A stretch of 64,000 nucleotides of DNA from Quercus robur. Lineage: Eukaryota; Streptophyta; Magnoliopsida; Fagales; Fagaceae. This document shows, in pieces, positions 1-64,000 of the stretch (position 1 is its first letter; each line of letters opens with the position of its first letter). The notes under the pieces are model-generated. The model saw only the letters and a list, made by a program, of their open reading frames with translations. It made no database searches and was not told the DNA's origin. The position numbers and the translations under genes were made by a program. The DNA lies in contig NC_065541.1 in assembly GCF_932294415.1 (NCBI RefSeq), positions 66,742,695 to 66,806,694 on the forward strand. The letters are read 5' to 3'.

Positions 1-931
1 ACTCGGATCATATCATCTATGGTAGTTATTCACTTTGTTTCAATTATAGATACTAATTCCTAACTGATGCAAGGCTATGCTTTTATATTCGATCAAATTG
101 TTTGTGAAATAGTCACCTAGCATCTTGTATTCAAAATTTTTGAAAGACTATCGTTTCATATTTACTTAATGTCAATGATAACACACCGTTGAACATGAAA
201 CTGTATATTCTAATCGTTAGATCTGGCAACCAAAGAATCCAATTATAGTTTAAACATCCATTCTTCCGATCTTAGTTCAACTGTATTTATTAACTATTAA
301 GTAAGTTTAGGATTTTGGTAGGAGTTGGAGCTGCTCTCACATTCCTTTCAACGTAAAATTTTTTAGAAAAACAACTTGTTTTTTTTTGGGAAATATTTCT
401 TTAAAACAAAAAAAGTTTTATTTTAAAATATTTGGTTGCAACATTAAAAATGAGTTGGAGAACATTTTCTGTTATTTCACTTGTATAGAAAATTATTAAT
501 ATTTATTATAATTCCAAATAATTATATGAACTAAAACCTTCATTCACGAAAATAGAATCCATGGAAAAAAAATTTTCTATCTTTAAGCAATTTTGGAGCC
601 ACAAAGGAAAAATAATCCTTATATTCAGAATCTTCAAGAAAAATGAATTTGGTGAAATTATATGGTTTAAGGGAAAAGGGGGAATTGGAAAAAAATTCAA
701 TAGTCAATCAAGGCTAATCAATAGCAAGTCAATAGGAATTAGCAATTGATACATCCATAATATTTTTACAACAAATCATAAATATTAAGTTATTATTGGT
801 TCTAATTTGAATTTACTGTTGAATTTTTTTTTTTTTTGGCCCACCCATAACAACGTATAATAACTTGCCACTCAAAATTTGTTGTGAAAATGTTATTAAC
901 CTAATATTTCTCTAATAGTTAGTTTGGAAAG
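1..931. other. AT-rich intergenic stretch, no gene seen
   Basis: The stretch has many homopolymer runs and short open frames only. The longest plus-strand frame (561-749, 62 codons) has no recognisable motif and lies in purine/AT-rich sequence, so it is not called as a gene. Confidence 0.6.
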
Positions 932-934
932 TGA

Positions 935-1357
935 TGTAGGACAAAATATTCAAATTAATTTATGTAATTTTTATATTTGGTATTTTATGTAATTTTCATT
1001 ATTTTAAGTTTAGGGTATTTAATTTATTTTCTTCTTTTTAGGTGTTTTTACTATTGTTTAGTCAAATTAGGGTTTTATATGCTTTCATAGCCGCCTTAGG
1101 GTTTCTAATTGCCATAGGTTTTTTTTTTTTTTTAAACTATTTAAATGCATTGTGGCCTCCAAAGGTAATTCAATTTTCAAACTATTATCAATAAGCACAC
1201 GCTTTTGTCAATATTCTTCTTTGGTAGATTCTAATTTTATCATATTGTGGATTCAAGAAACTCCTCGTGGATTCGAGGTTTACTACCCAGGAACTAATAA
1301 TTTAGTTTCTTTTCATCAAAGAGAGCATAGTTTGTGCTTTCTTCAGGCTTCGTGACA
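935..1357 (+). repeat. 5' LTR of the decayed gag-only element
   Basis: It begins TGTAGGACA and ends CGTGACA. It aligns over most of its length with the sequence starting at 2398, including the shared block around TATTTAAATGCATTGT and the block containing TTTACTACCCAG. The exact start could be 932 (TGATGTAGG). Confidence 0.7.
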
Positions 1358-1362
1358 TCAAT

Positions 1363-1374
1363 TGGTATCAAAGC
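1363..1374 (+). promoter_or_regulatory. Primer-binding site, initiator Met-tRNA type
   Basis: TGGTATCAAAGC lies 5 nt after the 5' LTR. It differs at one base from the usual plant iMet PBS TGGTATCAGAGC. Confidence 0.7.
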
Positions 1375-1559
1375 CTTGACTTACCATGGTCTAATTGCTA
1401 ACCAACATCACAACAACAACGAATAACTTAGCGAGTATTACGTGACGTACAACAAGCACTCACAAATATCTATGCTAGGATGACACCGTTAAAGAATGGA
1501 AACAATAGGGATAATTGCAGTGGAGACGTCACTCACGAGCAACCTATTGATAAGCAAAT

Positions 1560-2252
1560 CTCATATAGGTCTTATAAGAGAGTTGCAAGTTTTAATGGTT
1601 ATTTTTAAAAGAAGATTTTCTTGATTGGTTACTTGATTTATTTGACTTTTAGAATATTTCTTATGAGAGAAAAGTTGGACTTGCTTTGTATAAACTTAGT
1701 GAAAATGCCTTAAGTTGGTGGGAACAACCGAATGGGTACAATTTGATAGAACCCAACAAGGTCAACACAAAATTCGTTCATGGTCCAAGATAAAAAATAT
1801 GCTTGCTATCAAATTTTATCCTTTGGATTGTGATGAACTTTTGTCATATACAAAACAAGATTATAATTATTGGCAAAGAAGTTCACACTTGAATTATTTT
1901 GAAGAGCCATATATTCCACCATTAAGGGAAGAATTGCATGTTCGAAAAAATACTTTTCTTGAAGAAAATGTAGAAGTCAAAGAAGAAAACATAGAGATTT
2001 ATGAGAAAATTATTGAAGACCTTATTATAGAAGAAGATTAATGTGGAGGAGATTATCAAAGATCCTAGTATACATAAAGAAGAAATTATAGAGGAAGTTG
2101 TCAATGTTCTCAATGAAGTCAAGTTAGATGGTTTCAACGTTCAAACTTCTATTATTTTAGTGGGAGATACCGAAATAAATTTTATTGATTTTATTGGAGT
2201 GGAAAGATTTGATTTGATTAATAACTCTTATTTGGTGAATATTGTCAATTGA
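1560..2252 (+). pseudogene. Degenerate gag of the decayed element
   Basis: Frames around 1665-1740 encode a Gag-like stretch containing LSENALSWWEQ, the typical tryptophan-rich core of retrotransposon Gag. A second frame (1715-2041) continues with a Gag-like helix (LAIKFYPLDCDELL) and then a Glu/Lys-rich tail. A third frame (2043-2252) encodes an acidic 69-codon tail. At least two frameshifts and several stops separate these pieces, so no intact Gag can be made. No zinc knuckle or pol domain follows. Assignment to Ty3/gypsy rests on the Gag style and the PBS. Confidence 0.6.
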
Positions 2253-2763
2253 ATGAAGATCGAAGGATAAGAAGTTCAAGTTTGGCAAGAAGACAAGGAA
2301 GATGAAGTATTCAAAGTATTTGTTCTCTTGGTATTGATGATTTCAGATTTCAACTATCAACTCGAGGACAAGTTTGTTTCAAGTAGAGGGGTCCGATGTA
2401 GGATAGAATATTCAATTTAATTTATGTAATTTTTATATTTGGTATTTTTATATAATTTTTGTTATTTTAGGTTTAGGGCATTTATTTCCTTCTTTTTAGG
2501 TGCTTTTAATGTTATTTAATCAAATTAGGATTTTATATGTTTTCGTAATCACCTGAGAGTTTCTAGTTGCCCTAGGTTTTGCTTTTACTATTTAAATGCA
2601 TTGTAGTCTCCAAAGGTAATTCAATTTTCATATTAATAAAAATTCAGACTTTGTCTATTATTCTTTTTTAGTGGATTTCAGTTTATCACCTTGTGGATTC
2701 AAAAAGTCCATTGTGAATTTGAAGTTTACTACCCAGAAACTAACAGTTTAACTTTTATCCATC

Positions 2764-3572
2764 GAAGATTCTAGCTTTTTGCTCGTAATTTTAAAAAAAT
2801 TTACCAATATGATATTTCGAAACTATATAGGAATATGCCCCTGTTTCGATACTCGATTACCTTAAAATCGAGTTTCAATGAAATACTCGATTCATAGAAA
2901 ATCGAGTTATGCCCAATAAAACTATTAAAAAAAATTCATGGAACTCGATTTTAGGGAAGTCGAGTTCCAAAACGCCGCTATAAGGCTTTAAAACGTCATT
3001 ATAGGGCTTAAAAACGCCACTATAGGGCTCCTTGAACCTGGTATGGAGACTTATAAAAAAAATTAGCAGGAAAACGCCGCTATAGGGATTTAAAACGCCA
3101 CTATAGGGTTCCCTGAACAGGGCGACCACACTTATAAAAAATTTTGCAAGAAAACTCCGCTATAGGGTTTTAAAACGTCACTATAGGACTTAAAAACGCC
3201 ACTATAAGGCACTCTGAATATGAGACAATCACACTTGTAAAAAAATTTGCAGGAAAACGCCGCTATAGGGCTTTAAAACGTTACTATAGGGCTTAAAAAC
3301 ACCACTATAGGGCTCCCTGAATATGGCGCGGTCACACTGATAAAAATTTTTTTGCATGGAACTCGATTTCCTGAAACTCGAGTTCCTAGCTTTTTTATTT
3401 TTATTTTTTAAGTTTGATCGGGCATAACTCGATTTTCTACAAATCGAGTATTTAATTGAACTCGATTTTAGGGTAATCGAGTATCAAAACAAGGGCACGC
3501 CCCTATATAGTTTGCAAATAGGGACATATTGCCAATTTTTTAAAAAATTAAGGATAAAATGCCAGAATCTCC
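2764..3572. mobile_element. Non-autonomous Mutator-like element inserted in the 3' LTR
   Basis: An element of about 809 bp flanked by a 10-bp direct repeat TTTATCCATC (2754-2763 and 3573-3582). Its ends are inverted repeats of roughly 160 bp: the left end starts GAAGATTCTAGC and the reverse complement of the right end starts GAGATTCTGGC. Both inverted repeats then carry the same series of ACTCGATTTT/TCGAG motifs. The 3' LTR of the host retrotransposon resumes on the far side, which confirms insertion. A 9-11 bp target duplication plus long inverted repeats is the Mutator (MULE) signature. No transposase is present; the interior is a tandem array. Confidence 0.75.
2969..3357. repeat. Tandem array, about 102-bp unit, 4 copies, inside the MULE-like element
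   Basis: Copies start at 2969, 3071, 3151 and 3254 (lengths about 102, 80, 103, 104). Each begins AAAACGCCGCTATAGGG-like, and most contain two or three further CGCCACTATAGGG-type sub-motifs. The short second copy lacks one sub-motif. Confidence 0.8.
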
Positions 3573-3734
3573 TTTATCCATCAATAAAAATATCGTTTTT
3601 TTTAGGTTTCCGCAACATAAAAAAGAGAGAAAGAAGGGGGCGAAGAGAAAGTAATTTTCAATTGAAAATAACATAACACAAATCCCAATATATCAAAAGA
3701 TACTCTTATTTACACACAAGACAAACATTGTCTT

Positions 3735-3845
3735 ACCACCGAGCCTAGTTGCCCAAGTAGTACCCGGTTCCTTAAGTAACCTCAAGCTCAGGGGTTCAAT
3801 CCCACGAATAAACAATTACCCAAAAAAAAAAAAAAAAAGAGGAAG
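3735..3845 (+). mobile_element. tRNA-derived SINE with 19-bp target duplication
   Basis: An A-box-like TAGTTGCCCAAGTAG and a B box GGTTCAATCCC (RNA polymerase III internal promoter) are followed by a poly(A) tail. The body is flanked by a perfect direct repeat ACAAGACAAACATTGTCTT at 3716-3734 and 3846-3864. Together these are diagnostic of a SINE insertion of about 111 bp. Confidence 0.85.
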
Positions 3846-3864
3846 ACAAGACAAACATTGTCTT

Positions 3865-4285
3865 CTATGACAGATACAGCAAAACTATACTACTAAACTT
3901 TTTTTGACAATCGTACTACCAAACTTTTTAGAGTGTTGTCAATCTAAAAACTTTAATACATATTATTAGGTGGATAAGGACTACCTTTATTTTTTACCGG
4001 ATCAAAATAAATTCAAATAAGTAAAGTTTTTTTTTTTTTAAATGCAATAAGTAATTAAGTTAAAATAGGAAACTTGCTAATTTTTTTTTCCCGGAGAAAT
4101 TCTAGTTACACAACATTTTTACAAAAAATTTACAACATATTTTAGGTGATAAATTGTAATTGACAATTATTGGTGAGAAAATAAGTAATTTTGATAATTG
4201 ACCAAACTTAGAATTAGTAACAACTTACTACATAAGATTTATTGTGAAATTTTTGTATACACAATTTTTTTTTTTGAGAAAAAAA
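3865..4285. other. AT-rich intergenic, nothing recognised
   Basis: The stretch contains T/A runs and no coding frame of note. Confidence 0.5.
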
Positions 4286-4450
4286 AAAAAATATATATAT
4301 ATATATATAAATTTGATAATTACAATGAGAGAGGGGATTTAAACTTTAGGTGTATTCATTAGAAATACCAAAAAATGTCATTTGAGATATAAAGCTCTTA
4401 AGATAAGCTTTTTGCTATAAAATCCTCTCTCCAATTGTAATTATCGAATA
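4286..4450 (-). mobile_element. SINE relic on the minus strand with an opposed half-SINE
   Basis: The reverse complement of about 4290-4410 reads as a tRNA-derived SINE: an A-box-like TATATCTCAAATGAC, a degenerate B box AGTTTAAATCC, then a CCCCTCTC/TTGTAATTATCAAAT tail region ending in (TA)n/A-rich sequence. The same tail (AAATCCTCTCTCC to GTAATTATCGAAT) recurs on the plus strand at 4415-4447, so two copies of the family face each other and form an imperfect inverted repeat. The same family recurs at 58431-58552. Confidence 0.6.
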
Positions 4451-4474
4451 TGTGTGTGTGTGTGTGTGTGTGTG
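4451..4474. repeat. (TG)12 microsatellite
   Basis: An uninterrupted TG dinucleotide run directly after the half-SINE tail. Confidence 0.95.
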
Positions 4475-4814
4475 GTGGTTTGTTCTTAATAACCTTGGGC
4501 TTGAACCCTCAATTTACTTGTACTCTAGACTGGGTTTATCCCATAATGAGAGACCCAAAGAAGTGATTGGTGGCGTCACTGATGGTGTTAAGGATTTTTC
4601 TCGAGACTAAACTACCTTACTTTTAGCTCGGCCGTAAAGGCTACCAAGTAGCCAAACCCCCTCTTTAGAATCCAAACAGGACTTCCTTCTCTCTAGAATG
4701 TGTTTCTCTTGTGTCTCTCTCTTCAATTTTTCTAACCTCCCATTTCCCTTACCCTTTCTCTATTTACATCCTTCTTTGAGTAGGGGCGCCATGATGAGCA
4801 AATATTTTGTGCCA

Positions 4815-5153
4815 ATGGGCCCCACCGTTTAGTTGGTATGAGTGACTTTTTCAATCAGGGTCACTGTTGCTCAAGGTCAAATCCTGTGTCAATGAGATGA
4901 CCCACTTTCAGAGATAGAAGCAAACTCCTAATAACTTGTGCCTGACACGGGGTTCATGCTCAATGGGTGGAAGTCCCCAAGGCACTATCCAAGATCCTTG
5001 GCTATAGGGATTCGCAGAAACGCGAGCAGACAAGTCCTCATCCTAGGCTCCCTCCCAGTGCATTTTTTGGCTATATGGGCCGTAGTAGGGTCAAAATCGT
5101 AATGACCAAGGGCCAATTACTCTGGGGAGTGGCCCGTGGTTCTCGGCACACTA

Positions 5154-5193
<40 letters not shown>

Positions 5194-5195
5194 AT
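4815..5195 (+). other. Possible SINE-like sequence ending in a (TA)n tract
   Basis: An A-box-like TAGTTGGTATGAGTG (about 4834) and a B-box-like AGGTCAAATCC (about 4877) sit about 40 bp apart. The sequence is GC-richer than its surroundings and ends in (TA)n at 5156-5195. No target duplication was identified, so this is tentative. Confidence 0.35.
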
Positions 5196-5299
5196 TAATT
5201 AAAAAAATCTTTTACAGGGTTACTTTTTTTCTTTTTTCTTTTTTTGCTAAATTTTTACAGGGGTTACCTGCAAAAAGATATTTCAGACTATTCATTTGA

Positions 5300-6540
5300 C
5301 TTTTTTTTTTTTTTTTTGGGGGGACCATTTCTGGGAGTGGATCCCTGCTAAAGGACAATATTACATATTATTTTAAATTTAAAAAAAAATAGTGAATAGG
5401 ACAAATAGTGGGAAAGTCCAATTAATCTATCAAAATTTGTTTAAAAGCAAGAGAATACAGTTTATAAATTCAATATTTGAGGATTTAAATAATACCGTGT
5501 AGTATATGATATTGGCAAGTTGATCCATGAAATGCCAAGATCAATCGACCGGAAAGGACCACCTGATCCTGACTAAACACAGTTGAATGCAAGACAGCTA
5601 GAGTGTGGGACATTGTGGAGGAAAGTCTCATGAGGAAAAGTACCATTTCCCCCAATGAAAATATAGGCACAGACCTTTTATTTTTTGGGGGTTCCTTTTT
5701 ATTTCTTTATTTATTGATTATGAAGCATGAAGAGTGTGGAGTGTGGACTGGGAGAAAACCATACCACCAAATGACCGGCACATTGATTCTTTTTCCAATT
5801 CATTAATATCTTATCAACTAACGGAAGAAAAAGCATGAAAACCATTTCAAATGTCTCATCAAAGAAAAAGTAAGAAAATTCATTAAGATGTATGGCTAAA
5901 GGAGATGTCCAAATTCCAATTATTGGGATTCCCAATTCAGCCTATCTTTAAGATTTGATTGTCCAATCTGTTTCTTAAATTTCAAATTAGGTATACTGCC
6001 AAATCAAGGCCATAGAAGTTGGACACGGCTTTCTACCGGCAGGAACTTTGAACCTTCAAATCTTACAATAAATATAGGAATAAAAAATTTTCATGACACA
6101 TTGTGATTGATGTAAATTATAAATAATATCACAATTAGGTAAGATTGATGTTATTTTTATTTTTATTTTTTTAAAATAATTCGTTAGTTAGAAGAAATGA
6201 GGATTTAAATTCTAAAGTCTGAATATCTCTATTAAAAACACTATAAAATATTAACTAATTGAACTACAAAATTTTTGACAAATGTTATATTACAATGAGA
6301 TTATTATTATTTTTTTTCATTAAAAAACAAGGGTGCATGATTTCTTATCTTAAAGATAGGCTGCACGATATAGACTTTGTAGAAAAGTGTAATCACCACA
6401 AAAGGAAACTTCGCCCATCCTTTTGGTACCGACTTATTTGATTTGTTATTGATATTTTATTGTGAAAGTGTAATCACCACAAAAGATGAAAACAATTTTT
6501 GGACCATACCCTTTGACCTTTGTCACACATATTTCTATAC
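5300..6540. other. Intergenic, nothing recognised
   Basis: AT-rich with short unrelated open frames on both strands. No domain or element ends are visible. Confidence 0.5.
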
Positions 6541-6712
6541 AATTATATGATATACTGTGATCTATTATATTTCACTTTCACATGAATCCACTAATTACAA
6601 CCTAACATATTAAAGTTGTGGCAAATTATTATATGATATACTGTGATCTATTATCTTTCACTTTCACATGAATCCACTAATTACAACCTAACATATTAAA
6701 GTTGTGGCAAAT
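6541..6712. repeat. 86-bp tandem duplication, 2 copies
   Basis: Two nearly identical copies (period 86) run from ATATGATATACTGTG to GTTGTGGCAAATTA. The copies differ at about one position (TATATTTC against TATCTTTC). Confidence 0.9.
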
Positions 6713-6980
6713 TAAATTGTTACACAAAATAGTCGGTGGTGACTTTAGAAATTTTTTCCAAAGTAGTAATTAAGAAACTTAAATTATACAATATTTAATA
6801 AAAAAATATAGTTATATCCCATTATCAATGCTGCAAGCTATATATATCTCTTTCAAAATTTTAGTTAAATAAAATTTTTCTTGGATTTTTCTTTTTGTTT
6901 GTAAAGGCCCAATATATTGTTAAAATGACCAAAATTTGACTACAAACTACAACTTTCGCTAAACAAATTAACATGACTAC

Positions 6981-7646
6981 TGTACGACACCGAGATCCCA
7001 GGCCCACACAGGCCCTGGACCCTATCCCATATAGGCCATGGGCCCAATCCCACGCAGGCCCTGGGCCCAATCCCACGCAGGCCCTGGGCCCAATCCCACG
7101 CAGGCCCCGGGCCGAGGCCCATACCAGCCTTGGGCAAAGGTCCAACAGAAAAGTCCGGTTGTCCTGCGCCCTTCTTGGAGCTTCCTTCATGTGCGAACAA
7201 GCGTAGGGTATTGAATTCCGAGAGGTGATCGGACAAACATTCCCGGTCAAATATGCGAGCTGTGCCGGGGAAATTGTGATATTCCCGGGGAATTGAGTTG
7301 CCGAACATAGTCGGTCAAAACGGAGCCAAGTTCCAAGATCGTAAATGCTGCACCGCCCTTTTACCTAAACACCCACTTTAATCAGATAATATTGGACCTC
7401 CAGTAGCACTAACGGTGGCTGTAATCATAATCTCCCCACTAACCTAAGCTATAAATAGAAGAAAGTTGGAAGAAGAAGGGGTTCAGAAAAATTGAGAGAA
7501 AACAGTCAAGGAGAGGGTATCAACTGAGTGTTACTTTGAGTCTCTCTGCCGAGAACGACCCATTGTAGGAAATCCTTAAGCCCACTACAAATAAATTGTT
7601 AGCCCAAGTGACCCAAGGTCCAGAAGTCTTGTACTTGGTTCTTACA
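6981..7646 (+). repeat. 5' LTR (666 bp) of the Tat element
   Basis: TG...CA termini. The U3 part contains four tandem copies of a GC-rich unit of about 23 bp (GGCCCTGGGCCCAATCCCA-like, about 7007-7110). A TATA box lies at 7450. Relative to the 3' LTR it carries 26 extra bases near 7273-7310. Confidence 0.95.
7450..7457 (+). promoter_or_regulatory. LTR TATA box (genomic RNA promoter)
   Basis: TATAAATA in the 5' LTR, about 200 bp before the LTR end. The same box is at 17758-17765 in the 3' LTR. Transcription would begin near 7480. Confidence 0.7.
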
Positions 7647-7647
7647 A

Positions 7648-7665
7648 TTGGCGCCCACCGTGGGG
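7648..7665 (+). promoter_or_regulatory. Primer-binding site of the Tat element
   Basis: TTGGCGCCCACCGTGGGG starts 1 nt after the LTR. The TGGCGCC start is common for PBSs of plant Tat/Athila elements. The exact tRNA was not assigned. Confidence 0.7.
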
Positions 7666-7709
7666 CTCTCCTACGAAGCTGTGGTTTGAGTGAGACTCAA
7701 GCAAGGGAG

Positions 7710-9803
7710 ATGTTTGAGGAGCGTTCAGGGGGGCACGTTCCGAGCAATTCCGCAGGATCTTCTCGGGGATCGACGTGGAGGGAGAGAAGGCAGAAACGGC
7801 TAGAGGATAGGGAGCATCCAAGAGGAGAGGAAAGGTCCGGATTGGGAGAAGGATCGGCCCAGACACACCGGACAATTTCAAGCGTCTCAGCACATCGGCA
7901 ATATGATGATAGAGACCGGGAGCTGGAGCGGTTACGCAGATTGGTGATGGACTTGGAGCTGGAAGCAAGGGGTCGACGCCACGAAAGGAACCACAACCCC
8001 CAACCCAGGAGAAACCGTGGCGAGGAAGGTTCCAGCCGATCTGTTACACAACAATACCGAGACCGATCACGCTCTCAAGAGTCACATCGACACTCCCGGG
8101 AGACTCGTCGTAGACGGGACCGTTCCCGGTCGCATGGATATGATAACCAAGGGTCAGAGTCGCCAGAGGAGCGGCGGCACCACAACGCCGCGATGGATGC
8201 CATGAGCAGAGCCTTGCGGATGGCAGCCCGGTCTCCATTCTCTGATGAGATTGAACGGGCACCAATGCCGAGCAGATTCACGCGTCCACCATTCAATTCC
8301 TACGAGGGAAGGACAGACCCCGTGGAGCATGTCAGTCATTACATCCACATGATGTCTTTGCATGCGCACAACGATGCATTGATGTGTAAAGTATTCCCCT
8401 CTAGTCTCGGCTCTACCGCACTAAGATGGTTCAATGGGTTGCAGAAAGGTTCTATACACAGCTTCGCCGAGCTGATTCAGGAATTCGGCAGCAGGTTCGT
8501 AACATGCAGCCGGGTGCAACAACCGGTCGACGCATTGCTCTCCATGAAAATGAGGGTCGGGGAAACCCTTCAAAGTTATGCCAGTCGATACTGGGAACTC
8601 TACAACGAGATTGGTGGAGGAAACGAGAAAATTGCGGCTAGCACCTTCAGGATGGAGCTCCCCGAAGATTCTGAATTGCGGGAGTCGCTGACAAGGAGAC
8701 CCCCGGAGGATATGAGGCAACTAATGAGACGCATAGAGGAGTACAAACGCCTGGAGGATGACCGGCTGCAAAGCAGGGGGAAGGCTCCTTTTACGGGGAG
8801 ATCTCGGCAAAGCATCTTGCTGCCAAAGCCAAAAAGGGACTTCAGAATGCAGGAACCAGAGGTGCAGATCGAAGGGGTTAATGCATTGTTTAAAGAGCCC
8901 GTGCACAAAATACTGGAACGGATAAGGAACGAGCCGTTCTTCAGATGGCCGAACAAAATTGGGGGCGACCCATCTCGGAGGAACCAAAACCTATACTGCA
9001 CCTATCACAGAGACAAGGGGCACACCACCGAGCAGTGTAGGGTATTGAAAGATCATCTCGAACAGTTAGTGAAGGCAGGGCACCTGAAAGAGTTTGTAGC
9101 AGATTCCACTGATCGGGAGACCGGACAGGGCGCCCAACAGAAAAGGAACCCCCTTCCACCACCCCTGGGGGTAATCAACGTCATTCATGCCGCACCGAGA
9201 AGAGCAGCAGCGGCAAGAAGGGTAATGACAGTGGCTTGCGCGGAGGGAGAATCATCCAAGAAGCGAAAGAAAGTTGGACGGTTGGACATCTCGTTCGGAG
9301 AAGATGATTTGGAAGGAACGATCCAACCTCACGACGACGCTTTGGTGGTGACAGCCCGGATAGGCGGATTCTTGGTGAAGAGGGTGATGATTGATCAAGG
9401 TAGTGGGGCTGACGTCATGTACCCGGACCTCTTCGAAGGGCTCGGGCTAAAAACTCAGGATTTGGCAAAGTATGACACGCCATTGGTCTCGTTTGACGGG
9501 AGAGTTGTGATTCCCGAGGGGCAAATCTCTCTCCCAGTGGACATGGAGGGCAAGGAAGTTATAGTTACATTCATAGTAGTCCGATCATTCGCACCTTACA
9601 CCGCAATCCTGGGGAGGTCGTGGATTCACGCCATGGGGGCTGTTTCGTCCACTCTTCACGTGAAAGTAAAATTTCCTACTGAGTATGGAGTTGTAGAGGT
9701 AAGGGGGAATCAACAGGTGGCGAAGCAATGCCTCGTAGCCGCGGTCCGGTGGGAAAAGGAACAGCTCGGTCAAGCTGAGCACGCCGAGAAAGAAACTGCA
9801 TAG
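7710..9803 (+). CDS. Gag-protease polyprotein of the Tat element, ending in UAG
   Basis: The frame is open from 7596, but that lies inside the LTR; the first Met after the PBS is at 7710, giving 697 aa. The N-terminal third is Arg/Ser/Glu-rich. A retrotransposon Gag domain follows (starting about residue 190, PPFNSYEGRTDPVEH, with the conserved ALRWFNGL and YWELYNEI). A variant zinc knuckle CTYHRDKGHTTEQC (near 8998-9040) comes next, then the aspartic protease with active-site MIDQGSGAD (near 9388) and the flap-distal AILGRSWIHAMGA (near 9604). The frame ends in TAG at 9801-9803 and continues in the same frame into pol without another stop. Gag would form the particle; the protease would mature the polyprotein. 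Confidence 0.9.
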   Translation: MFEERSGGHVPSNSAGSSRGSTWRERRQKRLEDREHPRGEERSGLGEGSAQTHRTISSVSAHRQYDDRDRELERLRRLVMDLELEARGRRHERNHNPQPRRNRGEEGSSRSVTQQYRDRSRSQESHRHSRETRRRRDRSRSHGYDNQGSESPEERRHHNAAMDAMSRALRMAARSPFSDEIERAPMPSRFTRPPFNSYEGRTDPVEHVSHYIHMMSLHAHNDALMCKVFPSSLGSTALRWFNGLQKGSIHSFAELIQEFGSRFVTCSRVQQPVDALLSMKMRVGETLQSYASRYWELYNEIGGGNEKIAASTFRMELPEDSELRESLTRRPPEDMRQLMRRIEEYKRLEDDRLQSRGKAPFTGRSRQSILLPKPKRDFRMQEPEVQIEGVNALFKEPVHKILERIRNEPFFRWPNKIGGDPSRRNQNLYCTYHRDKGHTTEQCRVLKDHLEQLVKAGHLKEFVADSTDRETGQGAQQKRNPLPPPLGVINVIHAAPRRAAAARRVMTVACAEGESSKKRKKVGRLDISFGEDDLEGTIQPHDDALVVTARIGGFLVKRVMIDQGSGADVMYPDLFEGLGLKTQDLAKYDTPLVSFDGRVVIPEGQISLPVDMEGKEVIVTFIVVRSFAPYTAILGRSWIHAMGAVSSTLHVKVKFPTEYGVVEVRGNQQVAKQCLVAAVRWEKEQLGQAEHAEKETA

Positions 9804-9809
9804 CAATTA
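9801..9809 (+). promoter_or_regulatory. Candidate readthrough stop signal UAG-CAA-UUA
   Basis: The stop between gag-protease and pol is TAG followed by CAATTA. This fits the CARYYA consensus that makes the tobamovirus replicase stop leaky. The downstream frame is open and in phase. Function in this element is inferred, not shown. Confidence 0.6.
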
Positions 9810-12296
9810 CAGAAACCCCGGGAAACTGGGGCGGACGTTGCCGAGGAGGTGTTGAAGGTAAGAATTCTCCCAGATAGTGACAAATATTTCCAGATAGGTA
9901 CAAGCATGAATGACCGGGAAAGGGTAGAGATGTTGTTGTTCCTGTTGCAGAACATAGATGTCTTCGCATGGAACCCGTATGAAGTGCCCGGCGTAGACCC
10001 CGAGTTCATTGTTCACAAACTCAACGTGGACCCATCATTTCCCCCGAAGAAGCAGAAGCCGAGAAGAGCATCAAATGAACACGTCGATGCAGTAAACCTG
10101 GAGGTCCAGCGACTGAAGGAAGCCGGGGTCATAAAAGAAATATTCTTCCCGAGATGGCTAGCAAACACTGTCGTAGTGAAGAAGAAGAACGGTAAATGGA
10201 GAGTTTGTGTGGACTTCACCGATTTGAACAGAGCGTGTCCCAAGGACCCATTCCCGATGCCCAAGATTGATCAGCTAGTGGATGCCACGTACGGGCACCC
10301 GAGAATGAGCTTCTTGGACGCCTTCCAAGGCTACCACCAGATTGCCTTGGCGCCCGAGGATCGAGAAAAGACAGCATTTATATCCCCGAACGCAAACTAT
10401 CACTACGAGGTCATGCCGTTTGGATTGAAGAATGCCGGAGCCACCTACCAGCGTATGATGACAAGGATGTTCCGAGAAAAAATTGGATGCATGGTTGAAG
10501 TTTATATCGACGACATGGTGGTAAAAGGCAGAAAAGAGTCGCTGCATACTGAAGACCTTCGGGGAGTATTCGAGATACTACGACGACACAAGCTACGCCT
10601 GAATGCCGAAAAGTGCACTTTCGGAGTGGGGGCTGGCAAGTTCCTAGGTTATCTAATCTCCACTCGGGGAATAGAGGCTAACCCCGACCAAATAGAGGCC
10701 GTCAATCGCCTCAAACCACCAAGCAATCCTAAGGAGGTGCAAGTACTCACTGGGATGTTGGCCGCCCTGAACCGATTCATCTCCAAGTTTGTCGATCGCT
10801 GCCGGCCATTCTATCAACTTCTGAAGAAGTGGAAGGGGTTTCAATGGGACAAGAGCTGCGATGAAGCTTTTCGAGAACTAAAGGAATACTTGGCAAAGGC
10901 GTCGAGGTTGACAGCCCCGGAGCCCGGGGAGGATCTGTTTATGTACCTTGCAGTCACCGACCATGCCGTAAGTGCTGTGTTACTAAGGGACCGGGGAGTG
11001 CAAATGCCGGTGTATTACGTGAGCAAAACCTTAGTCGATGCTGAGACAAGGTACCTGCCTCTTGAAAAGTTGGTTTTGGCCCTGGTGCACGCCACGAGGA
11101 AGTTACCACACTACTTCCAGGCACACACAGTGTTCGTCCTCACCGAGTATTCATTGCAATCGCTGTTGAAGAGATCCGACTTCACAGGACGGATTGCTAA
11201 ATGGGGGACTCGGTTGGGATCATTTGACATAAGATACCGACCTAGAAGCTTGGTGAAGGGACAAGTTCTCGCTGATTTCATCGCGGAATTTACACCCAAG
11301 AATGAAGGCAAGGTAATCTGTAGTGCGGAGATTCGCCCGTGGAGGTTATTTGTGGACGGCGCATCAAATGCTATGGGGGCCGGGGCTGGTATTGTCATAA
11401 TCACCCCTGAAGGTATGCGACTGGAACACTCCTTCAGATTAGGGTTCAAAGCCTCGAACAACGAAGCCGAATATGAAGCCCTACTGGCCGGGTTGAGGGC
11501 AGTATTGCATCTGAGCGCAAAGGACGTGGAGATCTACTCGAACTCTCGGCTGGTTGTTTATCAGATCACTGGGGACTTCGAGGCTCGGGACCCCCGAATG
11601 AAAGCTTATCTAAGTACGGCAAAGCAAATTATCGGTCAGTTTGGAACGGTAAAGATATCCCAGGTAGCCCAGTTACAAAACAAGCATGCTGACTCTCTTG
11701 CCACGTTAGCCTCATCGGCTACCGAGGACACGCCGAGGCTTATCACAATAGAACTTATAAGGGAGCCAAGCATCTGTGTGAAGACTGCTCTCGACCAGGC
11801 CGGAGTAGAGGTTGCGCAGGTGGCGGTAGCCGGACCATGCTGGATGAACCCGATCATAGACTTTCTTTCCGAAGATAAGGTTCCAGAAGATGAGGCCGAG
11901 GCCAACAAGATTCGACGAATGGCTCCCAGGTACTGGTTGTCTTCGGACCAAAAGTTGTACAAAAGGTCCTTCGCGGGCCCCTACCTCTTGTGCCTGCATC
12001 CTGAAAGAGTCAAGGAGCTTCTGACCGAGCTGCATGAAGGAGTGTGCAACGGGCATGCTGGGGGACGATCTTTAGCACACAGAGCAATGACGCAGGGGTT
12101 TTGGTGGCCACAGATGCAGAAGGACGCCGCCGAATACGTTCGGAGCTGCGAACAATGTCAGAAGCACGCCCCAATGATCCATCAGCCGGCAGGACGTCTA
12201 AATCCTGTCAGCAGCCCGTGGCCATTTGCACAATGGGGGCTTGACATCCTCGGGCCGTTCCCTGAGCAACGGGGAACCGCCGATTTTTACTGGTAG
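9804..12296 (+). pseudogene. Pol, first part: reverse transcriptase, RNase H, second RNase H, integrase N-terminus
   Basis: It continues gag-protease in frame after the UAG. The reverse transcriptase has VCVDFTDLNRACPKDPFP (about 10205) and the catalytic YIDDMVV (10503). The attached RNase H follows (TAPEPGEDLFMYLAVTDHA region, about 10908). A second, archaeal-type RNase H spans about 11337-11720 with FVDGASN, NNEAEYEAL and NKHADSLATLAS, but the expected FSDS/YSDS motif reads YSNSRLVV (11530-11553), so one catalytic carboxylate is Asn. The integrase zinc-binding region (GHAGGR...CEQCQKH) is intact. The frame then runs off into TGG-TAG at 12291-12296 because one G is missing in the run at 12271-12274. 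The integrase core continues in another frame. Confidence 0.9.
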
Positions 12297-13078
12297 CTGT
12301 AGATTACTTCACAAAGTGGGCTGAAGCTGAAGCCTTGGCCAATATCCGGGATACTGACGTGAAAAAATTTGTGTGGAAAAACATAGTTACAAGGTTTGGA
12401 GTGCCGAATTCACTAGTGACAGACAATGGGCTACAGTTCGACAGCAACGCTTTTCGGACCTTTTGCAGCGAGCTCGGCATCAAGAACAAGTATTCAACCC
12501 CGGCATACCCCCAGAGCAACGGCCAAGCTGAAGCAGTAAACAAGACTATTTTGAACGGGCTTAAGAGAAGGTTGGACGAAGCGAAAGGAAGATGGGCAGA
12601 AAAACTACCCAGTGTTTTATGGGCCTACCGCACGACCCCCAGGAGATCCACGGGGGAAACCCCGTTTTCTCTGGCATACGGAGCAGAAGCAGTGATACCA
12701 ACCGAGGTGAGCTTATGCAGTGCACGGGTCGCCGGGTTTGACCCCGTACAGAACGCCGACCTGATGATGGAGCATTTGGATTGGCTAGAAGAATGCAGGG
12801 AGGCCGCAACCGTACGTCTTGCCGAGTATCAGCAGAAGCTGGCCCAAAGGTACAACCGAAATGTAAGGGCCAGGGAGTTCAGTGCCGGGGAGTTAGTGTT
12901 AAGAAGGGTAGTGGGGAACATGCGGGACATGGCTGCAGGGAAGCTTGCTCAGAGTTGGGAGGGACCATACAGAGTCACAGCCATCGCAGGTGCAGGGGCA
13001 TACTACTTGGAAGACCTAGACGAGAGACCGCTCCCCCGACCATGGAACGCCAACAACCTGAAGAAATTCTACGCGTAA
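12272..13078 (+). pseudogene. Pol, second part: integrase catalytic core (frameshifted)
   Basis: Read one frame over from the upstream pol. It encodes LLVAVDYFTKW (first catalytic Asp, about 12289), TDNGLQFDS (second Asp, 12421) and NGQAEAVNKTIL (catalytic Glu, about 12522), then a C-terminal GPY/F-type module with SWEGPYRV (about 12955) and ends LKKFYA-stop. No chromodomain is seen. Without the missing base it would be continuous with 9804-12296. Confidence 0.9.
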
Positions 13079-13185
13079 TCGTCGATGTAAGCCAAAACTT
13101 GTATTCTATTAAGATTAAGAGCATGATGAACTTTTTTGTCTATGCTGTTTTTGACCCTGTAACCACACACCAAGAGAATCGCCAA

Positions 13186-14035
13186 TAAATCTTAAGGACA
13201 GAAACCTGACCCTCGGCTCGATCAATATCGCCGAGCAGGTGAAAACCTTACAAATAAATCTTAAGGACAGAAACCTGACCCTCGGCTCGATCAATATCGC
13301 CGAGCAGGTGAAAACCTTACAAATAAATTTTAAGGACAGAAACCTGACCCTCGGCTCGATCAATATCGCCGAGCAGGTGAAAACCTTACAAATAAATCTT
13401 AAGGGCAGAAACCTGACCCTCGGCTCGATCAATATCGCCGAGCAGGTGAAAACCTTACAAATAAATCTTAAGGACAGAAACCTGACCCTCGGCTCGATCA
13501 ATATCGCCGAGCAGGTGAAGGCCTTACAAATAAATCTTAAGGGCAGAAACCTGATCCTCGGCTCGATCAATATCGCCGAGCAGGTGAAAACCTTACAAAT
13601 AAATCTTAAGGACAGAAACCTAACCCTCGGCTCGATCAATATCGCCGAGCAAGTGAAAACCTTATAAATAAATCTTAAGGGCAGAAACCTGACCCTCGGC
13701 TCGATCAATATCGCCGAGCAGGTGAAAACCTTAGAAATAAATCCTAAGGACAAAAACCTGACCCTCGGCTCATATCGCCGAGCAGGTGAAAACCTTACAA
13801 ACAAATCTTAAGGACAGAAACCTGACCCTCGGCTCGGTCAATATCGCCGAGCAGTTGAAAACCTTAGAAATAAATCCTAAGGACAGAAACCTGACCCTCG
13901 GCTCATACCGCCGAGCAGGTGAAAACCTTACAAACAAATCTTAAGGACAGAAACCTGACCCTCGGCTCGATCAATATCGCCGAGCAGGTGAGAACCTTAC
14001 AAGTAAATCTATAAGGACAGAAACTTGATTCTCGG
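13186..14035. repeat. 69-bp tandem array, about 12 copies plus degenerate ends
   Basis: Unit: about 69 bp containing AAATCTTAAGGACAGAAACC, CCTCGGCTCGATCAATATCG and CCGAGCAGGTGAAAACC. Most copies have period 69; those near 13765, 13826 and 13901 have small deletions. Each unit holds an imperfect palindrome: CTCGG, bulge CT, CGAT, loop CAAT, ATCG, CCGAG. Because 69 is a multiple of 3, spurious long open frames appear on both strands. It lies between integrase and the antisense gene. Confidence 0.95.
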
Positions 14036-14313
14036 TTAAAATCAAATATCCGGACAAGTGGAAACTTTGCAAACAAATACTCGAAGGACGAAAACACAAT
14101 TCTCGGTTAAACTAAAACCCGATAAAACCCTAACCCTTTTTCAAATACTAAGTCCAATAGTGCTCTCAAATTACCCACAGCACCGCACAACAGGTTTTCG
14201 GGGGTACCATTCTATTAAGCGGCCATAGCACTGGTATAATTCAAGCAAAACACAAACAGATATAAATTCATTCAACCAATTGAAATGGAAAAAAACGGAC
14301 TACTAATTAAACA

Positions 14314-14485
14314 AGTAAAAGCAATTGTTCAATCACCACATCCTGGTGACATGGGCAAATAAAACCGATAAGTTAAAGCAATTGTTCGATCACCACATCC
14401 CGGTGACGTGGGCAAATAAAACCAATAAGTAAAAACAATTGTTCAATCACCACATCCCGGTGACATAGGCAAATAAAAATAAAAT
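14314..14485. repeat. 57-bp tandem array, 3 copies
   Basis: Period 57 (GCAATTGTTC at 14321, 14378 and, as ACAATTGTTC, 14435), containing CACCACATCCCGGTGAC, itself an imperfect palindrome (CACC..GGTG). Confidence 0.9.
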
Positions 14486-14513
14486 AAAAATAAGCTAATA
14501 AGTAAAAGTAAAA

Positions 14514-16822
14514 TCAGCTGGGAGTTTGGGTCGGCGGTGGCACTTCCTGCTGGACGGTCAGGGGAAAAGGCTGGCCCTCACCAAGAAGCTCCTGCACAGT
14601 AGGTATGCTCGTGGCCTCCATTTCCTCGGGCTCGGCGTGAGAGTCGATTTGCTCAACCAACTCCCTCATACTGGCCGTCTCCTCCTCGTCAAAAGCAGCC
14701 GGGGCGTCCTGGACGGCAGGTACAGGGTTCGGAAATGGAATCTGGCCGGGGTCTCTCAGCGGCGAATCTTCAGGAACTCCCATTGCCTGAAGAGCGGCAA
14801 ACCACCCGACCTCGAAACCCATATGCCGAGCCCGAGCCACCACCGGCTTCGCGGAATTCTCGACGTCGGCGAAACCTACATCATACCACTTTTGTTCCGC
14901 GGCCGCTAAGCCTGCCCTGAGATCGGCTATCTCCTCGGCATGGGAAGTGTTAAGGCTGAGAGCTTCAGCTAGTTTGAGCTCCATCTCATTTTGCTTGGCC
15001 AGGAGCTCTGCATTCCTTTTTTCAGCCAATGCCCGGAACTTCTCCGCAGCAGCAGCCTTCTTCTCAGCGGCCTCAGCAATCTTCAACTTTTCCTTAGCCG
15101 TTTTTACTGCTGACTCTCGCGCCCCCTTCTCGCGCTCGTTTTCCTCATCAAGCTCCCGTGCCCGGGCAGCCACAATGTGAGCCAGTTGAGCGGCCTAGCA
15201 AGCACGGAGGTTAGCAAAGAAACAAAAGGAAATCTATATGGAGTAAATAGACAAAAGAATTACCACAATGGCATGCCACTCTAACCGGCGCCCCACAGAC
15301 TCCTCGAACCCATCATCGAAAGCGTGCACGTCCTCGGGAAGTTGGAGAGCTTCAGCCAAAGTTTGGGTAATACGGCCGCCCTCGCCCTTATCCCACATCC
15401 GAACAGAGGCGGTTGAGGGCAATGGCTTGCCGTCCAGAAGGAACTTTGGCTCCCACGCAGGAGCCACTTGGGAGGAGGACGCGCCCCCCGTGCCAGCTTC
15501 GGTTGGCGGCTCGCGGATAACGATTCCGCCTGTTGGTCGGGGAGGAGTCTGAACTGCGGCATCCCCCGGGCCCGTGGAAGGTTGCTCGGTTACTTTCTGC
15601 TTCTTACGGGCCCGTCCGGACTGCGGGGGGGGAGGAGGCTGAGACACTAGGTCTCGACCCTGAGTAGGCGGGGGCTGGTTGGGCGGCCGGGCACCAGGCA
15701 CGAACCGGTCAAGGGTCATGACTCTCCTTACCACCATTCTTGCACCGGGTTGGATCGCTTCAGCTAGCAAGTTAGCCGCTTCTATCACTTGCTGTTGAGG
15801 CTCGGCGGGTGGATCCTCGGGATGGGGCTGCTCTTGGGCTTGGTCCCCTTGCTGTATGGCTTCGTGAGCTCTCTCTCTAAGGCGCTGAGATACCCGTTCC
15901 GCGGAATCGTCTCGCAGGGGAACTAGTTCGTCCGCGGCAGTGAACCGCCGACCGAATTCCCTCGCTTCCCCGATTGTAAGCTTCGACGGCAAAAAATTCA
16001 CGTACCGAACGTCTATGTAAGATAGCAGGGGGCTGTCAACTAGCAGCGCCTGCTTGAAAGGCTGCCAAGTAGAATAAACCGGCTCCGCTCCGAGGATCAG
16101 GTGTGAGGCCCGGAGTTGCCCGTCCTAATGCACGTAGATCTCGGAACGGAGGACGAAGTTTAGATCCCTGGTGTGGACGGCTCTGAGGTCCTGAACAAAC
16201 ACTTTGCCGTCTGCAAGAGAACAGGTGACGCATTAGCCTTTAACAATAAAAAATTTTTACTCCGATAAGAAGAAAGGAAAAGGCGGTGGAAAACAATTAT
16301 ATGAAGGGGATGGTACGAACCCACTTCATGCCGTGTAAGGGGGCAAGGGATCTCCCCGGCAAACCAATTGCCGCGCACCCTGACGAACTCCCCGGCGGAG
16401 TTCCTGTTCGAATCGGGTAGGCACGATATTAGCCGTACCCGAGCATCCCTTGTCTTTAAGTAATAATTGGTGGATTTGCTCCCACAGAGGCTGTACATTT
16501 GGTTAATATCATGGTGGTCTAACTGTAAGTTAAAGGTATGGTTTAACTTGCTGACATAACTAACTACCCGGTAAAAGTTGGGGGGAAGCTGGTCGGGGCA
16601 CAGCCCATAGTAAGTGAGTGTGCTTATCAAGAGGGGATCTACGGGGAACCTAACCCCACCTTCTAAAATGGACATCAAAGGGAAGAAGGCTGTACCCTGC
16701 CCTCGGTGGAGTTCCATATCACTCTCATGGCAGTAAGCCACGTCCACGTCATTGAGAATACTAAATTTAGTCCTAAAGGTGGCCAAAGCAGCCGGGGACT
16801 CTAGAAGGTAAGAGTAACCCAT
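14514..16822 (-). pseudogene. Spliced antisense gene (extra ORF) of the Tat element
   Basis: On the minus strand three exons fit splice rules: 16822-16321, 16210-15264 and 15194-14514. Introns start GT and end AG (donors GTTCGT and GTAATT, acceptors TTGCAG and TGCTAG). The joined length is 2130 nt, exactly 710 codons including the stop. Exon 1 starts at ATG 16822 and resembles plant 'putative gypsy-type transposon' proteins (motifs ALHRGQGTAFF-like, YGLCPDQLPPNFYRVV). Exon 2 is Pro/Gln-rich; exon 3 is an Ala/Glu/Lys-rich coiled coil. One in-frame TAG interrupts exon 2 at 16127-16125 (VH-stop-DGQLR), so this copy is broken; a CAG-to-TAG change would explain it. Extra antisense ORFs are known in the Tat lineage; function is unknown. 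Confidence 0.75.
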
Positions 16823-17016
16823 CTATAAAGCCTAAAACTACAAGAGTGAACTCAAAGAAACAAAACTGAAGGAACAGGAAGGGGAAGAAAGACTTACTTT
16901 GGGTTCTAAGGAGGAAAAGAACGCTGAGCAAGCAAACGCACAGAAATGTGGTCGGCAGAGAGTAAGCACTAAAGATCAGAGGCGAAGGAAAAATGGAATG
17001 GTGTTCAGAGATGGAC

Positions 17017-17027
17017 TATTTATAAAG
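17017..17027 (-). promoter_or_regulatory. TATA box for the antisense gene
   Basis: On the minus strand, CTTTATAAATAG lies about 200 nt upstream of the antisense ATG (16822). The leader also holds a possible intron: donor GTAAGTC near 16896 and acceptors TTCAG/TGTAG before the ATG. Confidence 0.5.
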
Positions 17028-17297
17028 CCAAAAAGAAGTGGGGGGAGAAGAAGCGTTTATTCAAGCAATAAATGGGCACAATTTACGAGCGACCCAGCGA
17101 CTGCCAAACGTAACCAATTCGCGCGCCGCTTCGGTCCACGAACCGTTAAGCAATAATGACGACTGCGCCTGGCTCCGCGAGACGGCGCGTCTTTTGAGAA
17201 TATTAGTAAAAAGTAACAGTCATAAGTCCCAGACAAAAAGGTTCCCGAGGTCAAGAGGCCCAAACAGCTCCTTGATTCTTCTCGGCGACCGAGTATG

Positions 17298-17314
17298 AAT
17301 CAAGGGGGGGCTAT
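17298..17314 (+). promoter_or_regulatory. Polypurine tract of the Tat element
   Basis: AATCAAGGGGGGGCTAT abuts the 3' LTR start TGTACGG. The GGGGCTAT-TGT arrangement is shared with the non-autonomous element at 26430-30981. Confidence 0.75.
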
Positions 17315-17954
17315 TGTACGGCACCGAGATCCCAAGCCCACACAGGCCCTGGGCCCTATCCCATACAGGCCATGGGCCCAATCCCACACAGGCCCTGGGC
17401 CCTATCCCATACAGGCCCTGGGCCCAATCCCACGCAGGCCCCGGGCCGAGGCCCATACCAGCCTTGGGCAAAGGTCCAGCAGAAAAGTCCGGTTGTCCTG
17501 CGCCCTTCTTGGAGCTTCCTTCATGTGCGAACAAGCGTAGGGTATTGAATTCCGAGAGGTGATCGAACAAACATTCCCGGTCAAATATGCGAGCTGTGCC
17601 GGGGAAATTGTGATATTCTCGGTCAAAACGGAGCCAAGTTCCAAGATCGTAAATGCTGCACCGCCCTTTTACCTAAACACCCACTTTAATCAGATAATAT
17701 TGGACCTCCAGTAGCACTAACGGTGGCTGTAATCATAATCTCCCCACTAACCTAAGCTATAAATAGAAGAAAGTTGGAAGAAGAAGGGGTTCAGAAAAAT
17801 TGAGAGAAAACAGTCAAGGAGAGGGTATCAACTGAGTGTTACTTTGAGTCTCTCTGCCGAGAACGACCCATTGTAGGAAATCCTTAAGCCCACTACAAAT
17901 AAATTGTTAGCCCAAGTGACCCAAAGTCCAGAAGTCTTGTACTTGGTTCTTACA
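17315..17954 (+). repeat. 3' LTR (640 bp) of the Tat element
   Basis: Same termini and TATA box as the 5' LTR. It is 26 bp shorter near 17608, where the 5' LTR has an extra segment bounded by similar TTCxCGG sequence. Confidence 0.95.
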
Positions 17955-17959
17955 ACTAC

Positions 17960-20900
17960 ATATTTTGAAAATATAACCGTTGAATTGTATGTTTTTTATA
18001 TTTTTAAAACACTTGTTAAGTTTCATGTCAATTGAATGTAATTTACCATTTGATCCATAAACTTATTTTTTGCATATAATTTTAGACTACAAAAACTCGA
18101 AAATTAAACATTTAATTGATAACATAAGTTATTTATCTTTAATCTTTTTGAAGTTTTGCAAGGATGGAGGATATAAGAAAAAAAATGTAATCTAATTGTA
18201 GAATTGTTAAAATTCATATTTAATAAAAAAATATTGAGTGGAGTTGTAGCCTTAATCTACAATCAAGTTTGTTGCTAAACTTTGTTCAAAATTTAATTAT
18301 ATTGGACCTAAAAAAATTTAGGGTGGTCACACATTTCTTTAAGGTAAAAAAATCGTAAAATTTTTAAATTTTATATATAATAATTTTTTTTTAAGGCCAG
18401 GGTGGTCCTGTGACCACCCTGACTCTAATTTGGAGTCGCCAGTGAAAATGGTGTAGTCCTAGATATTTTTTCAAAAAAAAAAAAAAAAACTTATGGTAAA
18501 CAGAGTGATATGCTTGCCACATTCCCGGCCACATATATAAATCATGTGGCAATATGATTGCATATTTTACATTGGACTTGGGCAGTTGGGCAATTTCAAC
18601 TAATGCCTAGTCAAGGAAGGAAGGAAAAGGCAAGAGAGAGAGAGAGAGAGAGAGAGAGATTGACTAGATTTATTTATTTAAATTGTTTTGCACCACAGCC
18701 AGCAGTTCAAGACTTCAAGAACCCTCAAACCAATCTTTGTTGGTTGTCCAGATTCTGAGATAATTATTCCTAACACCAACAAAATAAGGCGGCTATGTAG
18801 AGACAGTGGAGATGATCGAGATGCGTTATTCAACAGCATTTTGTGCCAGATGGTCATACATTTCGACTAGTTACAACCTAGAAAAGTGATGTGGATGCCA
18901 AGAAACTAAGGCACAACGAAAAAGACTCTGCCTAATATTCAACGGCATCACTTTGGAAGATTCTTACTGATCAACTACTCTTTTTGACTTGAAGCAAAGA
19001 AGGAGATAAATTAAAAAATAATAAAAATAAACGTGATACACATAATTAAGAATAAAGTTTGGCTTTCATCTAAAAAAAAATAAAATAAAAATAAATAAAG
19101 TTTGTCTACCAACTTGATTTAGCCTAACATTACAACTCCACTCAGTTTTTTTATTAGATGTGAATTTTAACATACCTATCATTAGATTATGTAATTTCTT
19201 TTTATATCTTCCATACTTGTAAAATTTATAAAATATTAAAAATTAATAGTTATGTCATTAACAAATATTTAAATTTCAAGTTTTTGTAGTATAAAATTAT
19301 ATATAAAAAATAAATTTATGAATCGAATAATAAATAACATCTGAGTGACACGAAATTTGATATGTGTGTTAAAAACGTAAAGAACAGGCAATCGAACAAT
19401 TAAAATTTTAAAATATGTATTCATATTAATTTTTTTTAATGTGAAATGTAGCCAAATTTTGTCCCAACAACTAAGTAAGGTTATAAAAATTGTGGCATAC
19501 ATTGTTTGAAAAGGACTCACCCAATTAGTGCGACGTTTCACCACTGGGACGGCCTGATTTTTGGACATCAGCATCACGTTGGTGATTCCCTCTCTACCTC
19601 TCATACGCTAGAAACCAATAATTAGAAACCATCATATTTTTTCCTTGATGTAAAATTAGCATATTATTCTGAACCGGTTCAATCAATCTCATCATTATCT
19701 TTTATTTTTCTACAAGGATGATTCAGTGAACCCTCTTAGTCTCTTTTTTTGTATTGTTATGGCTAGAGGAACGTAAATTCAGTGGACCATCATTATCATA
19801 TTTCTTACTATTATGTATTTATTTTAGATTATACACGAACGTAGATTTTATCCATTTTATGTTTCAACTTTCAAATATATATAATGCGCAAATTAAGACA
19901 AAGATATCATTATCATATGTTATATATTTTATAATTTGATAAAAGAAAGAGAGAATTGAACATTAAACGTCTATGTTTTTTTAATCTTTTTTTATAGGTT
20001 TTTATTATTATTTTTTAATCTTTTTTGAAATAAAGGTTGATAACTTTAATTATTGATTGAGAAAAGAGTATATATGTAACGGATATAAATGTATATATAA
20101 GCCAATAAAACAAAAGTAAAGGTCTTAGAAAAGGAGGGTATTCCACTATTGCTCCATCCAGATTTATTACGTATCAAATTGGGACATGCTATATAGTTGG
20201 AAGTTTTCGTTAGAAATACAAAAAAAAGTTTCATTTAAGCTATAAAGCTCTTAGCTTCTTTAGTATACAAAATTTTCAGCTTCTTTAGCATACAATTTTT
20301 TCCTCTCTCACTCAAATTAAGAGTAGTTTTGACCATATCAAACCGTTAGAAAATACATCAGATAGCAAAGACAATAGAAGAAAAAACAAATTATGAGAAT
20401 TAACGTGGTCTTTCCTTGGCTCCATTTGCAAAAAGTCGCATACCGCTATATATTAACTATTAAGCTTTATAAAATATAATAAACTCATTGAAATGTACAT
20501 ATGGTTGAATATTAAGGATTTCTAAGGTTATAAAAGCATATTAATTAGGAGTTTAGGACTATATATAATTAGAATTATGATTCATAGTATAAGGGATTTG
20601 GGTTTTAACTTTTAACCGTAAGATCTTCAACACAAAAAACCCAATAATGTACCAATATCAAAGCAAAAATATACAAGTGTTAAGATGTTAATGTAGATCC
20701 GTGAGTACTAGGTCTTTTCTTTTCTTCTATTATGTTTTATTTTGTGGGGTTTGGGGTTGCTTGTTATCTCAAAGAAAGTGGAAGTTTCTGGCTTGCATAG
20801 GACGAATATAGAAACCGCGTAGTCCAATAATCTTAAGACTCCAACAACCAGAGATGCTTGAGTTGTAGTACTTTCCATTAAAGGTCAAACTTTTTATCCT

Positions 20901-21280
20901 TTATATATTCCTTAGAAGTGAAGTCAAATTTTACTTCATTAACAAGCGTAATTTCTCCTAGTTATCTAGATCAGAATCAAATCATACAAGATTATAATAA
21001 TCTCTAATGGGACCCCAAGTTTTGACAAATTGTTCCACATTCACTTACAAACTTTGGACAAATAATTGTACATTTGTACCCCACCGCATTTACAATTCAC
21101 AAGTTTTTGCGACACCTTTTCAAAGTCAAAAAAACAGCGTTCTCACTCTTTTTTATCTTTAATTGAATTGTCGTTCCCATTCTAGAATCCACACGTAAAA
21201 ATTAATTCCCATGCATTAAGAGTCTACGTGTTAGGTGAGCTACCAATTGAGTAACCGACGCTAATCACCGCGAGAAGCTC
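17960..21280. other. AT-rich intergenic with a short hairpin and a microsatellite
   Basis: It holds a 10-bp-stem hairpin at 18398-18421 (CAGGGTGGTC / GACCACCCTG, loop CTGT) and a (GA)n run at about 18633-18658. Near 20205-20265 a minus-strand fragment resembles the SINE family of 4286-4450 (AAGAGCTTTATAGCTTAAATGA). No coding gene was recognised. Confidence 0.5.
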
Positions 21281-21282
21281 TT

Positions 21283-21288
21283 TATAAA
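21283..21288 (+). promoter_or_regulatory. TATA box of the peroxidase gene
   Basis: TATAAA about 75 bp upstream of the start codon, which would leave a leader of roughly 50 nt. Confidence 0.6.
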
Positions 21289-21362
21289 GTCCAGTTTCTT
21301 GACATTTGGATATCACAACATACACACAATTTGTTAGTATCACATCAAAACTGTTGTAACCA

Positions 21363-23387
<2,025 letters not shown>

Positions 23388-23420
23388 GAAGGGTCTTTAA
23401 TTATCTTACTGGGATCGAGA

Positions 23421-23426
23421 ATAAAT
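23421..23426 (+). terminator. Possible polyadenylation signal of the peroxidase gene
   Basis: AATAAA 33 nt after the stop codon. Other A/T-rich near-matches follow, so the site used is uncertain. Confidence 0.4.
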
Positions 23427-23763
23427 AATTTGGAACTTTTGTTTTATGCATAGAATATTATGTGATTGTGATTTTTGGCTTTTCCGTATGGAATGTACCA
23501 TGGCATTATTGACCATGTTAGTAGGAAAAAAAACACTTGATGAGATTGCATTTTGTATTTTTGTGATCATGTGGGAATGTAAAAGAAATTTTATGTCCTC
23601 CTCATAAATTTTATATGCACACAAGCTTTATTGCAATGGCTACATATATGCTCTTCTCATTTTACTATCAACTTAGACGGTAATACTACCGTACCTTTTT
23701 TATTTTTTTTTTTTGGTACAGTACTCACTAGTAAGCAACTTGCTATATCAAGTTATTAAAACA

Positions 23764-25025
23764 TCACATTTGATGGTACCATCCTCACATTGTGTAATAC
23801 TAACATCACATGTGACTATACTTTTGTCATATTCGGCGATTCTCATATTTTTTTCTCACATTTAATGATGTTACTAACATCACATGTGACTATACTTTTG
23901 TCACATTCAGTGGTTCTCTTATTTTTCTCACATTTAACGATACCATCCTCACATTGTGTAATATCAACCTCACATGTGATTGTACTTTTGTTACATTCGG
24001 TGATTCCCTTATTTTTTTTCTCACATTTGATGGTTCTATTGTCACATTAAGCAGTACCAACATCACATTTGATCGTACTTTTCTCACATTCTGTGGTACT
24101 TTTATTTTTTTCCTTGCATTTGATAGTTCCATTGCCACATTAGGTAGTACCAATATTACATGTGACTGTACTTTTGTCACATTTGATGGTCCCTTAATTG
24201 TTTCTAATATTTGATGGTTCTATTGTCACATTGGGCAGTATTAACATCACATTTGACCGTACTTTTGCCACATTTGGTTGTACTCGTATTTTTTTCTCAC
24301 ATTTGATATTACCATCTACAAATTGTACAGTACCAACATCATTTGTGATTATACTTTTGTCACATTTAGTGGTTTTTTTTTTCCTTACATTTAATGGTTC
24401 CATTGTCACATTGGGCAGTACTAACATCTTATTTTACCATACTTTTCTCACATTTAGTGGTACTTTAATTTTTAGTCACATTTGACAGTTCCATCGTCAC
24501 ATTGGGATTTGGGCAGTACGAACATCACATGTAACCATATTTTTGTTACATTTGATAGTTCCCTTTTTTTTTTTCACATTTAATGGTTTCATTATCACAT
24601 TAAGAAATACCGACATCACATATGACAGTATTTTTGCCACATTCGGTTATACTTGTATTTTTTTTCTAACATTTGTTAGTACTATCTTCAAATTGTGCAG
24701 TACCAAAATCACATGTGACTGTACTTTTGTCACATTTGGTGGTTCAATTTTTTTTTTTTCGCAAATGATGGTTCTATTGTCACATTAGGTAGTACCAACA
24801 TCACATTTGATCGTAATTTTCTCACATTTGGTTTTGACGGTGCCGTCCTCACATTGTGCAGTACCAACATCACATATGACTGTACTTTTGTCACATTTGG
24901 TGCTCCTCTTATTTCTTTATCACATTTGAAAGTTCTATTGTCACATTAGGCAGTACTAACATCACATTAAACCATACATTTCTCACACTCGATGGTACTT
25001 TTGTCACATTCGATGGTTCCTTTTT
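23764..25025. repeat. Minisatellite with 92-bp period, about 14 copies
   Basis: The motif (GACTGTACTTTTGTCACATT-like) recurs near 23817, 23892, 23977, 24073, 24165, 24257, 24348, 24438, 24533, 24625, 24718, 24808, 24877 and 24968. Each unit also has CACATTRGGCAGTACCAACA and a T-run. Periodic open frames on both strands are by-products. Confidence 0.9.
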
Positions 25026-25460
25026 TTCTCACCAATTAACATAATACCCCTAAAACCTAAAAAAAGACCAAAATACCCTTAGAACCTAAAAAATGACATA
25101 ATCACCCTAAATCTCAAAACAAAATTACCAAAATTACTATAAAACCCAAAAAATGACTGAAACAACTATGAAACTTAGAAAATGACCGAAATACCCTCAG
25201 AACAAAAAACAATTGACCAAATAACCCTAAAACTTAAAAAAAAAGACCAAAATTACCAGAAAACCTAAAAAATTACCAAAATAACAATGAAACCTAGAAA
25301 ATGACCATAATACCCCTAGGACAAAAAAAAATGACCAAATGACCTAGAAACTTAGAAAATGACCAAAATGACATTGAAACCAAAAAAATGACTAAAATAA
25401 CCTCGTAACCTAAAAAGTGACTGAAATACCCTGCGGACCTAAAAAATGACTTAAATATTT
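25026..25460. repeat. Minisatellite with about 30-bp unit (AAACCTAAAAAATGACCAAAA type)
   Basis: Diverged tandem copies of AACCTAAAAAATGACCRAAATAMCC, about 14 units, abut the 92-bp array on one side and the 170-bp satellite on the other. Confidence 0.85.
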
Positions 25461-26429
25461 CTAATCTACTTAATAATATAAAATTTACAAAAGAAAAAAA
25501 AAAGTGAAAAAAAAAATTACCAATACTTGATTTCTTGAAAATAAAGTACCAAACAAAAAGAAAAAGATGAAAAAAAATAAATCACTACATAGTCCACACT
25601 CTAAATACTAATTACTATCTTAAAGATTTGAAATTCATTTAATCATATAAAATTTACAAAAGAAAAAGAAAAAGAATATAAAGATAAATCACTCCACAAT
25701 CCACACTCTAAATGCTAATTACTATCTTAAATACTTATAATCCACTTAAAATAATACAAAATTTTTACACAAAAAAAAAAAAAAAAATTACCCAATACTT
25801 GATTTCTTAAAAGTAAAGTACCATACAAAAACAAAAACAAAAAAGAATATAAAGATAAATCACTTCACAGTCCACACTCTAAATACTAATTATTATTTTA
25901 AATACTTATAATATACTTAAAGTAATATAAAATTTACAACATAAAAGAAATGTGAAAAAAAAAATACCAAGTACTTGATTTCTTGAAAATAAAGTACCAT
26001 ACAAAAAGAAAAGGATAAAATAAAATAATAATAACAAGATAAATCACTCCACATTCCACACTCTAAATACTAATTACTATCTTAAATATTTGTAATTCAT
26101 ATAATAATATAAAATTTACAAAAAAAAAAAATTACGCAGTACTTGATTTCTTAAAAGTAAAGTACCATACCAAAAATAATATATATATATATATATAAAT
26201 AAATCACTCCACAATCCACACTTTAAATACTAATTACTATCTCAAATACTTATAATCCACTTAAAATAGTATAAAATTTAAAAAAAAAAAAAAAAGTGAA
26301 AAAAAAAATTTACCCAGTACTTGATTTCTTGAAAGTAAAGTACCGTACAAAAAAGGGTAAAAAAGATAAATCACTCTACAATCCACACTCTAAATACTAA
26401 TTACTATCTTCAATATTTATAATCCACGT
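25461..26429. repeat. Satellite of about 170 bp, segment 1
   Basis: Monomers contain CTCTAAATACTAATTACTAT, TATAATCCACTTAATAATAT, then an A-rich block, then CAGTACTTGATTTCTTGAAA and GTACCATACAAAAAG, then AAATCACTCCACAATCCACA. Spacing of the first motif is about 161-182 bp. The array ends at the CACGT target site of the element at 26430. Confidence 0.9.
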
Positions 26430-27100
26430 TGTGGGGCCCAATAGTTTGTGGCCCTGGCCCATTTATTCATTAGGGCCTAAGGCCCGAGCCGAGAAGGGCT
26501 ATATCCCAGGATCGATAATACAAGTACAAAATAGCCTTGGGACATAGCCGAGGACGATTCAGTCCTCGGCATGTCCGAGATCTCACAGGAAGGAAGGGCA
26601 AAAATGGTATAGAAACAGCTTGGGAAAAAATCTAAAATATCTGTGTCAATAAAAAAGGGTATGCTGGAAAGTATAACGACCAGGGAAAGCTGCCCTTACT
26701 GCCATTCAATACTCTGCACCTGACAGAGCCATACTCTCCAGCTTTTACAACTACCCCCAACCACTTTGGGTATGGGCTGATGGGACAAGTATCAATCTTG
26801 GAATGCCGATCCTACACGTGGACGAAGGATAAGGAACACAGGCTAGTATAAAAGGAAAAGTAAGCAATCCAGAGAGGAGGCTGGGAAAAATGGCCAAAAA
26901 CCAGAGCCTCCCAGCCCGCCTCCAGGAGAAAGACTCCCAAGGCGAACACGATTTAAACCATGTATGAACACCACGAAAAACCCACCGTTTGGTGACCAAG
27001 GCCTAACCTTTCAAACCCACGCTTTATAAATGATATTGTTTGGGCCTTTTTACTTGCGAACCCAACACTGTTACGATTCGTTACGAATCGTGTCCTTACA
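26430..27100 (+). repeat. 5' LTR of the non-autonomous element
   Basis: Starts TGTGGGGCCCAATAG and ends GTGTCCTTACA. TATAAAAGG at 26847-26855 is the likely promoter TATA box. Confidence 0.95.
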
Positions 27101-27101
27101 A

Positions 27102-27120
27102 TTGGCACCGTCTGTGGGGA
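27102..27120 (+). promoter_or_regulatory. Primer-binding site of the non-autonomous element
   Basis: TTGGCACCGTCTGTGGGGA follows the LTR by 1 nt. It is nearly identical to the PBS of the reversed Tat element (43437 down to 43418), unlike that of the element at 6981. Confidence 0.7.
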
Positions 27121-27321
27121 AGGCTTGTGTCTTGGCACAGGCGATAGGTCGAGACAGTTCCCTTGTCGTTTCTAACAGCCGGTTATAGTGTTCTAGCGTA
27201 AAATTCCACTAGGGGCTATGATTCTTGACTAGGGGCTACGCTTTGTAGCGTCAATCGCATGGATGGTTCTAGGGGCTTGGCCGAGGAGCTAATTCCCCTA
27301 AAGCCAAGGCCCCATGCCAAA

Positions 27322-28500
27322 AACTGAGTTTTGGACAGAATCAAGGCATTGCATGGTCCTCGAACTCAAACCTATGGGGAAACCAACTACTTGGAAGAAA
27401 AACTGAGTTTTGAACAGAACCAAGGTATTGCATGGTCCTCGGACTCAAACCTATGGGGAAACCAACTACTTGGAAGAAAAACTGAGTTTTGGACAGAACC
27501 AAGGTATTGCATGGTCCTCGGACTCAAACCTATGGGGAAACCAACTACTTGGAAGAAAAACTGAGTTTTGGACAGAACCAAGGTATTGCATGGTCCTCGG
27601 ACTCAAACCTATGGGGAAATCAACTACTTGGAAGAAAAACTGAGTTTTGGACAGAACCAAGGTATTGCATGGTCCTCGGACTCAAACCTATGGGGAAACC
27701 AACTACTTGGAAGAAAAACTGAGTTTTGGACAAAACCAAGGTATTGCATGGTCCTCGGACTCAAACCTATGGGGAAACCAACTACTTGGAAGAAAAACTG
27801 AGTTTTGGATAGAACCAAGGTATTGCATGGTCTTCGGACTCAAACCTATAAGGAAACCAACTACTTGGAAGAAAAACTGAGTTTAAGACAGAACCAAGGT
27901 ATTGCATGGTCCTCGGACTCAAACCTATGGGGAAACCAACTACTTGGAAGAAAAACTGAGTTTTGGACAGAACCAAGGTATTGCATGGTCCTCAGACTCA
28001 AACCTACGGGGAAACCAACTACTTGGAAGAAAAACTGAGTTTTGGACAGAACCAAGGTATTGCATGGTCCTTGGACTCAAACCTATGGGGAAACCAACTA
28101 CTTATCAATATTTATCAAGTTTTGGACAGAACCAAGGTATTGCATGGTCCTCGGACTCAAACCTATGGGGAAACCAACTACTTATCAATATTTATCAAGT
28201 TTTGGACAGAACCAAGGTATTGCATGATCCTCGGACTCAAACCTATGGGAAAACCAACTACTTATCAATATTTATCAAGTTTTGGACAGAACCAAGGTAT
28301 TTCATGGTCCTCGGACTCAAACCTATGGGGAAACCAACTACTTATCAATATCTATCAAGTTTTGGACAGAACCAAGGTATTACATGGTCCTCGGATTCAA
28401 ACCTATGGGGAAACCAACTACTTATCAATATCTATCAAGTTTTGGACAGAACCAAGGTATCGCATGGTCCTCGGACTCAAACCTATGGAAAGGTCGGCTA
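27322..28500. repeat. 79/80-bp tandem array, about 15 copies
   Basis: About ten 79-bp units (TTTTGGACAGAACCAAGG, ATTGCATGGTCCTCGGACTC, AAACCTATGGGGAAACCAAC, TACTTGGAAGAAAAACTGAG) are followed by about five 80-bp units in which the last block is replaced by ACTTATCAATATTTATCAAG. Since 79 is not a multiple of 3, the same peptide pattern appears in all three frames. Confidence 0.95.
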
Positions 28501-28689
28501 CTTAATAAAATTTTAAGTTGCTCAATCCTCGGCTCAAATACCAGAAAAAGGTTAAGGCTATGAAAGTTGTTAGAAAGATGGTGAAACACCCTATTACTCA
28601 GCAACCTGGAGGGGCTGTTCATTTTTGGGTTATATGTCTTCGGATGATTACCTCCTACACCGCACCAAGCATTCAGTTGTCATCTCGGC

Positions 28690-29080
28690 TATTTTTGGGT
28701 AAGTGTTGTTTTCTCAGGTCGGCATTATTGTGCCAGACAACTCTATTAAATTCATGATAATATCTTTTCCTTAGCAAGAGTTTTGACCCTAAGTATCATT
28801 TGTTCAAGTTGGTATTATTGTGCCGAACAGCACTCGTAAGTTCATAATAGTACCTTTTTCCTTGATAAGGGATTTCGGTCCTAAGTATTGTGCTCTCAGG
28901 TCGGCGGTATTGTGCCAGACCGCCCCAATAAGCTCATCATAATATCCTGTCTTTTTCTTCTTAATATGGGTTTTAGCCCTAAGTATCATTTGTTCGATTC
29001 AGTATTATTAAGTCGGATAGTTTCAATAAACACAGAGTAAGATCTTTTTATTAACTGAGATTTCGGTCCTAGACGTCGGT
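28690..29080. repeat. Diverged tandem repeats of about 90-100 bp, 4 copies
   Basis: TCAGGTCGGCATTATTGTGC-like blocks recur near 28714, 28804, 28892 and 28993, each followed by a TCCTAAGTAT-type block. Confidence 0.75.
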
Positions 29081-30298
29081 CAAAGTGTAAAAATAAAAAG
29101 AATTCACAAGATAGTATGTCTATTCACGGCGTAACCATTTCAGAAATAAAGAGATAGAACATGTGAAATAAAGCAATAACGACTTTTATTAATATAAAGA
29201 GGTATTACAACGTACAAAGAAGGGCTTAAACAAGCCTATACAGAAGGTGGATTACAAAAACAATAAAAAATAAAAAAAAATAAAAAAAACAACAACAGCA
29301 ACAACAATATGACAAATAAACAGTCAAATGTCTTTTTAAACTCGTCTCCGAAGTCCTTCCAAACTCTGCCCCAGTAGCGCCCATATTGAGAGGAGGACCT
29401 TCTTCAGAAGAAGAAGGAGGAGAGGAAGAGAAAGAAGGAGGAGAAGAAGATAAAGAAGGAGGAGAAGAAGAGGAAGAAGGAAAAGCACCAGGATGGATCT
29501 GGTGGTGGAAAAAAGAAGAAAGAGAGGCAAAATGAGGCACCAGTGAACGAAGAGAGGAAGAAGCAGGGGCACTTAGTCCCTGCGTCAGTCTTGACTCCTA
29601 ACACGCTGGTGCCATGTTAGCTATACTCATGAGAGAGCGGCTGGTACTAATAATGGGTGACCCCAGCTCAGTCGCGCCGAAAGTTTGATGTGACGAGCCC
29701 CTACTTCGGATTTTGGCTGAAGGGAAGGTAAGAAGGATCTTGAGTCTCCGCCATCCCTGCCCTGACCGAGCCATTTTGAGCTTCATAAGAATATGGTGTT
29801 TCTGGGAGGGGTATGGTTCCTTCATTACTTACTCCTATCTCGAACGTATCACAATTTAATGTGTAACTAGCGAGTAAAGTAAACTCTGAAGGAGGCTAAG
29901 GGTTTCAGATTTCAGAAGGATGAAAAGGGTCTCTATACAAGAGAAATAGCCTCCTGCTTTTCTTCTTATATGAAGGGCAAAACGGATGGCATTTAATCTG
30001 ACCAGATTTCCAAGAAAATCAGTAAACGAGAATGTACCCGTTCCACTTCCCCACATCGTCAACAAATCGTCGAATTTAAATAGTCTCGTAAATGGAAGTC
30101 ATTAAAGGTGCGTTTCGGATAATCAAACGGCAGGGACGCATTATGAATGAATTCATAGGAATGTCTCGTAGTCCAGTATGTTTCCTGGGTAGATGAAGAG
30201 ACATCAGCATTAATGAAAGACAGAGTTAAACGAGCCATAATAAAGGCTTGGCATTACCAAAATCCTCCTCTCCAACCAAGAGGTCGGACAGCAGGATT
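29081..30298 (-). other. Non-coding core, possible relic of an antisense unit
   Basis: A purine-rich stretch (29397-29530, GAAGAAGGAGGAG type) reads on the minus strand as a Ser/Pro-rich frame (29226-29540). Two further short minus frames lie at 29598-29825 and 29856-30065. The position matches that of the antisense gene in the element at 6981, but no sequence similarity was recognised. Confidence 0.3.
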
Positions 30299-30310
30299 TT
30301 GAGGGGCTAT
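30296..30310 (+). promoter_or_regulatory. Polypurine tract of the non-autonomous element
   Basis: Purine-rich ATTTTGAGGGGCTAT immediately precedes the 3' LTR start TGTGGGG. Confidence 0.65.
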
Positions 30311-30981
30311 TGTGGGGCCCAATAGTTTGTGGCCCTAGCCCATTTATTCATTAGGGCCTAAGGCTCGAGCCGAGAAGGGTTATAACCCAGGATCGGTAAT
30401 ACAAGTACAAAATAGCCTTGGGACATAGCCGAGGACGATTCAATCCTCGGCATGTCCGAGATCTCACAGGAAGGATGGGCAAAAATGGTATAGAAACAGC
30501 TTGGGAAAAAATCTAAAATATTTGTGTCAATAGAAAAGGGTATGCTGGAAAGTATAACGATCAGGGAAAGCTGCCCTTACTGTCATTCAATACTCTGCAC
30601 CTGACAGAACCATACTCTCCAACTTTTACAACTACCCCCAACCACTCTGGGTATAGGCTGATGGGACAAGTATCAGTCTTGGAATGCCGATCCTACACGT
30701 GGACGAAGGATAAGGAACACAGGCTAGTATAAAAGGAAAAGTAAGCAATCCAGAGAGGAGGCTGGGAAAAATGGCCAAAAACCAAAGCCTCCCAGCCCGC
30801 CTCCAGCAGAAAGACTCCCAAGGCGAACACGATTTAAACCATGTATGAACACCACGAAAAACCCACCGTTTGGTGACCAAGGCCTAGCCTTTCAAACCCA
30901 CGCTCTATAAATGATATTGTTTGGGCCTTTTTACGTGCGAACCCAACACTGTTACGGTTCCTTACGAATCGTGTCCTTACA
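30311..30981 (+). repeat. 3' LTR of the non-autonomous element
   Basis: 671 bp, same ends and TATA box as the 5' LTR, about 3.4% different by eye. Confidence 0.95.
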
Positions 30982-31508
30982 CACGTAATAATATATAATT
31001 TACAAAAGAAAAAAAAAGTGAAAAAAAATTACAAATACTTGATTTCTTGACAAAAAGATAAAGATAAATCACTCCACACTCCAAACTCTAAATACTAATT
31101 ACTATATTAAATATTTGTAATTCATTTAATAATTTAAAATTACAAAGGAAAAAAATGAAAAAAAAATTATCCAGTATTTGATTTCTTGAAAGTAAAGTAT
31201 CATACAAAAAGAAAAAGAAAAAATAAATCACTCCACTGTCCACAGTCCACACTCTATACACAAATTACTATATTAAATATTTATAATACACTTAATAATA
31301 TAAAATTTACAAAAACAAAATTACCGAGTAATTGATTTCTTGAAAATAGAGTACCATACAAAAAGAAAAAAAAAATACTCCACAGTCCATACTCTAAATA
31401 CTAATTACTATCTTAAATATTTGTAATTCATTTAACAATATAAAATTTAAAAATGAAAAAAAAAATTATCTAGTACTTGATTTCTTGAAAGTAAACTATT
31501 ATACAAAA

Positions 31509-31540
<32 letters not shown>

Positions 31541-32855
31541 AAAGATAAATCACTCCACAGTCCACACTCTAAATACTAATTACTATCTTAAATACTTATA
31601 ATCCACTTAAAATAATATAAAATTAAAAAAATAGAGAAAAAAAATTTTACCCGAATACTTGATTTCTTAAAATTAAAGTACCATACAAAGAGGAAAAAAA
31701 AAAAAAAAAAAAAAAAAAGAGATAAATCACTCCACAAGTCACAATCTAAATACTAATTGCTATTTTAAATATTTATATTCCACTTAATAATATATAATTT
31801 ACAAAAGAAAAAAATGTGAAAAAAAAATTACCCAGTATTAAATTTCTTGAAAATAGAGTACCACACAAAAAGAAAAAAAAACATAAATTAGTCTACAATC
31901 CACAATCTAAATACTAATTACTATCTTAAATATTTATTATTCACTTAATAATATATAATTGACAAAAGGAAAAAAAAAAAAAAAAAGGAAAAAAAATTAC
32001 ACAGTACATGGTTTCATGAAAATAAAGTACCATACAAAAAGAAAAAGATTAAAAAAAAAATAAATCACTTCACAGTCTACACTCTAAATATTAATTACTA
32101 TTTTATATATTTGTAATTCATTGAATAATATAAAATTTACAAAAGAAAAAAAATGAAAAAAAAAAAATTTGCACGGTACATGATTTCTTGAAACTAAAAT
32201 ACCATACAAAAGAATAAGAAATAGAAAATATAAAGATAAATCACTCCATAGTTCACAATTCATACTCTAAATACTAACTACTATCTTAAATATTTATAAT
32301 CCATTTAATAATATAAAATTTACAAAAGAAAAAAAAAAAGTGAAAAAAAAAATTTACCCAGTACTTGATTTCTTGAAAATAAAGTACCGTACAAAAAGAA
32401 AAAGATAAATCACTCCACAGTCCACACTTTAAAGGAAAAGAAAAAAAAATATAAAGATAAATCACTCCATAGTCCACACTCTAAATACTAATTACAATTT
32501 TAAATACTTATAATCCACTTAAAATAATATAAAATTTTCAAAAGAAAAAAAAAAAGTGAAAAAAAATTTTTTACCCAATACTTGATTGTTTGAAAATAAA
32601 GTACTATACAAAAAGGAAAAAAAAATCACTCCACAATTCACAGTCTAAATACTAATTATTATCTTAAATATTTATAATCCACTTAATAATATATAATTTA
32701 CAAAAGAAAAAAAGTGAAAAAAAAAATTACTCAGTACTTAATTTCTTGAAAATAGAGTAGCATACAAAAAGAAAAAGAAAAATAAAAAAAAATAAATCAA
32801 TCTACGTTCCAAAATCTAAATACTAATTACTCTCTTAAATATTTATAATCCACTT
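30982..32855. repeat. Satellite of about 170 bp, segment 2
   Basis: Continuation of the 170-bp family, about 11 monomers; the CTCTAAATACTAATT motif recurs every 140-190 bp from about 31086 to 32812. It ends ATAATCCACTT at the LTR of the next element. Confidence 0.9.
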
Positions 32856-33053
32856 TGTAAGGACACTTTTTGTAGTCCAAGCCCAAGATGTATGGGATCT
32901 TGGCTCAGTGAGCCCAGTACAATAAATTTGTAGAGAGTGGGTCGTAGAACTAGACCGTAATTAATTTTACAACGGCTAGTATGGATTTAAAAGATGATCA
33001 AGCAAGAACAAGGAAAATGGAACTTAATGAATCCACTGTTCGAAGAGGTATTT
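32856..33053 (-). repeat. Partial 3' LTR of the reversed Tat element
   Basis: It starts TGTAAGG (the reverse complement of the LTR 3' end CCTTACA) and aligns with diverged sequence from 43438 onward, including the GTACAATAAATTT / GAGAGTGGGT blocks. It is cut off by the Athila LTR. Confidence 0.75.
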
Positions 33054-35603
33054 TGTCACTGATGAGAATGCAAATTGTCATATTTTTCTCCCTTAATGTT
33101 TAGTCTTTTATATTTATTTGGTGCCTAAATGTACTCATTATTCTTATATTTTGATTTAGGATGCAAATGGAGGCATTAAGTGCAAAACGTAGCTAATTGG
33201 GCGATTCTGGACAACTTTGACATCGCTTCGTAATCTAAGCATAACTCTCTCATCCAAGCTCTGATTGAGATGATTCAAGATTCTATGAAACGCCAAGACA
33301 AAGCTCTACAACTTTCATGTTTTGAGTTTTGAGAGATACGGGCTGCATCAAGGTCAAAATTGGGCTTGAAGTTGCTGCACCTGCATTGCTGATGTTCTGG
33401 AATGTTCCTTTGCCTGCAATTTTAATACGCAGATCTGATGGGGTTTATTTTCAGAAGCTTCCAAATCTGGTGCACGAAATTTCTAGCTGAAAAAAACCAC
33501 TTTCCTAGTTATATTAGGACTTTGTTTAATTTTTAATATTTTTCCTTAATTAGTTAGATTTTGATATTATTATTGAAAATATTTTTAGGAGATTTTATAG
33601 GCTAGGGAAAGGGGGAATTAATGTGCAAAAAGGGGAGGAGAAATCAGAATTGGACACACACGCCTCTCTCTCCCCTCTTCTCTGATTTTTTCCTTTGAGT
33701 TTGTAAGGTTGAATGTTATCAATCATCTTGTTGGCTTTATTTCGTACCAAATTTACTTGTATTTTAGCAATTAGTAACCCTGTATTTAGGTGGGAATCAT
33801 GTAAGGGTAGTGTGTGAGAGAGTGTGAAGAAATACTCAAGATTGTGCAAAGAATCAGGGACTTGCAACTGGATCTCGCGGGTAGCTCGCGGCTTGCAAGC
33901 CGCCAGAAGTTGCACACGTGCCAAGCATGCAGAAAAGCTGAACCGTCATGCCAGCTGTAGTACTACAGGACAAAAAGTCCAGTCTGGCTGTTCAGTTACC
34001 TCACGGCTGGAACTCGCGGCTCAGTCAAGTCGCGAGGCCAAGCCACCAACCAGCTCTGTTTTGGAAAAACTGACTCTTCGTATTCCAAACACATTCAAGT
34101 ATAAATACCCCTTATACCCATGAATTGTTGAGAGCTTCCAGAGAGAATATTGAGAGAGAAACCCTAGAGAAAAACAAGATTGACTCATCCCCAATCTTCA
34201 CATAAAGACTCTTCAAATTCCTCTACTCTCACCCTCTCCATTGTTACATTCTTGAGAGGTACATTACCAAAACCTTTTCTCACTATACCCACATCTGTGA
34301 GAAGGTCATTTGGTGCTTGGGAAGCAGTTAGGAAGGGACCAATTTCATATTGGTTGATGCTATGGGCTATAGCGAAATCCGGTAAGTTAAAGAAGAAATA
34401 GGTTTGGCATAACCTAGTTGGAGTAGGAGCTTGGAGGGCTTAGGTACACTGGGTAGATTAGGCTTGGAGGGTCTTCTGCTGTTCACGTATCCCAACTTGA
34501 TTCTTTAGTGGATTATTTACCGCTTGGAGGGCGGTGAAGAGGTTTTACGTCGAGAGTTTCGGTTTCCTTTTCGATAACACATCGCTATGTTATCCTTGTG
34601 TTTGCATCTCTCTTCCCTTAATCTTGCCATTTAATTTCTGATGTAGATGTGATTTTATTTGGTTTAGATTGTTTATCAATTCTGTTATATACTTATGTTC
34701 ATATTCCGCACATTAATTGTTTGATAATAAGCTTGAATTGATTATTTGGAAATTGGGGGTCTAAACGTTCATAGTGTTTTATACACTTATTGAACATTCA
34801 GAGTTTTCATCATGACCCTACTTGGCTAAACTTTTATACTTGGTCAAAGAAAACTGAAGCCTCGGAATCAATAAAATTGTGAGATCTAATTTGTTTTTAT
34901 TGTTCAATTTATGCTTTGAATATCGAATGTTCTTCTGTGCCTATTTTCATGATTGTCTCATTTAATTACCAGGAGGCCTACTAGTTTATTGTTCGTTGCA
35001 ATCTACTGCTAGGTTAGATATCAAATCCATAATTGTTTGATCTCTCTAACTTGTGAAGCAACCAAGATTTAATGATTTGCTACGTCAGAAATTATTAGAT
35101 CTTAGGAACAATGCTTGACTAAATTAAATGCAACCGCTTGTGTTTGTGTTGTTTAGTTTCATCGATCTCTCTAATTCTTAAGGCTGCTACTAGATTAACC
35201 CTTTAGCGCTTGTCTTGGGTTGTTTAGTAGTTAGGGTTTATTAGATCGCTTGTTTTCTAATTAACTACGACTAAGGAGAGATAGGAAAATTGTTCCAATG
35301 GTGAATATTCAAAATCTGAATTGATATATACTTGCATCAATGATCAGTTGTAAAATTCCGATGGTGGATGTTGACTTAGACGAAGGTTTGTTCTTTTGAT
35401 TAATTTCAATACTTTAATTTGAATTGTTCCTTAGTTTTTTTTTTTTTTTTTAATTGTTTTCATTATACTCCACCCCCTCCCCCCCCTTCTCATTGTTCAC
35501 GTAGTATAAAACTAGGCTAGATACTCTTCGTGGGAACGATCCTTACTCGCACTACTACATATATTTTTAGGAGTATAGGTTTTATTTTTGGTTGCCTGTG
35601 ACA
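33054..35603 (+). repeat. 5' LTR of the Athila-type element (2550 bp)
   Basis: TGTCAC...GTGACA ends. A TATA box TATAAATA at 34100-34107 follows a GC-rich block with several CTCGCGGCT motifs. It contains homopolymer tracts near 35430-35490, and the 5' leader after it has a T run near 35650. Short open frames inside are not genes. Confidence 0.75.
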
Positions 35604-35614
35604 GCAAACCAAAT

Positions 35615-35634
35615 TTTGGCGTCGTTGCCGGGGA
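35615..35634 (+). promoter_or_regulatory. Athila-type primer-binding site
   Basis: TTTGGCGTCGTTGCCGGGGA lies about 11 nt after the LTR. It differs by one base from the standard Athila PBS core TGGCGCCGTTGCCGGGGA. Confidence 0.8.
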
Positions 35635-35645
35635 GTGATTCTAGT

Positions 35646-35680
<35 letters not shown>

Positions 35681-35998
35681 TCTTGTGAACCTTATTTCAT
35701 TCTTGAAATTTTCAAAAAAAAAAAAATCGTTAGTTTTTGATAGTTACGGTTTTGGCAGAATTCTGATTGCAGTAGAACTAGGCCTTGCTAGTATAGTTTT
35801 CTGAAGGTAAATGACGTTCTGAGCAAGACTAATTAATCCTATGGATTACTAGCCCCACCCTTCCGAGGCCAGATTCCACTGTTTTCTAGGGTTTTTAGGC
35901 GTTTTTTGTGTTTTAGCGTAGAATTTTGATTTATTTTCATTACTCTAGATTTTTCCTGGTTTTTTTTTCATGGTTTATTAAAGTTTCCTTGATTGTTT

Positions 35999-37740
35999 AT
36001 GACTGTAACTCAATCTTCTAATCAAGGTGATTTGCAATACGATCCAGAAATAGAGAGAACTTTGCGCAAGTTAAGGAGGGAAGCCAGGAAAAATTCTGAA
36101 GAGCACAATCTAGCTCTTGATTCCCTGTTTGCTAGCGATTTTGATTTAGAAGAGGACGAAGTCATGGCTGAAAATCAAACTTTGAAAGAGCTTGCTGCCC
36201 CTGATTTGAATCAACAACCCTTATGCATAACATTCCCTACTTTAGATGTTACTACTACTTTTGAATTAAAATCTGGACTAATACATCTCTTGCCCACTTT
36301 TCATGGCCTTGCAGGTAAAGATCCTCACAAGCATCTAAAGGAGTTGCATGTGGTATGCACGAGTATGAAGCCCACGGGGGTGACTGAAGATCAAATTAAA
36401 TTAAGAGCCTTTCCGTTTTCTTTGAAGGATTCGACTAAGGATTGGCTCTATTTTCTACCCTCCGGGAGTATTAAAACATGGAACGAGATGAAGAGGTTGT
36501 TTTTGGAGAAATATTTCCCAACTTCAAGGGCAGCCAACATTTGAAAAGAAATTTGTGGTGTAAGGCAGCACAATGGAGAGTCCCTACATGAATATTGGGA
36601 GCGTTTCAAGAAATTATGTGCAAGCTACCCCCATCATCAAATTAGTGAGCAGCTACTTATCCAGTATTTCTATGAGGGCCTTCTACCCACTGATAGGAGC
36701 ATGATTGATGCAGCTAGTGAAGGAGCTTTGGTGGATAAAACTCCCGAGGCCGCGAGAAACTTGATTGCAAATATGGCGGCCAATTCTCAACAATTTGGCA
36801 CTAGGCTTAACCCTCCATCTAAGCATGTTAAATATTTCCTTCCTTGAACAGCAAATTGCGAGTCTAACTTCTCTTGTTCGTTAAATGGCTGTAGGTATTA
36901 TGCAAACGGTGAAGGCTTGTGGGATTTGTTCGGTAGTAGGATATCCAACCGATATGTGCCCAACTCTTCAAGAGGAGCCCATTGAGCAAGTGATCCTGGA
37001 CAACCGCAAAGGAAGTATGATCCCTATTCAAGCACGTATAACCTGGGATGGAGGGATCACCCCAATCTTAGCCATGGGAATCCACAAGTAAATCAGCCCA
37101 CGATTCAAAACCACCCAATTTGCCAGCAATATAAGCAGCCATACCCCCCTTGACAACAACCGGGCCAAACTTCTAATTCTGGTATGTCTTTAGAAGATAT
37201 TGTTAAGTCTCTTGCCACTAATACTTTGCAATTTCAATAAGAGACGAAACAATTTTAACAAGAGGCAAGGGCCAATATTCAAAGTTTGGATAATCAGTTA
37301 GGCCAGATGGCAGCTACAATTAGTCGGCTAGAGGCACAAAGTTCAGGGAAATTACCCTCTCAAACGGTAATAAATCCAAGATAAAATGCAAGTGCAATCA
37401 TTTTGAGAAGTGGTAAAGAGGTTGAGATTCCAATAAAGGCAGCCCCTGCATCGTTGAAGCATGAAAAGGAACAAAATGTCGTTCCAGACAAGAATGTTCC
37501 CAATGATGATGAAGTACCTAAGCGTAAGTTTCCGCCTCTTTCTGATTATAAACCAATATCTCCGTTTCCTCAGGCTTTAGCTGAATCAAGAAAATATGAG
37601 CAAAATAAAGATTTATATGAGACTTTTCGTAGATGCGAGGTAAATATTTCACTTTTAGATGCCATTAAACAAGTACCTCGTTATGTTAAATTCCTGAAAG
37701 AACTGTGTACAATTAAGAGGAAACAGAAACTTAAAGGATG
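35999..37740 (+). pseudogene. Athila-type gag, degenerate and 3'-truncated
   Basis: From ATG 35999 the frame stays open to a TGA at 36542. It shows the Athila Gag pattern (FHGLAGKDPHKHLKEL, LRAFPFSLKDSTKDWL, FLEKYFPTSRA), and the same frame then continues (GESLHEYWERFKKLC). A frameshift near 36835 moves to a frame with a zinc-knuckle-like CGICSVVGYPTDMCP in which the usual His is Tyr. Later parts (GKLPSQTVINP, ILRSGKEV, RKFPPLSDYKP) are typical of the Gag-protease linker. Almost all internal stops are explained by C-to-T changes of CAA or CGA codons. The sequence is cut off after a KRKQKLKG stretch near 37738, before the protease. Confidence 0.85.
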
Positions 37741-37744
37741 TGAG

Positions 37745-38175
37745 AAGATTTTGTTTAACACTTAGAAAAATGACATGAAGTATTAATTTACCTAAAGCAT
37801 GTGATCCGAGGAGCCAGACATGACTAAGGCTCTGTTTAACACTTAGAAAAATGACATGAGGTATTAATTTACCCAAAGCATGTAGTCCGAGGAGTCAGGC
37901 ATAACTAAGGTTTTGTTTAACACTTAGAAAAATGATATAAAGTATTAATTTACCCAAAGTATGTGGTCCCAGAAGCCAAACATAACTAAGATTCTGTTTA
38001 ACACTTAGAAAAATGACATGAAATATTAATTTACCCAAAGTATGTGGTCCAAAGAGCCAGACATAACTAAGGTTCTATTTAACACTTAAAAAAATGATAT
38101 GAAATATTAATTTACCCAAAGTATGTGGTCCGATGAGCTAAGCATAACTAAGGTTCTGTTTAATACTTAGGCAAA
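37745..38175. repeat. 80-82 bp tandem array, about 6 copies, of the reversed Tat element
   Basis: TGTTTAACACTTAGAAAAAT recurs near 37752, 37832, 37914, 37996, 38076 and 38157. Each unit includes GTATGTGGTCCGAGGAGCCA-like sequence. Confidence 0.9.
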
Positions 38176-38226
38176 TAAGAAGTATAACGCATAATGTAAT
38201 GAACAAAAATATGGCAGAAAAGACTT

Positions 38227-39305
38227 TCATAAATAATAATACATTCGTAGGTTATTTACATTCCAAGGGCGTGATACTACATTTTCATCTAGATCTTCGA
38301 GATAATATGCACCTATTCCAACCACCGAGGTGATGCGATATGACCCTTTCCAGTTAGGCCCTAACTTTCCCCATGCTGGGTTCTTTGCAGTGTCCAAAAC
38401 CTTTCTTAATACCAAGTCTCTAGGTCCTAATGGCCTCAACCTCAAGTTGGCATCGTGCCCTTACTTGAGCTTATGTTGATAATACGCCAATTGAACTATG
38501 ACATTTTCTCTTCGCTCTTCAATTAGATCTAAACTCTTCTCTAATTGCCTATCATTGTTGTCCGAAATGAAAGAACTCATCCTCAATGTTGGGAATCCAG
38601 TCTCCAAAGGAATCACAGCTTCGGCTCCATAAGTCATTGAGAAGGGGGTCTCCCTTGTTAACCTACAAGGTGTGGTCTGATATGTCCAAAAGACGTGTGA
38701 CAACTCTTCTACCCATTTTCTCTTTGCATCGTCAAATCTCTTCTTGAGTCTATTCACTATAACTTTATTGACAACCTCGGCCTGTCCATTCCCCTGTGGA
38801 TAAGCCGGGGTGGAATACCTATTTGTAATGCCTAGGTCACAATAGTACCTTCTGAAAGCTTTGTTATCAAACTGAAGGCCATTATCTGAGATGAAGGTAT
38901 GAGGAATCCCAAACTGGGTGACAATATTTTTCCAAACAAACCTCTTGGCATCCACATCCCGGATATTTGTCAATGGTTCAGTTTCAACCCACTTAGTGAA
39001 GTAATCCGTGCCAACTAGTAGCCATCTTTTTACATGTTCGGCCACCAATATCCCTGAGTGAGAGCTCTGTGAGATAAGGATCTGCTTCTTGTGTGGCTTC
39101 CACAGATCCTTTCATGTAACTCCTTCAGGAGTAGCTCTGATGCCTTAGGGTGTATGCATAACAAATATAGCCCAGAAAAAGAGCGTTTATACAACTTTTG
39201 GTCCTCGGACAGCCAAAACCAAGAAGCCTTTCTTCGCACTTTGTTAGCCTCAAACTTCCCCTCGGGTAAGATATCCTCCTTAAGAAATAGCACTATAAAG
39301 TCCAT
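38227..39305 (-). pseudogene. Integrase of the reversed Tat element, degenerate
   Basis: Minus-strand pieces 39305-39030 (zinc-binding HERICGSHTRSRSLSHRA, ending WWPNM), 39048-38461 (TDYFTKW with the first Asp, SDNGLQFDN with the second, NGQAEVVNK with the Glu) and 38445-38227 (C-terminal NWKGSYRI module). Roughly 60 codons that normally lie between WWPNM and the core, including the two zinc-binding cysteines, are missing at 39030-39048. A stop also splits the C-terminal module from the core at 38461. Confidence 0.85.
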
Positions 39306-39467
39306 CTAGCTAGGTCTCACTCTGATTTGATGAATATGGATCATCTTTCCCTTCATCTCAGTAGGTTTGCACAAGTCTTCAACAATGATAACCCGAGATA
39401 AGCCCTGTGTCGAAGAGGTTGCAAGAGTGGCCAGAGAATCAACATGTGTGTTTCCACTCCTTGGGAT

Positions 39468-39932
39468 TTACAGTAAGCTGAAAGACTCAAACCCTGATTG
39501 TAAGTGCCTAACCTGATTTAAATATTCTTGCATTTTCACATCCTTAGCCTTTAACTCTCCCTTTACTTGGCATACCACCAACCTTGAGTCTGAGAATATC
39601 TCCACTACTCTTCCTCCCATTTTCTGAACCATGGTCATCCCTACCAATAGAGCCTCATATTCAGCCTCATTATTTGTAACTGAGAAACCCAATCTTAAGG
39701 ATTTTTCAACAGTAATCTTCTTTGGGGATATTAAAACTAGCCCTACTCCAGATCCTCTTTGATTCGCAACACCATCAACGTATACCCTCCAAGATAAAGG
39801 TTCTTGCAAGGAGACCATGTCAACTGATTTTCCATCCATGTCCTGCTTCTCTATCTCCTTTTCTAATGGGGGTTCAGCAAATTTGGCCACCAAATCTGCA
39901 AGGACCTGGCCCTTAATAGAGGTGCGAGGCAT
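39468..39932 (-). pseudogene. Second (archaeal-type) RNase H of the reversed Tat element
   Basis: Minus-strand frame with WRVYVDGVANQRGSG, NNEAEYEALLVG and FSDSRLVVCQV, so three of the catalytic acidic positions are intact here (compare the Asn in the element at 6981). The frame ends before the last Asp motif. It follows the reverse transcriptase block as expected for Tat. Confidence 0.85.
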
Positions 39933-39998
39933 ACACTTGATATCAAAAGCCCCTAGGATTGTACCCTACTTGGCAATCCTTCTCGTGTAATCAGCACT

Positions 39999-41237
39999 CT
40001 AAAGCAGTGATCGAAGTGGAAGTTGGGTTAAAACAACAACTATGTGGGATTGAAAGTAATGAGGGAGTTTACGTGTAACGTGTACTACTACCAAAGTAGC
40101 CTTCTCTAGTGGTAAATAATGAACTTCTGCTTCATGCAAAGACTTGCTCATATAGTAAACTGGTCTCTGCACGCCATTGTCAACTTGTATCAGCACCAAG
40201 CTTACAGCATAGGAAGCCACGACAATGAAAGCAAACAAGACCTCATCCACCTCGGGCCTGGATATAACAGGTAGCTGAGAAAGGTATTCCTTAAACTACT
40301 AAAAGGCCAAGGCACACTTCTCGGTCCATTCAAATCCCTTCCATTTATTCAACAACTAGAAGAAAGGACTACACTTGTCCGCAGACCAAGAGATAAACCG
40401 ATTCAAGGCAGCAGTCATTCATGTTAATTTCTGGACTTCTTTGGGATTCTGAGGTGGCTGTAAACTATTAATTGCGTTAACCTGATCAGGGTTGACCTAA
40501 ATTCCACGATGAGTGACCATATAGCCTAAAAAATTTCCTGATCCCACGCCGAAGGAGCATTTGGAAGCATTTAGGCACAATTTGTGTCTCCTTAGTATTC
40601 CAAAAATACTGCTGAGGTCTCCTACACTTTTGGATAGCACCTTACTCTTCACCACCATATCATCTATATAAACCTCAATATTTTTGCCTAATTATGGTTC
40701 AAACATCCTGGACATCATCCTCTGATAGGTAGACCCTGCATTTTTCAATTCAAATGGCATCACCTTGTAATGGTAATTTCCAGTAGGAGTGACAAAAGCT
40801 ATCTTTTCCTAATCACCCAAAGCTAGTGGCATTTGATGGTATCCCTGGAAGGCATTCAAAAAGCTCATCTGAGGATAGCCTACAGTTGCATCCACTACCT
40901 GATCTATCTGAGGCATGGGGAAAGGGTCCTTTGGACAGGCCTTGTTCAAGTCTATGAAGTCTACACATACTCACCACTTTCCATTCTTCTTCTTCACCAC
41001 TAGAGTATTGGCTATCCATTCGGGGTAAAACACCTCTTTAATAGCCCCGGCCTGCTTAAGTTTGATCACCTCGTCCTTGACATCATCAGAATGCTCTTTA
41101 GATGAACGCCGAGGTGGTTGCTTTTTGGGAATGACGGACGGATTGACATTCAAATGATGGCAGATGAAGCTCGGATCCACCCCAAAAGCTTCATAAGCAC
41201 TCCATGCGAACACGTTAATATTCCTCTTATGAAACAC
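39999..41237 (-). pseudogene. Reverse transcriptase-RNase H of the reversed Tat element, many stops
   Basis: Minus-strand pieces carry NVFAWSAYEAFGVDPSFICH (41237 side), VKKKNGKW, then a stop, VCVDFIDLNKACPKDPFP, the catalytic YIDDMVV near 40660, and RNase H with RPVYYMSKSLHEAE (40250-39999). At least eight in-frame stops are present, mostly at codons expected to be CAA/CAG/CGA or TGG. Confidence 0.85.
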
Positions 41238-41384
41238 TATCAGCTCTTTCTTCTCTCAAGGAGACAGCTGAGCTCTGACCTGAAAGAACTTTTTCAAATC
41301 ATCATCTACAACAATCTTCTCTAACTCCTCACACTTCGCCACTTCTAATGTCTCATCCATGGGTACCATCGGAGTCCTTGATTA

Positions 41385-42055
41385 CTATAAACCCCTATCA
41401 GCAGAGGTCGATGACCCAACTTCAGGCTGATGCATGATTGCAACCACCAAGCACTGCCTAACCATGAACTGGCTCCCAACCAGCTCCTCAATCTGATCTC
41501 CGGACGAATATTTCACTTTCAAGTGGAGGGTGGAAGAAACAACCTCCAAAGCATGAAACCAAGGTCTTGCTACAATGGCAGTGTAGGGAGAATAAACATC
41601 CACTACAATGAAGTCCACCTCTGAACCTACGTACATGGGTAATCTAATCTAGCCCCTCGGAATAACAACATTCCCATAAAAGCCCAACAGAGGTGAATCA
41701 TAACCTATCAAATCCTCAAGTTTCAAGTTTAGCCCCTTGTACAAATCAGGGTACATAATTTCTACCCTGCCCTGATCCACCAACACCCTCTTCACATCAT
41801 TCCCCCCATCTTGAAGGTGACCACTAAGGCATCATCATGTGGCTGTATGGTGCCAATCTTGTCCTCATCCGAGAAACTCAACGCTGGTCGGATCTCTATC
41901 CTAGCCTTCTTCGGCTCAGATTTGGAGTCCTCAGCAGGTGACCGAGCTACAGACATCACCCTAGAGGGATGAGAGCCAGTTCTCCCTAGAGCAGCAAAGA
42001 TAACATTAATCGTGCCCAAAGGGACTCTCGAAGAAGCATCTCCCCGAGGTCCCAA
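41385..42055 (-). pseudogene. Protease of the reversed Tat element
   Basis: Minus-strand frames encode IGTIQPHDDALVV, then (after a frameshift near 41810) an active-site region LVDQGR, then PYTAIVARPWFHAL and VRQCLVVAI. The frame ends TTA-TAG-TAA; the pol frame resumes in the same phase, as in the element at 6981. Confidence 0.8.
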
Positions 42056-42949
42056 TCCTAACTGGCCCCCTTGCCCACTGGGCTAAAGTAAAAATTGCTT
42101 TAACCTCCTTTCCTTGACCAGCTGTTCCAGATGATTTCACAAGGTTCTACAATCTTCTGTGGTGTGTCCTCTTTCTTGGTGGTATTGGCAATGGAGACTT
42201 TGATTGCGCTTCATAGAGTCTCCTCCCATCTTGTTTGGCCATTTAAAGTATGGCTCATTCTTAATTTTTTTTTAAACCTGATGCATCGGCTCATGAAACA
42301 CTGTGCTGACCACCTGAGTAGCAATAAACCCAGACTACCAAGCAAAGTCTCTCCGGGGCTGGTTATTATTGTACCTGTCCGACCTGAAATCCCTCTTATC
42401 CTGAGAGATATCCTTCGCCTTTCTTTTCCCTTACTATTAGTCCTCCTCGACTCGCTTATACTCGTCAATATGGTCCATGAGCCGACGCACACTCCTTACG
42501 GGCTTCTTAGTTAACAACTTTCTTAAATCATGCTCGGCAGGTAGGCCGACCTTAAAAGTCCTTATGGCCACGTCATCAAAGTCCCCATCTATCTCATTGA
42601 ACATCTCCCAGTATCTGTCTGAATACAATTTCAGGGTCTCCCCTTCTCGCATGGTCACAAACAACAAGGAATCTAAGGGCCAAGGAACTCTACTGCATGT
42701 AATAAAGCGAGATTCAAATGCCCAAGTGAATTCCTTAAAGGAATCAATAAAACCAACTCCCACACCATCAAACCACCTTATTGCCATAGGCCCCAAATTG
42801 GATGGGAATACCTTGCACATCAAGGTCTCATTCTTAAAGTGCACAGCCATTCTCTGGTTGAAGTGGTTCACATGCTCTACAGGGTGTTCGACCATTGTAC
42901 ATGGTGAAAATTGGCTGAGTGAACTGCCAAGGAAGTCTTCCTCCTTCAA
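42056..42949 (-). pseudogene. Gag of the reversed Tat element
   Basis: The minus-strand frame 42949-42437 has the Gag core (PVEHVNHFNQRMAVH, MAIRWFDGVG, RYWEMFNEIDG), clearly related to Gag of the element at 6981. After a frameshift, a zinc-knuckle CQYHQERGHTTEDC lies near 42200-42160, followed by HLEQLVKE with stops on either side. Confidence 0.85.
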
Positions 42950-43417
42950 TCCTGCGTGTGAAAGGTGATCTGGAAATCTGGTTTAACGCTCTGCTCATAG
43001 CGTCGTTTCCCAAGCCTTTGCAAGATGAGCTATTATTTTTGCGCTTGCGATGGCTATCTTCATCACACGAGAAAGACTCACTGAGGGGAGTCCTTGATTT
43101 AGGCCTGTAGTTACCATCTCCATCATCATCAGAAGAAAAATCAGAATTGGAAGGAGTCCGTCTTCGTCGTTAGTATCGCAACCTCCTTTTCAACGATCAA
43201 TCTCTAGTTGCATGACTCTGGTATTCTCCCCATAAGAGACGTGGCTCCCACCTTGAGACTGGCTACTACTAGTATGGGTGGTATGCACACTAACTTCCTA
43301 ATCCCTTCTTCGCTCAAGATTGAGAAAATGACCTTAACGTTAGGACCCCATGGATACTTCCCGATTCGGACTTGAACCTACCATAATTGAATGTTAATCT
43401 CACTACAACACAAGAAA

Positions 43418-43437
43418 TCCCCACAAACGGTGCCAAT
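43418..43437 (-). promoter_or_regulatory. Primer-binding site of the reversed Tat element
   Basis: Minus strand ATTGGCACCGTTTGTGGGGA directly after the LTR end CCTTACA. Confidence 0.7.
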
Positions 43438-44240
43438 TGTAAGGATGCAATTTGGTTCCTAGGCCCAAAAGGTAAAAAGGATCTAGGCCCAAAGAGTCCA
43501 ATACAATGAATTTCTAGAGAGTGGGTTCGAAAACTAGGCTCTAATGAGTTGGATAACAATTATAATGGATCCAAATGACAATAAAGTAAAGATAGACTGG
43601 TTTTATCAAAAGAAAATCTTCCTCGGCACAATCCGAGGAGATCAGTTCTTGAATATATATCTCTTGAATTTGATTACAAGCACAGTTCTTGTGGCTACAA
43701 TATTTTTCTCTTAATTCTCTGATCCCCTTCCTTCAGGGTCTTCTTTCTATTTTATACTATCTTCCTTTTTTCATCTCTACCCTCCATGAGTAGATTAGAT
43801 TGCTGATATTGATCCTTATCCATCAGCACATTCCTGAAGTTTTTGGGAGTAGCCGTATGGCTGAAAATTACTGTTCAAGTATCACTTCCTCATTAATGCG
43901 GCCAGAGAGTTAGCTATAGAGCATTCAATGCGGTGGTAACAATTTTCTCTTAGATATTTCATAACTTTCCTTTGTCCTGTGCTTTCATTATGTATATCCT
44001 TATCAATAGAACCTCCTAGAACGTTACTTCTGGACAGCAGACCACACCTTCTAACCTCTGCTTCGCTCAACCAAGGAAGCATCCCTCCTCGGACCACCTT
44101 CTCGGACCATCACGACCAAGCCCCTTTCTTTATTCATTAATGCCAACCTCCATAACAACGTTTACCCATCCTCGGACTACTAGGCGTCCTCAGACCGGGC
44201 CCCCGGCCCAATATATACTACTGGACCTATCATCCCTACA
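43438..44240 (-). repeat. 5' LTR of the reversed Tat element (about 803 bp)
   Basis: On the minus strand it starts TGTAGGGATGATAGG at 44240 and ends CCTTACA at 43438. It contains several CTCGG/CCGAGG blocks. Confidence 0.85.
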
Positions 44241-44454
44241 CTTATAATCCACCTACTATAATATAAAATTTACATAAGAAAAAAAAAGTGAAAAAAAAAA
44301 TTACCTAGTACTTTATTTCTTGAAAATAAAGTACCATACAAAAAGAAAATGAGAAAAAAAATAATAATAAATCGCTCCACAATCCATACTCTAAATACTA
44401 ATTACTATCTTATATATTTGTAATTCATTTAATAATATAAAATTTACAAAAAAA
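44241..44454. repeat. Satellite of about 170 bp, segment 3
   Basis: One monomer and a bit, between the LTR at 44240 and the foldback element. It begins CTTATAATCCAC, about 11 bp earlier in the monomer than where segment 2 stopped. Confidence 0.85.
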
Positions 44455-45407
44455 AAAACAGGCTCACCTCCCCTTCAATACCCTCCTGTTTTCTCCATTT
44501 TTTAAATAGATGAAGGACACGTGTAAGTGAAGCAATCCAAAGGCCAAAAAAAAAAAAAAAAAAAAAACCCACAAAGCAACTTTTCTTTCATTCTCTCTCC
44601 ATTATTCTCTCTTCGTCTCTCTCTATCTCTCAACTCTCTCTAGAACTCCAGAACTGAGCATTAAAGGTGTTTCTATTTCTCATTAACTTGTGACTTGCTC
44701 CTTCCTTCATCTTCTACACAAATACAAATTCCCTTTTGTTTGAATCTTATATTCAGTTTTTTAGGCTTCTGGGCATTATTACTTACAACGGAACCCCTTC
44801 ATCTGTAAGAATACATAAATATATATATATATGTTTTTTTTTTTCATTTTTAGGTGAGTTTAAGCCAAGCTTTTGTATTTTCTTGAAACCCAAAACAACT
44901 ATAGACTAGGATTTACCTGCTTTGATGTTCTTGTGGAACCATTTATGATTGAGTGGTAAGGTTTGGGTTCAATTTCCTTTCCCTGATCTTGTTGGAGATC
45001 CCATGGAATATTTCATCCAATGTCCGAATTTCGCCCTTTCTTCTTTGGCAAGCACCGATCTTCTCAAGTAAGGTCTTATCTTGGAGCGTTTGATGCTCAA
45101 CTCTAAATAGAGCTAGACGGAGAGACTAATGGAGATAGTTGATTTTTTCAGTAATTGCTGTAATACTGGAGATTTGTGCACTGATTTGTGGATTTTTACC
45201 ATCTTTGTGTAGAAGATAAAGGAAGGAACAAGACAATTTACTGAGAAATACTCAATTCTGGAGTTTTAGAGAGAGGAAGACAGAGAGAGAGTAAGTTGCT
45301 TTGTGGGTTCTTTTTTAGCCTTTGGATTGCTTCACTTACACGTGTCCTTCATCTATTTAAAAAATGGAGAAAATAGGAGGGTATTGAACGGGAGGTGAGC
45401 CTGTCCC
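44455..45407. mobile_element. Foldback/Mutator-like element (about 950 bp) in the satellite
   Basis: The left end ACAGGCTCACCTCCC-like (44458) and the right end GGTGAGCCTGTCCC (to 45407) are inverted copies. The inverted similarity runs about 260 bp on the left (to about 44720) and 200 bp on the right (from about 45205), ending near CATCTTCTACACAAA. The middle (about 480 bp) is unique and non-coding. Both flanks are A runs inside the satellite monomer (nine A after the right end), so a 9-bp duplication is possible but cannot be proven. Confidence 0.75.
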
Positions 45408-46722
45408 AAAAAAAAATTACCCAGTACTTGATTTCTTAAAAGTAAAATATCATACAAAAAGAAAAAGAAAAGAAAAAGAAAAAATATATATAAAGATAAA
45501 TCACTCCACAATCCACCCTCTAAATACTAATTACTATCTCAAATACTTATAATCCACTTAAAATAATATAAAATTTACAAAAGAAAAAAAAAATTACTTA
45601 GTACTTGATTTCTTGAAATAAAGTACCATACAAAAAGAAAGAAAGAAAAAAGATAAATCACTGTACAATCCACAATCTATATACTAATTAATATCTTAAA
45701 TATTTATAATCCACTTAATAATATATAATTCACAAAAGAAAAAAAAAAGTAAAAAAAATTACCCAGTACTTGATTTCTTGAAAATAAAGTATCATACAAA
45801 AAGAAAAAAAAAAAAAAAAAAGATAAATCAATTCACAATCCACACTCTAAATGCTAATTACTATCTTAAATTTTGTAATTCATTTAATAATATAAAATTT
45901 ACACACACACAAAAATGAAAAAAAAAATTACTCAGTATTTGATTTCTTGAAAATAAAGTACCATACAAAAAGAAAAGAAAAAATAATATATAAAGATAAA
46001 TTACTCCATAGTCCACAGTCCACATTTTAAATACTAATTACTATCTTAAATATTTATAATCCACTTAATAATATAAAATTTAGGGAAAAAAAAGTGAAAA
46101 AAAAAATTACCGAGTAATTGATTTCTTGGAAATAAAGTACTATACCAAAAAAATAAATAAATCACTCCACAGTCCATACTCTAAATACTAATTACTACCT
46201 TAAATATTCATAATTCACTTAATAATATAAAATTTACAAAAGAAAAAAAAAAAAGGTGAAAAAAAAATTTTACACAGTACTTTATTTCTTGAAAGTAAAG
46301 TACCATACAAATAGAAAAAGAAGGGAAAAAAAAAAGATAAAGATAAATCATTACATAATCCACACTCTAAATACTAATTATTATCTCAAATATTTATAAT
46401 CCACATAATAATATAAATTTTACAAAAGAAAAAAAAAGTGAAAAAAAAAATTATCCAGTACTTGATTTTTTGAAAGTAAAATACTATACAAAAAGAAAAA
46501 ATTTGATAAAGATAAATCACTCCACATTTCTTACTCTAAATACTAATTACTATCTTAAATATTTATAATCCCCCTAATAATATAAAATTTACAAAAGAAA
46601 TAAAAAAGAAAATCAAAATTTATCCCGTACTTGATTTTTTCAAAGTAAAGTACCATACCAAAAAAAAAAAAAATGGATATGTCACTCCACAATCCCACAA
46701 TCTAAATACTAATTACTATCGT
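45408..46722. repeat. Satellite of about 170 bp, segment 4
   Basis: About eight monomers of the same family. The array stops near 46722 at TACTAATTACTATCGTTCTAC. Confidence 0.9.
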
Positions 46723-47754
46723 TCTACAATACCCCAAAAAATATGGAATACCGTAGAATGACCTCAATTTAGAAAATTGTTATCTTATATGGCGTATGCC
46801 ATCTGGAGTATATAATACAAAGTCGTAGAAGTCTTCTCAAATTTTTTTTATTTAAAAAAAAAAAAAAAAAAAAGGTTGTAGATGAAAAATAATCAATATT
46901 TCATTATGAGCTGAGATCAAGTCCAAAACTGACCTTCAACTTTAAGTCAACCATGTGCATATCAAGTTACCAAGGATTCAATCAGAATATTTGATAATAA
47001 AAGATTTTACTAAAATAAACTAACTAGAACCCAAGTCAAGTTTCGAATTATATAAAAATAAAGTAAATAGCAAGACATATATGATATTTATATAATATCT
47101 AAAAGCTAAAACATAACATTTATTATTGTTATTCTTGTTAAGTCGAATCAGTGTCCATTCAATTCATTTTCATTGTAAAATCTATTATTATATAATTAAA
47201 TGATTTGATTTAATTATTTTATCCAAATCTATTAGTACATAAAGTCATTTAACTATTTTTTAAATTAATATTAATCAAATAGTAAGATCTTTTCAGTAAG
47301 GCATCATAACGAATGTTTTCATTTAAATTTTTAATAGTAAAAAAAACATTTAAATGATATCGTTTACTAACTAAAAAATTTACAAAGTGACATGATTGGT
47401 TTACATCAACAACATAATAATAATAAAATTTCTAATTATTTGTTAGTGTACAAATTTTACTATATATAAGTCTTACAAATCTATATCTAGATAATATCTA
47501 AAAGTTGAAGCGTAACATTTATTATTACTACATTCCTGTTGAACCATATCAACATAGGATTTCAATCTATTTAATTACAATTTGGTACATCAACAACATA
47601 ATAAACAAATTCTTAATTATTTTATTTTTATAGTGATATTATAGTTAGTACAAATTATACTACATATAAGTTTTACAAATCTATATAATATTTAAAAGCT
47701 AAAATGTAGTATTTATTGTTGTTATATTCCTTTTGAGTTACATCAATGTAGCAT
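46723..47754. other. AT-rich stretch with dispersed direct repeats
   Basis: A block reading ATCTAAAAGCTAAAACATAA followed by CATTTATTATTGTTAT recurs, diverged, near 47098, 47499, 47690 and again at 48520 beyond the minisatellite. Blocks like ACAAATTTTACTATATATAA accompany it. No gene was recognised. Confidence 0.55.
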
Positions 47755-48475
47755 TTTGGTCAATTCAATCTATTTTGGTCCATTCGGTCCAATTCGGTTC
47801 TATTTGATCCTATTCGGTCCATTCGGCCTCTGTCTATTTTGGTCCTATTCGGTCCATTCTGTTCATTTCTCCTATTTGGTCCAATTTTGTGCATTGGGTT
47901 CTATTCGGTCCACTTTGGTCTAATTCGGTCCCATTTGGTCCTATTGGGTCTACTTTGTTCCACATTGGTCCTATTTCGCCCCACCTGGTCCTATTGGGTA
48001 TACTTCAGTCCACATTGGTCCTATTCGGTCCATTCTATCCACTTCAGCCTTATTCGGTCCACATTGGTCTCTTCGGTCCACTTTAGTCCTATTCAATTCA
48101 TTCAATCCACTTTGGTCTTATTCTGACCACTTTGGTCCTATTCGGTCCATTATGCCTACTTTGGTCTTATTCGGTCGACTTCAGTCCTATTCTGTCCACT
48201 TTGTTTCTATTCCGTCCACTTTGGTCCTATTCGGTCCACTTTGGTTCTTTTCGGTCTATTCGATCCAATTTGGACTTATTCGGTCCACATTGGTCCTATT
48301 CTGTTCACTTTGGTCCACTTTATTTCTATTCGGTCCATGCTGTCTACTTTGGTCTTATTCGGTCTACTTTGATCCTATTCAATCCACATTAGGTTCTATT
48401 CCGTCCATTCTATCCTATTCAGTCAACTTTGATCCTATTCGATCCATTTGGCCCACTTCGGTCCATTTTTGTGTA
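47755..48475. repeat. Minisatellite of GGTCC-TATTC / GGTCCACTTT motifs
   Basis: Over about 700 bp, short units such as TTTGGTCCTATTCGGTCCAC repeat with variable 10-25 bp spacing. The plus strand is C/T-rich and G-poor apart from GG. Open frames rich in Phe, Ser, Leu and His follow from the repeat and are not called as genes. Confidence 0.9.
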
Positions 48476-49149
48476 GTTACATACTACAAAAAGATAGGTT
48501 TGCACCAAAATATATATATCTAAAATTTTAAACATAACATTTATTTTTACTACGTTCATGTTGAGCCACATTAACGTATTTCAATCCAACTAAATTTAAG
48601 TCAATATTTTTCTAAACATGAAGTTATGAATATACAAATGTAATATTTAGGACAATTACTCAATTACTTTGATGTCATTACTTTTAAATAAATTACATGA
48701 GTTTGATTATATTTTCAAGCTAAATAAATAAACAAATATATATATATATATATATAAAATTTTATATAACTATCCATTGCAATGCACAAATAGTGACTAG
48801 TGTCTTTAAAAAAGACGTGCATTAAAACAAGCTTGTTCAAAGTATAAATTTAAATAAAATAAAATAATTTAAAAAAAAATCCAATTAAAGAATAGGAAAT
48901 AGATTTTAAAAAATGAACTGTATTTATATCCTTTGATTCCCATATGGAATGGAACAAAAATCAAGTAGACCAACTACATTAGTGATTTTACGTCAAAAAC
49001 AAAAACATCTAACAAAAAGGTAAGGAAAAAACACAGAGCTGGTCACGTTATGGACTTGCCCACTTTTCTTGTTATCACTGTTTTCCAAGAGACCAAATAA
49101 TTATCTTACAAAGAAAACAAAGGGATCACATTGTTGAGTGTTGACTAGT
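48476..49149. other. 3' flank of the uS15m gene, no other gene seen
   Basis: AT-rich with a (TA)n run near 48738-48755. It would hold the 3' UTR of the minus-strand uS15m gene below 49150. Confidence 0.5.
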
Positions 49150-49275
49150 CTAGTGCTTGTAATTAGGGTTGTCACGGAGACCAAGTTTAGAGAGAACCAA
49201 GCAGTAGGAATCCCAGTCAGTTCTTCGGAGATACTTCAATATCCTCTTCCTCCTCTGCACCATTGCTTGAAGACC
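49150..49275 (-). pseudogene. uS15m: uS15m last exon, 3' half, separated from the rest by the insertion
   Basis: On the minus strand it encodes the S15 C-terminal helices from GLQAMVQRRKRILKYL through LSKLGLRDNP to a TAG at 49150. It directly follows the second copy of the 9-bp target duplication (49276-49284, coding S-I-K). Confidence 0.9.
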
Positions 49276-49284
49276 CTTTATAGA

Positions 49285-50540
49285 GGATCCGGATCCTCTC
49301 CATTTCCCCTTGAAATGGAGAGGGTCCAGTTCACGGTGGAGATTTGTTTGAAAATTATCAAGGGCCAAAAACGTGCCACATCATTTAAAATGTAAACACC
49401 ACACTTAACCCCAGTTAAACATTTAAACTACTTTAACTCAAGTTAAACACTTAAACTAGAAGCACTCAACCGGACAAACCACTGAAAATGTTTCAGACTC
49501 TCTTTCAAACTCTCTCTCACCAAACCCATATGAAAATTTCAAACTCTCTTCTCCAAGGATTTTCTCTCTGCATCCCACGTTCCTCAGTGTCGCCGGTGCC
49601 ACCAGCCATCGTGCCAAGCCACCGTTGTTGCGTGGGCTATGTCTTACACCAACCTAGCATCAGCGGAAAGTGCCGCCCACTTGCAGGCATAGGCACTACC
49701 CAGCATCACCGGACTGCTCCGCTAGAACAGTCACTACCCAGTAAGTTTCTCTCTCTAATTTTTTTTATTGATAACCTCTGTTTGGTTGCTGAAAAAATGA
49801 AGGGAAAAAGAACTATGATACCGCTATTTTTGATTGATTTATTGGTGCTAAATATGGTTTTTTTTTTTTTTTTTTTTTTTTTTTGTTGTTGATAGAACGG
49901 TTTCTTTGCGTTTGTGTGTGTTTTAATTTTTTTTTTTTTTTTTAGCTTTTGGTTTTAAGCTTGGTGGGTTGTTTCAGATTTGGGGGATTTATGGATTGTT
50001 TTGATCTAAATTTGTTCTAAAAGCAATGGTATTTATGTTTTGATCTCTGTGTTTGTGAAAGAACCATGTACTCCTCGAGAGGGAGCAATGCGTTTGGGCA
50101 GCAATCGTATGCGGCTCAATCGGCTGCGTATGGCGCTAGTGTAAGTTTCTTTTCTGTTTATCAAAGCAAAAATTTTTATCTTTAGTTGTGTTTTGAACAA
50201 GAGTCTTGTAGGTGTAATGTGGGAAATATGCAGGGATAGGAATAATTGCATATATAATGGTGTGGCGGTATTGGTTATCGAGCTGAATTTGTTGTTTTTT
50301 AAGATCATTGTTTGAGTGGTTGTGTATTATTGGAACTAGTAATACCCATTTAATTGTAGGCCTTATAGACCCTCTATATTGTTCAGATTTGGGGGATTTA
50401 TGGATTGTTTTGATCTAAATTTGTTCTAAAAGCAATGGGATTTATGGGTTATATTTTTTATTCCATGCCCAAGTTTCTTGAGACTAGGATAAAAAACAGT
50501 TATAGATTGTTTTGATCTGAATTTGTTCTAAAAGCAATGG
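49285..50540 (+). repeat. Left terminal inverted repeat of the Mutator-like element
   Basis: It matches 53458-54688 in inverted orientation. It contains an open frame from ATG 49488 (MFQTLFQTLSHQTHMKIS..), a possible splice donor GTAAGTTTC near 49741, and a second ATG exon at 50066-50140 ending in a donor, which together look like captured host-gene sequence. It has T runs near 49859-49883 and 49927-49943. Confidence 0.9.
50066..50140 (+). pseudogene. Captured ATG exon within the left inverted repeat
   Basis: 25 codons from ATG (MYSSRGSNAFGQQSYAAQS..), rich in Ser, Gln and Ala, end exactly at a strong splice donor (AGT/GTAAGTTTC). The mirrored copy is at 53929-53855 on the minus strand with one Gly-to-Trp change. 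The donor gene was not identified. Confidence 0.5.
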
Positions 50541-51821
50541 GATTTATGAGTTATATTTTTGATACTACGCCCAAGTTTCTTGAGACTAGGATAAAAAACA
50601 CAAAAAGGAAAAGCATAAGCAAAGCTAATTTTTTTTTAGAATAAACGGCAGAAGCAAAGCTAGTTTAAGATAAAGGATGAGTGAAGAATTAATTATTGGA
50701 AAATACTCCATATGCAAATGCTTTGCATAAGTTAAGAAAAAAGACATGAAAATGACAACATAAAAGAAAGGCATGGTTCCAGGAGAAACACCAAGTGCAG
50801 AATTATCTGTGTGTGTTTTATGCTGTGGTTATTAGAATGCTTGGTTCCATTTTTTTGGTTTGTGGGTATTTTTTTTTATCACACTGTTATGTAAATGTAT
50901 GTGCTTTTCCATGGATTTTGATTTTATTTTTAATTGTTCACTCTATTATGAAAGGTTTAGGAAATGTATTGTGAGTGTCTCTTTGTTTTCCCTGTCATGC
51001 CACTGATTGCAGAATTGGGTGTGTGTAAATTGTCCTTTGTAGGAATGGAATGGGCAAGTTGTTTAACATGAGGCAAGTCGAAGTGATCAAGCTAAGATTG
51101 AAAGTTGTGGACTTTGGATGGAATGTATAGTCAAGAAGCAAGAGGTGGAATGTGTAGTCAAACAATAAGCACAACAATTGTAGAAATTTCATGTTATTAT
51201 AATCATGTAATTAAAGTGTATATTTCAATGGAATTCTTGTTATGTGACCAAAGTGTACATTTTAATAAAATTTGTTCATTTTTTATTATATTCCTTTCTT
51301 GTCTACTCTATTGGATCAAATTTCATTCGACATCAAAATTGATCAATTTGAAGCAATTGCTCTATTTTTTATGATACTTTGACCTTGTAGTCATGTATGT
51401 GGTACAAATTCCATTGGTTTATGGTTTCTATAAAACAACGCATAAATGGGAAAATTTGTCATGCACAAGTACATACATAGTTGCAATGCTTCAAGGGAAA
51501 ATAAGTTGTCACATTTATGAACAATGATTGACTAAAAACTACTCAAACATGTACATATAATAAACCAACATACATGAGTACCTTCATAAGCCAACTATGA
51601 AAACTATCCAAATGCTACTACAAATTATGCACACACTTGTCAAAGTTGTCCTACAAGCTAAGAATATATCAAATCTAAATCTTTACTAAAACTGAAAAAT
51701 TAGCCTTGCTAGCTTCAAAATTTGTTGTCTTCAATCGGTCATGGAATACTTCAAAACCTTTTCTTGATAACAAGTGTGTAAAATTTGGTACATGAAGCTT
51801 TGCATATATCTTGCACTTGAC
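50541..51821. other. Interior of the Mutator-like element, nothing recognised
   Basis: AT-rich; contains a partial extra copy of the TIR end sequence (ATTGTTTTGATCTGAATTTG near 50508). No transposase or host domain was found. Confidence 0.4.
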
Positions 51822-52580
51822 TTTTTTTTTTTTTTTTTTTTTTTTTTTGGCTAAACTTCAATGTCATTCATACGAAAAAGAAGATACTACAGCATAGGAG
51901 TCTACCACACAAGCAAAGAGGACAACCTCAGGTAGATTCTCCTTGTCAATCACAAAGGTAATGCAGAATTCAAAGCTAGCTTTGCAGCATTATGTGCTGC
52001 AAAATTACAAGACCTACGGACCCAAACAAAAGAGTAACTAAGAAAAACTGATGCAGAGTTTAGGATATTAACAATATCATTGCTGATGGCCCAGTTAGGC
52101 ACAAAAGGATTGTCAGACAGTAAATCCATACACATCTTGGAATCGCTCTCTATGATTACTTGTTTCCACCCTTCATTAGAGGCTAGATTGACTGCCTTGC
52201 ACTTGCTTCTGCTTGGATGGGGGTGCAGCTATGGTGAGGTTTAGCCCAAACTTTGATCACCTCGCCGAGGGAGTTCCTTGCTACTACTGCTAGTGCAGTT
52301 CCTGATGGTCCAGTTGCAGCATCCATATTTAGCTTGACGAACCTAGTCAAGGGTGGCTTCCAAACCTGGGATGAAGATGCGCAATGAGCTTTGTTGGCTG
52401 CCTGGATTACAGTACGGAACTCTATGATTCTGCTTTGAATCCGCAAGCAGGCTTCACGGATGTTAACTTTCTCGCCTTGGAAAACAGCTCTGTTTCTTAA
52501 ATTCCATATTCCATCTACCACGAAGGAGGGGGTGCAAGGGTGAGCTTGATTATGTCACCACTGCTCTGTACCCTTCTCTT
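51822..52580 (-). mobile_element. 5'-truncated L1-type LINE fragment (RNase H-like C-terminus)
   Basis: Minus-strand frames 52521-52183 and 52135-51950 encode an RNase H-like domain: FVKLNMDAATGPSG (Asp), IQAEA (Glu), IIESDSKMCMDLL (Asp), RRSCNFAAHNAAKLAL. The frames are joined by a 1-nt shift near 52180. A 27-T run at 51822-51848 is the poly(A) tail in reverse. Plant L1 LINEs carry such a domain at their C-terminus. No target duplication was found. Confidence 0.75.
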
Positions 52581-53457
52581 CAGACTTTTAATAGATGGCT
52601 GCTAGCTGCTTCAACTCATTTTCTATAAAAATAAAAATCAAATGCATTATGACAAAAATACATACCATCAAATGAAAGTTCTAAACATATAGCAAATACA
52701 TTATAACAAACTATAAGTGATTCACATACTCAACCATGATAAATAGCTATGATACATAAAGCATATGATATAATGTAGGAGTAAATTCAAGCATGCCAAG
52801 ATGCAAAACTGATGTGATAAAAAATTAAATGATAATTCTACAAAGCACTACTGATAACAAGTAATGTTAGGGACATAAATTTCAGCAAGGTACTTAAAAG
52901 TATTGTTAATGCACAAAGAAGTTCAAAGAAGCATGTTTTGCATTAAACCAATCATCAAGCATTATTGTTAACCAAGTTCTTAAATTTAGAATTAGTGCCA
53001 AGAACTACAGCAACCATTCTTGAGGTAAAATTGATAAAGGTATGGGAAGGGTGGAATTTTTTTATAGAAGAATTTGATAATGGAATGAACATATCACAAA
53101 GCAGTTCTATACCATAGAAGAGTTACACCTCAAAAGAGCATTTGACCCCATATTGACTTCTTCTTATTAGAACCTAAAGGTGTTGACATTGACAAGTTAA
53201 TTTGAAAGTAAAAGGTTTAATTCAGCTTATAAGCTAAAATGGTAAAAGTTAATGACCATATTTTTCATAATGATGAGGAGCAAGAGTTCGGAATTAGGCA
53301 AAGCAGAGAAAAAAAAAATCAAATACTAAAATAATTTTAGTAACAAATTCAGATTGAAACAACCCATAAATCTTACAAAGCTGAAACACCACTTGCTGAT
53401 TTCAATCTATAAACTCAAAACCAACCACTGAAAAAATATAGCACAAAAAAGGAAACC
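52581..53457. other. Interior of the Mutator-like element, nothing recognised
   Basis: AT-rich, no open frame with a recognisable domain. Confidence 0.4.
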
Positions 53458-54688
53458 ATTGCTTTTAGAACAAATTCAGATCAAAACAATCCATAACTGT
53501 TTTTTATCCTAGTCTCAAGAAACTTGGGCATGGAATAAAAAATATAACCCATAAATCCCATTGCTTTTAGAACAAATTTAGATCAAAACAATACATAAAT
53601 CCCCCAAATCTGAACAATATAGAGGGTCTATAAGGCCTACAATTAAATGGGTATTACTAGTTCCAATAATACACAACCACTCAAACAATGATCTCAAAAA
53701 ACAACAAATTCAGCTCGATAACCAATACGCCACACCATTATATATGCAATTATTCCTATCCCTGCATATCTCCCACATTACACCTACAAAACTCTTGTTC
53801 AAAACACTACTAAAGATAAAAAATTTTGCTTTGATAAACAGAAAAGAAACTTACACTAGCGCCATATGCAGCTGATTGAGCCGCATACGATTGCTGCCCA
53901 AACGCATTGCTCCATCTCGAGGAGTACATGGTTCTTTCACAAACACAGAGATCAAAACATAAATCCCATTGCTTTTAGAACAAATTTAGATCAAAACAAT
54001 CCATAAATCCCCCAAATCTGAAACACCCCACCAAGCTCAAAACCAAAAGCTAAAAAAAAAAAATTAAAACACACACAAACGCAAAGAAACCGTTCTATCA
54101 ACCAAAAAAAAAAAACCATATTTAGCACCAATAAATCAATCAAAAATAGCGGTATCATAGTTCTTTTTCCCTTCATTTTTTCAGCAACCAACACAGAGGT
54201 TATCAATAAAAAAATTAGAGAGAGAAACTTATTAGGCAGTGACTGTTCTAGCGGAGCAGTCCGGTGATGCTGGGTAGTGCCTATGCCTGCAAGTGGGCGG
54301 CACTTTCCGCTGATGCTAGGTTGGTGTAAGACATAGCCCACGCAACAACGGTGGCTTGGCACGATGGCTGGTGGCACCGGCGACACTGAGGAACGTGGGA
54401 TGCAGAGAGAAAATCCTCGGAGAAGAGAGTTTGAAATTTTCATATGGGTTTGGTGAGAGAGAGTTTGAAAGAGAGTCTGAAACATTTTCAGTGGTTTGTC
54501 CGGTTGAGTGCCTCTAGTTTAAGTGTTTAACCTAAGTTAAAGTAGTTTAAATGTTTAACTGGGGTTAAGTGTGGTGTTTACATTTTAAATGATGTGGCAC
54601 GTTTTTGGCCCTTGATAATTTTCAAACAAATCTCCACCGTGAACTGGACCCTCTCCATTTCAAGGGGAAATGGAGAGGATCCGGATCC
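53458..54688 (-). repeat. Right terminal inverted repeat of the Mutator-like element
   Basis: Inverted copy of 49285-50540. Because uS15m is on the minus strand, transcription from that gene would enter this repeat first: after codons DKHSIK it adds 36 codons (GSGSSPFPLEMERV..) before a TAA at 54580-54578. Confidence 0.9.
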
Positions 54689-54706
54689 CTTTATAGAATG
54701 CTTATC
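54689..54706 (-). pseudogene. uS15m: uS15m last exon, 5' half
   Basis: It follows acceptor TTGTAG (minus strand) and encodes DKHSIK, the start of the S15 DxHS signature, then is cut by the Mutator-like element. Confidence 0.85.
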
Positions 54707-56146
54707 CTACAACATTATAGTTATAATAATATACAAATAAATAAATCTAAGAAGGGAAAAAGAGAAAGTAACAGCACCTACAGTACTTAGACTATGCAAT
54801 CAATTAAAAAGGGAGACTACTTAGCACTCTTATTATTAATTTTTGGAACCCCACTCATCTGTAATATATTGGCTGTTGTACTGAAGGCAACAGCAACTAG
54901 TAACTAATTAAAAATGTCAAACACATATAACTTCTTGCTCCCTAATATCATTCAGCTAGCTGGATGCCAGTCGTATCCTGCCACATCAATTGCTGCTTTG
55001 ATGCAACATTGCATTTGCTTGAGTCAATTCATCAGATAAGTAAAGCAAAAAAATAACATTTAGTTGTCATGAGTTTCATTTGAATGATATTAACTTTCAC
55101 AAGAGTCCAATGTGCTCATGCATTACAGCACACTGCAAAAATGTGGCAAGATTCTAAACTGATGTTGCACAACTTGCACTTGCACCAGTGGTGGTCAGTT
55201 TGGTCTGTGTTCTTGGTTTCATGAACACCTGTAAGTGCAACTGATTAAATATTTCTTATCCACAATTTCAAGCTCTTGAAATTTATTACTCGTCTCCTCT
55301 CCTCTCACTTCATCTTCCTCCATTCCAAACATACACTAAAAGTATTAGCTAGAACAATATATACCATGTTAATCACCTCAATGCCCCTAATTTATTGTTA
55401 ACTAGGTGCAGGTAGATAACAAGATTTGTAAGAAATTGTTCAATCAAGGGATTGATATTACCCCCAAATAAAACTATCTAATGCAAGACTGAATTCAAGG
55501 AAGTGTTAAAACTAAACAATACAGGACTAAGTAGTAATATAATGAAAAGAATCTAAATAATAGACTCAAATAAATAGTACTTGGTTCAACTGTCACCTTC
55601 TTGTGTAAAACTGAAGATAGATGCTTGATCTTAGTTGTGAGTTGTGCCACTGCAAAGAAATCAGAGAAAGGAAATCCATAATCATATCCAAAAAAATGAT
55701 TGCAAGCTTAGTATGTATGGAAGAAGTTTCAAGGATCACTGAAATTTGCACTTCTTGCAAGCAAAAAGAACAAGAAGGGTATTTTCATTTCCATTAAAGT
55801 TGTTTGTTGCACCCACAGAAGGGCAAAAAGACATGATCAAAAAGATTATTGAGAGAGAGAGAACAACCTCATATTTCAGGGGTTCAAATGGCTCAACCTA
55901 ATTTTATATTCCATCTAGCCACAACAGGGATTTCTAATAAAATAGAAATTTTTCTGGTAAGTCCACAACAGAACTTTGAAAAAAATACATTTATGCCATC
56001 CTAGTCTAACCACATGCTCCTCATGGAAAAGTTCGAAGCTAATTTAGATAATAGCTACTTGGTATCTCTTGGCTAGCCAACTCAACTGCTACTCATTTCT
56101 TAAAAAAAAATATCTATTTTATATTGTGTTTCACCAAGATTTAATA

Positions 56147-56323
56147 AAAAAATGTCATGTCTAGTGTACAAAGCTCCCACTTTTGCAGGGTCTAAAAGAG
56201 GTCATGGTAGGCAGTTTTTCCTCCAATTTTGTTTGGAAAGGCTAATTCTCGGACTTGAACCCGCAACCTGTCTTTTTTGGTGGAAGGCACTTGTCATCGA
56301 AGCAAGGCCCAACCTCTTCATTG
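56147..56323 (-). mobile_element. Au-like tRNA-derived SINE in uS15m intron 3
   Basis: The reverse complement has a B box GGGTTCAAGTCC and ends GGGAGCTTTGTACACTAG plus a short T run, as in the plant Au SINE family. It is flanked by the direct repeat AGATTTAATA (56137-56146 and 56324-56333). Confidence 0.8.
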
Positions 56324-57263
56324 AGATTTAATACAATGGAAGAAATATACACTTCTGGAAATTTCAGGTTTAATAGAGATTTAACTGACTAGGAATTGGA
56401 GTCGACAAACTCCTTTGATATCTTGTATGCTTATAAGTTATATCCCTAGCTGAGAGGACCCTAGTTGAATCAGGTGGAGGTTGAATAGGCATGGAGAATT
56501 TGATGTTCGCTCCTATTATGAGACATTGAGAGGCCCATGTGTTGTAAGTTTCCCATGGAAGAGTGTGGTGTTCCAAGGCACCAAAAAGAGTCACGATGAC
56601 CTCACCCTCCACTTTGCTTTTACAAGGGCTAGAACCCATTGGCATTTATCCTTTTCTTAATGGTCTTCTCCTTTAACATGTTTGGGAACATATAAGGGCA
56701 GATGTAAAACAATGTTAAAAAAGGGTTATCATCTAGTATTACAAACAGGAAATGGAACCAAAATATAAGACCAAAAAACACATCATTCAAAAGAATTATA
56801 TTAAAGCAGGTAAATTTCAGCATACTTTTATTTTAAAAGATAAAGGTTATACACATGCACCACAAAACAGAAATCAGAAACATGCAATCTATCAAGATGG
56901 AAAAGTGTAACGGAACTAAAATGTAAACCCCTTTACCTTGAACGCGTCCAGATCCACAATCTGAATCTGACATTTTAAATTCATCTCTAACTTTTGCAAG
57001 CTCAATTTTCAGTTTTTCTGCAGAAGACATATTATCCGGATGGAAATACTGCATTAAACATATTTCAAAAGTATTAGAGCATCAAATCCCTTTAGATCTT
57101 AGAAAGGTAGAGTAACTTCTGTGAAATCTACATAAATGCAGGCTTTAGAAGGTTAAATTTTTTGACTGGTAAAAAAAATAACAAAGTCATTAAAAACAGT
57201 TTGTGCATTAAAAGATTCATACTGGGCTCCATTTAAGAACATGCACTTCCTTGAGGGGCGGAA

Positions 57264-57283
57264 GGGGGGGGGGGGGGGGGGGG
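57264..57283. repeat. G20 homopolymer run in uS15m intron 2
   Basis: Twenty uninterrupted G after GCGGAA. On the transcribed minus strand it is a C run. Confidence 0.9.
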
Positions 57284-58430
57284 AACCCCTCTATAAAGGA
57301 CCCTAAGTATGCATAATTGATAACAATACTGTAAGGCTATGTTACTTCGTGTAAATTCACAGTTAAGGAATCAATATATAATGAAATTGATTCCAGGTCT
57401 TTTGGAAAAAAATATTCATGGAGTGAAGGATAGGATGTACAAGGGAATCTAGCAAGGACATATTGCAGATGATACATGTCACTTAGTTTATTTCAGTCAT
57501 TAGGAGTACCAGAGTGTAATTTCTTAAATTAAAGAATGCAACAATAGTCACAAATATGTGAAGAATTTGCATTTAGCTCTTTTGCAAGATCATACCATCC
57601 GAAATATGAAGCAAAAGATAGACTTAATGAGAAACAATTCCAACATATGCAGGCTCCTCAAGCTTCATTCTTTTCCATCTTGAGGAAAAGTAAACCACAA
57701 AAGGCGCCCTTGTATTCGAAATTTCGAGTTACAACATTTACTATACTGCCACTGAACAATGTCTTCCAGTAAACAACATAAAGGTTTTACAAATTCTCTC
57801 TCCTTATTAACAAGATCTCAACAGATTTAACCACAAGTGAAATTACCGCTTAGAAGTATAATTACTTCTTAAAGAATTCCACGTTTAAACATCAATAAGA
57901 ATTTCGAGAGAAGAACTTATAGGAATGGACTTGAAAGTTCTCATTTTAGGTGGTCCTATCATCCACATTATCATCTAGTGCTCCAATTTTTTATGCATGT
58001 GAGATTTTCCACTTTTTTTAATGAAAAAAACTGATCTAGTTAATGAACATCTTATACAACTAAAAAAATATCAAGAATATAGAAAAGCTAAGAGAAGGAT
58101 ATTTGCCTTTTCAACTAGATGCTCCTTTGGAGGTTGAAGCATAAAGTCAGGAGTTCTGCCTAACTGACCCAAGATATCAAGTCTCTGGACTGAAAAAAGA
58201 AATCAGAATTAATAGATTTTAGGAAGATGCATATAGTATTGTATCCTATTGTAGGGAAAAATTAAAGCTGGCGAAATTTAATCAATCAAAAACAATTTTT
58301 AAGTGAGATTCAACAACTTGAGACACATTCAAACAAGTATTACATGAAAGTTAAGAAAATCAATGTGATAAAAATTTATTATTATATTAAAAAAGTAAAA
58401 AATAAAAAACTTAAGATTGGGCTTGAGCCT

Positions 58431-58552
58431 TTTCTTTTTCTTTTTCTTTTTGATAATTCAGTAGTTACAATGGGGGAAAGGAGATCTGAACCATGGACGT
58501 CTCCATCAAAAACACCAGGATGTGCCAATTGAACAACAAAGCTCTTGGCAGG
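58431..58552 (-). mobile_element. tRNA-derived SINE in uS15m intron 1
   Basis: The reverse complement begins CTGCCAAGAGCTTTG, has the A-box-like TTGTTCAATTGGCAC and B box TGGTTCAGATCTCC, and ends in an A-rich GAAAAAGAAAAAG tail. It is flanked by TTGAGCCT (58423-58430 and 58553-58560). Same family as 4286-4450. Confidence 0.8.
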
Positions 58553-58633
58553 TTGAGCCTATTTTTAGTTGTGAGAAACACAAAAATTTTCCTTTGAAAA
58601 ACAACAAACAAAAATTGAAACTGCAGAGTTAAT

Positions 58634-59720
58634 GAAAACTCAAAGAATCCAAGAAACACAAGAACCCTGCAATCGAAAATGCCATATGCTGCGAGGTCCA
58701 ATCAAATAAGGACTTCAGCAGTAAATATTTCAACTTTGCCTTACTTAATTCGTGCCCCTCAAAGCACCTAGCATTCCACTCTCTCCAAAGATACCACATG
58801 AGACACAAAGTGACTGACTATTGTATGCCCCATCACCTCTTCTTCCAAACCCTTTCTTTTAGAACTCAAACATCTCTCACACAGACTTAGGAATAACCCA
58901 AGAATCCCCAAACAAACCAAATATCATAGACCACATCTCCTAAGACATAGCACAATGTAAAAATAAATAATTTACATCTGTGCATGGTTTTTGCATAGGA
59001 AGCACCACTCTATAATAATTATACCCCGCTTCCTTAAGTGATATTGTCAAAACCCTCGCTAAAGCCACACACCATAAGGGAAGAAGAACCCCAAAAAAAA
59101 GCCATCCTCAGTGGAGCACTAACTTTCCATATCCATTTCCACGAGAAATCTGCAAGACTCCCCCTCAAAATACTGTAGTAACTCTTCACTTAGAAGCCTT
59201 TTGGCAAAGGGAACCACACCAACTTGTCAGCACTCCCAGACTGGACCTTTGTAACATAAAGATCCTCCAACAAGTGTGCCAAAAATTCTACTTCCCAAAC
59301 TTGCACTGTATAAATAAACACCAAGAACCAATAACACTGGTCATTTCAAATCTCTACATAATCTTCCACTGTGGCATCACTATCTCTTGCAATGAGAAAC
59401 AAATTGGGATCTCTCTCCTATTGAGTACTCTACCACTGCCACACATAATGCCAAAATTAAACTCTAGTGTTGTCTCCAACATAGCATCTAACGAACCACG
59501 CAAAGCTGTCCCAACCACTTCTAATATGCTTCCACAGTCCCACCCCATATGGCCTCCTCACCTTTCTCGTTCACCAAACTCACCAGTGGAACCATACTTC
59601 ATATTTATCACCCGTTACTATAATACCATGTCTTCAAATACATGTCACCACAACCATTTACCCAACAAGGCTTTATTAAATAGCAACTTTTTGATCCCAA
59701 ATCCCCATGGCAAAGAGGAA
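58634..59720 (-). mobile_element. L1-type LINE fragment in uS15m intron 1
   Basis: Reading the minus strand with several frameshifts and stops gives a plant L1 C-terminus: [45 protein letters not shown] (zinc-finger RT-associated region), then MWYLWREWNARCFEG and a final DWTS..LDSLSFH-stop at 58634. Same strand as the host gene, inactive. Confidence 0.75.
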
Positions 59721-60299
59721 TGAGAAAGGAAGAACTATAAATCTTAGATACTTCACTATTTGCAACCTAGGAAACAAAATTCTTCACTTGATCAAGCCAA
59801 ATTCCAAAGTGTAGCCTGAAAATGTTACAACTGCTTTGGAAAAAGAAAATCAATAAGTCTTGGGACCCAACATTTTTCACAACTAACATTGCCTATCATG
59901 ATTGGTGTATTATAAAAGTAGTGTCAATGGCGGGGACCCAAGTGAACGTGATGTTACTCCAATCAAATGTCATGTCAGCAGTATCCCAAATGTTACTCAA
60001 AGAAAATAATAACAGTACAGAATAGAATACTCAACATCCAAGTATCTTTCACAGCAACCAAAGCTCAATTTTTTAGCAACAAGGGCAAAGGATTCTAAAG
60101 TGGTGTCAGACAGCCGAAAATGGAACCTAATCTATCATTTATCATCTTTAAAATCATCGAATTTAATAACTCAAGGTGGACTGGCTTTTACATGATAACT
60201 GAACTGAGAACAATCAAATAAAATTTTATATTATACTAAAAAAATAGAGAACACTGTGATCACTGATCTGTGCCCATTTAATACAGCTTATTTTTCAGC

Positions 60300-60302
<3 letters not shown>

Positions 60303-60368
<66 letters not shown>
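60303..60368. repeat. (GA)n microsatellite, about 33 units, then A run and (CAA)n
   Basis: GA dinucleotides are followed by about 20 A and then CAACAACAAC to about 60407, within uS15m intron 1. Confidence 0.95.
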
Positions 60369-60372
<4 letters not shown>

Positions 60373-60632
60373 AAAAAAAAAAAAAAACAACAACAACAAC
60401 AACAACTTTACCTAGAAAAAAATTGAGGTTTTAAAAAAGCTATAATTTGAAAAAGTGAGGTTACTAACTGCTGAAACAACCGATATTCAAAACTCAGCTC
60501 CTTTTCCTTGTCCACAATCTCAGCAACCAAAACAGAGTTTATATCCTCTTATCATCAACCATCCAAATATAATATCAAAAAAAGCACAATATAATACGCT
60601 GCACAGGAAACACTCACTTGAAAACTTCAAGT

Positions 60633-60648
60633 CCCCCCCCCCCCCCCC
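60633..60648. repeat. C16 homopolymer run in uS15m intron 1
   Basis: Sixteen uninterrupted C on the plus strand (G16 in the pre-mRNA of the minus-strand gene). Confidence 0.9.
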
Positions 60649-61032
60649 AACAATTTCACTATCAAAATCTGAAAGTTTTTGGTTCATATATTCTTTACCT
60701 TTCTAGGGATTTCAAGAAGGGCATGACATTAACACAAAATTGAGTAATCCAAGGCACTACTTTCTTATTCTTTCTCCAATTTTCTAAAGAACGAATCAGA
60801 GAACTAAAATATTTCAACACCAACCAACCAAAACAATTTTCCACTATTTTTTATACTCAATTCCAAATGCCAACTATTGCAAACCAAGTGTTCAAAATTT
60901 CCAATTTCCTAAATTTCTAAGCAACTAAAATAGAATTTACATAATCCAATCATCTGCCATCCAAATTAACAAAACACACTTTAAGAAAACTAGCAATTCA
61001 AAAAATATCACTTTGAAACCATGATACTTAAC

Positions 61033-62049
61033 CTGAATTTTTCTTTGCCTTCTCAAGTTCCAGCTGCCTCATCCAATCCAAGCTCTCCCTCAAGTCCTTA
61101 AATGAAATTCCACCAATCCTCAACTCAGTATCCTTCTCCTCCATCTCCCTCAACTTCATCAGCCTCTCATTCAACTCTGAGAGAGAAAACCACAAAGTCT
61201 CCCCTTCCTTCTTCACCTCCTCCACAGAAGGCCTAAGATTCCTCAGCTTTTCCCCCAACTCCCCATAGCTATACATCTTCACAAACTCTGTCTTCATCGC
61301 CATTGTCTCCCTCTCCCCTGCCTTTCTCTCCCTCCCATTCCCGAACACCGAAAGCGGCAGCATATCAGTCCCACCAATCACTGGGCCCGAATTTGATGTC
61401 GGCTTCAATTTCAAACTATTCTTAAATGCCAATAAGGTCATGGGGTCCCCACTGCTCCTCTGATTTTGGGGTGGCTCAGTTTTCAAATGAATCTGCCTCA
61501 AGCTTTCTCGAATCGCTTCAAAGGAAAGATTGCGGCCAATGCCACCACCACCGACTTTCGAAGGCCAGATTCGGTGGTATTTGTGGTAGCATTCTCGTCT
61601 GCCTTCGCAGTCACATTCCGTTTGTAAAGCTCTTGAAATGAGATGTTCTGAGAGGAGTGTGTAGAGTTGGGTTGAATGGTGGAAGGTGGCACAGAGGATC
61701 TGGTGCGAAACTCAGATAGGTTCTTGCAGATTTCTTCAAGGGAAGCGGCTTTGGAAGGCCTAGAAAAAGATGAGCTTAAAGGGTTTGAAGGTTTGGATGG
61801 GTTTGTGGGGTTCCTTGAAGAAAATGGGGAAATAGGTCTTTGTTGTTGTTTGAGACTAGCTTTGACATCAGAGAAATGGGAAGAAAATGAGGATTGGGAT
61901 TGGGATTGGGATGAAGTGGAGGATGGGTATTGATCAGTGGTGGGGTCAGGAGGAGGGGTGGACGAGGTGGAGAAGAGGTGGATGAGAGAAGGGTTGTGGA
62001 GGGTTCTGTGTTTGGGTCTGAGTTGGAGAGCAGCAGCAGCAGCAGCCAT
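61033..62049 (-). pseudogene. uS15m: uS15m exon 1 (frameshifted)
   Basis: ATG at 62049 begins MAAAAAALQLRPKHR, a typical targeting-type N-terminus. The first frame runs through NISFQELYKRNV to a stop at 61498. The expected continuation NLSFEAIRESLRQIHLK lies in another frame that runs on to a CAG/GT donor at 61033. One base missing in the TCGGTGGTGGTGGC tract would explain it; an assembly error is possible. Confidence 0.8.
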
Positions 62050-63165
62050 GGGAGCGGCTGAGGAGGACTGGGACAGAGGTGTGTTGGAGATTTATTAGGG
62101 TTTGGGATTGGGAGGTGAAGAAAAAGATTGGAGTGAGGGTTTAGTGTGCAACCCATGAAGTGGGCTTGGTATTTTTGAAGTTAAAGCTTCCACCATTGAT
62201 AAAAACCCAAGCTGGTACCTGCACCCAACCAAAACAAGAACTGATGATAAATTTCAAAATTAAAGTGACAACAGCTCAGAGAAAATGCAGCATTAAAGGA
62301 TTGTAAAACCTAAGGAAAAATGCACTACACAGGGACTTCTACAAAATTTCAATTGAAATCAATATGCTAACACACATAATTTAAATTGATCATATACCAC
62401 ACTGAACATCACTTGATGGTGACCTCTTTCAGCTGGTGTAGAACAATGCAGATTCAATTTACTGTTGACAGAAACTGACCAGCTGGCTTTGAAATTGTTA
62501 TAAGTCCGTATAACACTTGAAACTTTCAGGAAAGAACCGAACACATGGAACTAGCATTCTGTAAAACTTCTAACTGGTTAGAACTACAGGGTGTGGCATA
62601 ACTAAGCAATAAACTTTGAGTGAGTTGAAACATTAGATAGGAATGAGCCTTTGTGATGAAATTTGGTATGATAGCATCTCTGATACTGAATTTAAAACAT
62701 CTAGAAACTGCGAATTTTTTTTCTGCCAAAAATAAAACTTTATCAATCTACAGAAACCTATAACTGTCACATAAACATCAATGAACCACTAAATTGAATA
62801 AAGCCCTCTAGAATTACAAAACAGCTGGCTTCCCCATCTGTTGCAAATGCAATTCATAGGGTTGCATCTTTGGGATAGCCCAAAACAACAAAGCCCCACA
62901 TTCTAATACTGGTTATAATGTATCACACCACTTAATTCCAAGATACATCTTTCACTTTATGATACAGAAAAGAAAATAAAGCTCAATACAGCAAATTTTA
63001 TCAATATATACCCAAAAACATTTTGCAAAAAATAGTAAATTGACCCAAAACCACCTACTCAAATCAATAATGCATTAACAAAAGAAAATTCCCAAGCATA
63101 TGCATAATTACAACAATCATTTCAAACTGTACTCATTTATAAGACCAAAAATATACCCAAAGTTA

Positions 63166-63203
<38 letters not shown>

Positions 63204-64000
63204 AAACTACTTTTTCGTCATAATTATCAAACCCTCGACCATTTCATATACACAAAACCAAAATGAAACAAAATTATATCAGAAACAGCCGGAGACTACC
63301 AATTGTATTGAACCACAAATTCCAATACAAATATACCAATATGCTACTTCCATTTCATTAAACTGCAAAACCGATAACGGGCTTGTTTTTAAATTCTGAT
63401 GAGCTATTTTTTGCACAATGGACTTGTTTGTAATGAGTGTGGAATACCTTAGTTTCTAAGAGAACTTTTCACAAACACCTTTCATAGCCTTTTCACACTG
63501 GACGCAAATCAGCCTACACGCACAAACCATATAAGCCCTTCAAATACCCACATCCAAAAACGAGTTTAAAATCCATATATAGGCATATTAAGCAACAGAT
63601 ACAAGAAAATTTCCAGTTTTTACACAGTTTCTCGGCAACCAAACAATGTCAAATCAAGAGAAATTAAGAGAGAGAGAGAGAGAGAGATTTTTCTGGCCTT
63701 TGGCTTCGATGGCAGTGTTGTGAGCATCGGTGGCTGACTACGGAGCTGAGACAAGCAGAGGACTGCGGCTATGGCGGTTTGAAGGTGTAGCTAAAGAGTG
63801 AGAGAGAAAGGCGGGTAGAGATTAGTTTTTTTTTTTTTTTTTAAATAATAATAATAATAATAATAGTTTTTTTCTGACAATAAATTTCTGATGATATGGG
63901 CTAAGAAAGAGTGGCCCAAAGTCACCAATTCTAAGGTGGGTCTAGCTGATATGTTATAGGAGCTCTTATAAAGCCCTATGGGCTGTGATAATCATGTCCC
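62050..64000. other. Upstream flank of uS15m, no second gene recognised
   Basis: It should contain the uS15m promoter and leader on the minus strand. It is AT-rich with a (TA)n/T run at 63164-63203, a (GA)n at about 63668-63687 and an (ATA)n at about 63844-63866. The GC-richer patch near 63695-63810 could be a leader of a neighbouring gene, but no convincing coding frame is visible. Confidence 0.45.

What the first reader, a model, noticed from the sequence alone, without database searches (positions are those of the whole stretch)
49276..54697. Mutator-like element inserted in the last coding exon of a mitochondrial ribosomal protein S15 gene
The perfect 9-bp duplication CTTTATAGA lies inside S15 codons (S-I-K on the minus strand). 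The S15 signature is cut between DKHSIK and GLQAMVQRRK, separated by 5404 bp. A transcript would read 36 foreign codons and stop, losing the C-terminal helices that complete the rRNA-binding fold. An exonic hit in an essential-family gene is unusual and implies another functional copy, a very recent or polymorphic insertion, or a rescue mechanism.
Basis: partly seen in the sequence, partly recalled or inferred. Interest (0 to 1): 0.9.

Follow-up and report, generated by a model that had tools for sequence, protein, structure and literature searches.

The report
Transposon in a spare ribosomal-protein gene
A Mutator-type jumping element sits inside the last exon of a mitochondrial ribosomal-protein gene of a tree of the oak family, but this copy is a second, also frame-shifted duplicate of a gene that is intact in related oaks and chestnut, so the hit is real but not paradoxical.

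Summary
A 5,404-bp element (49285-54688) with ~1.26-kb terminal inverted repeats (95.7% identical) and a perfect 9-bp duplication, CTTTATAGA, interrupts the last coding exon of a minus-strand uS15m gene. The rest of the gene is there: five coding exons with splice sites (one GC donor); the best database matches are oak and chestnut uS15m. Read into the element, the frame gives 36 foreign codons and a stop, as stated.

The 'essential gene' paradox dissolves. (1) Exon 1 carries a frameshift ~7 kb upstream; the frame from the ATG ends after 183 codons and never reaches the element. (2) The locus is the second of two uS15m copies in Fagaceae: it groups 100/100 with incomplete models from Castanea and Quercus suber, apart from full-length proteins of Q. 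suber, Q. lobata and Castanea. Arabidopsis also has two uS15m genes (PMC6953067 table).

Best reading: a non-autonomous MULE in a dying paralog. The window's own genome could not be searched, so an intact copy in the same plant is inferred, not shown. Neatly preserved, but ordinary biology.

The parts
49285..54688 (.). Mutator-like element, 5,404 bp, non-autonomous
   Evidence: no transposase family in any of the 19 stop-to-stop frames of 60 aa or more that lie wholly inside
49276..49284 (.). target-site duplication CTTTATAGA, left copy
54689..54697 (.). target-site duplication CTTTATAGA, right copy
49285..50560 (+). left terminal inverted repeat
   Evidence: blastn of the element on the window
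53432..54688 (-). right terminal inverted repeat
50066..50140 (+). exon-like piece in the left repeat: 25 codons from an ATG (MYSSRGSNAFGQQSYAAQSAAYGAS), then GTAAGT; parent gene not identified
   Evidence: two searches found nothing
53855..53929 (-). the same exon-like piece in the right repeat (one residue differs)
51950..52228 (-). RNase H-like fragment (RVT_3, PF13456), probably a retroelement piece nested in the element; T run at 51822-51848
61033..62049 (-). uS15m coding exon 1, with a frameshift near 61550; frame from the ATG ends after 183 codons
58107..58189 (-). uS15m exon 2 (GC donor)
56937..57048 (-). uS15m exon 3
55597..55649 (-). uS15m exon 4
54689..54706 (-). uS15m exon 5, first 18 bases (DKHSIK), before the element
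49150..49284 (-). uS15m exon 5, remainder after the element to the stop codon (includes the second copy of the duplication)
62159..62221 (-). upstream stretch, perhaps 5' UTR, matched by the Q. suber second-locus model P0122
63698..63790 (-). further upstream stretch, perhaps 5' UTR, matched by P0122

Best explanation
The window holds the second of two uS15m loci of Fagaceae, which were separate before Quercus and Castanea split. Copy 1 keeps the ribosomal job. Copy 2 (this one) lost its reading frame by a frameshift in exon 1 and, separately, took a non-autonomous Mutator-like element by ordinary cut-and-paste insertion with a 9-bp duplication, 18 bases into its last coding exon. The element does nothing for the gene; it is a second lesion in a redundant, dying copy. 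Shown: element, duplication, exons, frameshift, two-clade tree, full-length copy-1 proteins in three species. Inferred: that copy 1 is present and active in this same plant, that copy 2 makes no useful protein, the transposition mechanism (from the family), and that decay is under way; the order of the two lesions is unknown.
For: Element and duplication. Exons and frameshift; the prematurely ended 183-aa frame is in the protein database as P0121. Full-length copy 1: P0001 Q. suber, P0002 Q. lobata, P0003 Castanea, 95-97% identical to each other and 81-82% to the window in my alignment. Exon-1 tree of 25 rows: window, Castanea P0082, Q. suber P0122, P0126, P0127 one clade 100/100; canonical rows (P0001, P0002, P0003, P0142) one clade 100/99. 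The four other second-locus rows are incomplete too: P0082 ends at 262 aa and lacks 24 residues inside, P0122 is fused to a LOB-domain model and stops in exon 1, P0126 and P0127 run into intron 1. Of the 120 hits listed (of 526) none is above 83% identity to the window, and the two above 78% are P0008 (canonical type) and P0082 (incomplete), so no full-length second-locus protein shows there. Arabidopsis has two uS15m genes, AT1G15810 and AT1G80620 (PMC6953067, table passage).
Against: Exons 2-5 are still 126 of 130 identical to copy 1 (3 window-side changes against 1 with walnut or pecan as outgroup, 1 against 1 with Carpinus), so this copy was constrained until recently or was converted by copy 1. 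Over exon 1 as a whole it is not faster than copy 1 (26 against 21, p 0.56), and before the frameshift it is slower (7 against 18, p 0.043). The incomplete relatives are gene models, not checked sequences. The frameshift could be an assembly error; no reads. In the canonical clade Q. suber groups with Castanea and not with Q. lobata (97/89), which is not the species order. Own genome unreachable.
Confidence: 0.84

Rival explanations
1. The frameshift is an assembly or sequencing error, and the insertion is a recent, possibly heterozygous hit on a copy that still works in other individuals.
For: Perfect 9-bp duplication; conserved exons 2-5; frame open at this place in Castanea P0082 and Q. suber P0122.
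Against: The 183-aa frame stands in the database as a cluster of 8 sequences on one listed contig, which need not be independent. Window-private changes are 1 of 106 sites before and 9 of 126 after the frameshift (p 0.023), but P0126 and P0127, which are in frame there, also have 10 and 11 of 126, so this is weak. Relatives' second copies are incomplete in other ways.
Confidence: 0.11
2. The copy still makes uS15m because the element is removed from the transcript by splicing: exon 4 (ends in phase 0) joins to an AG in the duplicated target or in the element's left end, giving KK-GLQAMVQ or KK-GKWRGSGSSIKGLQAMVQ.
For: Exons that would start at 49275 or 49308 are in frame with exon 4 and with the S15 tail. 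Exons 2-5 are conserved.
Against: The frameshift in exon 1 remains, so such a transcript still ends after 183 codons. The first form loses DKHSIK. No transcript data; no splice-site scoring was done.
Confidence: 0.04
3. The window's locus is the only uS15m of this plant, which survives by another route.
For: No copy 1 lies in the 64-kb window (tblastn of P0001 hits this locus alone).
Against: Copy 1 is full length in three Fagaceae and forms a clade that holds both Quercus and Castanea; its loss here would be a separate event.
Confidence: 0.01

Closest known systems
Mutator-like elements (MULEs), non-autonomous
   Same: 9-bp target duplication, terminal inverted repeats of over 1 kb, no transposase domain found
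   Different: no difference found; insertion lies in a coding exon of a broken gene copy
Pack-MULEs
   Same: an exon-like coding piece followed by a consensus 5' splice site lies in the element
   Different: the piece lies inside both repeats and no parent gene was found
uS15m paralog pairs of plants (Arabidopsis AT1G15810 / AT1G80620)
   Same: two nuclear genes for one mitoribosomal protein (PMC6953067)
   Different: here one copy is frame-shifted and holds a transposon; whether the two duplications are one event was not tested

Membership tests
Mutator-like element (structural definition) | target-site duplication of about 9 bp (range 8-10 recalled) | tested here: met
   CTTTATAGA on both sides, 9 of 9
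Mutator-like element (structural definition) | long terminal inverted repeats | tested here: met
   about 1.26 kb, 95.7% identical; PMC3310237 abstract passage names long repeats as the mark
Mutator-like element (structural definition) | repeats shared with an autonomous family member of the same genome | not testable with these tools
   own genome unreachable (12 calls)
Autonomous Mutator-like element | MULE transposase gene | tested here: not met
   none in 19 of 19 internal frames of 60 aa or more scanned against Pfam; a non-autonomous member
Pack-MULE | captured fragment of an identifiable host gene | tested here: inconclusive
   exon-like piece at 50066-50140 and 53929-53855; no parent found
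uS15m gene family | Ribosomal_S15 domain with plant mitochondrial relatives as best matches | tested here: met
   PF00312 62.1 bits; 6xyw and 9evs best in PDB; plant proteins
Working uS15m gene | uninterrupted reading frame | tested here: not met
   frameshift in exon 1 and element in exon 5

The most novel reading that the evidence does not exclude
The long N-terminal extension encoded by uS15m exon 1 is kept as a protein of its own after the S15 domain is lost. Several Fagales models cover exon 1 and list no Pfam domain (Castanea P0082, Carya P0123, Alnus P0124, Juglans P0125 and P0128, Fagus P0129 and P0131), and the part of the window's copy that can still be read has 1 private change in 106 sites against 9 in 126 behind the frameshift (weak, see report).
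Probability: 0.04. Interest if true: 0.5.

Novelty: new member of a known kind. Interest (0 to 1): 0.22.

Why it matters
It turns an apparent hit on an essential gene into a case of paralog decay: two uS15m copies in Fagaceae, one apparently being lost in different ways in different lineages, with a transposon caught in it. Filled against empty site, and open against shifted frame, are usable markers for timing that loss across oaks and chestnuts.

Tried and rejected
Rejected: chance repeat; two loci wrongly joined (both halves share frame, exon and the 9-bp duplication); essential gene without backup; splicing rescue as main reading (the frameshift remains).

Led nowhere: Pfam and protein search for the parent of the exon-like piece in the repeats (from memory it resembles the N-terminus of the plant protein SHORT ROOT IN SALT MEDIUM 1, a lead only, no call supports it); a target duplication for the inner retroelement piece (only a 7-mer); weak Pfam rows below cut-off inside the element (BCCT 16.1 bits against 27; TMEM192 11.4 against 25), taken as chance.

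Paper searches, listings with abstract starts only: 0 papers; 1; 2; 30, 12 listed; 1; 2; 0; 1; 6. None of the listed titles or abstract starts speaks of this insertion; that is all I can say about print. Passages were read of PMC3310237, PMC6953067 and PMC13042303; PMC3029777 is not held.
Full report
What was checked. The duplication CTTTATAGA lies at 49276-49284 and 54689-54697 and flanks 5,404 bp whose ends are exact inverted copies for at least 22 bases. The arms run 49285-50560 and 53432-54688, 95.7% identical over 1,281 aligned columns. Between them lie 2.9 kb. The 19 stop-to-stop frames of 60 aa or more wholly inside the element were scanned against Pfam: no transposase; one RNase H-like fragment at 51950-52228, minus strand (PF13456, 39.7 bits). 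Inside both arms lies an exon-like piece of 25 codons before GTAAGT. A 9-bp target duplication (recalled as typical) plus repeats of over 1 kb are the structural marks of Mutator-like elements; the abstract of PMC3310237, seen as a passage, says that long terminal inverted repeats distinguish these from other DNA transposons.

The host gene. On the minus strand the coding exons are 62049-61033, 58189-58107, 57048-56937, 55649-55597 and 54706 onward, interrupted after 18 bases and resumed at 49284-49150. They were set by hand from frames and splice sites: acceptors AG; donors GT except exon 2, which has GC. In the Carpinus model the end of exon 2 is read on for a few residues, which would fit a missed GC donor there too; this is an inference. 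The tail matches plant mitoribosomal uS15m best. The insertion falls after DKHSIK; 41 residues follow it.

In exon 1 the frame that starts at the ATG ends after 183 codons; the rest of exon 1 is open in another frame. tblastn with P0001, P0082 and P0122 breaks at the same place, near 61550. Castanea P0082 and Q. suber P0122 run in one frame across it. So this copy has two lesions, and translation would not reach the element.

A second copy. A search with the read-through protein gave 526 hits at E 0.001 or better, 120 of them listed. The three best are Q. suber, Q. lobata and Castanea proteins of 477, 472 and 469 aa, 95-97% identical to one another but 81-82% to the window (BLAST figures are 77-78%). 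A second Castanea protein, P0082, is 89% identical to the window over 259 aligned residues. A search with P0082 gave 80 hits at E 1e-20 or better, among them P0121 (the window's own 183-aa frame), P0122 (a Q. suber model that joins a LOB-domain gene to this locus and also matches window 63790-63698 and 62221-62159) and P0126 and P0127. That search admits lengths up to about 458 aa, so a full-length second-locus protein could only have shown, where none of the 120 listed rows exceeds 83% identity. An exon-1 tree of 25 rows puts window, P0082, P0122, P0126 and P0127 in one clade (100/100) and the canonical Fagaceae rows in another (100/99). P0122 fills 35% of the columns. Within the canonical clade Q. 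suber stands with Castanea (97/89), not with Q. lobata, so the fine order is not to be trusted. The order of the two clades, Fagus and the other Fagales is open. The duplication is therefore older than the Quercus-Castanea split; how much older is not settled. By these matches the organism is a member of Fagaceae; the genus is not settled.

Decay. The four other second-locus rows are incomplete in different ways; these are gene models, not checked sequences. Relative-rate counts with walnut P0004 as outgroup and Q. suber as canonical row: exon 1 as a whole 26 window-side against 21 (p 0.56); before the frameshift 7 against 18 (p 0.043); after it 19 against 3 (p 0.001); exons 2-5 3 against 1 (p 0.63). 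The eight other combinations of canonical row and outgroup, which are not independent, point the same way in the two parts of exon 1 (p up to 0.27 before, up to 0.09 after); with Carpinus exons 2-5 are 1 against 1. Of the changes at sites where the three canonical rows agree with walnut, 5 of 5 before and 11 of 18 after the frameshift are shared with another second-locus row, so constraint on the later part of exon 1 was weaker in this clade before the window's own lineage. Window-private changes are 1 of 106 sites before and 9 of 126 after (p 0.023); with P0082 as the only comparison 2 of 113 and 6 of 71 (p 0.057). Against reading this as an effect of the frameshift: P0126 and P0127, in frame at that place, have 10 and 11 of 126 after it, with only 9 comparable sites before. 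P0082 shows 5 of 110 and 4 of 63, P0122 5 of 52 and 2 of 29; canonical rows show 1/147 and 4/168 (Q. suber), 4/150 and 3/167 (Q. lobata), 10/156 and 4/168 (Castanea). So the clade looks relaxed in the later part of exon 1, and the counts neither prove nor date the window's frameshift. Exons 2-5 hold at most 3 window-side changes in 130 residues, so the S15 part was kept until recently, or was overwritten by copy 1.

Reading. The most likely course: duplication of uS15m in the Fagaceae line; copy 1 keeps the work; copy 2 stays under selection for a long time, then decays by different lesions in different lineages; in this plant, a frameshift and a MULE insertion, in unknown order. Plants with two uS15m genes are known (Arabidopsis AT1G15810 and AT1G80620; PMC6953067, table passage), so nothing here needs a new mechanism.

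Limits. Hence no direct proof of copy 1 in the same plant, no sister elements, no reads, no transcripts, no dN/dS.

Noticed in passing
window 7569-13075 (+): Long open frames that read by eye as gag, reverse transcriptase, RNase H and integrase of a Ty3-type retrotransposon; not scanned.
   Followed up: no
window 22944-23384 (+): Peroxidase domain (PF00141, 90.8 bits), C-terminal part of a peroxidase-like gene.
   Followed up: partly
window 38467-39111 (-): Integrase core remnant (PF00665, 32.4 bits, just under the cut-off of 32.6).
   Followed up: partly
window 47777-48465: Degenerate GGTCC-rich tandem array close to the 3' end of the uS15m locus.
   Followed up: no
window 27319-28488 and 13184-14035: Tandem arrays of 79 bp (14.7 copies, 95% matches) and 69 bp (12.5 copies, 92%).
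   Followed up: no
window 7003-7135 and 17331-17469: Two arrays of a similar 23-bp unit rich in CCCAATCCCACACAGGCCC about 10 kb apart, perhaps the two ends of one retroelement (guess).
   Followed up: no
proteins P0123, P0124, P0125, P0128, P0129, P0131: Fagales gene models that cover uS15m exon 1 and list no Pfam domain; two Juglans ones (F2P56_016713, 016715) have locus numbers next to the full-length 016716, which suggests tandem partial copies.
   Followed up: partly
window 50398-50600: A 102-bp unit in two tandem copies at the inner end of the left terminal repeat; the same scan lists no such array in the right arm.
   Followed up: no
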